Shown here in pieces: positions 1-64,000 of a DNA stretch of 64,000 bases. Origin of the DNA: Xiphias gladius (lineage: Eukaryota > Chordata > Actinopteri > Istiophoriformes > Xiphiidae). Position 1 is the first letter of the stretch. Each line of letters begins with the position of its first letter. The stretch is taken from NCBI RefSeq assembly GCF_016859285.1, contig NC_053409.1, positions 25,470,476 to 25,534,475 on the forward strand, in the 5' to 3' direction. The notes under the pieces are model-generated. The model was not told the DNA's origin, did not search any database, and saw only the letters and a list, made by a program, of their open reading frames with translations. The translations under genes were made by a program, and so were the position numbers.

Positions 1-200
1 TTTGCCGTGATACGTGGCCTTCTCCGTGTCCTCGCTGCCGTCTGCGGCCTGCCGGTTCATACTCGGGGCGGGACTGTCCCTGGCGCCGGATGCCTCGACC
101 CCGGTGGGTTTCTCCAGAGAGCGAGCAGACGCCCTCTCGCTTTCTTCTAACGCCGCCGAGAGCGGGTCCCGGAAACCCTGCCGGCTCTGGGCCTCCATTT
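1..200 (-). CDS. syt16: SYT16 exon 4 (partial, cut by the window edge)
   Basis: After acceptor CCCTGCAG the minus strand stays open for 67 codons to base 1, in frame with the preceding exon (split codon GAA). It encodes [12 protein letters not shown] at the start and EKATYHGK at the edge. The stretch is hydrophilic, as expected for the linker before the C2 domains. The exon continues to the left of the window. Confidence 0.8.
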
Positions 201-868
201 CTGCAGGGGGAGGGCAACAGGGTAGGAAAGTCAGCATTGGGCCCTCTGCTGGTTGGTCTTAAATCGGTGGCTGTAAGGACAGTGTGTCTGTGAGCAGGGA
301 AGTAATCTCCACTTTCACATTTTCAGTTTGATTAATAAAAGCCCACTAAACCGTGTCCTCTGACCGTCCAACCACCAAAATCCAGATGGGAGAAGCTCTG
401 AGTTGATTAAAATATTAAAATGCTCAATTGATCCTTTATTGCCCTGGATTACGCCTTTCAGGCAACATACAAGCTGCCCTACCTTCTTGGTGGACGTTGG
501 CTTGCTTAAAACCAATCCGGTCACTTACAGAGACAGTTGTTGTGGATGGTGGAAACAAAGAAAGACAAAAAAATGACCTGGTTGGATATGATTGTCTCCT
601 CCGAGATCCCATCTAATTTAGTCTCAGAGACCTGAAACAAGCTTCCCAAACCTCGTTTGGCACGGCCGTGTGTTAACAGAGGAGGTATTGTGTAATCTGT
701 CAAACCGTGGCCTTTTCTCTGAGACAGAAGGACTCGGAGAACAGGCCGTACCTCAGACCAATCAATAGCAATTATCTCCAATTCCCTGTCATTAAGGTGG
801 GTCTGACTGTTACATCAGTGGCTGCAGAGAGTGTTCACCGTAGCAACAAGCTGAGGTGAGTCACCAGC

Positions 869-911
<43 letters not shown>

Positions 912-3900
912 TTACGGCAACGGTCACATATCGGTAAAAGACGATAAATAAATACCGGTCGAGACGGAGTGACCCGGAGCAGAGAATGTCACCACCCACC
1001 AACAACCACCTGCTCATTTAAAAAAAAAAAAAAAAGGAGGAGTACCTTTAACCCCCTAGGAACTGGGATTTTTTTTTGGCCTCTTGGGGACAACAGAAGC
1101 AAGCTGGGAACACAACACTGACACATCATCCCCTCTCAAATTGATATGGTGAACGCAAATTGTCGGTGCTTTCATCCCGAGTAGCTTGGTTTTGGTGCCG
1201 CTGAGGCTTCCGGACCCGTTTGTGCTGATGTGCTACTCTTCTTCTTTATCCACGTTTATACTATACATGTAAATGTGTGTGAGATTTTGGCTTGTGACAG
1301 CGTTGCAGGATTCAGGCTCAGATGATAATCCAGATTAAGTTCTGGTGGATGTTGGGATTATCATTAATCGCAATTTTTAGGAATAGAATTTCAGCAACCA
1401 CATTACTTACACCTTTGGTAATGGGAGTTTCATATCTAACCACAGAAATACCCAGACTAAGATGAAATATATACCGAATATACTGCTACAGCTTTGAGTT
1501 GATCAATTACTAAACAAATCTACAACAACAACAACAAACAAGTTGCTCATTATCTATGTTGAAAAAAACAACAATTTAACCGTCAAGGCAGAATAAAAAT
1601 CGTCCGGTTTGTTTGCTACTTTCTCGTCCTGTTCTGTGTACAAACGTGCCCTAATTAATGCTGCGGCCTGTCCACACTCATCCAGTCTCCTTGAGCTCTT
1701 TACAGTCTCTAATCTGCAGTAAAAATGGTATTTGGAGCTTTTTTGGATCATTGACACTGGGATGGATTCATGCTGGATCGCACTGGTTTTCCTGTTCGAC
1801 GGAGTTTACAGTGTCCAGTTTGAAAGCGGTAAACCGGCGGAGCCTGCGGCCCTACCTGACCCCCCCATATAAAGTCAAACTCAGTTACTAACTACACATG
1901 AGTTCGGTCGGGTCAGTTGGAAGCTCCCTGCGAAGCTCTGGCGACTGACACGAGTAGAAAGAGGAACATTTTAGCAAGACAAAGAGAGTCAGACAACTTT
2001 TCCAAGCAGTTGAGGGACCAAACCAGCCTGAAACACTAGCTTAAAACTGAGTTTTACCAGGGGGCCAGAAAGGGGGTGTGATGCTCCTGTTGGTCCGGTT
2101 TGCTCTTTAAAGGGTGATTCTGGTTCATTTCAACCCGGCGCATTTTCCATAAATGTGCCCATTATTGCTCTATGAATCGCGCTAGCTTTGCTTTGAGGTG
2201 AAACAAGGACTCGAGCAAAACATCATTTCCTAAAAATTAGCTGGTGTTGCTGTAAATTACATGAATGTTTTCAGAAAGGCCAAGGAAATTCTGTGCTAAT
2301 TATAACGCTCGCTCACCTGTGGTTTTCAGCTGCAGCGGAAATTCCTCAGTTTGTGTTTCAAACTGACGATGATCTACAGCAAAACAGACTCACCTGTTTT
2401 AGTTACAAAACATATTTCCAACAAGTTTCCACAGACCAGACCTTTAAAATAAAGTGACTCGCTGCGACACATTTTCTATCTAATCAGGAATTTTTTTTTT
2501 AGTCTTTCTCAGAAACTCCGATGGATACAGACGTCTGTTTTTCTACTACTCCTACGTAATTTAGTTTTTTCTTAAAACTCAAATATAACGAGCAGGTGCT
2601 TTATAACTATAGCAACGAGCACTCTCTCGATCTCCCTTGTAGTTGATACCAAACTACGTAGGCCTGTCTTGGAAATATCCTAGGGACGTTCGGCTGAATA
2701 CCAGTCAATTTTGATTTTTCTCAATTTTATTTATCTGAGGAAAGTTCACAGGAAGTTAGCTGGAAAATACGGGACCCGTAAAAATAAAGCGTTACCCAAA
2801 AATCATAATATAAATCCAAATGTTGCCATAAAGCAGTCCTGCCCATTGAGTTACAGCGTTGCCTACAATAGACTCATACAGCAAGTAAAGGGATAGTCAC
2901 CATGGTATAAGTGACATGGCCAGATCTTTGACAGCTGATAAATATATATATCAAATTTTGGTACAACACCACACCTTCACAGTCTGACGGCTCTGTGCTG
3001 CCCTCCTCCTGGTCCGACAGGCGGGTGAATTTGTGGCGTCGACCCAACGCTAGCTGGGTCTGCTGGGGCCGCTGTTCACCCCCGTTCGCTGCTGCGGCGC
3101 AAAAACTCTGCGAACGCGACACAGAGATCTCGAACTGTTTCAGGACCTCGTCTTCACTGTCGGAGGAGCTGACGCCATCGTCGTCTTCGTCGTCACCGTA
3201 GCTGTTCACTGGAGGGAGATGAACACAGGGAGACAGAGGGGTTGGCAAACAGGAAAAGCTGGGGGTTAGGAGATCAGGCGTAAAAGAAAAGAGAGGAGAG
3301 GAAATCCAGAAGGAGGGAAAGCATGACAAAACACTTGAGTGAGTTTTAAACAGGACTTGATGATTGGTCCAGCTGCTCTTCTGTGTGACTCTAGGACTTT
3401 TGGACTCAATTATAGATAAAAACCATTTGCCCATTGCTTGATCCTGGACGTACCGTTGGATGGGTGACAAATTAAAGAAAACTGAAGGAAAAACACAAAA
3501 AAATGGTGGAGAAACACGAGTGAAATAAGTGAAATATCACAGCTGCGCAGACGACACACAACTGTATTTTTCTGCAGTTATTGGGGCTGAATCTAACAGA
3601 CTGAATCTCAAGTGGAGATCTAAGTTGCCTGGTTCAGAGGCAAAAGGCTCAGGTGTCAACATAGATCATGGCTAGAATTTAAGAAAGCTCACTGGTTGTG
3701 TCAGAACGACCGCCTTCCCCCGGCGCAGAGAAATTCATTCATGTTTTGATTTGCAAGTCTTCCGGGATGGTGCATCATGTTCATACCTTTCCAATCATAT
3801 TTTAAAAATATATCTCCTTTCTTAGACCTTAGCTGGTGACTGCAATGGGCTTTTCCAGGTGAATACTAATTTAAGAGCTTAGACCACGAATAAAAAGTCA

Positions 3901-6900
3901 ACCTTTGAGGAAACAGTGGAACAGAAGTATCATACGTATCAAGTAGAAAAATAAAAGTCAATGGCATTGATGGAGGATGTTGTGGTGTATGCAGCCAGGC
4001 AATACTCAGGGCTGGAAAAAAAAGTACCCCCTTCCCAACTGTGTTTATTGGGTATAAAATAAAAAAATAAATTTAAAAAAAAAAAAATCTATTTTTAATT
4101 ACAGGTAATATTCTGCTAAAAAGATGCTGGAATTGCACATCAGTCAAAAACAAGGAAATAAAGACAGTAGAGCACAGTGTGGTTGTGCTGGAGGAGGATT
4201 TTCCACAATCTGGACTATAACTGATCTATAAAGCATTAGTGAATGATTCATCAATTATTAGTTAAACCAGTAGTTACATCTTATAAACCCCTGTGTTATC
4301 AAAAAAGTGGCACCGAGAGTATTTCCTTTTTTCTCTCTGCAGCTGACTGAGGAATCGTGATTGATCAACAACAATATCCACCAGCTCACAGGCAGAGTAC
4401 ATCGAAGCCACTCTGTGCTGCGGGGGAGTAAATTTATCGCTCCTTCATGAGATGTAAATGCTCATAGAATAAGTGAGGGGCGAGCACATATAGAGCCGTC
4501 CACGCTCTCTCTCCCACGGCCTGTCTGCTTCTGATGAAAAACACCAAACCCGTTAGCGGCGACGGGGTTGGGGGGGGTCAATCCACTCACATCATAATTT
4601 GACCATAATTGGATGGCAACGGCTGAATGGGTGACGCGGCGGTGGGGCGGTGAGGCGCGCGGGTCACAGTCTGTACCTGAGCGATCGCCATGGTTACCTG
4701 CAGAGCAGGAAGCAGCACTCTGAGTGGGCGAGCGACGGCTGATTGGTCTGTTAACTTCTGTCGTCTAAAGCTATTCACAGGTGGAAGCTCTCAGAGCGAA
4801 GTAATGTGGCTCAGTGGTTATATGCAAATGCAATGCGCACCTTCACACAGACACACACACACACACACACACACAAATAAGGAGGGGTATATGCTCCCAT
4901 TTCTACTAGTTTGTCAAGAATGTTAACAGAAGTCTCAAGTGTCAAGAAGTTTCAGCTTTACCTCATTAATACGCAAATGTATGCAAAGAGGTGCTGAAAA
5001 ATCTCCTGCACATTGAGTTAAATGTGCCCTCAGTAAAATGTAGGTAAACATTTAACCACCTCCGCTGGAGCAGCCCCTTTCGGAGCATCATGTAGTGATG
5101 TAGGAACGCCGTGACGCACCAAGAAAAGCGGCGCCGAAAATGACCCGCTGACCGCCCTCTGTCGAAAGCTGCGCTCCGGAAACAACGCAGACTACAGCCA
5201 GCACACGTTCTGGTCGGCCTGCGTACACCAACCCCTCCCCACAATAAACACCGCGGAGAGGTGAACCAAACGAACTGGCCAGCCGTGTGCACACCGCTGA
5301 CCACCGCTGGTCTTCTGGTTGTGGGGAAAAAAACAAAAACAAAAGGGAAGACCCAAAAACTAAAGAGATGTTCCACTAAAAAGGCTGAACTCACTGATTT
5401 GGTTTTTGTTTTTTTACATCTCGGCTCTCGCGTATAAACCTGTTGAACTCACAAGCTGGCGCGTGCATCGCTTCCCGTTCCATTCGACCACTATAGACGC
5501 TCCTGCTCATGCTTGAGTGAAAAAACACAACACGATTCCTTCTGCTGTGAATATGTTCCTGCCGGGAACTTCTCCTGACTACAGAGCTCAGCCCCACTTT
5601 CTGTCTCTGTTCGGCTGCAGAAAATCCTGTCGACCTCCAGCACGACTTGCGCCTTCTGTCCCCAAATCTGTTCGTCTCCTCTTCCAGACAATTCATATTG
5701 ATTAGATGAATCGTATTTCGGATGCTTAAATAAACGGAGAGGGGAAAACTGTTGCTGCACTGAACGCTGCTCTAATGTAGCCTTTTGAATCAATGGAGTC
5801 CCTGAAAAGAATCCACCAGCAAGACGCAGCCAGACATTGAGCTGCGGCGAGGAAGAGTCATTTAGCCACTAAAGCCATGAATGGAAGAGCAGTGAGCGCT
5901 CGTCGATACCCTCGGTCGATGTAAAGACTCACTTCAGACAAGCGGGTCAGGGCGGAAAGTGTTTTACACCACGAACTACACACCAACACGAGCCGTTCGG
6001 GCGCGTTTGTGCTGCTTTTCAACGAGACAACTTCGTCCATAACCCTGCATATTATGCTGAGAAGCACAGCGGGTGTACAGCGGCTCACTGAAAATTTAAT
6101 ATCCAGGCAGCGGGGCTTTGGTGAAAGTAAAACGCTACAACAGATATGTTCTGTTAAATGTAAACAGGTGAATGAATTACTCCTTAAACATTTCTGAACG
6201 CTCAATTTCATAAACTGCCCTGATAAAACTCTTCAGATGATCCAAAAAAATAAGGAAGTCCTCAACCTGAAACAGGAAAGTTTTTCACCTCACCAATGTG
6301 TATGTGAATGTTTTGACCTCTTTGTTTGACCAAACCCAAATTCACTGAGGGGGACATATGAGCTTTTCACTGATCTCTGTGCAAATGAACCAGGTTTAAC
6401 CAGGCCCGCAGTTTCCCGGCTACAGCGACAGTCTCACATACAGTTTGACTGTATTGGTGGTCGAAAAGTTACACAGTGAGAGCCCCTACCTCGTCCTGTG
6501 AAGCTCCAGAGGATTTTGAGTTGTGAAAGTTACGGAGAGACTCCAAACAGGATGTGGACGCGGTGTTTGTTCAGGAAAGCGACTGGAAATACCAGAGACT
6601 CCACCTGCCGCAGGTGAGGAACCAACAAACCGGCTGAGTGTTTGCTCACTGTTTGACTCACAGTCTCCGCCTGGATTCAGACGACCTGCTGTTGTAAATG
6701 TGGTCTTTTCTTTCTGTTTTCTTTCTTTTTGGTCAAATTACAAAGCATCAAAACGCTGTCAAGTTTCCTGTTTACCTCAGCTGACACCTGTACAATCCGG
6801 GCTTGATTTCGGCTACATGATAAAGAAAAGAAAGAAAAAAAAAAGTAAAAAAAAAAAGTTTAAACTTTGATCATTGAGTGACAGTGACTCACAGGCGCTC

Positions 6901-9900
6901 AGCCAGAATTACATCAGGGTGCGGGATTCACCCTCTTCAGCCCACATGGACGAAGCTCTCGCTCCAACAGTGACAGGTTACTTCCTTAGCGTTAGTCCCA
7001 AAGCCTCACCATTAGAGTGATGCTCCAGTCAAAACGTTTAGTTCGTAGTGCATCATGGGAAATCCGCTCGTTTGTGAGACGATCGACATCACTCTCGTTT
7101 CGGTCCGTGAGGCTTCATTCTGGCTAAAGCCTCTTCATAAACCAGACTCTATTCCTGGTATCATAAAACCAAAGTGTGACAGTGCTGTGTTGTTGTGGTT
7201 TGCGATCAGGTGTGAAACCTGACTGCGTAGAGGTTGTAACTGTGTGTTTGTGTGTGTGTGTGTGTGTGTGTTCTTAAGGGGAAAAGCTTGACATTTTGAG
7301 ACATTTTGGGCCTTTTGACGTTTGTGTTGTACGTATTTTGTTGCACATTAATCCTCGTGGGTTCAGACTCTTATTCAAACAGAGCTGTGCGTCAGGCTTG
7401 TGCCATTTTGCTGCGGGACTTCCCCCTTCACCGGCTGGACCGGCGTTTACACTGTGGTGTATTGCACGTGTGTTATCCGTTCGGAGTCTGGGCATTAAGT
7501 GAAAAGTCGCTATTTCTTGACGAGCAACGAGAACGGTTTATCCGTCCGCCCGGCGCATCTCTGCACCGTCCCTGGCGACATCGCATGTTAGCAAACGGGG
7601 TCTGCGAGCAACCGGTAGCTTCCCAGGAAACGATTAGGTGACCACGGGCCCCGTAAGAATAAATTTAAAAAGATTAAAACTGGTTTTTTAACACAGGGTC
7701 CGGTTGACACAGGATTTGGGTAAGGGCGCTTGTCAGTATTGATTTCAGCTGAAATAAAATCAATGTAACTTTACCGTGCGTGGTTACACAAAACTGCAAT
7801 TGATCGAATCACCGTAAACCATACACACCGCCTTGCCCAGTTGGTAATTCAGCCTAGGAAACAGGAGAAAACACTGGTATGGCCCTTTAACTGTGCGTTT
7901 AGTCAACCTTTAGAAGCCTTTGCTTTGGGTGTTTGCATTGTTTGACAAGTGGGAGGAAAGAAAGAGCTTTACTGGATGATGACAAGAGCGACAAACCGAG
8001 TGTCCTTTTCTCTCCGTTTCTCTCTGAATGTACTTTTTTTTTCATTTTGCCGAATTTATCTTCAAGGTTTCACAGTCAATATTTTCAATGTGAGCTGCTG
8101 CGGAGCTTTGTTGCAGAGTGCGGCTGACTCACTCAACTCCTTCTCTCTCTCGCATACAAAGTCGCCCACAGAAACCTACCGCACAAATACAAACTCGCCC
8201 ACGCTCTCCCTCCGTTCCTGAAGAGTTTAATTGGGAGTCAGAATGCATACTGGGGACACACACTCTTTTTCAGGTTGTGTAGTAGATTAACCGCGACTGG
8301 AAAGCAACACTAGTCATTGGTATATCTCATATGTGTAGTTTCTTCTTCTTTTAACTTCCAGAGGACTGGACACGGGAAGTGCATTGTTGCCTCCCTCTTG
8401 TTGAAAACAAAACAAAACAAACGCATTTGGTCTTTGGAAACGGAATTGATGTACGTGTCCATGTGCATATAAGAGCGGGGAGGTGAGGTCCGGTCACGAG
8501 CGGTCGCCCGAGAACGCATGTGAAGACGCATTTCAATGCCAGGTGTGAACGGGGCCCGAGAAGCTCCCGGAACTGAGTCAGCTCCACCTGCCGATGAAGA
8601 GCATGTGATATGAGCGAAAGCTCCAGAGCAGCTACAAAATGAGCCTCGAGGTGAGTATGTTTTGTCAACTACTGAGTGAACTCTGAAGCTCTGCTTTTAA
8701 GCCAACATGGATGAGAGGTTAAGGTGCTGAAAAAAAAAAAGAAGAAAGAAATTTTAACATCTACTACTCAATGACAACTGGGCAGATTCCATCTTTTGAT
8801 GAAGATCATGTGATATGACCAAAAGCTCCAGAACGGCCACTGGATGTCATCAGAGCGAAGTTGGCGAGGTCGGTACCATCGTGTTTCTAAAGAGACCAAA
8901 ACCAAAACCTGAGTTTACAGAATAATCCGGTAAAATCGACGGATGAATAACCTGTCACCGGACACCCTCGTCTTTGTGCACGGGCCCGAAAATAATCTAC
9001 CCAAAATAAAAGTGTTTCTGTTCGTCAGCCATTTTGATCGCAGTCATAACCCCGGTCTCCTTCGAAAGAAGAGTCTTTAAAATTTTACAACCAAAAAGTC
9101 AGACTGAGCAGAGGAGCTACTGAACCAGAGTTACAGAGGAACTTAGGTTCATTATCAGACCCAGTTCAGAGTAAGTTTGTTTCAAACAGGGGAGGAATAT
9201 TCGTTTTTCTGACCCGCCTATTATTTTCTGGCATAAAAAAGGGAATCTAAGCCCCGTTGTAGGATCTTTTGTGTGGAAAACACAAAAGTGTGGAGCCACA
9301 AGTCTGAACCAGTTTCTGTGTCAACAGCTGTTGCAGTGACGTGAGGATCCTAAAATGCTTTGCACAGACAGAAACAGGAGACTTGGAGCTTTTAAACAAT
9401 GTGGAATCTGTCAAGGTTGCGTGAAGACTGATTCTGGTAAAGAACCAACCCAAAGAAACGCTACCCAGTCCACAGCGTCCCGCCGGTGCGACGTTGTATT
9501 TTGAAAGGATCAAATGCTGTTCATTGGTTATGAAAATCAGTTTACAGCCAATCTCTTCCTTTAAAAAAACAAAACAAAACAAAAAACCAACTGTGCAGCT
9601 TAAGGGACTTGTAACTGCATCTAGCCAACAAGTCTTTCAAACTAAATGTCTACATGCGTTGTTTGTCATTGCCTTCAGTCAAAATGGACGGATGGCAAAA
9701 TTATTCACGCGACCGAAAAAGACCCCAACACTAACTGCCGTAGGAAACGAGACAGCAAGTGAACTCCACTGTCAAAGTCACACATTTGGTTGACCGTCCG
9801 TCCACCGCGAGCTCCAACCGACAAGGTTTTGCTGTGCTATAACAACGTAACACCGCTTCCACTGTCTCCCTGACAGACAACGGTTAAAGGCACACGGCCG

Positions 9901-12900
9901 CCAGAGGTCCCAGTCTGTCGAAGCAGTGAGATCATTTTGGGCTTTTTAACAAATGAAAAATGCTGCTGCTTCTCTCGTGAGGCCAGTCTCTACGTGTTGG
10001 TCACTCACCGAGCCCCTGGCGGACCCCCACTCGTCCTTTCCTCCGGCGGCCACGTTGCTCCAGGCAGGGCAGTCCGCCGACACGTGAGAAACACAGCTTC
10101 TTGTTGATGAAGAGGAAGAGGACGGCCAACGCCACGATGAAGACGCCCACTGCCGACAGGAAGCCGATGGCCTCTGGGGTGACTGGTAGGAGGAGGGAGA
10201 GGGAGAGGGGACACACAATGACACACTGATCAGACCACACAAACAGACAGCCTGGATACACGCACAGACACGCACACACAGTACGCACGCATGGTACACG
10301 TGATGCACACAGACAGAACGAGTGACACTTTAGTATGTGAGTTACCCTCGGGGCCTTGCTCAAGAGCAGAGTCAGCGCGCGGCTGCGGTCTCGCTCGGCG
10401 TCTTGCTCAAGAGCTCGCGGCTGGTCGAGCGACAACTGCCAACAGAACCGTTCTCGTCCTATCGTCAGGTGTCGTTCGCCCAGATATGACTCACTTTTTC
10501 CTGTATCCTGAGAATTTTTCCGAGCAATGTGAGAAATCTGAATTGGCAGCGCCCTCAATTGACCCCTTCAAAAAGCCCCGCCCCCTTAGCCCGCAAGGCG
10601 TCCCATTCTAGCGTTCCACATGTGCAGTTTTTACCGGTAACCGCGGCAACAGCACCGAGCCGTTGATGTCGCCGACTGAACGCGGTGCGCGGCCGAGTTG
10701 TTTTAAAAGGACTACGCCCGATGGCGACGTACGTCACGTCATGCTAAAAGACTGGGGCTAAAGCTACATGCCCCGTGGCCGCTTCAGCATCCTCCACCAG
10801 GACTGGGACGCACCAGTCTTGGGGGGGGGTTAGATAGGAATGCTCAGCAATGTGGGACCGCAAACCAGGCCAAAAAAACAAAAACAAAAAACCCAAAATG
10901 ACTATCAGTCCAAAACATGAGCTTCAAAGCGAAGTCCAAAGAAGTGAGAACGGCATCTAAAACCAACGCTTCAGCTTGGCTACATCGGCTGTCTTTGGTG
11001 TTTCTTAGTCTTGGTTGGAGAATCACAATTTTTCTTTGGTTTTTTCAGTTTTTCTTCGTGTTTCTCAGTTTCATTTTTGCTCCTCTGTTTTTATTTGTTT
11101 CTCATTTTTTCTTTGCGTTTCTCAGTTATTGAGTTTGTTCGTCACGGTAGATGGACAAATGGTCGTGGGTCGGAGATTGTGGTGCGGATCTGCTGCTCTT
11201 CTACTGGTCCGACGAACTGAAACTAAAATTATTTTTGCCGTCGGTTTTCACTTATTTATGAAACTCACTGCTCGTGAAAGAGATTTTGAACGGAATTTTT
11301 TAAAATATATGAATAACCGTGGTGATAAGTAAGGAGGGGACAGGCAAGCATTCCTCCATTACAACATTTCTGCAGAAAAATCACAGAGATTTGACAAAAA
11401 TTGTAAGATTTCACAAATATTGCAAAGGAATAAGTAAGTAATGGAAAAGATGAGTGAACTATAAGAAAGAGAGATAAAGACAGAGAGAAAGAAAGAAAGA
11501 AAGAAACTACAAAGAGAAAGAATGGGAAGACAGAGTAGAGACAGATACTGTAAGCAGCAGTTAGAAGAGGTAAAAAAAAAAAAAAGAGGCATCAACTTGA
11601 GGAGAGAGGCAGAAAAAACAGACCAAAATAGAGAGAAAGGCAGATGAGTAAAATGTGGACAGAACCACAGGTGGAGAGAGAAACTGGGGTAGAGACGAAA
11701 CAAATGAGGAGCTATAAAGTGATACAAGGCGTACGACTCTGCTCTCAATGAGACGTCGGAGGCTCCTCCAGTGCAGATGAATAGGTGTGCGTAGTGGGGA
11801 GGGGGGGCGCCGTCTCCCGTTTCCACGGTAACGTTTCAGAGCGCATAGAAGCGAATCAATGGGAGCAAATGGAGAGTACACATCCTGCTGAGAGCCGACG
11901 CCGAAGAAAGAACTCCACGGCGTAGGTGTGTGTGTGTGTGTGTGTGAGGATGTAATACTACTCGGTTTTATTTATTTCACACACAACCTTTTCTTTCGTC
12001 ACACTGGTGTCACTCATTCGCCCCCTCTCTCTCTCTCTCTGTCTTTTATTACATTGGGGATGTAATTTATTAATCTGCATCAAAAACATCCTCTCATTCA
12101 CCAAGCGAGTGTGTGTGCGCGTGTGTGTCTGTGTGTGTGTCTGTGTGTGTGTGTGTGTGTGTGCGTGCGTGGCAGTAAAATAATCAGCAACAGCAGCAGC
12201 TGCCGTCGTTGCTTAACCGCACACTGCAACATCTGTAACATCTTAATCCTTATTATTCCTAGTTACAGCTGTGAGACATTTTAATTGAATGCTCTAGAAG
12301 GTATGAAATTGCGTAGTTAAGATGAATCGACCTCGTACTCAGAATACACAATTTCACACTCAACTCTCAGACCGTATAAACGGCTCTCAACTATGCTTCC
12401 ATTTAGCAGGTAAGGCCTTTTTTGTTTGTTTGTTTTCTTTGCTAAAGGTTAACAAAGGTTAATAAGACTTAATGTTAGCCTTCGTTTTCTGAGCTGCTTT
12501 CTCTCTGGAGCGTTGTTAAACGTATTAAAATGCACAGTATTGTTTGTACATTTTTAAAAAAGGTTTTGTGACAAAAAGTGCAGAAAATATGAATCCATTT
12601 AACAACTGATAACTTTAGCTGGTCGGGAATGAAAACATGCCTTCACATTGAAATGCATTGACTGTAAAGCGCGGGAGGTGATTTAGCGTCAGCAGCAACT
12701 TTTTACAACAGGCTACGTCTACATCAGCTGACTACAGCAGATGAATGGAGAGAAGAACAGAAAACAACTTCATCAACAGCATTTAGAGAGAAAAAAAAAC
12801 AAAAAAAAAACTGTACAGAAAGAAAACACAACACGCACAAAACACGACCCAATACTGAACTGCTGCAAATGTTACAAAACAACAGGAGTTTCCAGGGGAC

Positions 12901-14718
12901 GTTGAAAAGTGAGGAACACCTGGGACGCGGTCACGGTTTATGGCTCGCGAAGTTGCTGAAGTCAGTGGTGTTGGGAAAGGTTTTTTTTCAGCTTTAAGTG
13001 TCTGGTGGCCGATTCCGATATTACCGCAGATATTTGCCGTTAACCTAGAGTTAGGCCTTTGTTGATTGCCAGTTGATTGCGATTCACACATGGTAGCTAA
13101 TATCTGAACCCCGCCATCAGAACTAAAAGTCAAAAGTCAACACTAAAACAAGAACTTGCATCATTACTTCATGTCCATCAAGCTAATTAAACTGTTTTGT
13201 GACTTGCAGCGTTTCGGCATTCGGTTGCGTTTTATCCCTTTGCAGCATTTTTTTCTAAATGCCGTGCACATGTTTTCCTTTCTTCATCTGCTTGATTTTT
13301 TTCAGTGCGCTTCGCTCTCAAGGCCAGAAAGGTTATTTGTAGAGTTTACTGATTCTGATTCTACTTACAGTCCATTTACGGTTCACTTCAGTTCACCTAA
13401 TTTGTCCCCTCCTGTTTCCTCCTAATCCTGTTTCTGATTATTCTTGCATTAGAGTATAAAAATAAACCAAATATTTTGAGAGCAAAAAAAAAAAAAAAAA
13501 ATTATTTTTCAGCAAATTCAGGCTGCCTCAAACAGTAATGTGCCATAAATAATGAGACGGTTCTGATTCTTTTCAGTAAGAAGATAAAATACAGACAGAA
13601 AACAAACCAGTTTCGAGTCACATGGTGGTTTGACGCAGTGTGAACCTCAATAAGAAAAGTAATGCGAATATGGGAAAACTGCAGAACACAAGGCGCTGTC
13701 TGAAAACTCCAAACCAACCTACGGCCACATTGTGATGGGAGGAACTGTTCCTTCTGAAATCACACAGAAGACACCGTTAGCAGTTTCCCTACAGACTGTG
13801 ATTCTGTGGGCAGACAACCTACTTTCTGTCTGTTCAGCTGCTGTTCACTCCCGCGGAGAGCGATGTCTGGAAGTGTTAACACAGGGCAGATGCAGCATGG
13901 GGACGCTCCTGCACTGGTTACAACAAGTTCGGCTTTAAAAAAAACATCAACGCCAACCGCTCTTTCCTCACCTACGAGTTTATGGCGACGGTGACGGAGA
14001 AGATCCTCCCGCTGTAACTCGCAAAAACAGACCTGGAAGATGCGGATTACCTGCGTTCGTGTTGATGTTCGTTTTAACGCTTTCTAGCCAAATTACCAGC
14101 GTGACCCGAGGGACGGCGACACCGTCCAACACTTTGGTCCGGAGTGAAATATCCTGAGAGCTATCGGATCGATTGGCGTGAAATCTGGTGCAGTGGCCCG
14201 TGGTCCAATGACCTTTCAAGTGACGACACAGGCAGGTCAATATTTCCACCTGAGCGGCACCTGTGTTAATGCCAAGGTACCTCCAAGAACTACCATGGCC
14301 ACGTTTCGGTCACCTTCAGCGGTGCGCTGACATTAAGGCCATCGGAGTTTGAAAAATGAATACTAGCATGCTTTCGACACCTAAACTGTATCTGATGCTA
14401 TTATGCAGTTCAGAGCTGAGACATGGGTGAATTAACGTTAGTAGCGGGCGTGAATGCGACTCAAATTGATTTACAAAAATAAATCCCCTGATGAAAACGA
14501 GCGCAACGCCACGGCAAATGTTTGGACGGTGTGTTTGGGTGCAGCGGTAAAGTGGAGTTTCCCTCTCAGCTGCTCGGACAGTCAGACACTGAGCTCAGTG
14601 TTGGAGACTCAGAGCCTCCTACTGTCTGCATCCAGATGGACAGGAAGAAACCCTGGGTCAAAGTCTGGGCTCACACCTGCTGCACACACACACACACACA
14701 CACACGCACGCACGCACA

Positions 14719-14780
<62 letters not shown>

Positions 14781-17726
14781 CGCACACACACGCACATACA
14801 CACACGCTCAAACGCAGACACGCTTTATTCAAAATGCAGAGATCCCTGTCTAACACATATGCATCACTATACACCCACCAACCTCATACTAAACCTTTGT
14901 TAGGGATGCAGCTAATGATTATTTTAATCTATCAATTCATCTGTTTATCAATTAATTTTTTAGTCTATAAAATGTAAAAAAAAAAAAAAAATTAAAAAAA
15001 AGAAAAAAATAGTGAAAAATGTCCATGACAAGTTCAATTGGCATCTTCAAGCTGCATGTTTGATTTTAGAAATACTGAGGTCTTGAGTCCATCACACCCC
15101 TAGTCTATATAATTTTGATGAGACAAAAAAAACTCAAACTGGATTATTTTATATTATATATATATATATAAAAAATAATCAAGTTCTCCTCTGTCCATCC
15201 ATATGCTCAACATTTTAACAAAATACGGCTGTTTACAGTATTTCAGGTGGAGCTTTGGAGCATCATACAACATGGAAGCTGTGTATTTGCTGTGAGTGCT
15301 GGACGATAGATGATGATGATGATGATGATGGTGATGATGATGGTGACGGTGGTACTGAACGCGATTCAAGTCTCGGTCCATTGACTAATGGGAACGACAA
15401 AGTTTGTTTGGAATTTCTCAGGAAATTCCACAAAAAAATGAAACACAGAATAATAAAATTCACGGAAAGCTCAGGTTTTTAGCTGTAATTTTATAATGTG
15501 ATAATATTCCCATCAGAATAGATTAAATCCAAAATAATCTCGGCGGAAGATGAATTCCTTTATTGCACCAGCAGGGAGTCGGTTGGGGATAAAAAATAGG
15601 ACAAAAGGAGAGTATTGATGAAACTCTCTGCAAATGTACCCAATGTAAAATATAATGAATTCATGTACAAACAAGGATTAGGGAGGTGGTGGTGACCTAG
15701 AAGTCAATGAGAGGCATCGGATCAGGCTAATGAGGCGGAGAGATTGAACCGGCGGCAATAAAAATTTCACAACCGCTAATCTGTGACAGACACGGTTGTG
15801 AAAGCTGGTGTGTGTGTGTGTGTGAATATTAAATCCTTATCCCCTGATTACTATGCAGCTGCTGACTTTTCCAACCCGGCTTTGAAGTGAGGAGCTCCAG
15901 AGGACAGAGGAGAGAGAGAGAGCACTTTGATGTGAGCGTTAGATTAGGATGAAAAAAAAAAAAAAAAAAAAAGGGAGAGGAAGACGACACAGCGGCGGCG
16001 GAGGCGAAGGCCACGTTGTTACCGCTCATTAACGAGAGATAAGAGAGATCCCGAAGAGGACGAACGCGCCGCTTTGTAGTTTGGTCTTTCTTCTTTTTGA
16101 GCGATGAATAATAGGAGCGCCTGCTGTCTCTCTCAGTTCGTCGTAAGGTCACTCATTACCGTGGTAATTACTTTAAGGACTCTGTATATGTGTGTCCTGG
16201 CCCTCTTCCTGACAGAATACTACTCTAACGCAGCTGAAGCTGTAACACAGCCCTTAGCGAACTGAACTCGGAGGCCTGGTGGATCCAGGAGGATTGTTCC
16301 TCTGGATGTGAGTGAGACCGTGAGCTGGCTATATCTGAAACTTGGGTTTTTTCTCCCTCTCTCCCTCTCTCTCTCTCTGTGTTTCGGCCTCCTGTCCTCA
16401 CTGAACCAGGCGTTTTTCACTCCCACGGGAAAAATCTGAAGAGGCTGTTCTCGTGTACGGTGGGTGTGAAAAACAAAAAGCTTTTCCAAAACAGTGACGT
16501 ACGCCTGTTAAGAAAGGGCCAGACAACCAAGACACCAACTTCTTCCCGCCTTCGGCTTCTTCTGTCACTATCTGCCTCAGCTTACAGGTGTCGTCACTGA
16601 TACGACCTGCCAGCTTTTGGATGACAACTAATTACAGCCAAGATATGAAAAGTGCAGTAGTACAGGAAAGCGAGAGCAATTTTTTGATAATCGATTAATT
16701 GTTTTGTGTAATTTTTAATGGAAAAAAAAAGGCCAAAAATCTCGGGTTCAAGCTTCTAAAATCTGACGCTTCTGTTTGTCAAACACGACTGTAAACTTTT
16801 TGTTTTGGACCGTTGTCCGAACAAACCAAGTCACTTGAAGGCGTCATCTTGGCTTTCGATTTTCTGATATTTTAAAAACCGCACTAATCAATTAATTGAG
16901 AAAACGATCAAAAGATTAATGGATAATGGGAATAGTCTTTAGTTGCAGCTCTGCCGTTCTGTTCACCACCTTAGTTTTGTGGATTCGCGGGCTAAAATTT
17001 GCAATAAATAAATACAAAGTCCAGCTGAGGCTGATGTGAATGCCGTTAGTTCTGCAGGTGTTTGGTCATAAACCAAATTACATTTTTGACCTGAACGTGG
17101 CGCAAAATGAAAAGTCAGAGTGCCACCGAAGTGATTACCCTTCATCCCGAGGGAGACATGAATGTGTGTAGAATTCCCTGACAATCCATCCATGTCAAGG
17201 TATTTCCACCATTTCCAACCCAAAACGCCGAGCTCCTCGGGGCTGGGATCGCTGGGGGGGAAAAAAAATGTCACAGCGATCGCATCAATAGTTGCGATAG
17301 CTCCGTTTGGATCGAAGTGGGGGACACTGCCGTCCCAAGAGCCACGCCTTATAATGACTACAAACACGTTTCCTCCTGAAAGAGTCAAATTGGACTCTTT
17401 GCAGGCTTTTTCACAGTCATTTAAGAAGGAGAATTTCTGAAGCAGTGTTTGAGAACACAGACCGCTCAGCGATGGTATTAAATTAGTCGACCCTCGTGAC
17501 TGTGTCGGCCCTGAAAAGACTTGCATCTGTACTGATGTCCATTAAAAAACCACCCTGAACTCCAGAGGCGACACGTGACGTTCACTGACCCCCCCGCCGC
17601 ACTGAACACACAAACAGCCGACCTGTTGCTGTTGTCGTCGTCGTGACAGGAGGTCAAGTCAACCCAGAAACATCAGCACATCATGTTTTCAGTCTGACTC
17701 AAACCCACTGACCACCAAGGCCACCG

Positions 17727-17771
<45 letters not shown>

Positions 17772-19921
17772 CTGAAAATCATAGTCTCCCTGGAAACGGC
17801 CCAGAGGCTCGATTAAGGTATAATGAGTATGCCTTTTCCCACCCACATGCAAGAAGGTCTCATGTTACCATGGCGCTGTCTGTCTGTTCGTCCTGATTGG
17901 CCGGGAGGACCAGAGCGTCTCAGAGTTGAGATGGAAAGATGATGAATAAGAAGAAAAAAAAAAACAAACAAAAACCAACAACAACTCAGAAGTGGTTTCA
18001 CTTGGAGAGAAGCTCCAAGCAAAGTGTCAAAAGATTCAGACTCCCATTTACTGTTCACTGAATACGTACTGCACGGACAGGGGCTAATGCGGCTTTCATG
18101 TAACTTTAAAAACAACCCTGTCTGCCAGAAATGACCGTCACATACTACTAAACTGTTTTCCTTATGACGTTGTGGTGGCAACGCAACCACCGGCTGGATT
18201 ACGTTCAGAGGCACCGTGGTTGGAGGGTTTTTTTTGGAATGAACGCAGCGCTGTAAACGGCAGCGGCGTCACTTTGAAGGTGGCTGGGATGGACGGAGGT
18301 CCAGGGTCCACATCCACAGTCCCCTCTGTGGTTTAGGCAAGGGCACTACTTTGGTTAAGGTCGGGGAAAGACGGGTTGGGTCTGTAGTAACTTTGAACTT
18401 TTACTGTATTAAACCAGACCAGGATCTTTCCCAAACCTGAACCAGGTGCTGTGAGAGTCTGAACAGAACCATTAAAAAGTTTAATGATGCTGGAGTCATT
18501 ACAGGTGGATACTGTTGCAAATTAGTTCTATATAAATGTTATTAATAGAAGACAGGGCTGCTAAAAATTAAATCTATACAATAGTAATTTGCAGCAGAAG
18601 ATAGGAAACGTAATGCCACCCCGGTTATTGTTTTTTAATCAACATAATAACCCTATTTTTCATGAGTTGAGTTGAATCATTCCTTGATATTTGGTCCTCC
18701 GGTCACACCGTGGGCCGTTTTCACAAGGATCGACTTTGACCACGGCTAACATCGAAAACCAACGGTCAGACTTTGGAAAGATTTCGGACTTTATTTGTCG
18801 CTCAAAGCCGGTTAGTTCCTGACTTAACTTAAGTAGCGCTAATGAGGCAGCAGAGCAAACTTCCTCTGTGTGTTGCTAGCGCGCTAGCAGGTGAGCTAGC
18901 TAGGAAACACAGGGTCGCACCATCCACTCACTACTCTCTCATGACTTAAAAACCTGAGTGAAATAGAAAAAAAATACATTTTCCAATTTCCAGTTCAGTG
19001 TTTGTCTGCTAATTGTACTACCATCTCTTGTTGACTGTCAAATACACAATTTGAGTATTTATGCACCCAAATCACTGTCTTTTCTCTTCTTGTAAATTGT
19101 TAAAAATATTTTTGATGACTCATTCTGCGTACACTGGGGGCGTACACTTAACTTATGCAAACAAATTCAGTTTGTAGCAACCAGCTACACCCTCCAGAAA
19201 GTTGAACCTTAGCATTAGCATGCGGGTTATAGCTGCTAGCGGCGCCGTCTCTTGGGCTGGCGGCGTGTGTTTGGATGTCAGTTGTTCGCATTTCCGAAAA
19301 CAGCATGGGTTTGATCGACACTCATTTTGACTGACGACCAACGATCTCATCAAGTGACGGCCCGAAATCAAAACACTGTGGAGAGGCCAAGAGGTCAAAG
19401 TTCACCAAAGTTAAACATAAATAAACAAAAATAAAAAACAAACCTGTGTGCCGATTTACTCAAGTCTCAGCAAATGGTCTGATTGCAATGATTCCATTCA
19501 AATGAAGTTAATTCACTTGTCATAAATTTAGGTGTGACTGTGCCCTTCTATAGGTATTACTTATCATACGTTTACTCTTATTATTATTACTATTATCATT
19601 ATTATCATTATTATTATTATTATTATTATGTTTTATCTTTATTTACAGTTGTCATCTTTGATAATAAAGGTTACTGTCCTACTGTAAAATACTCTGCTTC
19701 AATACACTTTTTTATTTTAATTTCAAGGATAATTAACTTAATAAAGCATCTGTGCCTCCAACATCAATATCGTATTTGCCTAAAAACATCCACCATTCTA
19801 TTTAAATCAGACGCACACATTCCTCTGGCAGATATTAATGAAGTTGTTTGTATTACTTTTGATATGACAGCACTACAAATACAATGCTTTATTATTATTT
19901 GTTATGTAATTAATTATACTA

Positions 19922-19954
<33 letters not shown>

Positions 19955-22619
19955 GAGTTTACATTTTCACATCTTTGTAATAACAGCAAAAGAAAAGCTT
20001 GTTTTTTCCACACTCTGAGGCTGGTATTTGCTTAACTTAAATACCATCAGGCTGCCACATATAATGACTTTGTGACATGAGGGAAACATTAAGGGGGGGG
20101 GGGGTTCAAATCTATCAGTCATAAGGACACCACTGTAATTTAGAAATATTGATCGGAGACTCAGGGAGCAGAGCGTTTCCTTTTTAACGCCATCACTTTA
20201 CAATAATGATGTTTAGGTGCCACCTAATGGTGAAAGGCTCCATTACTCCATTCCATTACAGCTGTCCAGCACATGAGCACAAGACACTTGGAGGACTCCA
20301 GCTGCCAAAACACCCGCTCACTGATGGAGGTGGGGAAGTTTGAACCCATAAATCCCAGGTAAACCCTGAAACTATGAGAGAGACTGGTTTTATTCTTCAG
20401 ATTTCAGCGTCCTCGGCTCTAAGATGGATCTATTTGACACTGAAGTGGCTTTGGCAGCACATCACCATGAATCAAAATGACCAGAAAGACATGCAAAACA
20501 ACCATAAGGAAATGCAAATTGACCATAGGCGACACAAAAAAAAAAAAAATCTACAGTGTGACAACCACAAAGAGACACAAAACAACTACAAGCAAAACTT
20601 CACTTGTAGTTGTTTTGCGTCTCTCAGTTTAGGTGTCTCACTCCCAGGGCTCCACAATCTCACGATCCGTCCATGTTTACAATCATCTCTTTCTAGAGCG
20701 CATTGCCATCACTGTCAATTGGTTGCCTCTGCTATTAATACATTTACGTTGAGCAGCTAGTCGAGCGGCAAAACTCTCAAAACCGTCACCCTGACGTGGT
20801 GCTTTCTGGCGCTGGGATTTAATGCTTCCGACATCAACTGTCACGTGGCAGTTTTACTAAGTAGTACATTTGACACCAAGCTCCGACGCAACGTAATGAA
20901 AAAGCTTTAGTGTCTCGATATCCTCTGCCCATCAATACCAGGAAGTAAACTTCTCCCTGAATAACAGCAGCTGAAACTAAACAATCGAGACTAGAGGTGA
21001 TTCAAAGACTGGGCTCAATCGTCATGCAGCCTTTTTCTAGCTTTTGGGAAAAGGACAATAAAATGGAAAAGCTCACAGACTCTATTGTTTGACACACTGT
21101 CCGTTGCTGCTGGATGAGTTTCTGTGGGTCCTCCTTCGCTGGCCATGTCTTCCCCTCCTCCTTCTTCACTCTTTCCTCCTCCTCCTCGCTCCTCTCTGCT
21201 CTCTTTTTTCTGACTTCTTCTCCCCAGATAGAAATTCCCACTCAGGCAGAGAACTAACTCAACCGCTCTCTTAAACCCTCTCCTTCACCCCCCCCTCAGT
21301 CCTGTGTGAACCGTCAATCAGCGTGGCTTTCCTGCCTCCCACTGGGCGAGGCGGACGGTCCTTCCTGAGCACCACCAAGACACAACAACAACAACGCGGA
21401 GGAAGGCGGGACAGAGACCCGTCCTGTACCGTAGTGCAGGAGAATAAAGGCCAAAACTGCCGACATGTTATTTCCCAAAAGCCTGGGAATATTTTCAAGA
21501 ATGAGAGGAAGAGGACCAAAAAAAAAGTGTAGTTTTGATCATTTGTAGCTCAAAAGAAGTCTCAGCGTAGAACTTGGATAAATATTCTTGCTCTCGGAAA
21601 CAGCAGTGAAAAAAAATCTTAACTCAAAGTCCACTTACTCGATTTTTCGGGGGCTTTCGACTGGTGGAGTTGGAGTTTCCTCATTTTTTATGAATCTGTA
21701 GATGTTCAAAGTTTCCATTACTTGCAAAACTTTTACGGGGTAAACTGCCGATGAAGACCATGTGGTATAATGATCTAATAGATCCTTAAATATATCTCTT
21801 ACATTAAACGGTGTCAGGTTTTCATTTTGTTTTTGTTAGTGACCAAGATAAACACTAGGGTGACTAACTAACAGTTATTCGTTCCAATGAGGCATCTAGG
21901 GCTGCGACCAACGATTATTTTCCTTACCAATTATTCTGCCAATGATTTTCGCGATTAATCGATCTAACGTTTACTCCAAAAAATGGGATCATCACTACCC
22001 GAGACTCCTTTCACCTTTTCACTGATACATCAGATATGATTGAACGAAACATTAACAGCAGACGGACACAGTCAGAGAGCAGCTGGTGAACACAGCGGAG
22101 CATTTAGCAGCTGAAGAGCCAGATGTTTCCCTCAGGGGCTGGTGGAGACCAAAACCAGAGCTAAAAGAAGAGGCAGTACTGGACCTAGATTCATCAGGTG
22201 GAGACAAACACAGCTCCAGATGAACTATCATGTTGCTATGTCTCTGCTGGATGGTTGAAATTAGCAGCTGGTCTCTAACATTAACTTCATGATAAGGTGA
22301 TAATTTATCAGGGTTTAGTGTTTTTCAACTTGTTGTGGAGTTTTAGTGCCCCCTGATGGACAGTTTTAACTTCACCCAACCCGTAATTTTAACCCAACCA
22401 AATTGAAAACCTGCCCCTCTGAGAAATCGTTACGTGACTCCACTCAGCCTCTAGAGCAAAGTGAAAATGACTATAACCGACTGAGATGAGTCTGCTTTTC
22501 CCGTCAGGCAGCATTAAAAGGCAGCACAGCTCCATCACTAGGCCCCAGAGCTCAGACAAACAGGATAAAACAAGGATTTCAAGGCAGTTTCTGTTTCCTG
22601 ATACAGCTAATCACACACT

Positions 22620-22686
<67 letters not shown>

Positions 22687-25600
22687 CAGCATTAAATATT
22701 ACTCATGAGTCCTCTCTCAGCCTGACAGCCGGCAGTCTGAGCCCTGAGAGGGCCTATGAATTAGACATCGAACAAGTCTGTAACTAGGCCACTATAATCA
22801 GAAACAGCAACACACACGGTCGACTGCGTCCTGCTGTTTAATGGAGCACACTGAGGAGGTCTTTGATGCCGTTATGCATCCCCTCTCACCAACACTTGTC
22901 GCACCCGGAGACGGGAGCAGGTTCATTCCAGGTGTGGTGTAAGTTACATCCCGCGTATCGGGCAACCTGGCATTGACCTCCACCAACGAGTTCCTACGTC
23001 TTCCCGTAGAGATAAGGCAGGGTTCCAGCAGGGTTCCAGCTGTACATAACAATCATTTTGAACACGAACTGGACCGATGTGTGGATGACTGAACGGACCT
23101 GAACAGAGACTCTGGCCCCTCGGGCCCCTGGGGCAGGAGCCTCTGTATGAAGTGACTGTTCATTTTTTTTGTTTGTTTGTTTGTTTGAGAGTCACAGAGC
23201 TCAGTTCTTTAAAGAAAAAACAAAAACAAGCAAAACTATCCCAAAGAGACACAAAACAACAACAAAGAGAAGCAAAAGGACCATAAAGAATCTAGTCCAA
23301 GGTCTTGGGGGCCTATATAGGAGGGGTGGAGGGCCTTTACTTGTCTATGCTGAGAGGAACAGTGTCTCATAATCCGTCCATGCCCAGACGCAATTTAAAA
23401 AAAGTAATCAATCTGTTAATTTAGGTTTTTGCTACAAAATCCACATCTTTCAACAGCAGCAGGCAAGAAAAAACATTCAAGGCCTTTGTAAATGAGTTCT
23501 TGAGGACTTTTGAGGGAACTGAGTTCAATGCCTTTTAAGGCTTTTCAAGACCTGCCTAAGGACACGAAGCCGGTCAGTCAGTCCAACAGTTTGGTCCTGA
23601 CTATTTTTCATGAGATTTAGCCGTGAATTCTGATTTCAGTAAACGCCCCCACCAAAGTTTCCACTTTAACATCGGTAATTATCAGATTCCCAGAAGCTCT
23701 GTGTTGCGGGGTGTTCAGCTATATTGATGACCAGCTGTTTCTTTCAGTGTTTCCAGCCTCTCCGTTACAAGGATTTAATGCCTTTTTGCTGTACACGAGA
23801 GTAAACATGAACCTGCTACTTGCAGCCGTAGAATTATTAAAATCATCTCACAACAACAAAACAAAACAAAAGTTTGCAGATTATGTTCTTAAATTTGACA
23901 ACTTGCTTACTTTTATCTTCACTTTTAAATAGTTGAATAATAGTTGAAAATGGACTATTTGAAGGAAACACTTTTCATCTTCTGAAGGTGTTGGTCATTA
24001 TATTTGGCATTTTTCTGACTGAACAAACAAAAACGAATTGATCATTTAAATACTGGCAGCCCCAACTAAGTCTGTTCTTGGTTAGGGCTCGTCAGTCGTC
24101 CAGGTGGTACGATGTCTGAGTGCAGCCGAACCCAAAGCACTGGAGATGTGATTGAAGACTCTCTACCTCCGAAAGGCTTCTGAAGTTGATATTACTGTGG
24201 CGAGTAGCACCAACGTTTACCCCCATGAGCCCACTGCGTCCAAGAGTGGGACGGGTGATGTAATAAATCCAGAAAGGGTTGTAATTAGCCCCCATCTTTT
24301 CGTTTTGTTTTATATTTAATCTTTATTAAACGACACAAATTCCGTCCGTCCTCCTCCTTTAGCTCCTACTCTCGGTTTTAGAGCACGTTTACAGCTCGGC
24401 CTCAGTGTCTCCGGCAGCAGCTCTGCTAAAACCCGCCGTCCACTGCCTGCCCGGCACCGCGCAGCGGCTAGAGACACGGTTAGAGACCAGCTGGGGAAGA
24501 CAGTAGGTCATCTGGCCGCTAAAGGGGCCGGATCTTTTGTCTCGGGAGTTGATAAAGGCCGCGGCACTCCTCCCCCATCTACCACCTGCCTCCCTCTGAG
24601 CCTCCACCTGCCCGCACACCTGCGCCTGAGCTGACAAACCTGTCTCTGTCCCTGTCAGATTGGCAGTTGTGCCTTCCTGCCTCCGAACATGACTAGCCCC
24701 CCTTCTTTTGCCTACCCTGTTTCGCCGGACCTCTCTCTGCCTCCTCATGAGGTAAACCTCATCTTAATCCTGCCTGAAATGTCTGTGGAGTTTACTTTTG
24801 AGTTTCACATGTTGGTGAGGAGGTGACGGCAGAAATTTTTCTCCCCCGAGAACAAAATATCCTTGACATGGAAGTGAAAGCAGGAGGGAGGAGACGGACG
24901 CCGCTGACATCTTCTGGTTTGGGGGAAAACTGAGGTGTCACCCCCATGAACCCACTGTTCCCAGCAGTGTGTACATACATGCATGTAAACTCATGTTTTT
25001 GTTATTTTGTACAAATAATGGATAATGAAACAAGACGGCAAGACCACGGGCTAATCCGATGCTGGGCTGATTACAGGGGCGGAAGAAAATCTCAGATTCT
25101 TCACGTACTACTCTTTACTGAAAGTAGTCATACTACCACGTGGAAATACTCGATTACAAGCAAAAGACCCGCACTCAAGTTTTAACCAGAGAAGCACAGA
25201 GGTCAGCTGTGATCAGCAAATATGCTTGAAGTCTGTAGAGAGGTGACAGTAGCTTCAAGCATCATATTTGTAGGATAGTCAGTCACTCTTATGCGCCAAG
25301 AAAAAGTGGAGTTACTCCGGAAAAATACACAGGCATGTGTGCAGTTTCAGCTCGAGCAGAGGAGACAGGAGACAACGGCTACTAAATACCGGTTGTACCA
25401 CATGATCCGATCCATCGGGAGTCTGATGAAGTCTCAGGCCTTCCGAGCCTCTGAAAGTCTGAACGTGTCACCGCCCAACGCTCTCGGTGTCGTGGGAACG
25501 ACTGGGGCTGCGTGGAAACGTTTAAACCACCGTCCCGGGCGGGTTTGTGTGCTGCAGTGGGTTAGCGTCTCGCCACAAACAATAAATGCAGCGCGCGTAG

Positions 25601-28600
25601 AGCTTGTGCGTCGTCGTCGCGCGTCACAGTTCAGGCGCTGCTGGTGCTACCGTCAAATAAAATAAAGTAAAAGAACAAAAACCGAACAAAACAAAAATCT
25701 GCTGCTGGCGAATGCTTCAAGAAGTAAGATGTCCCAATATCAACTTGAAACGATTCTTATTATTTTACGTATAATGTTGGTAAATGATTGTCTCAGACTT
25801 TGCTCCAGAAATCAAGTTCTATCCAACAGGACACGTCTTTATATCAGTTAGATAGTAATGATGAATAGTGATTATGATGATTAATTTGGAAATTAAGCGG
25901 CGTTCCGTTTTGCCTGTTTTACAACCAGGACATCTGAAGCGATGTGCAGCAGAACTTTTGAATAACTTAGGCGGTGGATGGTCAGTGGATCTAAAATTAA
26001 CCCCTTCGTCTACACCTCGTAATCACCAGCGGCTGTTTCCTGACACTTGCACCCGCTCCTGGGTGCAAGTACTACTACTGCTACTACTGCTACTACTGCT
26101 GTTACTACTACTGCTACTGCTGCTGCCACTACTGATAATACTGATACTACTGCTGTTACTACTACTACTACTGCTACTACTGCTACTACTGATACTACTG
26201 ATACTACTGATACTGCTACTGCTACTACTACTGCTAGTGCTACTACTGCTACTGCTACAGCTACTACTACTGCTACTGATACTACTGATACTACCAATAC
26301 TACTACAACAGCTACTACTGCTGCTACTGATACTACTGATACTACCACTACTACTACTACTACTACTACTAATGCTACTACTGCTACTACTGCTGTTACT
26401 ACTACTACTGCTACTACTGCTACTGATGCTACTGATACTATTGCTACTGATACTGCTACTGCTACTACTGATACGACCACCACTACTACTAACGCTACTA
26501 CTGCTACTACTACTAGTACTAAGTACGACTTAGACACAGCAAGTATAATATGGAAGCTAGACCTTCATCCCCTGCAGCAGAGTGCCAGGAATATTACATC
26601 TGAATAATAACAGAAAGTGCAGTATAAAATACCACAGCGTGTCTTTAAACTCACCATGGAGTTAACACAGGCTCTTTAGGCCTGTATCATACAACAGCAC
26701 AGTAGAAAAAATTAAAAAAAAAAAAAAAAATTACTCAGTGTCATCATAACGACTGCGATGAATTTCAAAAAAAATCAAAACCCCAGATAGAAACGGCGAA
26801 GCCACTTTCTGACAAGGCTTCTTCTCTGAAGCGTTTAAGTTGCTGTAATCAGTGGTTAATGAATCATCTACCAATTATTTATCAATCAGTTATACAACCT
26901 TTGGGGTTGCCAGGTTGTGGAAGATCCCCAGGAGAGGGACACGTCTCCATTGGACTGTGTGACCACTTCTCTTGTGGACCAGAGCAGCAGGACACCTGGA
27001 CCGAAATCCAATTACGAACTGATTATTAACATCTACAACTACAGGCTTATTATAATATAACAGTTTATTAACGTACACGTGCAGCTCGGCTCGCTGTTGA
27101 AATGTGTGCAAATTTTGAAGTGAAGAAGTTCCTGTTCTGCCGTTTAAAGGTGCCACACGTAACATACAGGGAACCCTTGTTGTTAATGGCACCGGTGGCC
27201 GTTAAGGGAACCGCAGTCAGCATCCTGTTGCTCGCTCTCGCGCATCCTGGACATCGTCCGAAACGGTGACGCGACGGTCGGACACTGGGGGAAGAAGTTC
27301 AGCCCTGGGTTGGTGCTCGGAAGGTTTACCAGGAGAAGAAGGGGCAGAGTTTTGAATGGGATTTATTGGGCCTGCAGACGAGAGACGAGGACGGAACGTC
27401 TACCGGCGGCGGGGTGACGACCTGGACCACTGGAAGCGCAAGCCCCAAACGACAGGCACACGGAGAGCGCCGGCAAACAGACTGACAGGGACGGTAGAAG
27501 CTTTATGGAGCTTTTGACAGCCCACCGAAGCAGCGGCCCTCCCGGCGTGTCCCAGTGCTCGCTAAACTGTATTTTAGACTATATTTGACTCTCACAGCGC
27601 TAACACAAAGTGCGGAGATAGGTCTGGCTCTGCGAGACCTCACTTCGACTAGCGTTGCGTTTTTTTGAAATAGGACTGATAAAGCGTAATATCGTTCTCA
27701 GCAGATGTTGACCCTGGTTTCCCCCCCGACGTCGGCCATTTTCCCGTTTGGCCAGACGAATTCCACTAGGTAAAACTTTTTTTGGTTTTGTATTCTGTGC
27801 TTACGCGGAGTTGGCGCAGGAGTCCGTGCTGTGCTGGGAGCCGGTCGTTGGTTGGCGTTAGCGGACTCCATTTCTGGGCTAACGTTAGCCGGTGTTGGCG
27901 CTGCAGGGGAGCGGAAGAGAGGCACGGAGGCGGCTCGGGAACGAGCGGGAACGTCGCATCCTTTGGGCATTCCCAGGATATTCGGCCCGAGTCCTTCACA
28001 TAGAAATCGGTCCACAGTTGTGACCGGCAACGGGTCGGGGAAGGCCTCATTTTCTAAGCGACGTTACAATCCGTTCACACTATGGTAATAAGTTGCTTCA
28101 CATTCTTACATATAAGTACCTTTAAATTTAACTGTTTTGTTCTTGTTCAGTAATAACGCAGTTTGAAATATTGGTAAACTTCCAGTAGGCCTTTAAGATT
28201 TTTCACTCTCTAATAACCCATCAGGTCTGCAGCTGTAGATGTTAATAGTCAATTCGTAGATGGATTTTGGTCCAGGCGTCCCGCAGCTCTTGTCCAGAGG
28301 ATGAGTGGTCGAACAGTCCAATGGAGACGTGTCCATGATGAATGAAAGAGACAAGGAGGAGGATTTTAGACAAAAAAGTTGTTCCGATCAATGGCTTATA
28401 ACTGATCTTTAAAGCCAATTGTGTATTATCAATGAATTAAAGCTCAGTGAATGATCAGAAAGTGGCACGTCCGGTGTTAGAATTCGGTGCAGGAGGCTTC
28501 CATGAAGTGGCCGCGATGAGGCCCCTGCAGGAATACTGAAGGAATTCCATCATCATTCCCTCGTCCGGTGACTGATAGAGGCCCCCGGGTCGCAATAGCC

Positions 28601-28807
28601 TGGCCCGGAACGCAGAAAAACGGTAGCACTGGGAGACGAGAGGCGACACCGGCCTAGTCATCCCGTCGCTCTCACTCAGCCAAACCCCGAGGAGAAAGCA
28701 GTAGGGGAGCCGGAAAAACGGCATCCGACCCCGGGGAAAAAAAAAAACATCACCACCGCGGACGGTCGCACGGTGAGGAGACGGTCGTACTTACTGTCCG
28801 AGGCCAT
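1..28807 (-). CDS. syt16: Synaptotagmin-16, 5' part (exons 1-4, gene continues past the left edge)
   Basis: This is the N-terminal part of an atypical synaptotagmin of the SYT14/SYT16 group, a membrane-anchored protein with Ca2+-independent C2 domains linked to membrane trafficking. Four coding exons on the minus strand join in frame (28807-28795, 10182-10009, 3208-2975, 200-1) to give 207 residues. Residues 10-30 form one hydrophobic transmembrane segment, followed by NKK and a basic stretch (RGRRRKGR). Residues 67-83 are very acidic, followed by [18 protein letters not shown], a block I recognise from SYT14/16. The C2 domains must lie to the left of the window. SYT16 is preferred over SYT14 because SNAPC1, its human chromosome 14 neighbour, lies immediately upstream on the same strand. 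Exon phases are 1 throughout. Identification is strong; the SYT16/SYT14 choice rests on synteny. Confidence 0.9.
872..907. repeat. (GT)n microsatellite
   Basis: About 18 GT dinucleotides in SYT16 intron 3, directly upstream of the 61-bp repeated unit. Confidence 0.95.
911..971 (+). repeat. 61-bp unit, copy 1
   Basis: This segment, starting gttacggcaacggtcacata and ending gagacggagtg, matches 55620-55680 at 60 of 61 positions in the same orientation. The only difference I see is cacatatcgg here against cacatattgg there. Both copies start directly after a GT tract, and sequence on the far side diverges at once. Confidence 0.9.
2975..3208 (-). CDS. syt16: SYT16 exon 3 (acidic linker)
   Basis: The exon is 234 nt with acceptor CTCCCTCCAG and donor GTGTGG. 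It encodes [12 protein letters not shown], the acidic SSSDSEDE run and [16 protein letters not shown], which is diagnostic for SYT14/16, then a Gln/Ala-rich stretch ending PSDCE. Flanking open codons in the same frame on both sides are intronic. Confidence 0.93.
4180..4320 (+). repeat. Dispersed repeat family B, partial copy
   Basis: It shares ordered blocks with 59925-60190 and 28228-28475: tgctggaggagga, ataactgatctataaagcat, tcatcaattatta, cttataaaccc and a terminal aaagtggcacc. It carries only the 3' half of the family. Confidence 0.6.
4851..4875. repeat. (AC)n microsatellite
   Basis: Short AC tract of about 12 units in SYT16 intron 2. Confidence 0.9.
7241..7271. repeat. (GT)n microsatellite
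   Basis: GT tract with one TTT interruption in SYT16 intron 2. Confidence 0.9.
8560..8680 (+). repeat. Dispersed repeat, tandem copy 1
   Basis: It contains cgatgaagagcatgtgatat and gaaagctccagagc, then a block ending with caactactgagtgaactctg. The first part matches 8765-8880 about 205 bp downstream, and a short piece recurs at 21735-21770. Confidence 0.65.
8765..8880 (+). repeat. Dispersed repeat, tandem copy 2
   Basis: It contains gatgaagatcatgtgatatg and aaaagctccagaac, a diverged second copy of the unit at 8560-8680. I recognise the unit as a recurrent teleost element but cannot name its class. Confidence 0.6.
10009..10182 (-). CDS. syt16: SYT16 exon 2 (transmembrane segment)
   Basis: The exon is 174 nt, preceded by a pyrimidine tract ending CTACCAG and followed by donor GTGAGT. 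It encodes [14 protein letters not shown] and the rest of the membrane span, then [20 protein letters not shown] and a short basic tail. The exon is phase 1 at both ends. Confidence 0.93.
12109..12171. repeat. GT-rich microsatellite (interrupted)
   Basis: Imperfect GT tract broken by GC and CT steps. Confidence 0.85.
14683..14814. repeat. Long compound CA/CG microsatellite
   Basis: About 130 bp of CA repeats with embedded cgca and tctc interruptions. It produces His-Thr or Val-Cys reading frames on both strands that are not real proteins. Confidence 0.95.
14902..15110 (+). repeat. AGGGCTGCAAC-family repeat
   Basis: It starts agggatgcagctaatgatta and continues with the family's caattaa and tctataaaatgt blocks, then a poly(A) expansion and a degenerate body. 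The family is very common in percomorph fish, about 300 bp, with near-palindromic ends containing many ATTAATCG words. Confidence 0.7.
15307..15349. repeat. (GAT)n microsatellite
   Basis: Imperfect GAT triplet tract giving poly-Asp or poly-His frames that I do not consider coding. Confidence 0.95.
16685..16952 (-). repeat. AGGGCTGCAAC-family repeat, nearly complete
   Basis: It runs from gataatcgattaattg through the family body (ctcgggttcaagcttctaaa, gtcatcttggctttcg) to tagttgcagctct at its end, which is the reverse complement of the family head. Confidence 0.8.
17729..17762. repeat. (CA)n microsatellite
   Basis: About 17 CA units in SYT16 intron 1. Confidence 0.95.
19577..19630. repeat. 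(ATT)n microsatellite
   Basis: Imperfect ATT array that gives a spurious Tyr-rich ORF. Confidence 0.9.
20455..20690 (+). repeat. GACACAAAACAAC-type dispersed repeat
   Basis: It contains repeated short words (gacatgcaaaacaaccataa, gacacaaaacaactacaag) and ends with a block including acgatccgtccatg. The same order, including a terminal taatccgtccatg, occurs at 23215-23390. I recognise this as a teleost repeat with an internal minisatellite. Confidence 0.65.
21898..21980 (+). repeat. AGGGCTGCAAC-family repeat, head fragment
   Basis: It starts agggctgcgaccaacgatta and continues with ccaattattctgccaatgat and cgcgattaatcgat, the characteristic family head. Confidence 0.75.
22040..22345 (+). repeat. 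Teleost dispersed repeat (gagcatttagcagctgaaga type)
   Basis: It contains gcggagcatttagcagctga, cctcaggggctggtggagac, ttcatcaggtggagacaaac and a terminal tttagtgccccctg. I remember this block order as a common percomorph repeat; its class is unknown to me. Confidence 0.5.
22619..22685. repeat. (CA)n microsatellite
   Basis: Essentially pure CA tract of about 33 units, so probably highly polymorphic. Confidence 0.97.
23215..23390 (+). repeat. GACACAAAACAAC-type dispersed repeat, second copy
   Basis: It shares gagacacaaaacaacaacaa, a ggggcc-rich middle and tctcataatccgtccatg with the element at 20455-20690. Confidence 0.6.
25085..25185 (+). repeat. Fragment of an AAGTAC-rich teleost repeat
   Basis: It contains ccacgtggaaatactcgatt and acaagcaaaagacccgcact. 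This corresponds to the internal arm of the common fish element whose other end is seen at 41377-41520 and, reversed, at 29275-29370. Confidence 0.55.
26070..26522. repeat. 450-bp imperfect triplet array (CTA/CTG/GAT)
   Basis: About 150 consecutive triplets, mainly ACT, GCT and GAT variants, keep strict 3-bp periodicity with very few interruptions. It is open in several frames (poly-Leu, Thr/Ala and Val/Ala). The openness follows from the triplet composition and does not indicate a gene. It lies in SYT16 intron 1. Confidence 0.95.
26785..27045 (-). repeat. Dispersed repeat family B, inverted copy
   Basis: On the minus strand it reads tgtagatgttaataatcagt, ggtccaggtgtcctgctgct, cacagtccaatggagacgtg, ataactgattgataaataat and cagaaagtggc. 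The order and words match 28228-28475, so the two copies are inverted arms about 1.2 kb apart. Confidence 0.75.
27143..28126. mobile_element. Probable non-autonomous DNA transposon with terminal inverted repeats
   Basis: The left end reads tttaaaggtgccacacgtaa and the reverse complement of the right end reads tttaaaggtacttatatgta. The first nine bases agree, and most later differences are transitions once one gap is allowed. The 984-bp interior is GC-rich (including cgacgtcggccattttc) and encodes no recognisable transposase. I could not see a convincing target-site duplication. I believe related sequence recurs in other fish, from memory only. Confidence 0.5.
28228..28475 (+). repeat. Dispersed repeat family B, direct copy
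   Basis: It contains ctgtagatgttaatagtcaa, tggattttggtccaggcgtc, cagtccaatggagacgtgtc, cttataactgatctttaaag and cagaaagtggcac. The family runs from this head to a terminal agtggcac. Confidence 0.75.
28795..28807 (-). CDS. syt16: SYT16 coding exon 1 (13 nt)
   Basis: The exon encodes M-A-S-D plus the first base of Ile5 and ends at the donor GTAAGT. Joining to the acceptor before 10182 gives MASDITPEAIGF, the start expected for this family. It sits in GC-rich, CpG-rich sequence consistent with a first exon. It is far too short to appear as an ORF; support is the start codon, the strong donor and the frame match. Confidence 0.75.
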
Positions 28808-29010
28808 GGCTGCGGCTGCTTCCCCTCAGACTGGCTGCGGAACCGGGTGCGTGGTCGGCAGCATCCCCGCCGCTCCTCATCCTCCAGACGCGCAGAGTCT
28901 GCGGCCACACGGCGGAGGGCGATGACGCCTTCACGTACCGCGGGAACCCTCCGCACTTCACGGCGATTTAAACCTCCAGCTCACCGGCCTTTACCGGTTG
29001 GTCCCCCCCC
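28808..29010 (-). promoter_or_regulatory. syt16: Probable SYT16 5' UTR / CpG-rich promoter
   Basis: The sequence upstream of the SYT16 start codon has many CpG dinucleotides (for example cagacgcgcagagtctgcgg and gtaccgcggg) compared with its surroundings. This is typical of a vertebrate first exon and promoter. No TATA box is obvious. Confidence 0.45.
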
Positions 29011-29274
29011 CCCGACGAATTCGTCATTGGTGCCGCAAGATCTGGAAATCGTTTGCTCAAATTGACCTAATTTAGGAAGGAAAGGGCGAATATTTACCTT
29101 CCGTTCCCGTGGCCCTTTAAGTCTTCGGACCGGTTCTTCCACCGACTCCGTCCTACAAAAGTCAAAAAAGCAGCAGTTAATGCGACATACTCGGTTAAAA
29201 TTTAGTTAGGAACCAAATCTGACTTGACATTTGCTTTAAGATACAAAAAAAATCTGCCACACAAACGTATGAAA

Positions 29275-29370
29275 ATCAATCTTGCAGGACTTTTACTTGT
29301 AACGGGAGTATTTTCTACATTGATGTACTTTCAGTTAAGGACCTGAACACTCCTTCCGCCACTGGTCCAA
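29275..29370 (-). repeat. End of an AAGTAC-rich teleost repeat
   Basis: It reads ttgcaggacttttacttgta, gggagtattttctacattg, and acactccttccgccactgg, the recognisable terminus of the element also sampled at 25085-25185 and 41377-41520. Confidence 0.6.
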
Positions 29371-30310
29371 TGTGGACTAGATTAACAGGGCCAGTGTCAA
29401 GTCTAGTCCGGAGTTGACAAGTCTGAGTGAAGTGGGTTTTGATCTAGACCTGGTCCAGTGAAGTGAAATGGCACCTGAACAGAATTAAGGTTTCACAAAC
29501 CTGAACCTGGCTTTTAAACCGTTGCCGCCGTCGTCGCTCCAGTGTTGTCCGGTGATGTAGCTCTCACCTGGTTCAGCAGAGCTCTCGACACCGGTGGAAA
29601 TCACCACGTGGCTCGGCCGGGTTACCTTTAAATCTCATATTTAAATGCACGAAATGAACAATTCTAGACGGAAGCTAAAAAAAAAAAAATGCAGGTTTTA
29701 GATCAAGTCAATGGTTTTATTTATTTACTGGTCTTTGGTAAAAACTAGTCTTTAAAAAAACTGACGTCTACTTATTTGTCCTTTTTTTTTTTTTTACAGT
29801 GGTTTCCATGAAACAATAAATTGAATAATGGTGGGACGATAAAATAAAATACGATAGATGAAAACATAAAATAGCGAAAGTGGAGATAAAACCAGATTAA
29901 GATTAAGATTTCCCCTCCACTGGAACCGAGAGCCCCAAACCAGAAGTAGACTAATCAGTGCATATAACAGCTCCAGTAATTAGCGGGTCAGAATCAAACG
30001 TGACACAAGAAAGAGAAGCCTGTAAAAAAACAAAGGAGTTTTTATATAAAACGCTGACATTTTCCAAAGCATTTAAACACCAGGAGCAGAAATAAAGGAA
30101 ACCGCAGAGAGAGATGAACGGAACCGGCTCTGCTGAACCTGCGGAACAACATTCACACAAATCTCCCGTTTCCTTTTGGCGGGAAAAGGGGGCAACGTTC
30201 CTCCGGCAACGCCGAGACAGGTACAGAGCGATGGCGGCAAAAAAAAATGCAAAAAAGGAAAACTGGAAATGTCCTCAGCTGTTATGAGCTCGTGCAACTG
30301 TCGCTCACAT

Positions 30311-30316
30311 TTTATT
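30311..30316 (-). terminator. snapc1: Candidate poly(A) signal for SNAPC1
   Basis: TTTATT on the plus strand is AATAAA on the minus strand, about 315 nt downstream of the SNAPC1 stop codon. Confidence 0.35.
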
Positions 30317-30628
30317 ACAAACACGCGGGGCAGACGCAAACAGTAAAATAACACATTTTAAAATGTAAAAACATTCACTTTTTTTTTGGGCATGGGTGGT
30401 AGCACAGCCTTTAAAAAGGCGACAGTAAATGAATTACAATCCTAAAACATAAATAGTCCTTTTTAAAAAAATGCCCGGTCAGCAGCTCCGGTCGGGACGA
30501 CGGCCGTTTCCGGCGCTGTCTCCATCAGCACGTCGCCGCTCAGAAGCGAAGGCGCCTCCCGGATGCGACGTCTTCGGGTCTCCACCGTCCGGTCCCGGTG
30601 CCCCTCCGCTCAACTCTCCCTGGGTTCA

Positions 30629-30663
30629 TCACCACTTGAATTTTTTGTAAGTTTTTGGTTTTT
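30629..30663 (-). CDS. snapc1: SNAPC1 exon 10 (terminal, 12 codons)
   Basis: A long pyrimidine tract ends in CCATTCAG. The remaining 35 nt complete the split codon and encode EKPKTYKKFKW before TGA. It is too short for ORF detection; the phase fit and the excellent acceptor support it. Confidence 0.75.
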
Positions 30664-33600
30664 CTGAATGGAGGAAAAAGAAAAAAAAAAAAACACGTTT
30701 GAAAAGAGAAAAATAAAAACTGTCGACTGCCTTCTATTATATTTAAAGATTATTTTGCGACGTACAGTAACATTTGGTTGATGTGGAACAAACCTTTTGG
30801 GGTCAGAAACATTTATCCTGGCAAATGACGATAGGGTTGGATGGAAATGTCTCATTTTATTTATTTTTTTTTCACCGTTTTTATTCCTTCTGTTTTAAAT
30901 ACACATTCAGTTGTCAGTTTATTAGGAACACCTAGCTAAACCTGATGTGGTCTAATGCAGCGGTCCTGCCATAGATCCTGCTTCATGAAGGTTTTTTGTT
31001 AAAACGGTTTAAATTATCTACCGATTCAGCCGCATCAGCTAAGAAATGTGCAAATGTGCTTAACGGACGAACAGTTAAACAAAGAGATGAAAGAAAACTT
31101 CTGACGGCGAACCATGTGTACGAATTTCACTTTATACGCCACCAACAGGTCCAAACTTCTACTTATCCGACACCTCAGTTCACCCCCTTCTAGCAGGACA
31201 CGTCTAGTTCCCTCCGTCCTCGGCGCTGCTTTGAGCCTCGCGCCCATGTTACATGTTGACGTGCTACAGGGGGTTTTCCTCCCCGACCCGGGGAAACGGA
31301 GCGGCACACAACGTGCAGCACAAACTACAGGCGTGAGGTTTTTAAGGCGCGTGGCCCGTCGGCTGCGTACCTTCGGGAAGAGAGTCCAGACTGGTGAGGC
31401 GATTGATCAGAGTGGTCGTCGTGGCCTCTTTCCACACATCACCTGACGAGAAGAAGAAGAAAGGGGGGGGGGTCAGTCAGTGAAGGTCAGTAAAGGCTCA
31501 TTTAACACAACAAGCCTGCTTTCCCTCAGTCGCCCTTGTCCCTGTCCAAGAAGAACTTTTAACAGCTTCTTCCGAGAGCTCGGCTTTATCCGACTTGGCG
31601 CTTAATGATGAGGAAGTGCTATCGGCAAGCCCGGGCCCCCGGACCCAGCCTGCCGCCCGGCTCACGGTAGGCCAGCAACCCGATCCCTACCCCTGCACTT
31701 GGTGAGCCCATGGGGTGGTGGCTCGGTGTCGTTTCTTCGGGCCGTGCCCGACTGGACCCTGTGGGCCAAAGGCCGGTCATCGGCGAGCTCCCCTCCCGGG
31801 TCTGGCTCCAGGAGGCTTGCACCCGTCTCCCTAATCCCCGACTCGGTCCCGAAGTTTGCCCTTCATCTGCTTGTCGTGAATCGCTCCTGGGACCGGCTTG
31901 CCCCGGGGACATGGGGATCACTGAGACACACAAGCCCCTCCACCACGTTGAGCAGGGCGATCCTCAGAGGAGCCTGACAGGCAAAGCTCTCGATTCACCA
32001 GTCGATCGACGTCCCCACCCTCACCGATGCTCACGAGCTCCAGGTAACGGCCGATCACAGTACATCACGTTAACAGAGCGTCTCCGTGGCAGGCCGGTAG
32101 AAAAGGGAGCGAATGTTTCTTGACGGCGGCGGTGACAGTCACACCTTTTGGGGTTTGACTGAGACCGTGATACCGCCCAAGCCTTCCACCCTCCATCCCG
32201 TACGACAGTATAGAGGCAGGCTGCAGGAGGAATTTACCTGAGATATGTACACTCTCACTGGTTCTGGCTTTCAGTGACGGTTTGCTGATCCTGGAATAAC
32301 ACTGTGTGTTGGAGGGTCCGGCCTCGCTGCTGGTGAAATCCACCTCCACCTGACGATGACGACGTGACTTGGCGGCCTGAGAACACAAATACAATCACAC
32401 GTGCTCTCTAACATTTGGCGTATGTATGATTTAGAGGGAGCGCATTTAAAATAACACACATTTTGTTTAAAAAAGAAAAAAAAGAGAATTAAAGATCCTC
32501 CAAAGCAAATGTTCATTTTTAGGACACTTGAAGAAAACATCAATAAAAACAAAAGCAATACAAAATGTGTAACGTGAAGCACGAACCTCTGCAGCCTGTC
32601 CGTACGCCTTTGACTTGATGGAGGCGAGGCGCTCGGCTCTTCTGTAGCACTGAGGACAAGAAACAGGCAGCTGGTCAACAGCACCGCTCCCTGGACAGGG
32701 TTGTTATTACAACTTAAAAAAAAAAAAAAAAAAAGTCCAAGAAAAAGCTGAAGGACGCCATGTGACTCCGGAGTTTCCTCCGCGTGCGTAACGGGCGCCG
32801 CGGCCGAAACTTCACGTGGTTCGTTAAGATTCACGAGGAAATTGTACCCACCGCAACCGGTGCTGTAGAGAGATGAGCTCGAACTTCGGCGGGGTTTAAT
32901 GCGGCGAGACTCACCTCCTGCTGAGACGAGGTTCCCTCGCCGCTGTCCTCACCTTCAGCTTCGCCTTCATCCTGACCCTCCTGACACGAAGAGACAAAAA
33001 CATCTCGTCACACCAACGGTGGAAAAGGACCATAATCCACAACAGGACAAAAGGTGCTGAAATGATTAGTGAGCGTGGTTTTTTTAATCAAGGAAAAGTG
33101 ACTTTTTCTGAAGTCCATCCCGATACACGAGGATTTGCCACTTTTCCTTTCCACATCATTGTGAATAGACAAAGTACATCTTCCTGGTTTCGAACTGGTG
33201 ACCGAACGTCTGCAGATGTCGGCCCGCACTGACATCACATCAACAGTGGGGCAAAAATAAACAAACAAATAAACATGTAAAAGCATCAAAATAACCTGAT
33301 CATCCGCTGTTATTTACCGACTGGGAGAAACACCTTCTTTCATTATTGCAGGTATTTTGTCTGGAGGTCTCCTTTGAACAAGAACCCGTGGCGATGTCTC
33401 ACCTTCCTCTGCTGCCACTTGTAGAAATCCACCACGGCGCCGCGCAGCTGGGGGACGAGGTCTTTACGGATCAGGTTGAGGGACGAGTCTGCGCCCTCCG
33501 TCGTCGGGGAGACGGAGGCCTTCAGCTTCTCGTAGATCTCCTGAACGTTGGACAGCTCCTGCAAAAAGAGCAATCGCGGTTTAACTTTGTTTTAGTCCAA

Positions 33601-33983
33601 GTTAAAGGGGGAATTGATGCCCCTCTCCTCTTTGTTCTGACCTCCAGCAGCTCGATGTTGATCAGCTCCTGCGGACGAGACGCTCGCTCCATGAACTCCT
33701 CACACAGCGCCGACCGCTCCACCTTCCTCTTCTTCTTGTAGGCCAGCTGGCAAGGAGGAAGAGGGGGACGGGGAGACGGAGGGAAAGCGAATCAGCATAC
33801 TAGCAGGTATCCTTATCCACTGATCTATTTTGCCCAAATCGATGCACGGCCATTGATTTTAAAGGGGGGGGGGGTACTGGAGGATCCCAGTCCAGACTCT
33901 GGGTCCAACCGCTGAATCCCCACATACACATTACATTCCTACATTCAACGACATTTGGGCTTCTGGGTGAATGTGAAGTGTGA

Positions 33984-34018
<35 letters not shown>

Positions 34019-35983
34019 GACGTGAGGCGGGCAGCCCACCAGAGTGGGCATGGCAGTGAAGTGGAACGCCTTGAGGAACATCAGCCGTCGGAGGACGTAG
34101 ACCACGTCGAGGTGCTGTGCGTCCACAGCGTCTTTCTCGAACTTCTTCACGTCGTCCCAGTCCTTCAGCGCCAGGCGGATCTGCGGCCAGAGGGAGAACC
34201 TCATCATCCACTTTATTTAATGCAGGACCGACCCCTCTGAAGCCCATGTACACGTGTTGTGTCCTGACCTGCTCCGAGGGCGAGGCGGTCTGAGCTTGAT
34301 ACAGGCCGTAGAGCAGGTAAAGTCCCCCCACTCTGATCTGGAAGCTGAACGGCGGCAGGAAGAAGCCGCAGGCGGTGTCCAGAGCCAGACGACCGAAGGC
34401 CCGCTTCTCCCGCTTCACAGTCCCGCTGCAACACGGAAAAGCACCGCCAGGTTAGACTCGAGTACGTGATCTTTTCGTCATTGCTAATGTGTCAGAATCA
34501 GAAACAGGCTTGTCGCCAGGTAGGTTTCCACATGCAAAGAACTGCCGAGGTGCATGGTCAAAACATACAAAGTGAGACAGAAACCAAGTACTGAAAGAGT
34601 CGAGAATAATATTAAGAATAAAAATTCGTAAAATGTATAATTCTAAGCGTTTACATCTTATATTGAAAATAAACTTCTTAAAACTAATTGAGTTTTGTTC
34701 CTGCATAATTTCAGCTCAGTAGGAAGCCTGTTGTTCAGTATCTCATAATCATGTAACGTTTCTTAAACAGGCATAACTTAGCTGCAATTATGAAAGACGT
34801 TCAAGCAAATACGACCTATCGTCTCGTCACTACGGAATAATAAACCACAAAACATGAGAATAAAATCTCACTTAATAATAAGAAATAAAAGCGCGTGTGC
34901 GGCGGAAACAGGCCAAAATAACCATATAAACAAAGATATAAACAGATGAGTAACCAGGACATGAACAAAGTACCAAAATTAAATAAATGTCCCTCCATCT
35001 GACAGAAAAATCATCTGGATTGTCAATGGATAGTCGGTAATTATTCAGGGAAAATTTCTCAAACGTTCTCTGGTTCCAGCTTCTCAAATCTGACAATTTG
35101 CTGCTTCGTTTTCTGTTGTTTTCTTATATTTATAATTGCAAACTGATTATTTTCGGGCTGCCGGTCACTGTCGGTCATTTGATGTGGGTTTGATGAGAGC
35201 ACGATGAACCGATTAAGAGTAAAATCCATCGAACTGGGTGAATCTATAATGAAAACAATGTAATGTATTCATCATGTAGTGCTATGATGCTTAGTTTGTA
35301 CCTCTGATAAATTAAACGTCTAATTCCTACCAAACGTCTTTTCTTTTCCCGTTTAGACCTTTAAAACTTGTCCTATAACCTTCATGACATTTTAGATTCT
35401 CTCCTCCTCCTATTTCTGCTTCCTTTAATCTCCCATTTTATTTTTTTCTGTCTCGTCTCCTGTATATAGATTGTGTTAACCCCCTGTTCCGCACACTGCA
35501 AACATCAGCCAGATGTTAGACACCAAAATGCGAATTCTGCCCGTTTGCCAAAATTGAGTATCTGCACATTTTAGAACAGACGGCGACCCACTGGGTCACG
35601 TGACAAGAGAACTACCGGGGAATTCTATACATTTATTAAAGAAACGTTGATTAATACACGAAGGACTAGTGTAGAATATGAGTTAGCCGTGGTTACTGAA
35701 TTTTAGAAACCGGACATATAACGTTTATCGTCGCTTTATTCCCGCGACGTAACGGGCGACTTGACTCGCCGGGACCTATACACCAGGCACGGAATGACAT
35801 TTTTGTCTGAAACCTTGTGATGTGTGTGTTTTTTCCTTTAAAGTAAACCTACTAGAAAATGTGCGAGAAGTTCATTTCCCTCCAGATTTTGGAGAAAACC
35901 TCGAAGCGGACGGACTCTGTTCGCTGGAAGCGGCTCAGCAGCTCCTCGCAGTCTAGTTTCACCTGTTTCCTGCAGAAGTCCAT
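30629..35983 (-). CDS. snapc1: SNAPC1, snRNA-activating protein complex subunit 1 (complete)
   Basis: SNAPC1 (SNAP43) is a nuclear subunit of SNAPc, which binds the proximal sequence element of snRNA promoters transcribed by RNA polymerases II and III. Ten minus-strand exons join in frame through consistent phases to give 354 residues, close to the mammalian length of about 370. Conserved family blocks are visible: QIRVGGLYLLYGLY (residues 73-86), KDWDDVKKFEKDAVDAQHLD at the start of exon 3, AFHFTAMPTL (134-143), IKSKAYGQAAE and AAKSRRHRQVEVDF (274-287, basic, possibly nuclear-localising). The middle (231-252) is Glu/Gly-rich and the C-terminus is basic (KTYKKFKW). All introns use GT..AG. A LINE-derived segment sits in intron 8. 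YIPF6 lies head-to-head upstream. Confidence 0.93.
30915..31000 (+). repeat. TTATTAGGAACACCTAGCT repeat fragment
   Basis: It reads cagtttattaggaacaccta, then taatgcagcggtcctgccat and ttcatgaagg. I recognise this as a widespread teleost element. It lies in SNAPC1 intron 9. Confidence 0.65.
31371..31442 (-). CDS. snapc1: SNAPC1 exon 9
   Basis: 72 nt after CTCGTCAG. It encodes GDVWKEATTTTLINRLTSLD and SLPE, phase 1 at both ends, donor GTACGC. Confidence 0.85.
31625..32060 (+). mobile_element. LINE-derived fragment in SNAPC1 intron 8
   Basis: The first 350 bp (gtgagcccatggggtggtgg, ccctgtgggccaaaggccgg, aagcccctccaccacg) match the 5' part of a familiar fish non-LTR retrotransposon, from memory. 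From about 31983, translation gives KLSIHQSIDVPTLTDAHELQ, resembling the C-terminal reverse transcriptase region. The 5' and 3' parts are therefore joined with most of the element missing. Inserted antisense to SNAPC1. Confidence 0.6.
32238..32376 (-). CDS. snapc1: SNAPC1 exon 8
   Basis: 139 nt after GTTCTCAG. It encodes AAKSRRHRQVEVDFTSSEAG and ends SVHIS in phase 1. Confidence 0.92.
32587..32649 (-). CDS. snapc1: SNAPC1 exon 7
   Basis: 63 nt after TTGTCCTCAG. It encodes CYRRAERLASIKSKAYGQAA plus E, matching the conserved AES/IKSKA region. The donor is GTTCGT, weaker than the others. Confidence 0.9.
32915..32980 (-). CDS. snapc1: SNAPC1 exon 6
   Basis: 66 nt, phase 0. It encodes a Glu/Gly-rich linker (EGQDEGEAEGEDSGEG, TSSQQE). 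Confidence 0.85.
33403..33558 (-). CDS. snapc1: SNAPC1 exon 5
   Basis: 156 nt after CTTTTTGCAG, phase 0. It encodes ELSNVQEIYEKLKASVSPTT through DFYKWQQRK. Confidence 0.93.
33642..33746 (-). CDS. snapc1: SNAPC1 exon 4
   Basis: 105 nt, phase 0. It encodes LAYKKKRKVERSALCEEFME and ends NIELLE. Confidence 0.93.
33992..34018. repeat. (GT)n microsatellite
   Basis: GT tract starting about 20 bp downstream of the exon 3 donor in SNAPC1 intron 3. Confidence 0.95.
34040..34180 (-). CDS. snapc1: SNAPC1 exon 3
   Basis: 141 nt after GGCCGCAG. It encodes IRLALKDWDDVKKFEKDAVD through AFHFTAMPTL. A GT microsatellite lies immediately downstream in the intron. Confidence 0.95.
34269..34425 (-). CDS. snapc1: SNAPC1 exon 2
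   Basis: 157 nt after GTGTTGCAG. It encodes YGTVKREKRAFGRLALDTAC and the FFLPPFSFQIRVGGLYLLYG block, ending phase 0 at GTCAGG. Confidence 0.95.
34985..35160 (-). repeat. AGGGCTGCAAC-family repeat, internal fragment
   Basis: It contains acgttctctggttccagctt, ctcaaatctgacaatttgct and tgcaaactgattattttcgg, matching the family body. It lies in SNAPC1 intron 1. Confidence 0.65.
35853..35983 (-). CDS. snapc1: SNAPC1 exon 1
   Basis: 131 nt from the ATG, encoding MDFCRKQVKLDCEELLSRFQ and the following RTESVRFEVFSKIWREMNF. It ends in phase 2 at GTAGGT. Confidence 0.92.
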
Positions 35984-37301
35984 CTCTCTGCTGCCTCCTC
36001 GCACAGACACGCGTTAAAACGAAACCTCGGGGATTTTAAATCCACTGCCGGCGGCTACATTTCGACGAGAAAACGGTTCTTTTGTTCTTTTGCTTTGTTT
36101 TTGTTCGTTCCCGAGCCGCACGGATGTAAACACACGGCTCGAGAGCGACCGTCGAGGATTTAGTGCGTCACCGTCAGGGTTGATGATACCTTCAGGGACC
36201 GTCGTTATTTATACACCTTGACGTATCGACGCGTGCGGACAACATCCCTGGCGATGACAAACCAGTCGAACCGAACAACCTAAGTAATAACAACTACGGC
36301 AAGCAAACGGCCCAAAAAACTAATAATAACAAGAAGACTAGGACTAAATATTAACAAGTGAAGATAATGGACCTGGTGAGTATTTTGTATATTAATTGCC
36401 CGAAACAATTAATAAATTAAAATGACAATCATGTTGCTCCAAAGGTTAAAGAGACCCACTTTAAGATTTTATGTAATATTTACTCAGTAAATGCTGTTTT
36501 ACATCAAAAATTTAAGTTTGCGATAAAAACCCTTGTATTTTCTGTTCCTCTGCCGCAGAAACTATTGATCATTTGCTCTTTCAGTGTGAACACGCGGATG
36601 CATTTTGGAAAGATGTGCAGTATTGGTTGTAACTTTAAAAACTGAAAATATCCTGACACATATCTACAGATCTTACATATCTTGATGCAATCTTTTTTTT
36701 TTTTTTTTAAAAAACATCATCTGTATTCTCACATTTGAATGTTATGACTTTAATTATTTTACTGGGTAAATAGTACATTCACATACGCAAATGGTCTAAC
36801 AGACACAAATCTTTTGTCAGTTCTGTAAATGATTTTTAAAAGTCTCGAATTTATAGAAAATATGATACAATAAATGTCTTTTGTACATTTATATTCAATA
36901 TATTTGCTTTGCTCTTATTATTCCTATTTACGTTTTCCTTGTTTCTTTACCGTGGTTGTTCCTTACCTTGTTCTCTAATTTAAGTTTGAATACTGTGTAT
37001 TGTTTTAAGAGAGAAAAAAAAAATCGTTTCCCTTCTTACAAGGTTTACCCGGTTCAGCAGGTGTACGTGAACGCACCACACGGATGTGCGTGAGTCACGT
37101 ATTGCGGAAGTAAACAATCCGCAGCTGACGTGGAGCAGTAGAGAAACTGGAGCAACGAGACCTGATTCGACATTTTCGAGAAACATTTTTGTTGTTTCAG
37201 TCTCTGTCTCGTGTTGTTACAAGTTAAACTAGCTCTGTCGGTGTCGTCTAGACTCCCAGAATAACTGACGGTCCGTGTTAGAAGCTTCTCTCTGCGGTAA
37301 A
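35984..37301. promoter_or_regulatory. Divergent interval between SNAPC1 and YIPF6
   Basis: The two genes point away from each other across 1.3 kb. GC-rich sequence next to each start codon should hold the two 5' UTRs. An ETS-like gcggaagt occurs near 37104 on the YIPF6 side. The middle is occupied by a degenerate LINE fragment at 36445-36990. Because of that insert, a shared bidirectional promoter is less likely than two separate ones. Confidence 0.45.
36445..36990 (+). mobile_element. Degenerate 3' fragment of an L1-like non-LTR retrotransposon
   Basis: Conceptual translation, with at least one frameshift, gives VKETHFKILCNIYSVNAVLH, then CIFCSSAAETIDHLLFQCEH and ADAFWKDVQYWL. This is the C-x2-C...H-x3-4-C zinc-finger-like module found at the end of L1-type reverse transcriptases. 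Further on a broken YIHIRKWSNR-like segment is visible. The copy has stops and frameshifts and is inactive. Confidence 0.7.
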
Positions 37302-37640
37302 ATGGCGGCAGCGGGGGAGGCCAGCAGGCCGTTCGCCGGGCTGTCCGACGTCTCCATCTCGGATGACATCCCGGTGGAAGGGGACATCTCCGTGCCCATC
37401 AGCTCCTCCAGAAAGGACGACGAGTTCTCCACGCTGGACGAGCCGGTGAAGGAGACCATCCTGCGAGACCTGCGGGCGGTGGGGAACAAGTTCGTCCACG
37501 TCCTGTACCCGAAGCGGAGCTCGGCTCTGCTGCGGGACTGGGACCTGTGGGGCCCGCTGCTGCTCTGCGTGACGCTGGCTCTGCTGCTGCAGGGCGGCGC
37601 GGCGGACAGCGACGACCAGGGAGGACCGCAGTTCGCCGAG
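37302..37640 (+). CDS. yipf6: YIPF6 exon 1
   Basis: 339 nt (113 codons) from the ATG to donor GTACTC after FAE. It covers the cytosolic N-terminus and the first membrane segment. Confidence 0.95.
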
Positions 37641-38408
37641 GTACTCCATTGATTTATTATTTTATCTTCTCTGGTGCTATTTGTTTTACCAAGTGCGTAT
37701 TATTTTCAGTTACGATGGTTGTGATCTAAGAATCTAAATCAACACAAATCGACCGGTAACAGGTGACACAAAATACACAGTTTGGCTACATTTAGCATTT
37801 GAAGAAAGGCTCATTTTCAGTGTTTAAATGCTGCAGAGGTTGGTTATCAAGTCAAGTTTAACTACTTAATGCTGTGCATACGATTGGGTAGAGCCAGGAT
37901 CACCCGCTGGACAAAGCCAAGTGAAGTAGGCGAGTGGGCTGTGCAGGGGCCAGTCGCCAGAAGCCCCACATGCAGTTCAATCCTTAATTATACACAGCAA
38001 GGAGGCAGACTGACTAGAGTAACTCCAGCCTAACACGCCGAAATGTATTCTTCTGCCCAGGTCTTTGTCATCGTCTGGTTCGGCTCCATCATCATCACCC
38101 TCAACTCCAAGCTGCTGGGCGGCACAATCTCCTTCTTCCAGAGCCTTTGTGTGTTGGGATACTGCATCATGCCCCTGACGGTGGCCATGGCCGTGTGCCG
38201 GATCGTCTTGATCGGCGGCTCGGGGAAGGTCAGCTTCGCCGTGCGGCTGGTGGTGGTGACGGCGTCCTTTGGCTGGTCCACCTTCGCCTCCACGGCCTTC
38301 CTCGCCGACAGCCAGCCTCCCAACCGCAAGGCGCTGGTGGTGTACCCGGTGTTCCTCTTCTACTTCGTGATCGGGTGGATGATCCTGACGTTCTCGCCAT
38401 CGCAGTAG
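37302..38408 (+). CDS. yipf6: YIPF6, Yip1-domain family member 6 (complete)
   Basis: YIPF6 is a multi-pass Golgi membrane protein of the YIP1 family implicated in Golgi structure and vesicle traffic. Two exons (37302-37640, 38061-38408) join in phase 0 to give 228 residues, close to the mammalian 236. Family blocks are clear: FAGLSDVSISDDIPVEGDIS near the N-terminus, VLYPKRSSALLRDWDLWGPL, GGPQFAEVFVIVWFGS across the splice, LNSKLLGGTISFFQSLCVLG and STAFLADSQPPNRKALVVYP. About five hydrophobic segments occupy the C-terminal half, as expected. The start at 37302 follows a GC-rich leader and gives the family N-terminus. SNAPC1 lies head-to-head. Confidence 0.96.
38061..38408 (+). CDS. yipf6: YIPF6 exon 2
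   Basis: 348 nt after TTCTGCCCAG, from VFVIVWFGS to LTFSPSQ and TAG. It holds the remaining membrane segments. Confidence 0.95.
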   Translation, partial: VFVIVWFGSIIITLNSKLLGGTISFFQSLCVLGYCIMPLTVAMAVCRIVLIGGSGKVSFAVRLVVVTASFGWSTFASTAFLADSQPPNRKALVVYPVFLFYFVIGWMILTFSPSQ

Positions 38409-38984
38409 AGGAGAGACGAAAGGCCTGGATTTGAGTTGAACTGAAAAAGATGAGGGAGGTTTTTATAGAGCGACAGAACTCAAACAAACACCAGAATCTG
38501 CCTTTGAACGACTACTGAAGTGACTGTGAGTGTTTCTGAGCTTCTGAAACAGCATTTAGACTCATCGGACACCAAAATAAGTCCTTAGGGAGCAGCAGCG
38601 GCTCATGCTCAGATTCAGAGAAGTCGAGTCGACAGCGTGCTGCAGAGGGAGCGAGAAGAAGCTGATGAATATGTTGGTATTTTTCCAGTTTGTCTCCCCA
38701 GATGTGTTTACGAGCTGCGTAAAGTTAAGTCCATAAGCTTGTGTATAGAAATGCTCTGTGAATGTTTGAGCTGCCAGGGCTACGATTGTTATTCTTTTCT
38801 TCCTGGTCACTCTGGGTGTTTGAAACCTCATATTGTCTTAAAGATCGGTGCAAAAACATACTGAAATTGACACACTACAGTCAGCATTTAACCGATGCTT
38901 TTACGCAGCTTGACCAAGAACCTCAACTGTCGCCTGTAGTTTTGGGCTCTAATCGTTCCCTTTTCTGCTTCTTGGGGTTAGGGT

Positions 38985-39110
38985 TAGGACTTTTGTTTTC
39001 ATTAGACAGACAGATGACGGGTAACGTGATGAGAGAGAGAGGGAAATGGTCCTCAGCCGGATTCAAACCGGGAACGTCTCGGTTCGCGGTCAACTCCTTG
39101 TCGAACCGGT
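38985..39110 (-). repeat. SINE-like segment
   Basis: It contains ggattcaaaccgggaacgtc, close to a Pol III B-box with tRNA-like context, and cagatgacgggtaacgtgat gagagaga, a tail seen in fish SINEs. The A-box end is degenerate. Confidence 0.4.
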
Positions 39111-39233
39111 AAATTTAGAGAGAGAGAGGGTGAGCGAGCTCTCTGATTGGTTGTCACCCATTTAGAAGAATCATTTGACATTTTGGGAAATACGCTTTTT
39201 CGCTGCCATGAGTGAAATGAGGAGGCTGATACC

Positions 39234-39545
39234 AGGGCTGCAGGGAAAGATTTTTTTCCTCAGTCGTTTCATCATTTAGTGCATCATATGTCAAAAAATA
39301 ATTAAAAAATAATTATATCCCACGAACCAAGGTGATGTATTTGACTTGTGTGTTTTATTCAGTAACAGTCAGTTCAACAGTCCAGAACCCAAAGATATTC
39401 AGTTTACTGTAACATATTAAAGAAAAGCATTTGAGAGGTTGGACCCAGCGCACGTTTGGTTTTTTATTTGAAAAATGACTAAAGTGACTAATCAGTTGTC
39501 AAAATAGCTGTTATTCAACTACTTTTTCATTAATCTAGCGCTGCA
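39234..39545 (+). repeat. AGGGCTGCAAC-family repeat, complete copy
   Basis: It starts agggctgcagggaaagattt, continues through cccaaagatattcagtttac and gaaaaatgactaaagtgact, and ends at gcgctgca. It is about 310 bp long. Confidence 0.75.
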
Positions 39546-39812
39546 ATGATTCATCGATCAACAGAAAATTAATCTGCAAATATTTTGATAAACGATTAAT
39601 TATTCAAGACCTTTTTTAAGCAAAAATGCCAAAAGGTCTCGGGTTGCCGCTCCTTCAATGTGAGGTGCTTTTCTCACTTTTATATGGCTATAAACTGAAT
39701 ATCTTTGGGTTGTGGACTTTTGGTCAAACAAAGCGAGACATCTGAAGAGGTCAACAAGGACTCTGGGAAAAAGTGGCGAGCCTTTTTCACCATTTTCTGA
39801 CATTTAATAAAA
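39536..39812 (-). repeat. AGGGCTGCAAC-family repeat, inverted neighbour
   Basis: It starts at the same agcgctgca junction and runs the opposite way: cgatcaacagaaaattaatc, aagcaaaaatgccaaaaggt, ctgaatatctttgggttgtg, ccattttctgacatttaata. Confidence 0.75.
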
Positions 39813-41376
39813 CATACGTCAGCAAGTTTCTGCACAGGCCGACATATTCACACTTGTTTGTTGACCTCGCTGACCCTGGGCAGATTACAAAACACAAATA
39901 TAAAGACTAGAATTTGGGGCCTTATCGGGCTCTCTACCTGTTTTTTTTTTTTTGCCTCCAACTTTTCTTCTCCCAGAGGTGAAACACCACAGACTGACCA
40001 TGCCAGCGCTCAGCAAAGCAAAACTTCACAGCGTCAGGTGCAACAATTTCTCAGCTCCACCATTTAAACTGATTCACATTGGAGTGAAAATAGTAGACCA
40101 AGTTTTTTTTCTGTGTGTGTGTGTAAGTCAGAATGTTTTTGGCATGAAAACAAAGTAGTAGACTCTCAGGCTAGGCATTTCCTCTAATGCAGGCACGTTG
40201 CACATCGGCAGCCAGCTGTAGTTTTTGTGTTGTGTTGAAGTGTGACTTTTACCTTTTAACATAAAAGTGTTTCATCAGTCGGCCTTTTGTCTGTGCTTTT
40301 TCTGTGAGGTCATCTTGGCGCGTCGGGGTCAATACACTGTAGAACGAGAGAGGAAACTCAAATCTCTCGGCTGCAGAAACGGCGCACAGGTAGCGGTAAA
40401 GAGGTGAGAGCAGTGCGTTTATAAAACACACAGGCTGGTTCGGCTCATGCTTCTTTTCCCTGTAGGTAATTGACCAGTTGCAAAAAATAGCAGCAAAAGT
40501 TTCAGCCGTCTAAAACAGCAGTAATTTTTCACCGCCGTGTAACGGTCATGCGACGAGAAAACCGTCGGGGGAGCAAATCAAAGACCAGAATGCAGTGCAT
40601 CAGTCCGATTGTTTGGGTTTAGAGCAAGGGCTGATTACTTATTGTTTCCTTGAGCTGGAAAATCAGATGACGTCGTCACGATCTCTTGTCTTCACCTCCG
40701 CAGGAATGATCACACTTTCAGGCTGTTAACATGCTGACATGGAAACGTGTGAGACTCTATGCTCCCAGCAGGGTTGAAAGGGCATTCTGGGTAACTGAGG
40801 TAAAAACGCAATGCATCGGGATGAGGGAAAAGCGGGTTCATCGAGAAGAGGAAATTCCTCATAGAAAAAACGTCACCGGGAGCGAGCTGAACACCACAGA
40901 CTGTTCATACTACTGCAAGTTTTGTCCATAAACGTGTGACCCTCTGAGTCTGCTCCGTGGCTGTGATCAGTCTACTAACCTGCCCGACGACCTTTAACCT
41001 TTGTCCCCTGCTCTGTAGCCAGATAAGCTGCCATTTCTGTTCTCCCAAATCACTGGGGCTGTCTCTGTTAATTTCTTCTAATTTATATGTATTAATTTAC
41101 GTCGGCGAATGAAAAAGATTAAAGTACATTTGATCTGCAGTGACTGTTTGTATTGTATTTTTCAATCCTCTTACAGGCTCACCTGTGTTTTGACATAACC
41201 TAACTCATTTTTATTATTTTCTGTAAGAAATTATTTCACGGTTCAGAATTAGCTTCTTCACAAACCTACACATTTAACAAAAAAACAGAAAATACTTAAC
41301 ACAGAATTCACTCATTGAACAGCTTCTAGAATTCAGAAATCTTTCCATCATCACCAAAACTTCATTTCTACAAGTG

Positions 41377-41520
41377 ATGGAAAGTAACTAAGTACATTTA
41401 CTCAAGTACTGCACTTAAGTACAAAAGTCCTTGAACTTTACTTGAGTATTTTCTTTTCATGCCACTTCATATTTCTGCTTCACTACGTTTAGGAGAGAAA
41501 TATTGTTCTTTTCACACCAC
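41377..41520 (+). repeat. AAGTACATTTACTCAAGTAC teleost repeat
   Basis: It reads gatggaaagtaactaagtac, atttactcaagtactgcact, tttacttgagtattttcttt and tgcttcactacgttt, a very recognisable end of a common fish element. Confidence 0.8.
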
Positions 41521-41564
41521 TATTACGTCAGTTTCTATTACGTCATCAGGTGGCGCTTGTAGGC

Positions 41565-41990
41565 AGTGTTGCCAATTTAGCTACTTTGGCGCTAGATTTA
41601 CCGACTTTTCACACCCCTTCAGCGACTTTTTTTTTTTTTTTTTCAGAAAAAGAACCTAGCAGCAAATCTACGCCTCTCCTTGTGTCTACTCTCTGCGTCA
41701 ACGAGCGGCGGAGAGGCAGTTTGTTACCCAGACGGAGGCCGTGCGCAGTGTGAGGGACAAAATAACAGATATTCTGCCTGTGTGATATTACTGTTTTTCA
41801 CATTATGAAAATTGGCAAAAATTCCATCACGGTGACATTTATTGTCCAAGAGGCCTTTTACAGAAGTAATTTAGATGTATATTGAGCTAAAGCGTAAAAT
41901 GGCAAATGGTCAATGAGTCACGGCCAATTTCCTGCTAAGCCCCAGTCCTTAGCGACGACTTTTGGTTGATGGCGGCCATGTGTGTGAACG
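41565..41990 (+). repeat. TGTTGCCAA/TAGCGAC-type dispersed repeat (probable)
   Basis: It contains cagtgttgccaatttagcta, a poly(T) run, and later ccttagcgacgacttttggt. I recall this combination from other fish genomes. The boundaries are uncertain. Confidence 0.4.
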
Positions 41991-42170
41991 GATCATTTAT
42001 AGTAGAACTGTGTAGCTCGGTACATACCAAATTTAGTGCTGATCATAGACTGTAAATTAAAAGGTACTGATACAGTACAAAATCCAAAAAAGTAGTCACT
42101 TTACTGTTTTTCAGATCATGCAAGTTAGTTTAAAAATCCATCACGGTGGACACTTACTGGACCATACTGA
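41789..42170 (+). repeat. Pair of about 65-bp direct repeats, 311 bp apart
   Basis: At 41789 the sequence reads ttactgtttttcacattatg then ttccatcacggtgacattta. At 42100 it reads ttactgtttttcagatcatg then atccatcacggtggacactt. The copies agree over most positions. Confidence 0.6.
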
Positions 42171-42388
42171 GCTGGACTTGTGTGTCCAGTTTCAAGTGAC
42201 TTATGATTTGAGGCGTGTTGCCTTTCCAAAACTGCATTTTTGGGCCTTAATTACGGCCTCACTCTGGCCAATTGGGCTCATTTTTCTTAGGAGGCACTTG
42301 CAGATCGCTTCCAGTTTTTGGGCCAAGTTCCTCGTTCCAGCTCGCGGCAATTTGAGCCACGGCAAAAGACAACAACGATAATAACAAA

Positions 42389-42390
<2 letters not shown>

Positions 42391-42441
<51 letters not shown>

Positions 42442-42461
42442 TGATGATGATAATAATAAAA
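42391..42461. repeat. (TAA)n microsatellite
   Basis: About 23 TAA triplets, including a short GAT run near the end. Confidence 0.97.
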
Positions 42462-42883
42462 TTGTAACACTGTAAATCGTCAAAGTAAATGCATTAGTAA
42501 AAGGCTTCTGTGACTTAAATATGTTCCCATCTGAATTATAATATTCGCAGCTAAATTAACAGTATTTTTTAATCTGGTTTGGAAAAATAAATCTTAAAAA
42601 AAAAAAAAAAAAACCTTCTTGAATAACAATCGGCGTCATCACGGCGCGACGGCTTCATCGGCGTCCGTTGTTGCAGTGTAAACATGAGCCCACGGTGTGT
42701 TTACATGGTATAACCTTTAAACAACTGCGAAAATAAACGCTGCCGCTTGGTTTTAAACTTTACTTGGTCACAGTGGGAGTTCCTGTAGCCGCAGTGTCAG
42801 CAGACAACTATTATTTTACCCGTGTTGCGCTCTCCCGAGGCGGTCGGAGCTCCGGCGTCTAGCCGCTAACGGTCAGGTCACGG

Positions 42884-43589
42884 ATGGCGGAGCCGCCGCA
42901 GCTTCCACCTGAGGTCTGGGTGTACGTGTTCAGCTACCTGAGCACGGAGGAGAAACACACGCTCCGCACCTGCTGCAGGTACCTCAAGAAGCTCATCGAC
43001 CACCCGTCCCTGTGGAGGGACTACACGGTGGTGCTGTCCGACCTCCGCCGGTACACCTACGGCTTCTGGGACACGCTGCGGCACCGCAAGCTCACCCGGG
43101 TGGCGGTGCGACACCTGCGGCGCAAGGAGTGGCGGCGGCTCGTCAAGTTCCTCCCGTCGCTCACGGCCATCGGATTCGTGGACGGGGGGCGGCTGTACAA
43201 GGAGAAATACCTGGATAACCTATCGCGGTTCCCCGACCTGAGGGACCTCGGGGTGCGGAACGCCACCTGGGACGAGGCGATGCTGGGCCGGACCTTGAGC
43301 GAGCAGCTGCGGGAGCGGCTGACTCGCCTGAGCGTCTGCAACGTCCGGCTGCCCTGCACCGTGGAGTTCATAGACACCGTGTCGCACCTGGTCAACCTGC
43401 GGTACCTGCTCTTCCACCAGCAGGGGGAGGGCTACGGGCTGGACACGGTGAGGCCGGTGCCCGGAGGGGTCTTCCACAACCTGCTGCTGAACCTGAGGAG
43501 GCTGAAGCACCTGTCCTGGGGGATGAGGGGGGAACCGCCGGAGCCGCTGCCCGACGACTACCTGAGCCCCGCGGACCCGCAGCAGCCAG
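42884..43589 (+). CDS. F-box protein exon 1
   Basis: 706 nt with the F-box and the first Leu-rich segments. The donor is GTCAGC after CAGCCAG, phase 1. The start codon follows a CpG-rich leader. Confidence 0.9.
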
Positions 43590-43755
43590 GTCAGCCGGTA
43601 ACCTCCACCTGACCACCTGTCTGCGTGTCCTCCTCACTGCGGACAGACAGACAGGGGGAGGTGAGGGACCCTGCGGTGATAGATAGACAGATATATAGAT
43701 AGGCAGGCAGACAGGCAGGCAGGAAGGCAGGTAGACAAATATATAGACAGACAGG

Positions 43756-43787
<32 letters not shown>

Positions 43788-46357
43788 TATATAGACAGGC
43801 AGACAGACAGGCAGGCAGGCAGACAGACAGGTAGACAAATATATAGACAGACAGGCAGGCAGATGATAGATAGACAGGTAGATAGACAGGTAGATGATAG
43901 ATAGACAGGTAGATAGACAGGTAGATAGACAGGTAGATAGATAGACAGATATATAGATAGGCAGACAGGTAGACAAATATATAGACAGACAGGTAGATAG
44001 ACAGGTAGATGATAGATAGATAGATAGATAGATAGATAGACAGGTAGATAGACAGGTAGACAGATATATAGACAGACAGACAGGTAGATAGACAGATAGA
44101 CAGGTAGATGATAGATAGATAGATAGATAGACAGATAGAGAGATTGATAGACAGACAGATGATAGAGAGATAGAGAGACAGGTAGAGAGACAGGTAGATA
44201 GCAGTATTACAGTCTAAAAAATGCTAAAGTCTTAATAAAAAAGAAGTTTTACTGAAAACTGAACGAAACAAAAACTAGGACCATACCCTCTGGATATTAC
44301 TGGCTGGCAATATGTTGTACATTTGTAGTGGAAGTCTCATAATATACTGTTTAGTTATGTCTTGTAGAGCTAAAAAAAAACAAAACAAAAAAAAAACTTT
44401 TGTTGTACCAACAGTCCAAAACCCCAAAGTATTCAAATTACAAGGATATAACACAGAGGAACCAGTAAATGTTTGAATTGTTTCTTTGAAAAAAATGACC
44501 TAAGCGATTATTTGATTTTGCAAATAGCTGCTGATTCATTCTTCTGTCAATCATTCAACCGACTAATTGTTGCAGTAATGTAATGTCTTGTCTTTTCATG
44601 GCCAGAGGCATTTTTCAATAACTAAAAACCAAACAATGAGGGCTGGAACTAAGTATTGTTTCCCATTTCCTGAAGCCCCAGTTGCTCCAATGGCTTATTC
44701 CGTCCAACCGACACTCCAAAACCAAAAGATGTTTAGTTTTATTATCACGAGACAAAGAAAAGCCACAAACCGTCACATTTGAGCAGCTGGAATCAGGCAA
44801 CATTTGTCCTTTTAGCTTGAAAAATGACTTAAATGGTTAATTACTTGTGACAATAGTAGCCAGTTAATTTTCTCTACGCTGGTATTTACATTAAAATGAA
44901 ATATTTGAACCAGTTTTCCTCCAAAATAAATTTATGTCGAGCCTTGACGGGGCACCCCTGTAGCTGAGAGGTTGAGACCCCGACCCTGACCTGCAACGTC
45001 CACAGTTCAAGTGTAGTCAGGGACCATAGTTGCGTCTCTCTACTGTCTGTATTAAAGCAATTCAAATTTCCAAAAAATCCCCCTCCCCAGACAGGCTTTA
45101 ACAAACCTCTGCCTCCTCCTCCTCCTCCGCTTGGCTCCCTCAGGATCGGGCCGATATGGTGGCCCGGCGCTGACTAGCCTGGAGCTGGTGGATTACCCGG
45201 AAACCATCCTGCCGGAGAACGCCCTGAGGAGCCTGACCTCGCTCAGGTCGCTGACTATCCGCTACAGGTACATCAGAGAGGGCATCGGGTGTCGCCTCAC
45301 CTCCTGGCTCAGTCCTCTACAACAGCTGGAAACACTCACCATTATCGGTCAGCCAGCTGTTAATCACTTTTGCTTTTTTTTTTTTTTAAATTTCTTTCTT
45401 TCTGTATTTTCTAAATAGTTATTTTATTATCCGAATGACAGCTCTTCATCAGATGCCTTTGATTTATTTTTCTAAATTTATACTGTTTTTTGTTACTGTA
45501 TAGATTTTATTTTGTCATGTATTTAGCCTGTAGCTGGGTATTAATAGTGGGAATGAAATTGTGATGATTATTCCTCTGAGCCTTGTATTTTTCAAACTTT
45601 GTATAATAAATACCTAAATAATCATTTTTTTTCTCTGTAATTGTGCCAGTACTGAGTTTTGGGAACAAAGGCAGGTTTTAGATACGTGGTTGAGCAGAGG
45701 TAGTTGTTTTTTGACAGTTTCTGCTGCTCTCCGTCCTCTCAGGTGGCAATTCTCTCGCTACCTACACCACCACCATCCCGTCCAGCGTGACCAGACTGAC
45801 GCTGCGTGTGGCCATCACTCTGAAAGACATGGACTCCATCGCTCCTAAGGTCCCGGCACTCGAGCACCTGGACATTGAGCAGAACCGCTCCAGCGGCAGC
45901 CTCTGCAGACGAATCCCCATGCTGTTTCCTCAGCTCAGGACGCTCAGGATACGGTGAGCCTAAGAGGAAACCGGTTTTTTTAAATGTCACAGAGACTGGA
46001 ATCACACCAGCCAGGGAGGTCTGCTGACCTGATTACTGAACAGGCCCGAGGGCCGAGGGGACAGATGAGTTCATTTCATGCTGTGTCCTCTCTCTGTGTC
46101 TCAGGTTTTTCCGTAGAGAACCAGAGAAGGACCTGCTGAGCCTCCACCGGCTACGACACCTGGTGCAGCTGGAGCTGCTGGTGGAGCGCTCCTTCATCCT
46201 CAGAGATTACCTCAACGGCCACCCCTGGCCCAGCCCCTGCGTGCAGGAGCTAATCAACCAGCTCCGAGAGCTGTCGGAGAACAGGATCACCGTCATCACC
46301 ACGATGCGCCAGAGAAACCCTCTACGAGAATGTGACTGTGTTTGGGAGGGGGACTGA
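42884..46357 (+). CDS. F-box / leucine-rich-repeat-like protein (complete, ortholog not identified)
   Basis: Four exons (42884-43589, 45144-45347, 45743-45953, 46105-46357) join in frame to give 457 residues. Residues 3-50 look like an F-box: [20 protein letters not shown], then [20 protein letters not shown]. The rest has irregular Leu-rich repeats, for example [40 protein letters not shown] and [17 protein letters not shown]-box proteins are usually substrate receptors of SCF (SKP1-CUL1) ubiquitin ligases, with repeats binding the substrate; that role is inferred from the domain only. I compared it mentally with FBXL12 and FBXO33 and neither fits. Exon 1 is unusually large and very GC-rich, and intron 1 begins with a long GATA/GACA array. 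Confidence 0.85.
43655..44205. repeat. Compound GATA/GACA/GGCA tetranucleotide array
   Basis: About 550 bp of interleaved gaca, gata, ggta, ggca and tatata units. It has the Bkm-like GATA/GACA composition known from vertebrates. It creates spurious Leu/Ser/Tyr ORFs on the minus strand. Confidence 0.95.
44398..44580 (+). repeat. AGGGCTGCAAC-family repeat, 3' part
   Basis: It contains accaacagtccaaaacccca, ttgaaaaaaatgacctaagc and ttcaaccgactaattgttgc. Confidence 0.65.
44637..44880 (+). repeat. AGGGCTGCAAC-family repeat
   Basis: It starts gagggctggaactaagtatt and continues with ctccaaaaccaaaagatgtt, acaaagaaaagccacaaacc and agcttgaaaaatgacttaaa. Confidence 0.7.
44944..45065 (+). repeat. tRNA-derived SINE
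   Basis: The head gcacccctgtagctgagagg has an A-box-like tagctgagagg, and cagttcaagt resembles a diverged B box about 45 bp later, followed by an unrelated tail. The tRNA fold is degenerate, so this is a retroposon and not a functional tRNA gene. Confidence 0.65.
45144..45347 (+). CDS. F-box protein exon 2
   Basis: 204 nt after GGCTCCCTCAG. It encodes [20 protein letters not shown] and continues to LETLTII, phase 1 at both ends. Confidence 0.9.
45743..45953 (+). CDS. F-box protein exon 3
   Basis: 211 nt after GTCCTCTCAG. It encodes [20 protein letters not shown] through FPQLRTLRI, with donor GTGAGC. Confidence 0.9.
46105..46357 (+). CDS. F-box protein exon 4
   Basis: 253 nt after GTGTCTCAG. 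It encodes [20 protein letters not shown] through [13 protein letters not shown] and TGA. Confidence 0.9.
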
Positions 46358-46687
46358 AGGCTTGGAGGATATGAAAACTGGAAAACAAAGTTTTAATCCT
46401 CCTTGAAGCGAGAAGGCGGCAGAGCTGGAAACGAAGACGCGCAGAAGGCAGAAAATCAAATCCGAGGTGACTGCTGCTGCCGACGGCAACAGATGGTGCC
46501 CGTTTTCTTATGAAGTAAAAGGCCATAAGACGGCCCTGAATGAGGCATACTGTAGTACGTTAAAATCAAAAGTCTCATTGAAGTGCCTGAGTACGATGAA
46601 CGCTGTGTGATGAGCTGAAGATTAGAGCAGCATTCGCTCGAATGAGGCATTCGAGGATTTCGCTTTAGTCTCCAAGCGTCTTTCACC

Positions 46688-46786
46688 ATTTTCTGATGCT
46701 TTATTGACCAAATGACGAATCAGTCATTCACAAAAGTAACCGGCAGATTAATCGATAATAAAAATAATCGGTAGCTGCAGCTCTGA
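46688..46786 (-). repeat. AGGGCTGCAAC-family repeat, terminal fragment
   Basis: It contains cattttctgatgctttattg, gcagattaatcgataataaa and aataatcggtagctgcagct. Confidence 0.75.
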
Positions 46787-46974
46787 TTTCAGTAATCTAT
46801 GAACCATAAAACCCCTCTGTTCCCCAATTATTTCAGTAGGGAAAATGGAAAGATAAAAGTCGCTTTTTTGGTTCCAAGGCCAGAGAGACAGTACAGGCTG
46901 TACAGGGGTACAACTGGGAAAATGCCCATCACAGTTATTCCAGTCTTTAAATAGCTTCTTTTGTAAAACTTGCA

Positions 46975-47060
46975 AAATCCAAAAGTATTAATTTTACTAC
47001 AATTTAAGGCAAAGAAAAGCAGCAAATCCTAAGTTTTGAGAAGCTGGAAACAAAACGGTG
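46975..47060 (+). repeat. AGGGCTGCAAC-family repeat, internal fragment
   Basis: It contains aaatccaaaagtattaattt, gcaaagaaaagcagcaaatc and gagaagctggaaac. Confidence 0.65.
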
Positions 47061-48795
47061 GCAAAATGTGGTCCTGGAGTCACCTACTGTAGCGGGAACT
47101 ACTACTACAAAATAAAGGGCCAGTTCGAAGATGGGTGGGGTCCGACCCATGAGCACTGGGTACCCATGTAGTAACGTCATAATAACAACTCGGTGCTCTT
47201 GGGTCGGAACGTCGACGGGCGTCGCAGCTGGTGTGATCCCATCACTAGATGACCTCGACTTTTTTAGCCTATATTTGTTTACATTTTCAAAAGTGAAGAA
47301 CACCGATTTAGCTATTGACAGTTCCTTTTGCTACGTACCATCGGATCTACCGACAAGTGCATTATCTCATAATTATGAGAACTGAAAGTCACGATGAGAC
47401 AAGGTGTCCATTTTTTTTTTTTTTTTTTTGCCTTTTGGGAAATTCAAGTCACTTCTATAGACACTGAGTGTCTGAGATTTTTTTTTTTGTTAACTCCCAA
47501 ACTATTAAAAGAAAAACAAGGAAAGGGAAAGTCAAGACAAAAAGCTGCTTAAATATGTGCGCAGAAAACACACAACACAGTACAGATTGGGTTAACATGA
47601 CATAAGTGCGTTATGGACTGGTTGTAGTTAATGATACTGCAAGTTAACAGCCCAGTTTTCTTTAGTTTGGGAACTTTTTCTACGACGCTACGAAAATGCG
47701 GTTTTCAGGCTTTTTGCTTTGTCTGTTCCTGCAATATTTTTTTTTTAATTAAAAAAATGACTGTAGAATTTATTTATTCACAACTTATTAGCAGCATTAT
47801 ATAAATTATATAAATTAGCAGCATTAAATTCTGCAGTGTGGAAGCCATGCAAAACCAAAAATGAGCTTTGCAGGAAGACTTGAAAGATTGCTTATTTTTT
47901 TATAGTACTTGTGTATTTTTTTTAATTGTTTGTTTTGTTTTTTTTTAAGCCAAAAGGTCACGATTTTAAGGATAACTGTTAGTATGCCGAAAGATATGAA
48001 GTGAAATCTTAAAATGTTGTGTATTATTTATAAATGCAATGATTTTGAATTAAAAGAGAACAATTTATTCAATATGGTATTTTCTACTTTGTTCATTGTT
48101 ACTTTGTTTCCTTGTACAGTTTTTTTAAAGTATTTTTTTCAGTTCATCAACTGATTCTATTCTCACGTTAGATGTTAAATCAGACCGAACCACCTCTGCT
48201 AGTAAAGATGAATGTTTTCATTTTCTAGCACTTAAAATCCATATGATCAGAGAAATGTTGCTCTGAACGGTTGTTTGTTAGTTGAGTGATTAACTTCATT
48301 TTGCTGATGAATTCATTAAAAGTGACTCAAATCAACTGTGGTCTTCTCTTTGACGGCATCTGTCGTACAACTTTCTTATAAAAAAAAAATACTGCTGTGG
48401 TTTTAAATTACTCAATGAATAAAATTAACACGTTTTATTTGACCAAACATAGTTATTAATGTCAACTTTTTTTCAACTATACAGTATAAACAATATGAAC
48501 AAAAGATAAAGTCTGTTAAGTTGTTAAGAGAATGAAGACAATTTCAAACGCCGGCATGTTAACATAATTACTGATGCAACCACTGAGGATTTGTATCAGT
48601 TACTTTCCTTATTGTCAACAAATCCCACGTGCAGATCCCAACACTGAATGTCTCCTACCAACAAATACTGTGTCTCCAAAGCCGGATGTCTCTGATTCCT
48701 CTGAGCCGCAGAGCCCCATCGTTGTACGGGAACTATTAGAAACACATCAGTGAGCCGCACTGTTGCACTGGGCGACATGTCCCGTCATCACCATG

Positions 48796-48796
<1 letters not shown>

Positions 48797-48828
<32 letters not shown>
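48797..48828. repeat. (AC)n microsatellite
   Basis: About 16 AC units. Confidence 0.95.
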
Positions 48829-48831
<3 letters not shown>

Positions 48832-49361
48832 GTGGATTATTCTGACTCAGTCGCACACGCACACACAACGTCCTGCTGCCTCAAATGTGAGGTGAGGTGT
48901 TTTTTTTATAATTCACCAACGGAGAACCAATGTGGTCAGAGCACAGAGCCACAGGCAGGGTAGGGACGTCTTAAAGTACTGAGAGACGGACAAACACAGT
49001 GTTGGTTGGTGACAATGTGGAAAATAAAGAATAACAGCAGACGTATCCTGTAAGTGTATGTTTTCTGTGTTTCTTTACATATTTTGGAGACATCCCTGAA
49101 AACACGCGTGTCCTTGCGTTAACATTGCATAATTGTTTTTTGATTTAAAAAGAAACTGCAAGAACGTTCCCAGTGCACCAATGATTCTTTTGAGGAACTC
49201 GGGAACCCGCATTTGGTCCGGACGAACCAGTGACTAAACTTAGTTACTGTAATTACTAGCTCAGGGGTAGAACCTTCGGAGGTTGCATCTGAAACACGGA
49301 TGCTGTGGCAACTGCAACGCGAGCACAGGTTCCTTCACAAAACAAGGAAGTACTCTAGCGT

Positions 49362-49608
49362 AGGGCTACAACTTATTTTGCCAATTATTTTATATATAAG
49401 TGATTAATCGATTAGTCTATAACATGTTAAACAGAAAAAATGGCATTCACAGTTTCTGAGAGCTCACAGTGTTGTCTTCACCTCACATTTGAGAAGCAGA
49501 AACCAGAGAATATTTAGCATTTTGGTTTGAAAATGATTAGTTGATCACCAAAACAGTTGCTGATTCATTTTCTCTCCATCAATTAATCGACTGATCATTG
49601 CAGCTCTG
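49362..49608 (+). repeat. AGGGCTGCAAC-family repeat, both ends present
   Basis: It starts agggctacaacttattttgc and ends ttaatcgactgatcattgca gctct, with an internally shortened body (cacatttgagaagcagaaac). Confidence 0.8.
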
Positions 49609-49975
49609 CTCTAGTATCTTCATTAATTAGGACATTTCTTATTGTTTACTTACATTTAAAAAAAAATTGGGCTTTGTTGTCGGCCTCCTGACTAGCTTGT
49701 AAAAGAGGGAGCGAAGGAGCAGCCAGTGAATCCAACTCAAACATCGGTGCCACTGGACAGTAAATAAACACAACAACAGGATCATGATGACTTTTGGCTG
49801 TTTTCACATGTGTGACCTTTGTGCTTGAAAACGTCAATGTCCTTTTTTTAATCATCGTCTTCAAAGGTTCTTCATAAACCGTTGAAAAGTGGTTTCAGTT
49901 CCTAGTTTCTGATTTGAGTTCTTCTGGTTAGTTCCTGGAATCTTTTGGTTGAAAAGGCTATTGAAGAGTTTCCCG

Positions 49976-49981
49976 TTTATT
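49976..49981 (-). terminator. Candidate poly(A) signal for the DTD2-like gene
   Basis: TTTATT on plus is AATAAA on minus, about 225 nt downstream of the DTD2-like stop codon. Confidence 0.3.
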
Positions 49982-50205
49982 AACTGAAATGTAGATCTAT
50001 CTGCAGAAGATCTTTATATAAGCAATTAGCACGAGAACCTTCACACAGAAAACAGCTTGATAAGGAGTTGTAGAGGTTGTAGTGCAAACACATAAGGGAC
50101 CTAAATGGATGCTAAACACGTGTTCTCAAGGTAAGAATGGACTCAAGTTCAGCAGATTCAGATTCAATGGACGTCCCACATCCCGCCCTGATGTTCGGGT
50201 GTACC

Positions 50206-50498
50206 TCAGAACTCCAGCAGGAGTGTCGGCGGCTCCACGGAGGTCAGGACCATCTCTTTTTTCTGTCCGCGGACTCCCTGCTCCGCCTTCACGCCCGCCT
50301 TCGTGCACCTCACGGAGCCCAGCGTGAGCTCTCTGCAGGCGAACACCAGGTTTGAGAGGAGCTGAGCGCCCCACCACGGCTCGCACCCGCCTTTATACTC
50401 CATCCTTCTCTTGTGCACCGGCTCCCCGAGCAGAGAGTCCCGGGCGATAAATAAAACGCTCCCAGGAAGGTCGAGAACTGACACTGAGTGCCCGGTGT
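50206..50498 (-). CDS. DTD2-like exon D (start uncertain)
   Basis: It encodes SVSVLDLPGSVLFIARDSLL and continues in one open frame to LLLEF and TGA. At the position equivalent to DTD2 exon 3 (50528) the frame reads V-stop-stop-P-L-N-F. Acceptors AAAAAG before 50498 and CACTCAG before 50483 both restore phase 1 and avoid the stops, at the cost of about 10-15 residues. Confidence 0.55.
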
Positions 50499-52164
50499 CT
50501 TTTTGGAAAAAGTTTAGTGGTCATCAGACTGTTGGCTGTTGGGAGGATCACGGAAAAAGACAAACTCACTGCATTAACACTGATTTTTAATTCAATAACT
50601 CACCTGCTTAGACAGCAAAGAAATTCAGACTGCCATTAACAATAAACTAACCTATAGAGAATGAAATGAGGAAATGTATTCACCAAGCACAACTCATTCT
50701 AAATAATGTGATGAGGTAGCAGTGTGCAGAAAACCGGCAATCAGACCTGCGTACACTCATAACGGCTTAGAAAATGAAATTAGGTAAATAAATCGCTCAC
50801 CTGCCTCATAGTCCTCACCCGAAACTCGAAACATTTTGCTGATAGTGAAAGCAAATCTCTTGTCTACTCAGAGGAAACGTGCTGCTGACTCTTAAAGGAT
50901 CAGTCAACTTTTCTAAAGGTCTTGTTTGATTAAAATGTGTAATGTGTTTACTTGACAGTTTCACGAGTCCATAAAAATCATCAGCCCGTCACTTGCATCC
51001 ATGCAAGGACTCTCAAATTTTCCTTCACTAAGTTGCGTCTAACTATCAGTTTGCATGTATCTGGCGACTAGATCGTTTCCTGCGATGACAGGAGATCCTG
51101 ACATTTTGCCACACTGAGGCCTGCAGAGCAGCAGGACATCTCACCCATTTCGTACGTGACGTCTGCGGCGGCTCCATGGCAAAAGCAGACATTCACAACC
51201 ATTCCCGCCCGGATCTGAGGACAGGGAGGCAGGATGAAGATGTGCGTCCGGAGCAGCATTCAGCACGGCGTACCTATTGATGCCAAGGGGCATCACACAA
51301 GTCAGAAATTTCCAAATTCAAACACATCAGGGCTTGCAATTCTTTTGTTTTTGTTTTAACCCTGGAAACTGCCTCAATGTATGAATTGTACTGTACAGTA
51401 TAAATACAGTTGCCTCACCTCACCAGTGACATGTCCACAATTACTGTCCACGGTTTAACAGCAGGTACAGAGCTGGGGCCAGAAGGCAATTAGTTTAGCT
51501 TAGCAAAAAGCCTGTCTGGCCAAAGTTAAAAAATACACTTACCAAGATCTCTAAAGCTAAAGCTCACTAATTCAAAAATTATATAAATCATATCTTTTTT
51601 ACCGGTACTCGGACAGAAACAATTTGTAGTTTTGGGACGATTTAGAAGCCTGAAACTATTTTTTGACGGTCCATCATTAGGAAAAAATATCCATCCGCCC
51701 AGTGCTCCTGTGCAGCATCTCTGGCTATAGCTCGCAATTGCATGGCAATGGTTGTCAAGATATTTCACTTCAAACCACGGTGTTGGACCGACAGAACAGC
51801 AACCATCCATAGGTCACTAAAGATGTAAGATAAATTAACAAAAAAAAAAACCAAACAAACAAACCAACACACCCACCTCGGCCCACTGTGCGTCAGCCCC
51901 GTCCAGGGCTGGTTTGAGCTTAACCTTCGCCTGACCGCACTGCTGGATGATGGTCCGGGCCTGAAGCCTCCTGGGCCTCTGAAAGACGGCTGGGCTGCTC
52001 GTACACACATACACAGTTGTCAGCACACATGTAGTATTACCACAATAACTGCTAACACTATTTAGACACATTAAATAACTAAGAAATTATTAAAGAGGCC
52101 AGTTAAAGGAAAGCAGACTCACCAAAAAGGTCATTTTTTTTGAGTCAGTAGCACTTGGTGGCAT
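50206..52164 (-). CDS. Diverged DTD2 paralog (possibly degenerate)
   Basis: Three minus-strand exons mirror canonical DTD2 located 6 kb away. Exon B (51978-51877) encodes ARTIIQQCGQAKVKLKPALD, matching [20 protein letters not shown]. Exon C (51214-51145) is 70 nt like DTD2 exon 2 and encodes IRAGMVVNVCFCHGAA, matching [16 protein letters not shown]. Exon D ends in LLLEF against DTD2 LMEF. Splice phases are conserved. Both tRNA deacylase signatures are changed: PQATL is ARDSL and TNGPYTH is SVEPPTL, so ancestral catalysis is unlikely. Using the exon at 52164-52123 as the start and the acceptor before 50498 gives about 168 residues, near the DTD2 length of 167. Two TGA codons occur where DTD2 exon 3 would begin. 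It could be a neofunctional gene or an early pseudogene with intact frames. Confidence 0.6.
51145..51214 (-). CDS. DTD2-like exon C
   Basis: 70 nt after CCTGTCCTCAG, donor GTGAGA. It has the same length and phase as DTD2 exon 2 and encodes IRAGMVVNVCFCHGAAADVT and YEM. Confidence 0.75.
51877..51978 (-). CDS. DTD2-like exon B
   Basis: 102 nt after CGTCTTTCAG, phase 0, donor GTGGGT. It corresponds to DTD2 exon 1 and ends at the same point in the protein (AQWAE against AEFVQ). An alternative acceptor 18 nt further in would remove RPRRLQ without changing the frame. Confidence 0.65.
52123..52164 (-). CDS. Possible 5' exon of the DTD2-like gene (short-start model)
   Basis: ATG at 52164 opens MPPSATDSKKMTFL and ends at a strong donor GTGAGTC in phase 0, which fits the phase 0 acceptor before 51978. 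The same frame stays open upstream to 52863, so the true start may be further right. Confidence 0.4.
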
Positions 52165-52863
52165 ACCTGTCCACCTCAGGACGGGGTTTGGTTGTGTGTC
52201 CTGGTACAGAGCTGGTGATGGTGAAGACGGGCCAGAGTTTGGTGCTCGGGGCCACCACAGGCTCCAGGCCTCAGCTGGAGCTCCTTGTAACCAAAGAGAC
52301 TGCCTCCAGGTATCTGCTCCTCCATGGTTCTTGGGTTGTGTCGATATTTGGGATTTGCACCGGGTCTTTAGTCGAGGATGAATTTGTTTCCTTGTGGCTT
52401 GTGGAAGTTGGGATTTTGCTGGGAGGTCGGCTGAAGGATGTGGCTCTCTGAGGGGCTGGTTTACACCCTGGACTTTGGCGTAGCGTTGTGTTCTGGCGCT
52501 GCCCTGAGAGTCACTTGTTTCTTTCTGGTCTTGAGGTTGTGTCTGTTCCTCTGGCTGAGGTTTTACCTGAATCTGGACGCCGCTTTGACTCTCACGCTGA
52601 CTGTCAGAGCCGTTTTTCTCCTTCTGGACTTCAGACCGCAGACAGTTCCCTCTCTGGACAGGCCAGAGGCTGGTGACAAAGGCGATGTTGGGAGACCTAG
52701 GCTGGAGGATGATGGGAGATCTGGGCTGAAAGCTGACGGGAGTTCTTAGATGAAGAAGGACGGGAATTCTGGGCTGAGGGATGATGGGAGTTGCAGGCCA
52801 GGGGGACACAGGGTTCTCGTAGGATTGAGAGTCACAACGGTTAAATAATCTGAAGAGAAGCAA
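52124..52863 (-). CDS. Uncharacterised Pro/Gln/Ser-rich open frame
   Basis: With the 34 further codons down to its stop at 52090, this minus-strand frame is 257 codons long, among the longest stretches in the window not explained by a repeat array or a gene. Near its start it carries four or five imperfect 10-11 residue units of the type SP-I-I-L-Q-P-R, encoded by roughly 30-bp tandem repeats. It continues as a Gln/Ser/Lys-rich, probably disordered stretch. It ends in phase 0 at the strong donor next to 52123, compatible with splicing into the DTD2-like exons. A pyrimidine-rich acceptor (CTTCTCTTCAG) lies near its 5' end. I recognise no domain. It may be an N-terminal extension of the DTD2-like protein or a chance frame. 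Confidence 0.3.
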
Positions 52864-53447
52864 CAGACAACGGAAGATCTGTCTCGAACGTGGGACAGGT
52901 TACCAGATTGCAGACGGTGTAAGACGTTATAGCAGGTGTGTAGTATGTTTGTGTGTTGAATATGCCGTTCTGCTGGCTGAAGCTGAGGAACCCACCACTC
53001 TGTCCTCTGAATGTGTCCCCGACACCCCGCCACCTTTGTCAACATCACCACCAGCATCGACCTCGTCATCCTTCTCGCTGCCAATAAACCGACAGAGGCA
53101 GAGAGAATAAGAAGGCACACACTTTTTCAAACCACGTGAATGGGTCACTGCTATTATAGCTACTAGTTATCCTACTATTATTACTTGTATTTCAACTACT
53201 TCGGCTTATTTCAAAACTACTGCTGCTGCTACTAAACCTAAAGAAACTATCGCTACCGTCACTACGTACTAATCGCTATGTGTTAGTGTTGCTGACACCG
53301 CTGAAGTTACCGGCATCAATACTACTCCTGCTCCAATTACTACCACACCTACTGTTACTGCTTCTACTGGTTTAGCTATAACAAGACACCTTCTCGTCTT
53401 TGCTTGACGATCAAAACACAGCGTTTCTACAGCACCGAAAGCGCTGT

Positions 53448-53812
53448 AGAGCTGAAACGATCAGGCGATTAACTGATTAGACAATGGACAGAAAACTAAT
53501 CTGCGCCTAATTTAATAATCGATTAATTGTTTTCAGTCATTTTCCCAAGCAAAAATGCCAACCATTCTCTGGTTCCTGCTCCTCAAATGTGAGAATTTGC
53601 TGTTTTTTCTTTGTTGTATATAACGGTAAGTTAAAATATCTTCTGATTTTAGAAATAAGAAAAGTGAAGACCACTACTGTGGCCTCTGAGAAAATGTGAA
53701 TGCCATTTTTTCCCACGATTTTTCAACATCATTTACTAACATGGACTAAACGATGAATTGATTCATCGGGAAAATAACTGGAGGATTAATCAATAACTGA
53801 AAATGAAAAAGG
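53448..53812 (-). repeat. AGGGCTGCAAC-family repeat, nearly complete
   Basis: It starts agagctgaaacgatcaggcg and continues through gcaaaaatgccaaccattct, ctcaaatgtgagaatttgct and aggattaatcaataactgaa. Confidence 0.8.
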
Positions 53813-55138
53813 TCATAAGTTCCCTGAAGTGTTGTATTTCAATATATCACTGTGTGGTACATCAGTTTTTCCCCAGAGTCTTTCAACCAAAACTCCAGTT
53901 TCCGTGCGTTATTTTTCAACGGGACAGGTCCAATGGACACCTGGATGTCTTTCACTTCATCTAAATGTACACATACATTCTCCAAAGCAATAAATTCCAT
54001 TGGTGGCTAAAGGCGACGCTTGGCGCTGTGCAGATTTACGCTAGCAGCGGCAAACTTTGCACGTTCCGGTAGGGGAACTTTCAAAATAAAAGTTGTCATT
54101 TGTTTAAAAATATATCCGCGATGTGTTTTCAAGTTGTTGTTCTTTTTTAAACCTTATTTACAGTGACTGAAACCACAGGAAGCGATGCAGAAGAAGTACG
54201 TATTAAAATCGTCTAAAATTAACTAAAATGACCATCACAAAAATCATGACATATTAAACTATATTACTATATTATCATGACTTGTACATATTTATTTATT
54301 GTCAACTGAAGTAGCCTTTTCTGACATTTCCTATATCACACAAACTGCTTTGAACTCTTTAGAGTGAAACTGTTATTTTTACGTGGCCCTTTTACCAAAA
54401 GTACCCAGTAATTTATATTTTTTATGATTTTTTTTTTTCAGTTTGTGCCTTTATTTAGACGGAAATGTGCCGCTCGCTTGACACATTGACGGTTTTGGTG
54501 CGGGTGGGGAAAGCTGCCGTAACCCCAGGTTACTGAATGGCGTTTCCGTTTCTGTTTCCGTTTCCTGAACCACGGCTGAGCGCCCCCTGCTGTCCCGGAG
54601 GGGGACAGGAAACAGTGGATTAGGTCGTGATTTAAAATGCCTCCGTTTCTTCGAGGCTCACAGGGGGGGGGTCGCTGCATCGGCCTTTAACGTGATGCTG
54701 CAGTAAGTTAGGTGAAGCTTGTATTTTTATTTTAATGTACTGTGCTTCAGAAAAGTGTGTGTTTTAATGCCTTGCTTAAGTGTTTTTTTCCCTTCTTCAT
54801 AGTGTTCCCCTTTCTGTTGGAGTGACTTCCCTGTTGGTTTGTGCAAAACTATTTTCCTGCCATTTTTTTTTTTTTAAATTATCTTTGCCAGGACTATCAT
54901 GGAATTTGATTTCATTTTTTTTTTAATTTCTCAAAAGACCATCCTGGTTGAAAAAGAATAAAAAAATACACCACGTTTTGTTTTGTTCTGCGAGCTTGAC
55001 CAACTGTGTTGCAGGGTGAAAACTCTGCAGGATCATTATTATGGGCCGCAGGAAAGATGCATTGGCACAGAGGGGCTGTGATCAGCACCACAAATTTAAA
55101 AAGAAGAAAAAAAACAAAAAAACAAACCATATTAGCTT

Positions 55139-55440
55139 CACCAAATACACCATTTGGCCCAAAGTATGTGGACGGCCCAGCCGCCCATGTGTGATTGCTG
55201 CGCACGTGATTCCAACAACATGCGCGTTCATCAGCTGCTGTAACGCTGGATGCTGTTCTTCTGGTTTCGGTCTTTCCACCAGATGCCGGACCTGGCTGTG
55301 TGGCGAGCGCGTCCCAGTGAGCTCTGCTAAACCTCCACACACGCTTGCGGTCTCGACGGCCTCCGGGGTATTAGGGATTGGATTTGGATCTCCCTGCAGC
55401 GGAACCAGCGACAACAGGCCCGGACCACTATTCGTCCTCC
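55139..55440. mobile_element. Degenerate DNA-transposon fragment
   Basis: It reads accatttggcccaaagtatg tggacg at one end and later ttccaccagatgccgg and acctggctgtgtgg. This matches the remembered end of a common fish cut-and-paste transposon carrying ggccaaaagtatgtggac termini. It is strongly mutated. Confidence 0.5.
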
Positions 55441-55573
55441 TCTGTTAAACCTAGAATTGGCACATTAATGCACTAAGCAGGTTCTCGGTTTTATGATATT
55501 TCATTTGTTGCCCTCTACCTAAAAGTATGTACACGGGTGAGTTTGTGTCTATGTGCATGTATGACTCATGGAG

Positions 55574-55574
<1 letters not shown>

Positions 55575-55621
<47 letters not shown>
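55575..55621. repeat. (GT)n microsatellite
   Basis: About 22 GT units directly upstream of the second 61-bp unit. Confidence 0.97.
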
Positions 55622-55624
<3 letters not shown>

Positions 55625-55680
55625 GGCAACGGTCACATATTGGTAAAAGACGATAAATAAATACCGGTCGAGACGGAGTG
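55620..55680 (+). repeat. 61-bp unit, copy 2
   Basis: Identical to 911-971 except at one position, in the same orientation and again immediately after a GT tract. Sequence beyond gagacggagtg is unrelated to that beyond copy 1. Confidence 0.9.
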
Positions 55681-55794
55681 TTCACATGTATCCATGTGTA
55701 TCTACTCTTGTTGTGTTGTCTGTGCCCTGGATACCTCCCTGCGTTGCGCAGAAGAAAATAATAACCTAGGCTTAAGGTAAGTGGAGGTTTTTTT

Positions 55795-55800
55795 TTTATT
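55795..55800 (-). terminator. dtd2: Candidate poly(A) signal for DTD2
   Basis: AATAAA on the minus strand about 450 nt beyond the DTD2 stop codon. Confidence 0.3.
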
Positions 55801-56249
55801 ATTGCACTGGAATCCACTGCTGCTAATGCACGTGATCATGACTGCAAACTTGAACCTGGTAGTCTTCTCCTACATTCTGCATTTTTCTAGCAGCTGTTCT
55901 CCTACTGCAGAGTTCACAAACGCTTTGAGGCCTTGCGACCGCATTTTTAAGACTTCAGATCCTCGGGATTCTAGGGTTTTATGTTGCCGTGCACATTTGA
56001 GAATGCAGTTTTGTCTGCTTACTCACGTCTTGGGGGGGGGGGGGGGTTCAAAAACAGTGACATATTCCAAGTCTGTGTCATTTGTTTTTAATCAAAAATA
56101 TCAATGCATTAGTCTTAGAAAACACCAGAGACTGTCTCTAGCCTTGTTGGTAGATATTTAGACATTAATTAACAGGCAACTTTCAACCTCAACAGTGGAA
56201 ATAGATGTGTGAGCTAAACTCAAAGTTTTATCTCTACTTTCCCACCAGT

Positions 56250-56572
56250 TCAGAACTCCATCAGATGTGTGTATGGCCCATTGGTGTCGAGTTTCAGCAC
56301 TTGTCTGTTTCCATACGTCCCGTGTTTCACCGTCACTTCAGCCCCGCTCCCGGCGGCGGCGGCGAGTTCCCTCTCACACAGAGACACAAAGGTGCCGTAC
56401 AGCCGCAGCCCGTCCTCCTTGCCGATGTTGTTGTGGTACTGCATGGCCCTGCCTTTGGCCTTCCCGCCCAGCGTGGCCTGAGGGACGATCAGCAGGCTCC
56501 CGGGAAGCTCCAGCACCGACACCAGCTTCCCCGAGTCGGACTCACACAGCCGCACGTTCAACAGAGTGGACA
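56250..56572 (-). CDS. dtd2: DTD2 exon 3
   Basis: 323 nt after TTCCGTCCAG, from [16 protein letters not shown] to THLMEF and TGA. It contains both active-site motifs. Confidence 0.97.
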
Positions 56573-58069
56573 CTGGACGGAAGAAGGGGAGGACACAGTA
56601 TTTACATTTCGTCTCGAGTGACTCACAGCGAGCGCAGGACAGGACGGAGGTTATAAAGGCCACTGACCCATCTTGGGCAGGATGTCGTCTGTGGCTCCTT
56701 TGAAGAAACAGATGTAGATCACCATTCCTCTGTCGATCTGAGAGCGGGAAAGCATCCGTTCAGTAGAGGCAACAACGTCAAGTGTCATTAATGGTGTGGA
56801 CCAATCAGCAGTCAGTGTGTCTCCTTGTCCAAGTCTGTACCTATTGCTACGTTTTAAATTAGTGCCGAGACAGCTACCCGATCCACGGAGATTTAGCAAC
56901 AACAACTTTGATAATCGATTAGTCGTTTGAAGTGATTCAGCGAGGGGGGAAAAAAAAAAAAACCCGGCCAAGCAGCCAGCTTTCCTAATGCCAGGATTTG
57001 GTGCATTTCTCTGTTTTACATCAGTGGAACGTTTTGGACACTTGGTCGGACAGAACGAGACATCTGGAGACGTCACCTTGGGCTCAGGGAAACTGTAATC
57101 AGTTTACAGATAATAATGAGAAGATTAAAAATACCATCATCTTAATCCATACTGACGATAATCATCTGTCCAGGGTTGATTTTCAAGCGGATGTTCTGTT
57201 TCATTTCTACTTCACATGTTCACTACTTTTCCCTGAATGATGATGTCAACCGGTGACATCTAACCAGAGTTTCAACCCGTAGCTGTGTTTCTGAAGATTC
57301 GGGTTTTTTCGGAACACTTTCGGTTGTGAGGAGTAGTAGATTTATCCAGATGTGGAAGAGATGCCGAATTTGTTCGAAGGTGCATGAGTTGGCTGATAGT
57401 TTTTCTGTTGAGGGTTTCAACTCTATGGATTTACTTCCTTGATTTTTGTTTGGTTTCATTTGTGTGTCTCTTTTACACAGTTTGTCCGATAGAGTGCACT
57501 GACTTCATCTGAAGCTGTAAAATGTCAGACTTACTACATATCTTTGTTAAAGTTCTTTGGGAAAAAAAAAGAAAAAAAAAAGATGTTGTGTATTTGCGCT
57601 TAACAAGAGATCAATATACGACCAATATATGACCAATATATGATCAATATATGATCAAACGGTTTTTAAACCTCAGAAATTGATATTAGGATCATTTTCA
57701 TAATAATACTTTATCTGTCACTTTTCATAGGAAAGTGCTTCAAACTGGGCATCAAAATCAAATTTAAATCATTATATATTATATTAAAAATTATTTCAAA
57801 CCCAGCTCCCGTGGTTAGATATCAAGGCATAGTTTTTCTTTACATAGCGCTCGGCGGTGACATAACCTGAAGCCACATTATCCTCATCATCCTTATGACA
57901 CCATCGTCTCAAGGTGACTCTGAGTAACCCGACGACACTTTTATGCCCCTTTTCTCACCTGGACGAACTCAGCCTCCGACTGTCCCTCAGCGGGTTTCAC
58001 CTGCAGCCTGGCCCGCAGACACTGCTGCAGCACCGCCCGAGCTACCGGGACGCCGCCTTTCTCTGTCAT
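56250..58069 (-). CDS. dtd2: DTD2 (ATD), D-aminoacyl-tRNA deacylase 2 (complete)
   Basis: DTD2 belongs to the DTD-like fold family and hydrolyses wrongly charged aminoacyl-tRNA. The vertebrate protein corresponds to the animal-specific deacylase ATD, reported to clear L-Ala from tRNA-Thr. Three minus-strand exons (58069-57959, 56737-56668, 56572-56250) join to 167 residues, the family length. ATD signatures are intact: PQATL at 91-95 and TNGPYTH at 157-163. Other conserved blocks are [20 protein letters not shown] near the N-terminus, [15 protein letters not shown] and [13 protein letters not shown]. The ATG at 58069 gives the expected MTEKGG leader. NUBPL starts 1.03 kb away on the other strand, a pairing also close together in human. 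A diverged duplicate lies 6 kb downstream on the same strand. Confidence 0.96.
56668..56737 (-). CDS. dtd2: DTD2 exon 2
   Basis: 70 nt after GCTCTCAG. It encodes [20 protein letters not shown] and PKM, ending phase 1 at GTCAGT. Confidence 0.96.
56738..57958 (-). other. DTD2 intron 1
   Basis: This 1.2-kb intron carries an AGGGCTGCAAC-family copy (56903-57110) and A/T-rich sequence with a short tandem repeat of atatgaccaatatatga near 57610-57660. No other feature seen. Confidence 0.7.
56903..57110 (-). repeat. AGGGCTGCAAC-family repeat, internal part
   Basis: It contains ttgataatcgattagtcgtt, ggacacttggtcggacagaa and gacgtcaccttgggctcagg, matching the family body. Confidence 0.7.
57959..58069 (-). 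CDS. dtd2: DTD2 exon 1
   Basis: 111 nt from the ATG to donor GTGAGA, phase 0. It encodes [20 protein letters not shown] and continues to SEAEFVQ. Confidence 0.95.
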
Positions 58070-59101
58070 CGCTACCGGGGCCTTAACGCGTGTCCCCCTC
58101 GCTTGTCCTCAGGGTTTGCACCGCGGCCACTTCATAAACGGCGGGACCGGTGCCACGGACGCGATCCAAGCAGCTTAGCGCAAACCCAGAGGACCGGCTC
58201 GCTGAGTGAAAGGGAAACCGTAAGACATCTCATGCGACACACTTCCGTGATCATGTCAACCGAGATGACTTAAAAGTGCTCAAGGCTGCGCGTTGTTTTC
58301 GCATAAAGTGGTTTTTTTTCCCCCTCTTTATCTTCTTTTCTTTCTGCCTTTTCAGCTTTAATCGAGCGACACAAAACAAACCACAAAAATAATTTACAGA
58401 AAAAGACAACAACAATAAAGGTAAGAAACTAGGGCTGCAACTTACAATTGTTTTCATTATGTATTCATCTTACAATTACTTTCTCAAATAATAGATGTCT
58501 TAAGACAAAATGTCAGAAAAAACAATCCTCAGTGAAGTTTTCAAATTGTCTTGTTTTGTCAGTCCACAACTCAAGATTGTAAACTGTCTTATAATTTTGT
58601 TTAACAAGTAAACATTTTGAGTTTGTTAAAATTTTGCACAAAAGATTTTAAAAAAATGTTTTGTATCTTATAGTTTTCACCTAAAAAGTATAAATTTTGA
58701 CACTGTATCGTATAATTCCACATAGAAATAAACATTTGCATCTAATTGTTTTCACTTCGAGAGTAAGAATTTTGACTCTGTGTCTTATAATTCTGCATAG
58801 AAATAAATAAAATTTTAAAAAACGACTTTTTATAGCTTTCACTTAAAGTAATAATTTGGATCTTGATCATTTTGACTTTCAAAGTAAGAATTTTGACACT
58901 GTTTATGTGTTTATTATTTTGAATGAGAGAAAACGGCTGAAGGCTGCACTGGGCCATATTATTATATGTTATTTATTTATTTACTTACTTATTTTATTTA
59001 TAGGAGTTGTTGATTGTTCCCGCCCGCCACACTCATGCGTAATGGGCGCAAACTTGATGCGCGGCAATCTGTCGAGCTGAGGCGCATCCGATCAGCCAAA
59101 C
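58070..59101. promoter_or_regulatory. Divergent interval between DTD2 and NUBPL
   Basis: The two start codons are 1.03 kb apart and diverge. CpG-rich stretches lie next to both starts. An ETS-like cttccg lies at 58242-58247 on the DTD2 side and cggaagt motifs lie at 59328 and 59541 in NUBPL intron 1; ETS sites are common in TATA-less housekeeping promoters. The centre (58431-58980) is A/T-rich and carries an AGGGCTGCAAC-family fragment, so two separate promoters are more likely than one shared core. Confidence 0.45.
58431..58600 (+). repeat. AGGGCTGCAAC-family repeat, 5' part
   Basis: It starts agggctgcaacttacaattg and continues with aaaatgtcagaaaaaacaat and tcaaattgtcttgttttgtc. The start is the best preserved family head in the window. 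Confidence 0.75.
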
Positions 59102-59230
59102 ATGGCCCAGTTCACTTACAGCAGACTGTCCCATTTACTGAGAATATCCGTGAATAAACCTTCAGTTCTACGGACGGGGACAGAAACGAAACACGGGCCT
59201 GCCTGTTGCTTGCAGCTCATTCGCTGCCAG
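59102..59230 (+). CDS. nubpl: NUBPL exon 1 (presequence)
   Basis: 129 nt, ATG to donor GTACGA, phase 0, 43 codons ending LQLIRCQ. Positively charged and Ser/Leu-rich, as expected of a mitochondrial targeting peptide. Less conserved than the rest, so support is position, phase and composition. Confidence 0.75.
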
Positions 59231-62200
59231 GTACGATTAACGCCCGTTTCTCGCAGCACAGCACAGCTAAGCTAGCTAGGAGCTTCGCGTTCGCGTCAAG
59301 TTGGACCACGGAAAACAAGAACCAGACCGGAAGTATTATGTTGTATTCAAAATAAAAGCGATTACTGTAAAACAAAATTATATTTTTAAAACTAAAGAAA
59401 AAATTCATATCCAAAAGATAATTGAATGTCAACTTATTACATTTTATTTCTATTTAAAAGTTTAATGTAGATAATATGTTTGTGTTTTTGCTTTTAGGTA
59501 AATTCACTTGTTGCCAAGAACATTATTTTGAACCATGCAACCGGAAGTTTGTTGTACTCGTCCGGACCTGACTGGTTTTAAAAATGTCATGTTTATATTC
59601 ACTGCGGCACAAAGACTGTTACCAGTCAATAACTCGTTATGTAAATTGGTCTAATAGGGTTTAAATGAGCTGTTATTGTTAGTTTTAGTCATTTTTTTAA
59701 AATGGGAAAATGATGTAACGGCAGCAACAGTAGTACTGCTAGTCTCTCTCTGTGAATAGAAGACTCCACAGAAAATAATCAATACCACTTTCTAACGCCT
59801 TCGCCTTCATTAATGGTTCATAACTCATCTAGTAATGACTTATAGATCAGGTTTGAGACATGTTGGTAAACCATCAATACATAAAAGGCTTTCTCATTTT
59901 CCAACGAGCCGTGGAGTCTGTAGTTATGAGGACAGTGGTCCATCAAGTCTGTAGTTGAAAGTGTTAATTAAATGGTAAATGGATTTTGGTCCAGATACTC
60001 TGCTGCTGGGGGAGGAGAAGTACTGGCCAGAGAGGTTTATCGCAAGTTGTTCTCAGCGATGGTCTCTAACTGATCTGTAAAGCATTAATGATTGATGATT
60101 AATGATTTTAAAAATATTAATAAAGCCATCAGCAACTTATAAACCCTTTTTTTTTAATAAAGAGCTCCTCACTGGAACGTGGTGCCAGATCATTTAACAT
60201 CTAGTATAAATTTACACAGTGTCTGTGTTTTTATTAGTCTCCACCCATCTGTGTGTGTTAATCTCACCGTTTTGGATGTTTTTTTGATTGGCTGCTCAAG
60301 AGCCAGATCATCATATTTATTTATTTATTTTTAACCAAACTCCATTTTAAATTTTGCCAATTTAACATTGCCTTTCTCACCAGCAAAACATACGGATGTG
60401 CTACGGATGGATGTTTCCTGAAACGACTGGGACGACTCGTACGTTCAGCGTGAACGCGATCCGTCGAGCAGCTTCTGTTTTCGATCAAATTAACTAGCAA
60501 CACTCTGAGGTTTTCGTTTTGTTTATATATCATAGGGTGAATAAAGCAAAGCCTTTTCTGTTTATTTCACAGTGCCATCTGTCAATCCTTTATGGGAACA
60601 TTTTTAAAGTTGATGAGCACTTATCGCTGCCAAACCCCGTTGTATTTTTCAGCGTATTTTTCATCGTCTCTCAGTCATAAATTTGTCTTTCTTAAAACTT
60701 TCTTAGACTAATTTTGGTATTTAAAAGTATCCAGGTTTACCATCCAGTCCTGGAACGGAAACGGGCGCCCTTGCAGTCTCAGTTTTCCTAACCTCCAGGT
60801 TTGTGTATTTAATGGTCGTCGTTGTGTTGCAGAGGTCAGTGGACAGTAAGGCGTTACAGGAGAGGCAGAAGCAGCAGATGGCCAGAGGTCTTCCCAAACA
60901 GAAGCCCATCACAGGGGTCAAACAGGTCATCGTCGTGGCGTCGGGGAAAGGCGGCGTGGGAAAGTCCACCACTGCAGGTACAGCGTGAAATATGGAGAAC
61001 TCTTCCAATATCTTAATTCTTCTAGAGCAAATACGTCCGAAGCTTTAAGACCCTCTAATGGATATTTTGGACTGAATCCCTCTCAAGTTTTCCTCTTTAG
61101 TACATTTTGTTTACGTCTTTTTTTAATGGATGTCCTCTGGTAAACGGCACGTGTTTGAAGAACTGTCATAACAAACTGGATAATTTGAACTGGAACACTA
61201 TTATTGGGCTACGCTTTAACCAGCCCGGTGTCTTCAGTTTTCCACTCAGTGGTGGTTAATGTCTGTTTTTCTGTCTCTGCAGTGAATTTGGCTCTGGGAT
61301 TAATGGCCAACAATCCTGTAAGGACTCTTCTCTCTAATCTTACATTTCTTTTCTTTAGTAATTTGTTTTATTTCTGTATTATAGGCAGCAATGGCAACTC
61401 ACAACTACATAACCCTCAAAGGCATTCGATTGACATTAAAAAACACAATAAAAAGGAATATCAGTCATCGAGACAAAATTAAGTGTGATAAATAAGGTGA
61501 AATCAAATAAAAAGACACATGAAGATGAAAAATTCCAGGTTCCAATCACCGTCATTCAGACGTAGTGACACACTAAGAGGCTTGTTTTCCTAACAGGCCA
61601 AAAAAGAAATCAAAGGATTCATAAGTATCCAGGAGATACAGAAAGATCTCACCAGAGGGACTTAAGCAAAGTGGAGAGCAAACAGCAAAGCATTTACACT
61701 GTAAGGAAGCGGGATATAGAAGGGATTAGAGGACGTTTCTGTGACTGTACTATCCATATCTGTTATTTCACCCATTTCCGCTTCTTAAACTGTCAGATTG
61801 GTCAGGTCACCTCTTGTCTGTTATCGCCTGTAAGGATTGCTCCCAGTGAGAACCTTCTCTTCCTCTCTCCCTCAGTCCAAATCAGTGGGCCTGTTGGACG
61901 CTGACGTCTACGGTCCGTCGATTCCCAAACTGATGAACCTGAGGGGAAACCCGGAGCTCACTGACAGTACGACACGCGGTTTATCCTCCTCTCTCAAATT
62001 TCCAGCTTCGTGCGTTCGTCTTTTGCCGCACGCACGTCACCTGATCGTCGGTGGTTAATGTATTGATAATCCCAGAGAGGCTGTTAAGATTCTGCAGTTA
62101 GACACCTCTTTGATAAAGGTTTATAAAGGTTAGTGCAGCCGACCTGAACCGTTTTATCTTCCTTCCAGACAATCTGATGATCCCACTCACCAACTATGGG

Positions 62201-63977
62201 GTTCCTTGGTGAGTCCTTCCACCCACAACAGCTGATTATCTCGTAACTCTTCCCGTCCTTGTTCAGACCGATCCTTCCTTTGCTGTGACCTCTGACCCCC
62301 TCTCTTTGACTTCTCTCTCAGCATGTCGATGGGCTTCCTGGTGGAGGATGTGGCTCCCATCGTGTGGAGGGGGCTGATGGTGATGTCGGCGATAGAGAAA
62401 CTGCTCCGACAGGTAAGAGCGTTTCTCAAAATCTTAGTCTGTAAAGTCTGGTTCACTGAAGTTGAACAGAATTTTATTCAGTTCTCTGATTTTAAGTAGA
62501 GACCAGGTGTGTGTGTGTGTGTGTTCATTTTTGTTCATATTTGTAGGTGGACTGGGGGTCGCTGGACTATCTGGTAGTCGACATGCCTCCTGGTACAGGA
62601 GACGTGCAGCTGTCGATCACCCAGAACATCCCGATAGCAGGTCAGTCACAACAACACACATTATACTTGCGAGTGCACTCATTTAGGTAGAACACTACGT
62701 TCACTCCCACATGTGCAACGTGTTTTAATTTTAACCTAATACTAATACTAAACCCTCAAACAGCCCTTGAGTCCTGATGTCCCTACTTTGTCCCACTTTC
62801 CCTCACTTTCTCAAAATGTCCTCACTCTAGAAGTCAGATTGATCCTTACAAACATTTATTTATATATATATATGAAAATGCAGGAAATAGGAAATAATGT
62901 TCTGCATTTCCTGCCCAACCCGACTTCTGAAACCAAACCAGAGACATTGTAAGAGCGAGACAAACTGCTTAAAGAATCCTGAATAGTCCGTAAGGATGGC
63001 GGTTGCATGACACGTATCCCGTCCCCTTCCCCCCAATAAGCCAATCGGCTGCTCTACAACAGCCGGACAGGAAGGGTATCAAGCCAGATCGTGTTGTTGC
63101 ACTGACGCAAGCGAAACCTTGTGCATGGGTAGTAGAAGTAAAACCTGTGGAGAAGAAACCATTTCAAACCTCAGTTTGGGGCAAAGTCACTGTAATTTTT
63201 TACGCTTTTTTTTTTTTTTTTAAATCAGGTTTGGCTGTTGATTCTATACATCCAGTTTTTTTATGTCCCGCTGACCATTGAAAGTGAAGTCATGGCTCTG
63301 CCCCGCTTCATTTAGAGACGGGTCTAGTTAGCCCGAAATAACTGCCGGCGGGTGTTGCCAAGATGGCTGCCGAATGGTGAGGCTAGGCTATAAGGACTTT
63401 GACCAGACCTACACCCCTCACGCAGAGTCCGGTTACAAGTTAGTGAGCTTAACTTTCCGGAAGCCTCTGAAAAGAGTCCAGCCTTCGTTGCAGGGGCCGT
63501 TGCATGGAACTGTACTGCTGTGCAGAAGTCGCTCAGTGTAGAGTAGAGTCTTTTGTTTGTTTTGTTGCGCAGGTGCTGTAATCGTGTCCACGCCGCAGGA
63601 CATCGCGCTACTGGACGCTCGCAGAGGAGCCGAGATGTTCAAGAAAGTTAATGTGCCGGTAAGCAGTGTCTGTGTGTGTTTAATATAAACAGTTGTGTTC
63701 CCATGGTACAGAATTCAGTCAGCAAACCACAGTAAAAAAGTCAGAATAATGAAGAGGCAGTCAGTTCGAATGTATTTACCGTATCAACGGACTGATGGGA
63801 TGAAGTTACAGGGAGGTGAAAATGTTGTGTTTGGTGTTTGGGTTTTGTCCCTGCAGGTTCTCGGTCTGGTGCAGAACATGAGCGTCTTCCAGTGTCCAAA
63901 ATGTAACCACCAGACTCACATCTTCGGTTCGGACGGGGCCCGGCAGCTCGCTGACACTCTGGGGGTCAAGTTATTAG
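59102..63977 (+). CDS. nubpl: NUBPL, mitochondrial Fe-S P-loop ATPase (exons 1-9, continues past the right edge)
   Basis: NUBPL (Ind1) is a mitochondrial Mrp/NBP35-type ATPase that carries an Fe-S cluster and is needed to assemble respiratory complex I. Nine exons join in frame to 277 complete codons plus one base. Exon 1 encodes an Arg-containing N-terminus without acidic clusters ([20 protein letters not shown]), a plausible import presequence. GKGGVGKS at residues 81-88 is the deviant Walker A loop, [10 protein letters not shown] lies at 109-118, DMPPGTGD at 189-196, and CPKC (Cys250, Cys253) is the cluster-binding CXXC of the family. The block [10 protein letters not shown] is diagnostic. 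The model stops at a phase 1 donor after VKLL, so the C-terminus lies outside. DTD2 is head-to-head. Confidence 0.96.
59231..60832 (+). other. NUBPL intron 1
   Basis: It contains a long family-B repeat copy (59925-60190) and A/T-rich sequence. No other exon seen. Confidence 0.7.
59925..60190 (+). repeat. Dispersed repeat family B, longest copy
   Basis: It contains aaatggattttggtccagat, tgctgctgggggaggaga, ctctaactgatctgtaaagc, gcaacttataaaccctt and gtggtgccag at the end. Related sequence may extend left to about 59780. Confidence 0.7.
60833..60977 (+). CDS. nubpl: NUBPL exon 2
   Basis: 145 nt after TGTTGCAG. It encodes [20 protein letters not shown], then [19 protein letters not shown] with the P-loop. 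Confidence 0.97.
61283..61317 (+). CDS. nubpl: NUBPL exon 3 (35 nt)
   Basis: Micro-exon after CTGTCTCTGCAG encoding [12 protein letters not shown], donor GTAAGG. The phases 1 and 0 match its neighbours. Confidence 0.93.
61876..61966 (+). CDS. nubpl: NUBPL exon 4
   Basis: 91 nt after CTCCCTCAG. It encodes [20 protein letters not shown] and [10 protein letters not shown]. Confidence 0.96.
62169..62208 (+). CDS. nubpl: NUBPL exon 5 (40 nt)
   Basis: Short exon after CCTTCCAG encoding [13 protein letters not shown] plus part of a Cys codon, donor GTGAGT. Confidence 0.93.
62322..62412 (+). CDS. nubpl: NUBPL exon 6
   Basis: 91 nt after TCTCTCAG. It encodes [20 protein letters not shown] and [11 protein letters not shown]. 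Confidence 0.96.
62547..62640 (+). CDS. nubpl: NUBPL exon 7
   Basis: 94 nt after ATTTGTAG. It encodes [20 protein letters not shown] and [11 protein letters not shown]. Confidence 0.96.
62641..63572 (+). other. NUBPL intron 7
   Basis: Mixed sequence with a TA run near 62862 and a poly(T) run near 63212. The block 63002-63210 (aagggtatcaagccagatcg tgttg, gtagtagaagtaaaacctgt) looks like another dispersed fish repeat, from memory only. The segment 63350-63375 reads gccaagatggctgccgaatg. No exon seen. Confidence 0.6.
63573..63658 (+). CDS. nubpl: NUBPL exon 8
   Basis: 86 nt after TTGCGCAG. It encodes [20 protein letters not shown] and EMFKKVNVP, donor GTAAGC. Confidence 0.96.
63857..63977 (+). 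CDS. nubpl: NUBPL exon 9
   Basis: 121 nt after GTCCCTGCAG. It encodes [20 protein letters not shown] and continues to LGVKLL, donor GTAGCA. It contains the CXXC cluster ligands. Confidence 0.95.
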
Positions 63978-64000
63978 GTAGCAGGATCACCGGGGCCAGC

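Follow-up and report, generated by a model that had tools for sequence, protein, structure and literature searches.

The closest described systems are ATD (Animalia-specific tRNA deacylase; DTD2) and DTD. In the passages of PMC5802732 that deal with these families, ATD is found all across chordates and ATDs are >45% identical among themselves; PQATL is given as ATD motif 1, Arg151 is described as holding the Gly-transPro motif in ATD, and the motifs of DTD read -SQFTL- and -NXGPVT-. Literature searches on DTD2 duplicates, and on dtd2 combined with teleost, found no papers. In pseudogenes derived from recently inactivated duplicate genes, an old gene that has kept its coding composition typically carries one disabling indel.

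In the window analysed here (the whole stretch of 64,000 nt of Xiphias gladius DNA, C10:25470476-25534475), the gene for the tRNA-proofreading enzyme DTD2 (ATD) is represented by three minus-strand exons, i.e. exon 1 (58069-57959), an open frame that carries the start ATG, exon 2 (56737-56668), an open frame of 70 nt that ends in phase 1, and exon 3 (56572-56250), a stop-terminated open frame of 323 nt that opens with two bases of the split codon and in which both PQATL and TNGPYTH are present. A P-loop exon at 60725-60988 (plus strand) presumably resembles NUBPL, a neighbour of DTD2 in human. The window also contains an F-box gene at 42884-46357 (plus strand), apparently with several exons, the first of which matches Pfam F-box-like with 39.5 bits and has a third-position G+C of 0.94; long tetranucleotide repeats of the CAGA/GATA type at 43680-44210 probably lie in an intron of this gene, and a long trinucleotide repeat is found at ~25.9-26.6 kb.

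A second set of three DTD2-like blocks, on the same strand and in the same order as DTD2 exons 1 to 3, begins ~4.3 kb past the DTD2 stop. Exon 1 of this paralog (51877-51978, minus strand; 102 nt, RPRRLQARTIIQQCGQAKVKLKPALDGADAQWAE) is flanked by the acceptor TTTCAG and the donor GAG/GTGGGT (slashes denote splice junctions) and ends in phase 0, while exon 2 (51145-51214, minus strand; 70 nt, IRAGMVVNVCFCHGAAADVTYEM plus G) is flanked by the acceptor CCTCAG and the donor GG/GTGAGA in phase 1. Exon 3, as delimited by homology (50206-50535, minus strand), comprises 330 nt, compared with 323 nt in DTD2, and ends in EPPTLLLEF-stop. The original prediction of three exons that align block by block with DTD2, with a 70-nt middle exon common to both genes, was borne out by the exon alignment, and the phases at both ends of the middle exon are equal. 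The associated claim that the exon frames were kept holds for the phase 0 junction of exons 1 and 2 and for the phase-1 donor after exon 2, but not for exon 3, which is out of frame: relative to this DTD2 it contains a surplus base as well as two insertions of one codon each, and of these three indels of the paralog one is frameshifting. Likewise, the final exon, predicted to be open for >90 codons, does contain 104 codons open to the stop (50520-50206), but this open frame falls short of the DTD2-equivalent acceptor (50535). Its length alone is no evidence, since 124 of 300 dinucleotide-preserving shuffles of 50150-50600 contained an ORF at least as long in one frame or another.

Judged from profile matches, the homology of the paralog to DTD2 is not due to chance, because Pfam Tyr_Deacylase (PF02580) matched the frame-matched paralog (one base omitted) with 59.9 bits and an E value of 4.6e-16 over positions 1-144 of 144, and matched the unaltered exon 3 frame with 27.2 bits (cut-off 25; E 5.6e-06). 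A sequence search of the PDB with the frame-matched paralog retrieved mouse DTD2 at E 1.8e-30 and the DTD entry 2dbo at E 0.016. In end-to-end alignments of the matched frame, 52 of 164 positions (32%) were identical to this DTD2, and identity to mouse DTD2 amounted to 64/165 (39%).

The DTD2-equivalent acceptor of the paralog reads CCCAACAG/CC, with an exon start at 50535. One surplus base before GAC ACC GGG splits the first 12 codons from the remaining exon 3; in our reading of the alignment, it is best placed in an A5 run (50500-50504, minus strand), with the upstream T5 run as an alternative. The initial 37 nt of the homology-defined exon 3 (50499-50535, minus strand), which encode ANSLMTTKLFPK in the other frame and would be skipped if the acceptor were now at 50498, match the aligned 12 residues of this DTD2 at 2/12 positions and mouse VNTLLNVKLSET at 4/12, with conservative changes (mean BLOSUM62 +0.3 at the 10 sites changed from DTD2). 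Translation from the DTD2-equivalent acceptor reaches a premature TAA (50393-50395, minus strand), and an acceptor located 7 nt past the DTD2-equivalent one runs into TGATGA at the junction (50521-50526, minus strand), which lies in frame with the long open stretch. An intact reading frame with DTD2-like splicing is absent from the paralog, owing to either the frameshift or TGATGA, and as the long open frame carries TGATGA, it can be deduced that no acceptor or splicing change further upstream can restore the frame. When six AGs from the initial 120 nt of exon 3 were tested, an open frame was obtained only from 50498, 50483 and 50477, all of which are in phase with exon 2 and remove at least 12 codons. 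If spliced like DTD2 today, the paralog would undergo a frame shift and reach a stop after 47 last-exon codons, with loss of both motif regions, so that no folded deacylase would be expected.

On the 5' side, no ATG was present at the DTD2-equivalent start position in paralog exon 1. An in-frame ATG further upstream of exon 1 (MCLNS...) is a candidate start; a possible start exon (52123-52164, minus strand), with an ATG at 52164 or 52134, ends in TTTTTG/GTGAGT in phase 0 and fits the phase 0 acceptor of exon 1, although this may be due to chance. Position 52164, the right edge originally claimed for the paralog, is an ATG of this possible extra 5' exon and not DTD2-homologous. The CpG observed/expected ratio of the paralog 5' flank (51979-52700) was 0.40, compared with 1.06 for that of DTD2 (58070-58600). 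An AATAAA poly(A)-like hexamer occurs 225 nt past the paralog stop, such hexamers being common. A 269-codon open frame at 52093-52899 (minus strand), a length reached in 0 of 300 shuffles, contains 24-nt tandem repeats (8-codon period) and a donor-like CAG/GTATGC at ~52169. As a candidate N-terminal exon, this open frame was dropped, but not disproved, on the basis of a period-3 signal of 0.58 (1.27 without the repeat part), compared with 24.2 in the first F-box exon, and of the lack of a Pfam match up to E 1.

Alignment to this DTD2 confirmed the predicted replacement of PQATL by ARDSL and of TNGPYTH by SVEPPTL, together with the loss of the Gly of the Gly-Pro motif, which is Glu in the paralog, the Pro being kept. 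Motif 1 is changed under both possible gap placings, the alternative one pairing PQ-ATL with ARDSLL. Furthermore, the Arg151 column contains Lys, and the Gln16 equivalent is kept (IIQQC). ARDSL, SVEPPTL and a Lys at Arg151 would not be expected to form the ATD pocket as it is described in the relevant passages of PMC5802732. A selective loss of both deacylase motifs is not shown, however: by visual tally, the paralog has kept 4/14 of the motif and key sites, compared with 43/96 of the other positions at which this DTD2 and that of mouse agree (Fisher p 0.39). The motif loss is thus part of a general divergence, with no demonstrated targeted change.

The duplication looks old, since no clear similarity was observed between the introns of the paralog and those of DTD2 when the two loci were compared by blastn (same strand, word size 7). 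The eight pieces returned had E values of 0.028 at best; at equivalent positions, the two genes share a piece of 21 nt at the 3' end of exon 3 (E 0.34), and the few short pieces that pair intron 1 with intron 1 do so at unlike places (E 0.34 or worse). At the 54 sites that differ between this DTD2 and mouse, the paralog agrees with mouse at 17 and with this DTD2 at 5 (binomial p 0.017), a hint that the duplication may be about as old as the fish-tetrapod split or older, or that DTD2 may have evolved rapidly in this genome. A quartet with Leishmania ATD kept all three trees under three models and did not resolve the duplication order.

Searches of the swordfish assembly itself (690.8 Mb in 1298 contigs) with PF02580 identified two loci with E values of up to 0.001, namely DTD2 and a locus on C15 that is presumably DTD1. 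A protein search with 93 exon 3 residues returned the paralog itself (100%) together with DTD2 (32%) and a single match at chance level (E 4.28), while a DNA search with 51100-52170 returned the query region and 16 short pieces, none longer than 111 query bases and all within intron 1; these pieces are taken as probable old repeat remnants. No second copy of the paralog was therefore found in its own genome by either search, and because the assembly holds a single copy, the A5 run is without a second haplotype for comparison.

The codon-position G+C content of the paralog (0.61/0.45/0.75) is of the coding type, compared with 0.63/0.41/0.79 in DTD2. Neutral evolution was simulated from the DTD2 codons (164 codons, 2000 runs per setting, G+C equilibria of 0.42 and 0.60, six branch lengths), with this DTD2 standing in for the ancestor, indels being ignored and the matched frame omitting one base, which favours an outcome without stops. 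At t 0.6, which corresponds to the observed identity, 0.15% (G+C 0.42) and 2.1% (G+C 0.60) of the runs had no stop, 0.2% and 0% showed replacements as conservative as those seen, and 0% and 2.4% reached the observed GC3. At t 0.4, where DTD2's own branch is allowed to account for some of the change, the corresponding values were 0.7% and 4.2%, 1.2% and 0.9%, and 0% and 9.4%; an earlier set of 300 runs agrees with these results. Replacements in the N-terminal part were conservative (P 0.0015 and 0.0010 at t 0.4; P ≤0.0015 at t 0.4 and 0.6), unlike those in the C-terminal part when compared with the neutral runs (P 0.55 and 0.53 at t 0.4), where the GC3 of 0.86 exceeded all 2000 runs in each of the 12 settings. 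For the part after the lesion alone, at t 0.4, 6% or 18% of the runs had no stop, P for replacements was 0.22 at both G+C settings, and P for GC3 was 0 or 0.02. Past constraint is accordingly indicated mainly by the part before column 110, as the post-lesion part alone rejects neutrality poorly.

Identity to mouse was 48/106 before column 110 and 16/59 after it (p 0.03), and identity to this DTD2 was 38/106 and 14/58, respectively (p 0.16), a weak indication that constraint may have been lost towards the C-terminus. The period-3 signal of paralog exon 3 was 3.64 (4.26 after the A5 run), compared with 5.74 for DTD2 exon 3, and is suggestive only when set against the 95% level of 4.14 (330-nt pieces across the window, coding sequence included). 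Predicted structures of exon 3 alone (mean pLDDT 37.1) and of exon 3 aligned with that of DTD2 (39.3) were too low in confidence for use. The composition, the conservative replacements and the lack of other stops point to a paralog that was, over its whole sequence, long under protein constraint, and since the coding-type composition persists after the lesion, any loss would be recent and confined to a narrow time window.

The reading that we favour, and to which we assign about an even chance, is that of an old DTD2 paralog which was long kept as a protein gene and was recently inactivated. An old tandem duplication of DTD2 (ATD) would have given rise to a copy that diverged in sequence, including the aminoacyl-tRNA pocket, but continued to encode a protein for much of the time since then, until a single base inserted early in the last exon inactivated it recently. 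Recent inactivation is favoured because of the frameshift from the DTD2-equivalent acceptor, the TGATGA encountered from the +7 position, the absence of an equivalent ATG and the low CpG ratio of the flank (0.40 versus 1.06 in DTD2), and we infer that the lesion, which stands in the single copy found in this genome, is real and recent. With respect to the original prediction of a retained protein or an early pseudogene, the long retention of the gene as a whole is supported by these data, whereas a present-day protein is not, as exon 3 carries the +1 lesion and a start codon is missing; an early pseudogene, in the sense of one recently inactivated, fits best. Several points argue against inactivation: the post-lesion part alone rejects neutrality poorly, the time window left for a loss is narrow, the AATAAA hexamer, though of a common kind, follows the stop, a single-base homopolymer lesion can be an assembly error, and the frame is intact from 50498, in phase with exon 2, as expected of a live gene with a moved acceptor. 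The last point underlies a possible, though rather unlikely, alternative in which the locus is a live non-canonical DTD2-like gene whose acceptor has moved 37 nt downstream, so that the last exon starts at 50498 and the extra A is harmless within the intron; its product would be without ~12 residues of DTD2 and without the Gly-Pro gate. In agreement with such a shift, 50498, 50483 and 50477 all leave the frame open to the stop, coding composition persists downstream of 50498, and the 37-nt piece has a G+C content resembling that of intron 2 (14/37; P 0.005 against 0.60 and P 0.70 against the intron's 0.407). A branch-like CTGAT precedes the new AG by 25 nt, with no intervening AG, whereas two AGs lie between the old acceptor and its branch-like site, and the pyrimidine content of 12/20 is below that of the old acceptor (15), comparable with the 13 of DTD2 exon 2 and the same as for paralog exon 1 (12). 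However, five A's stand directly before the new AG, unlike the CAG of a usual acceptor, and the stretch that would be lost is probably part of a core helix of the DTD fold. In addition, the composition argument was framed after the lesion had been seen, the 12 codons still match DTD2 conservatively, indicating that they were coding until lately, and a start codon would be available only via an unproven extra exon or the upstream in-frame ATG.

An assembly error or a rare allele in a live gene with DTD2-like splicing would also account for the extra base, as the lesion is a single base at a homopolymer, outside of which 166 codons run without a stop and with coding composition kept. We consider this unlikely: as a weak control, the window's DTD2 and its first F-box exon are free of such errors, the single copy in the assembly provides no second haplotype for comparison, and the start codon is missing at the equivalent position. 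A local duplicate that died long ago and has been drifting neutrally from the time of duplication would be consistent with the C-terminal part, in which differences from DTD2 are about equally frequent at codon positions 1, 2 and 3 (0.52, 0.57 and 0.50) and which contains replacements as radical as the neutral expectation, with the fit of the post-lesion part alone to neutrality on stops and replacements, and with the pairwise NG86 values of the paralog and DTD2 (dN 0.70, dS 1.11), although dS is near saturation (ML 11.9) and dN/dS is therefore unusable. The open whole length with a single frameshift at such divergence, the conservative N-terminal replacements and a C-terminal GC3 above every simulated run nevertheless make this explanation highly improbable. 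As ATD is a homodimer in which the Gly-Pro motif crosses into the partner subunit, a shortened DTD2-like protein without the Gly-Pro gate, made by a living gene with the moved acceptor, could pair with DTD2 to dampen or retune proofreading, or could bind tRNA ends without cleavage; we regard this as quite improbable, and none of the present results demonstrates a new role for such a protein.

An old second copy beside ATD would show that the gene was duplicated in the past and that the copy diverged; if dead, it would represent ordinary gene loss, and if alive, an ATD-like protein without the family-defining gate. In common with DTD2/ATD (e.g. mouse ATD, PDB 5XAQ), the paralog possesses the 70-nt middle exon (shared with the DTD2 of this window), the Gln16 equivalent, the Pro of Gly-Pro and a C-terminal LLEF that resembles MEF/IEF. 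It differs in ARDSL, SVEPPTL, the Lys for Arg151, the exon 3 frameshift and the missing equivalent start codon, and its identity to mouse (39%) and to this DTD2 (32%) is below the >45% stated for ATDs among themselves in the passages of PMC5802732 cited above. DTD/DTD1 belongs to the same Pfam family (PF02580), but the paralog is far closer to ATD (mouse DTD2 at 1.8e-30 versus DTD 2dbo at 0.016), and both DTD motifs, -SQFTL- and -NXGPVT-, are absent from it. The paralog resembles recently inactivated duplicate pseudogenes in being old, in having kept its coding composition and in carrying, in this assembly, one apparently disabling indel.
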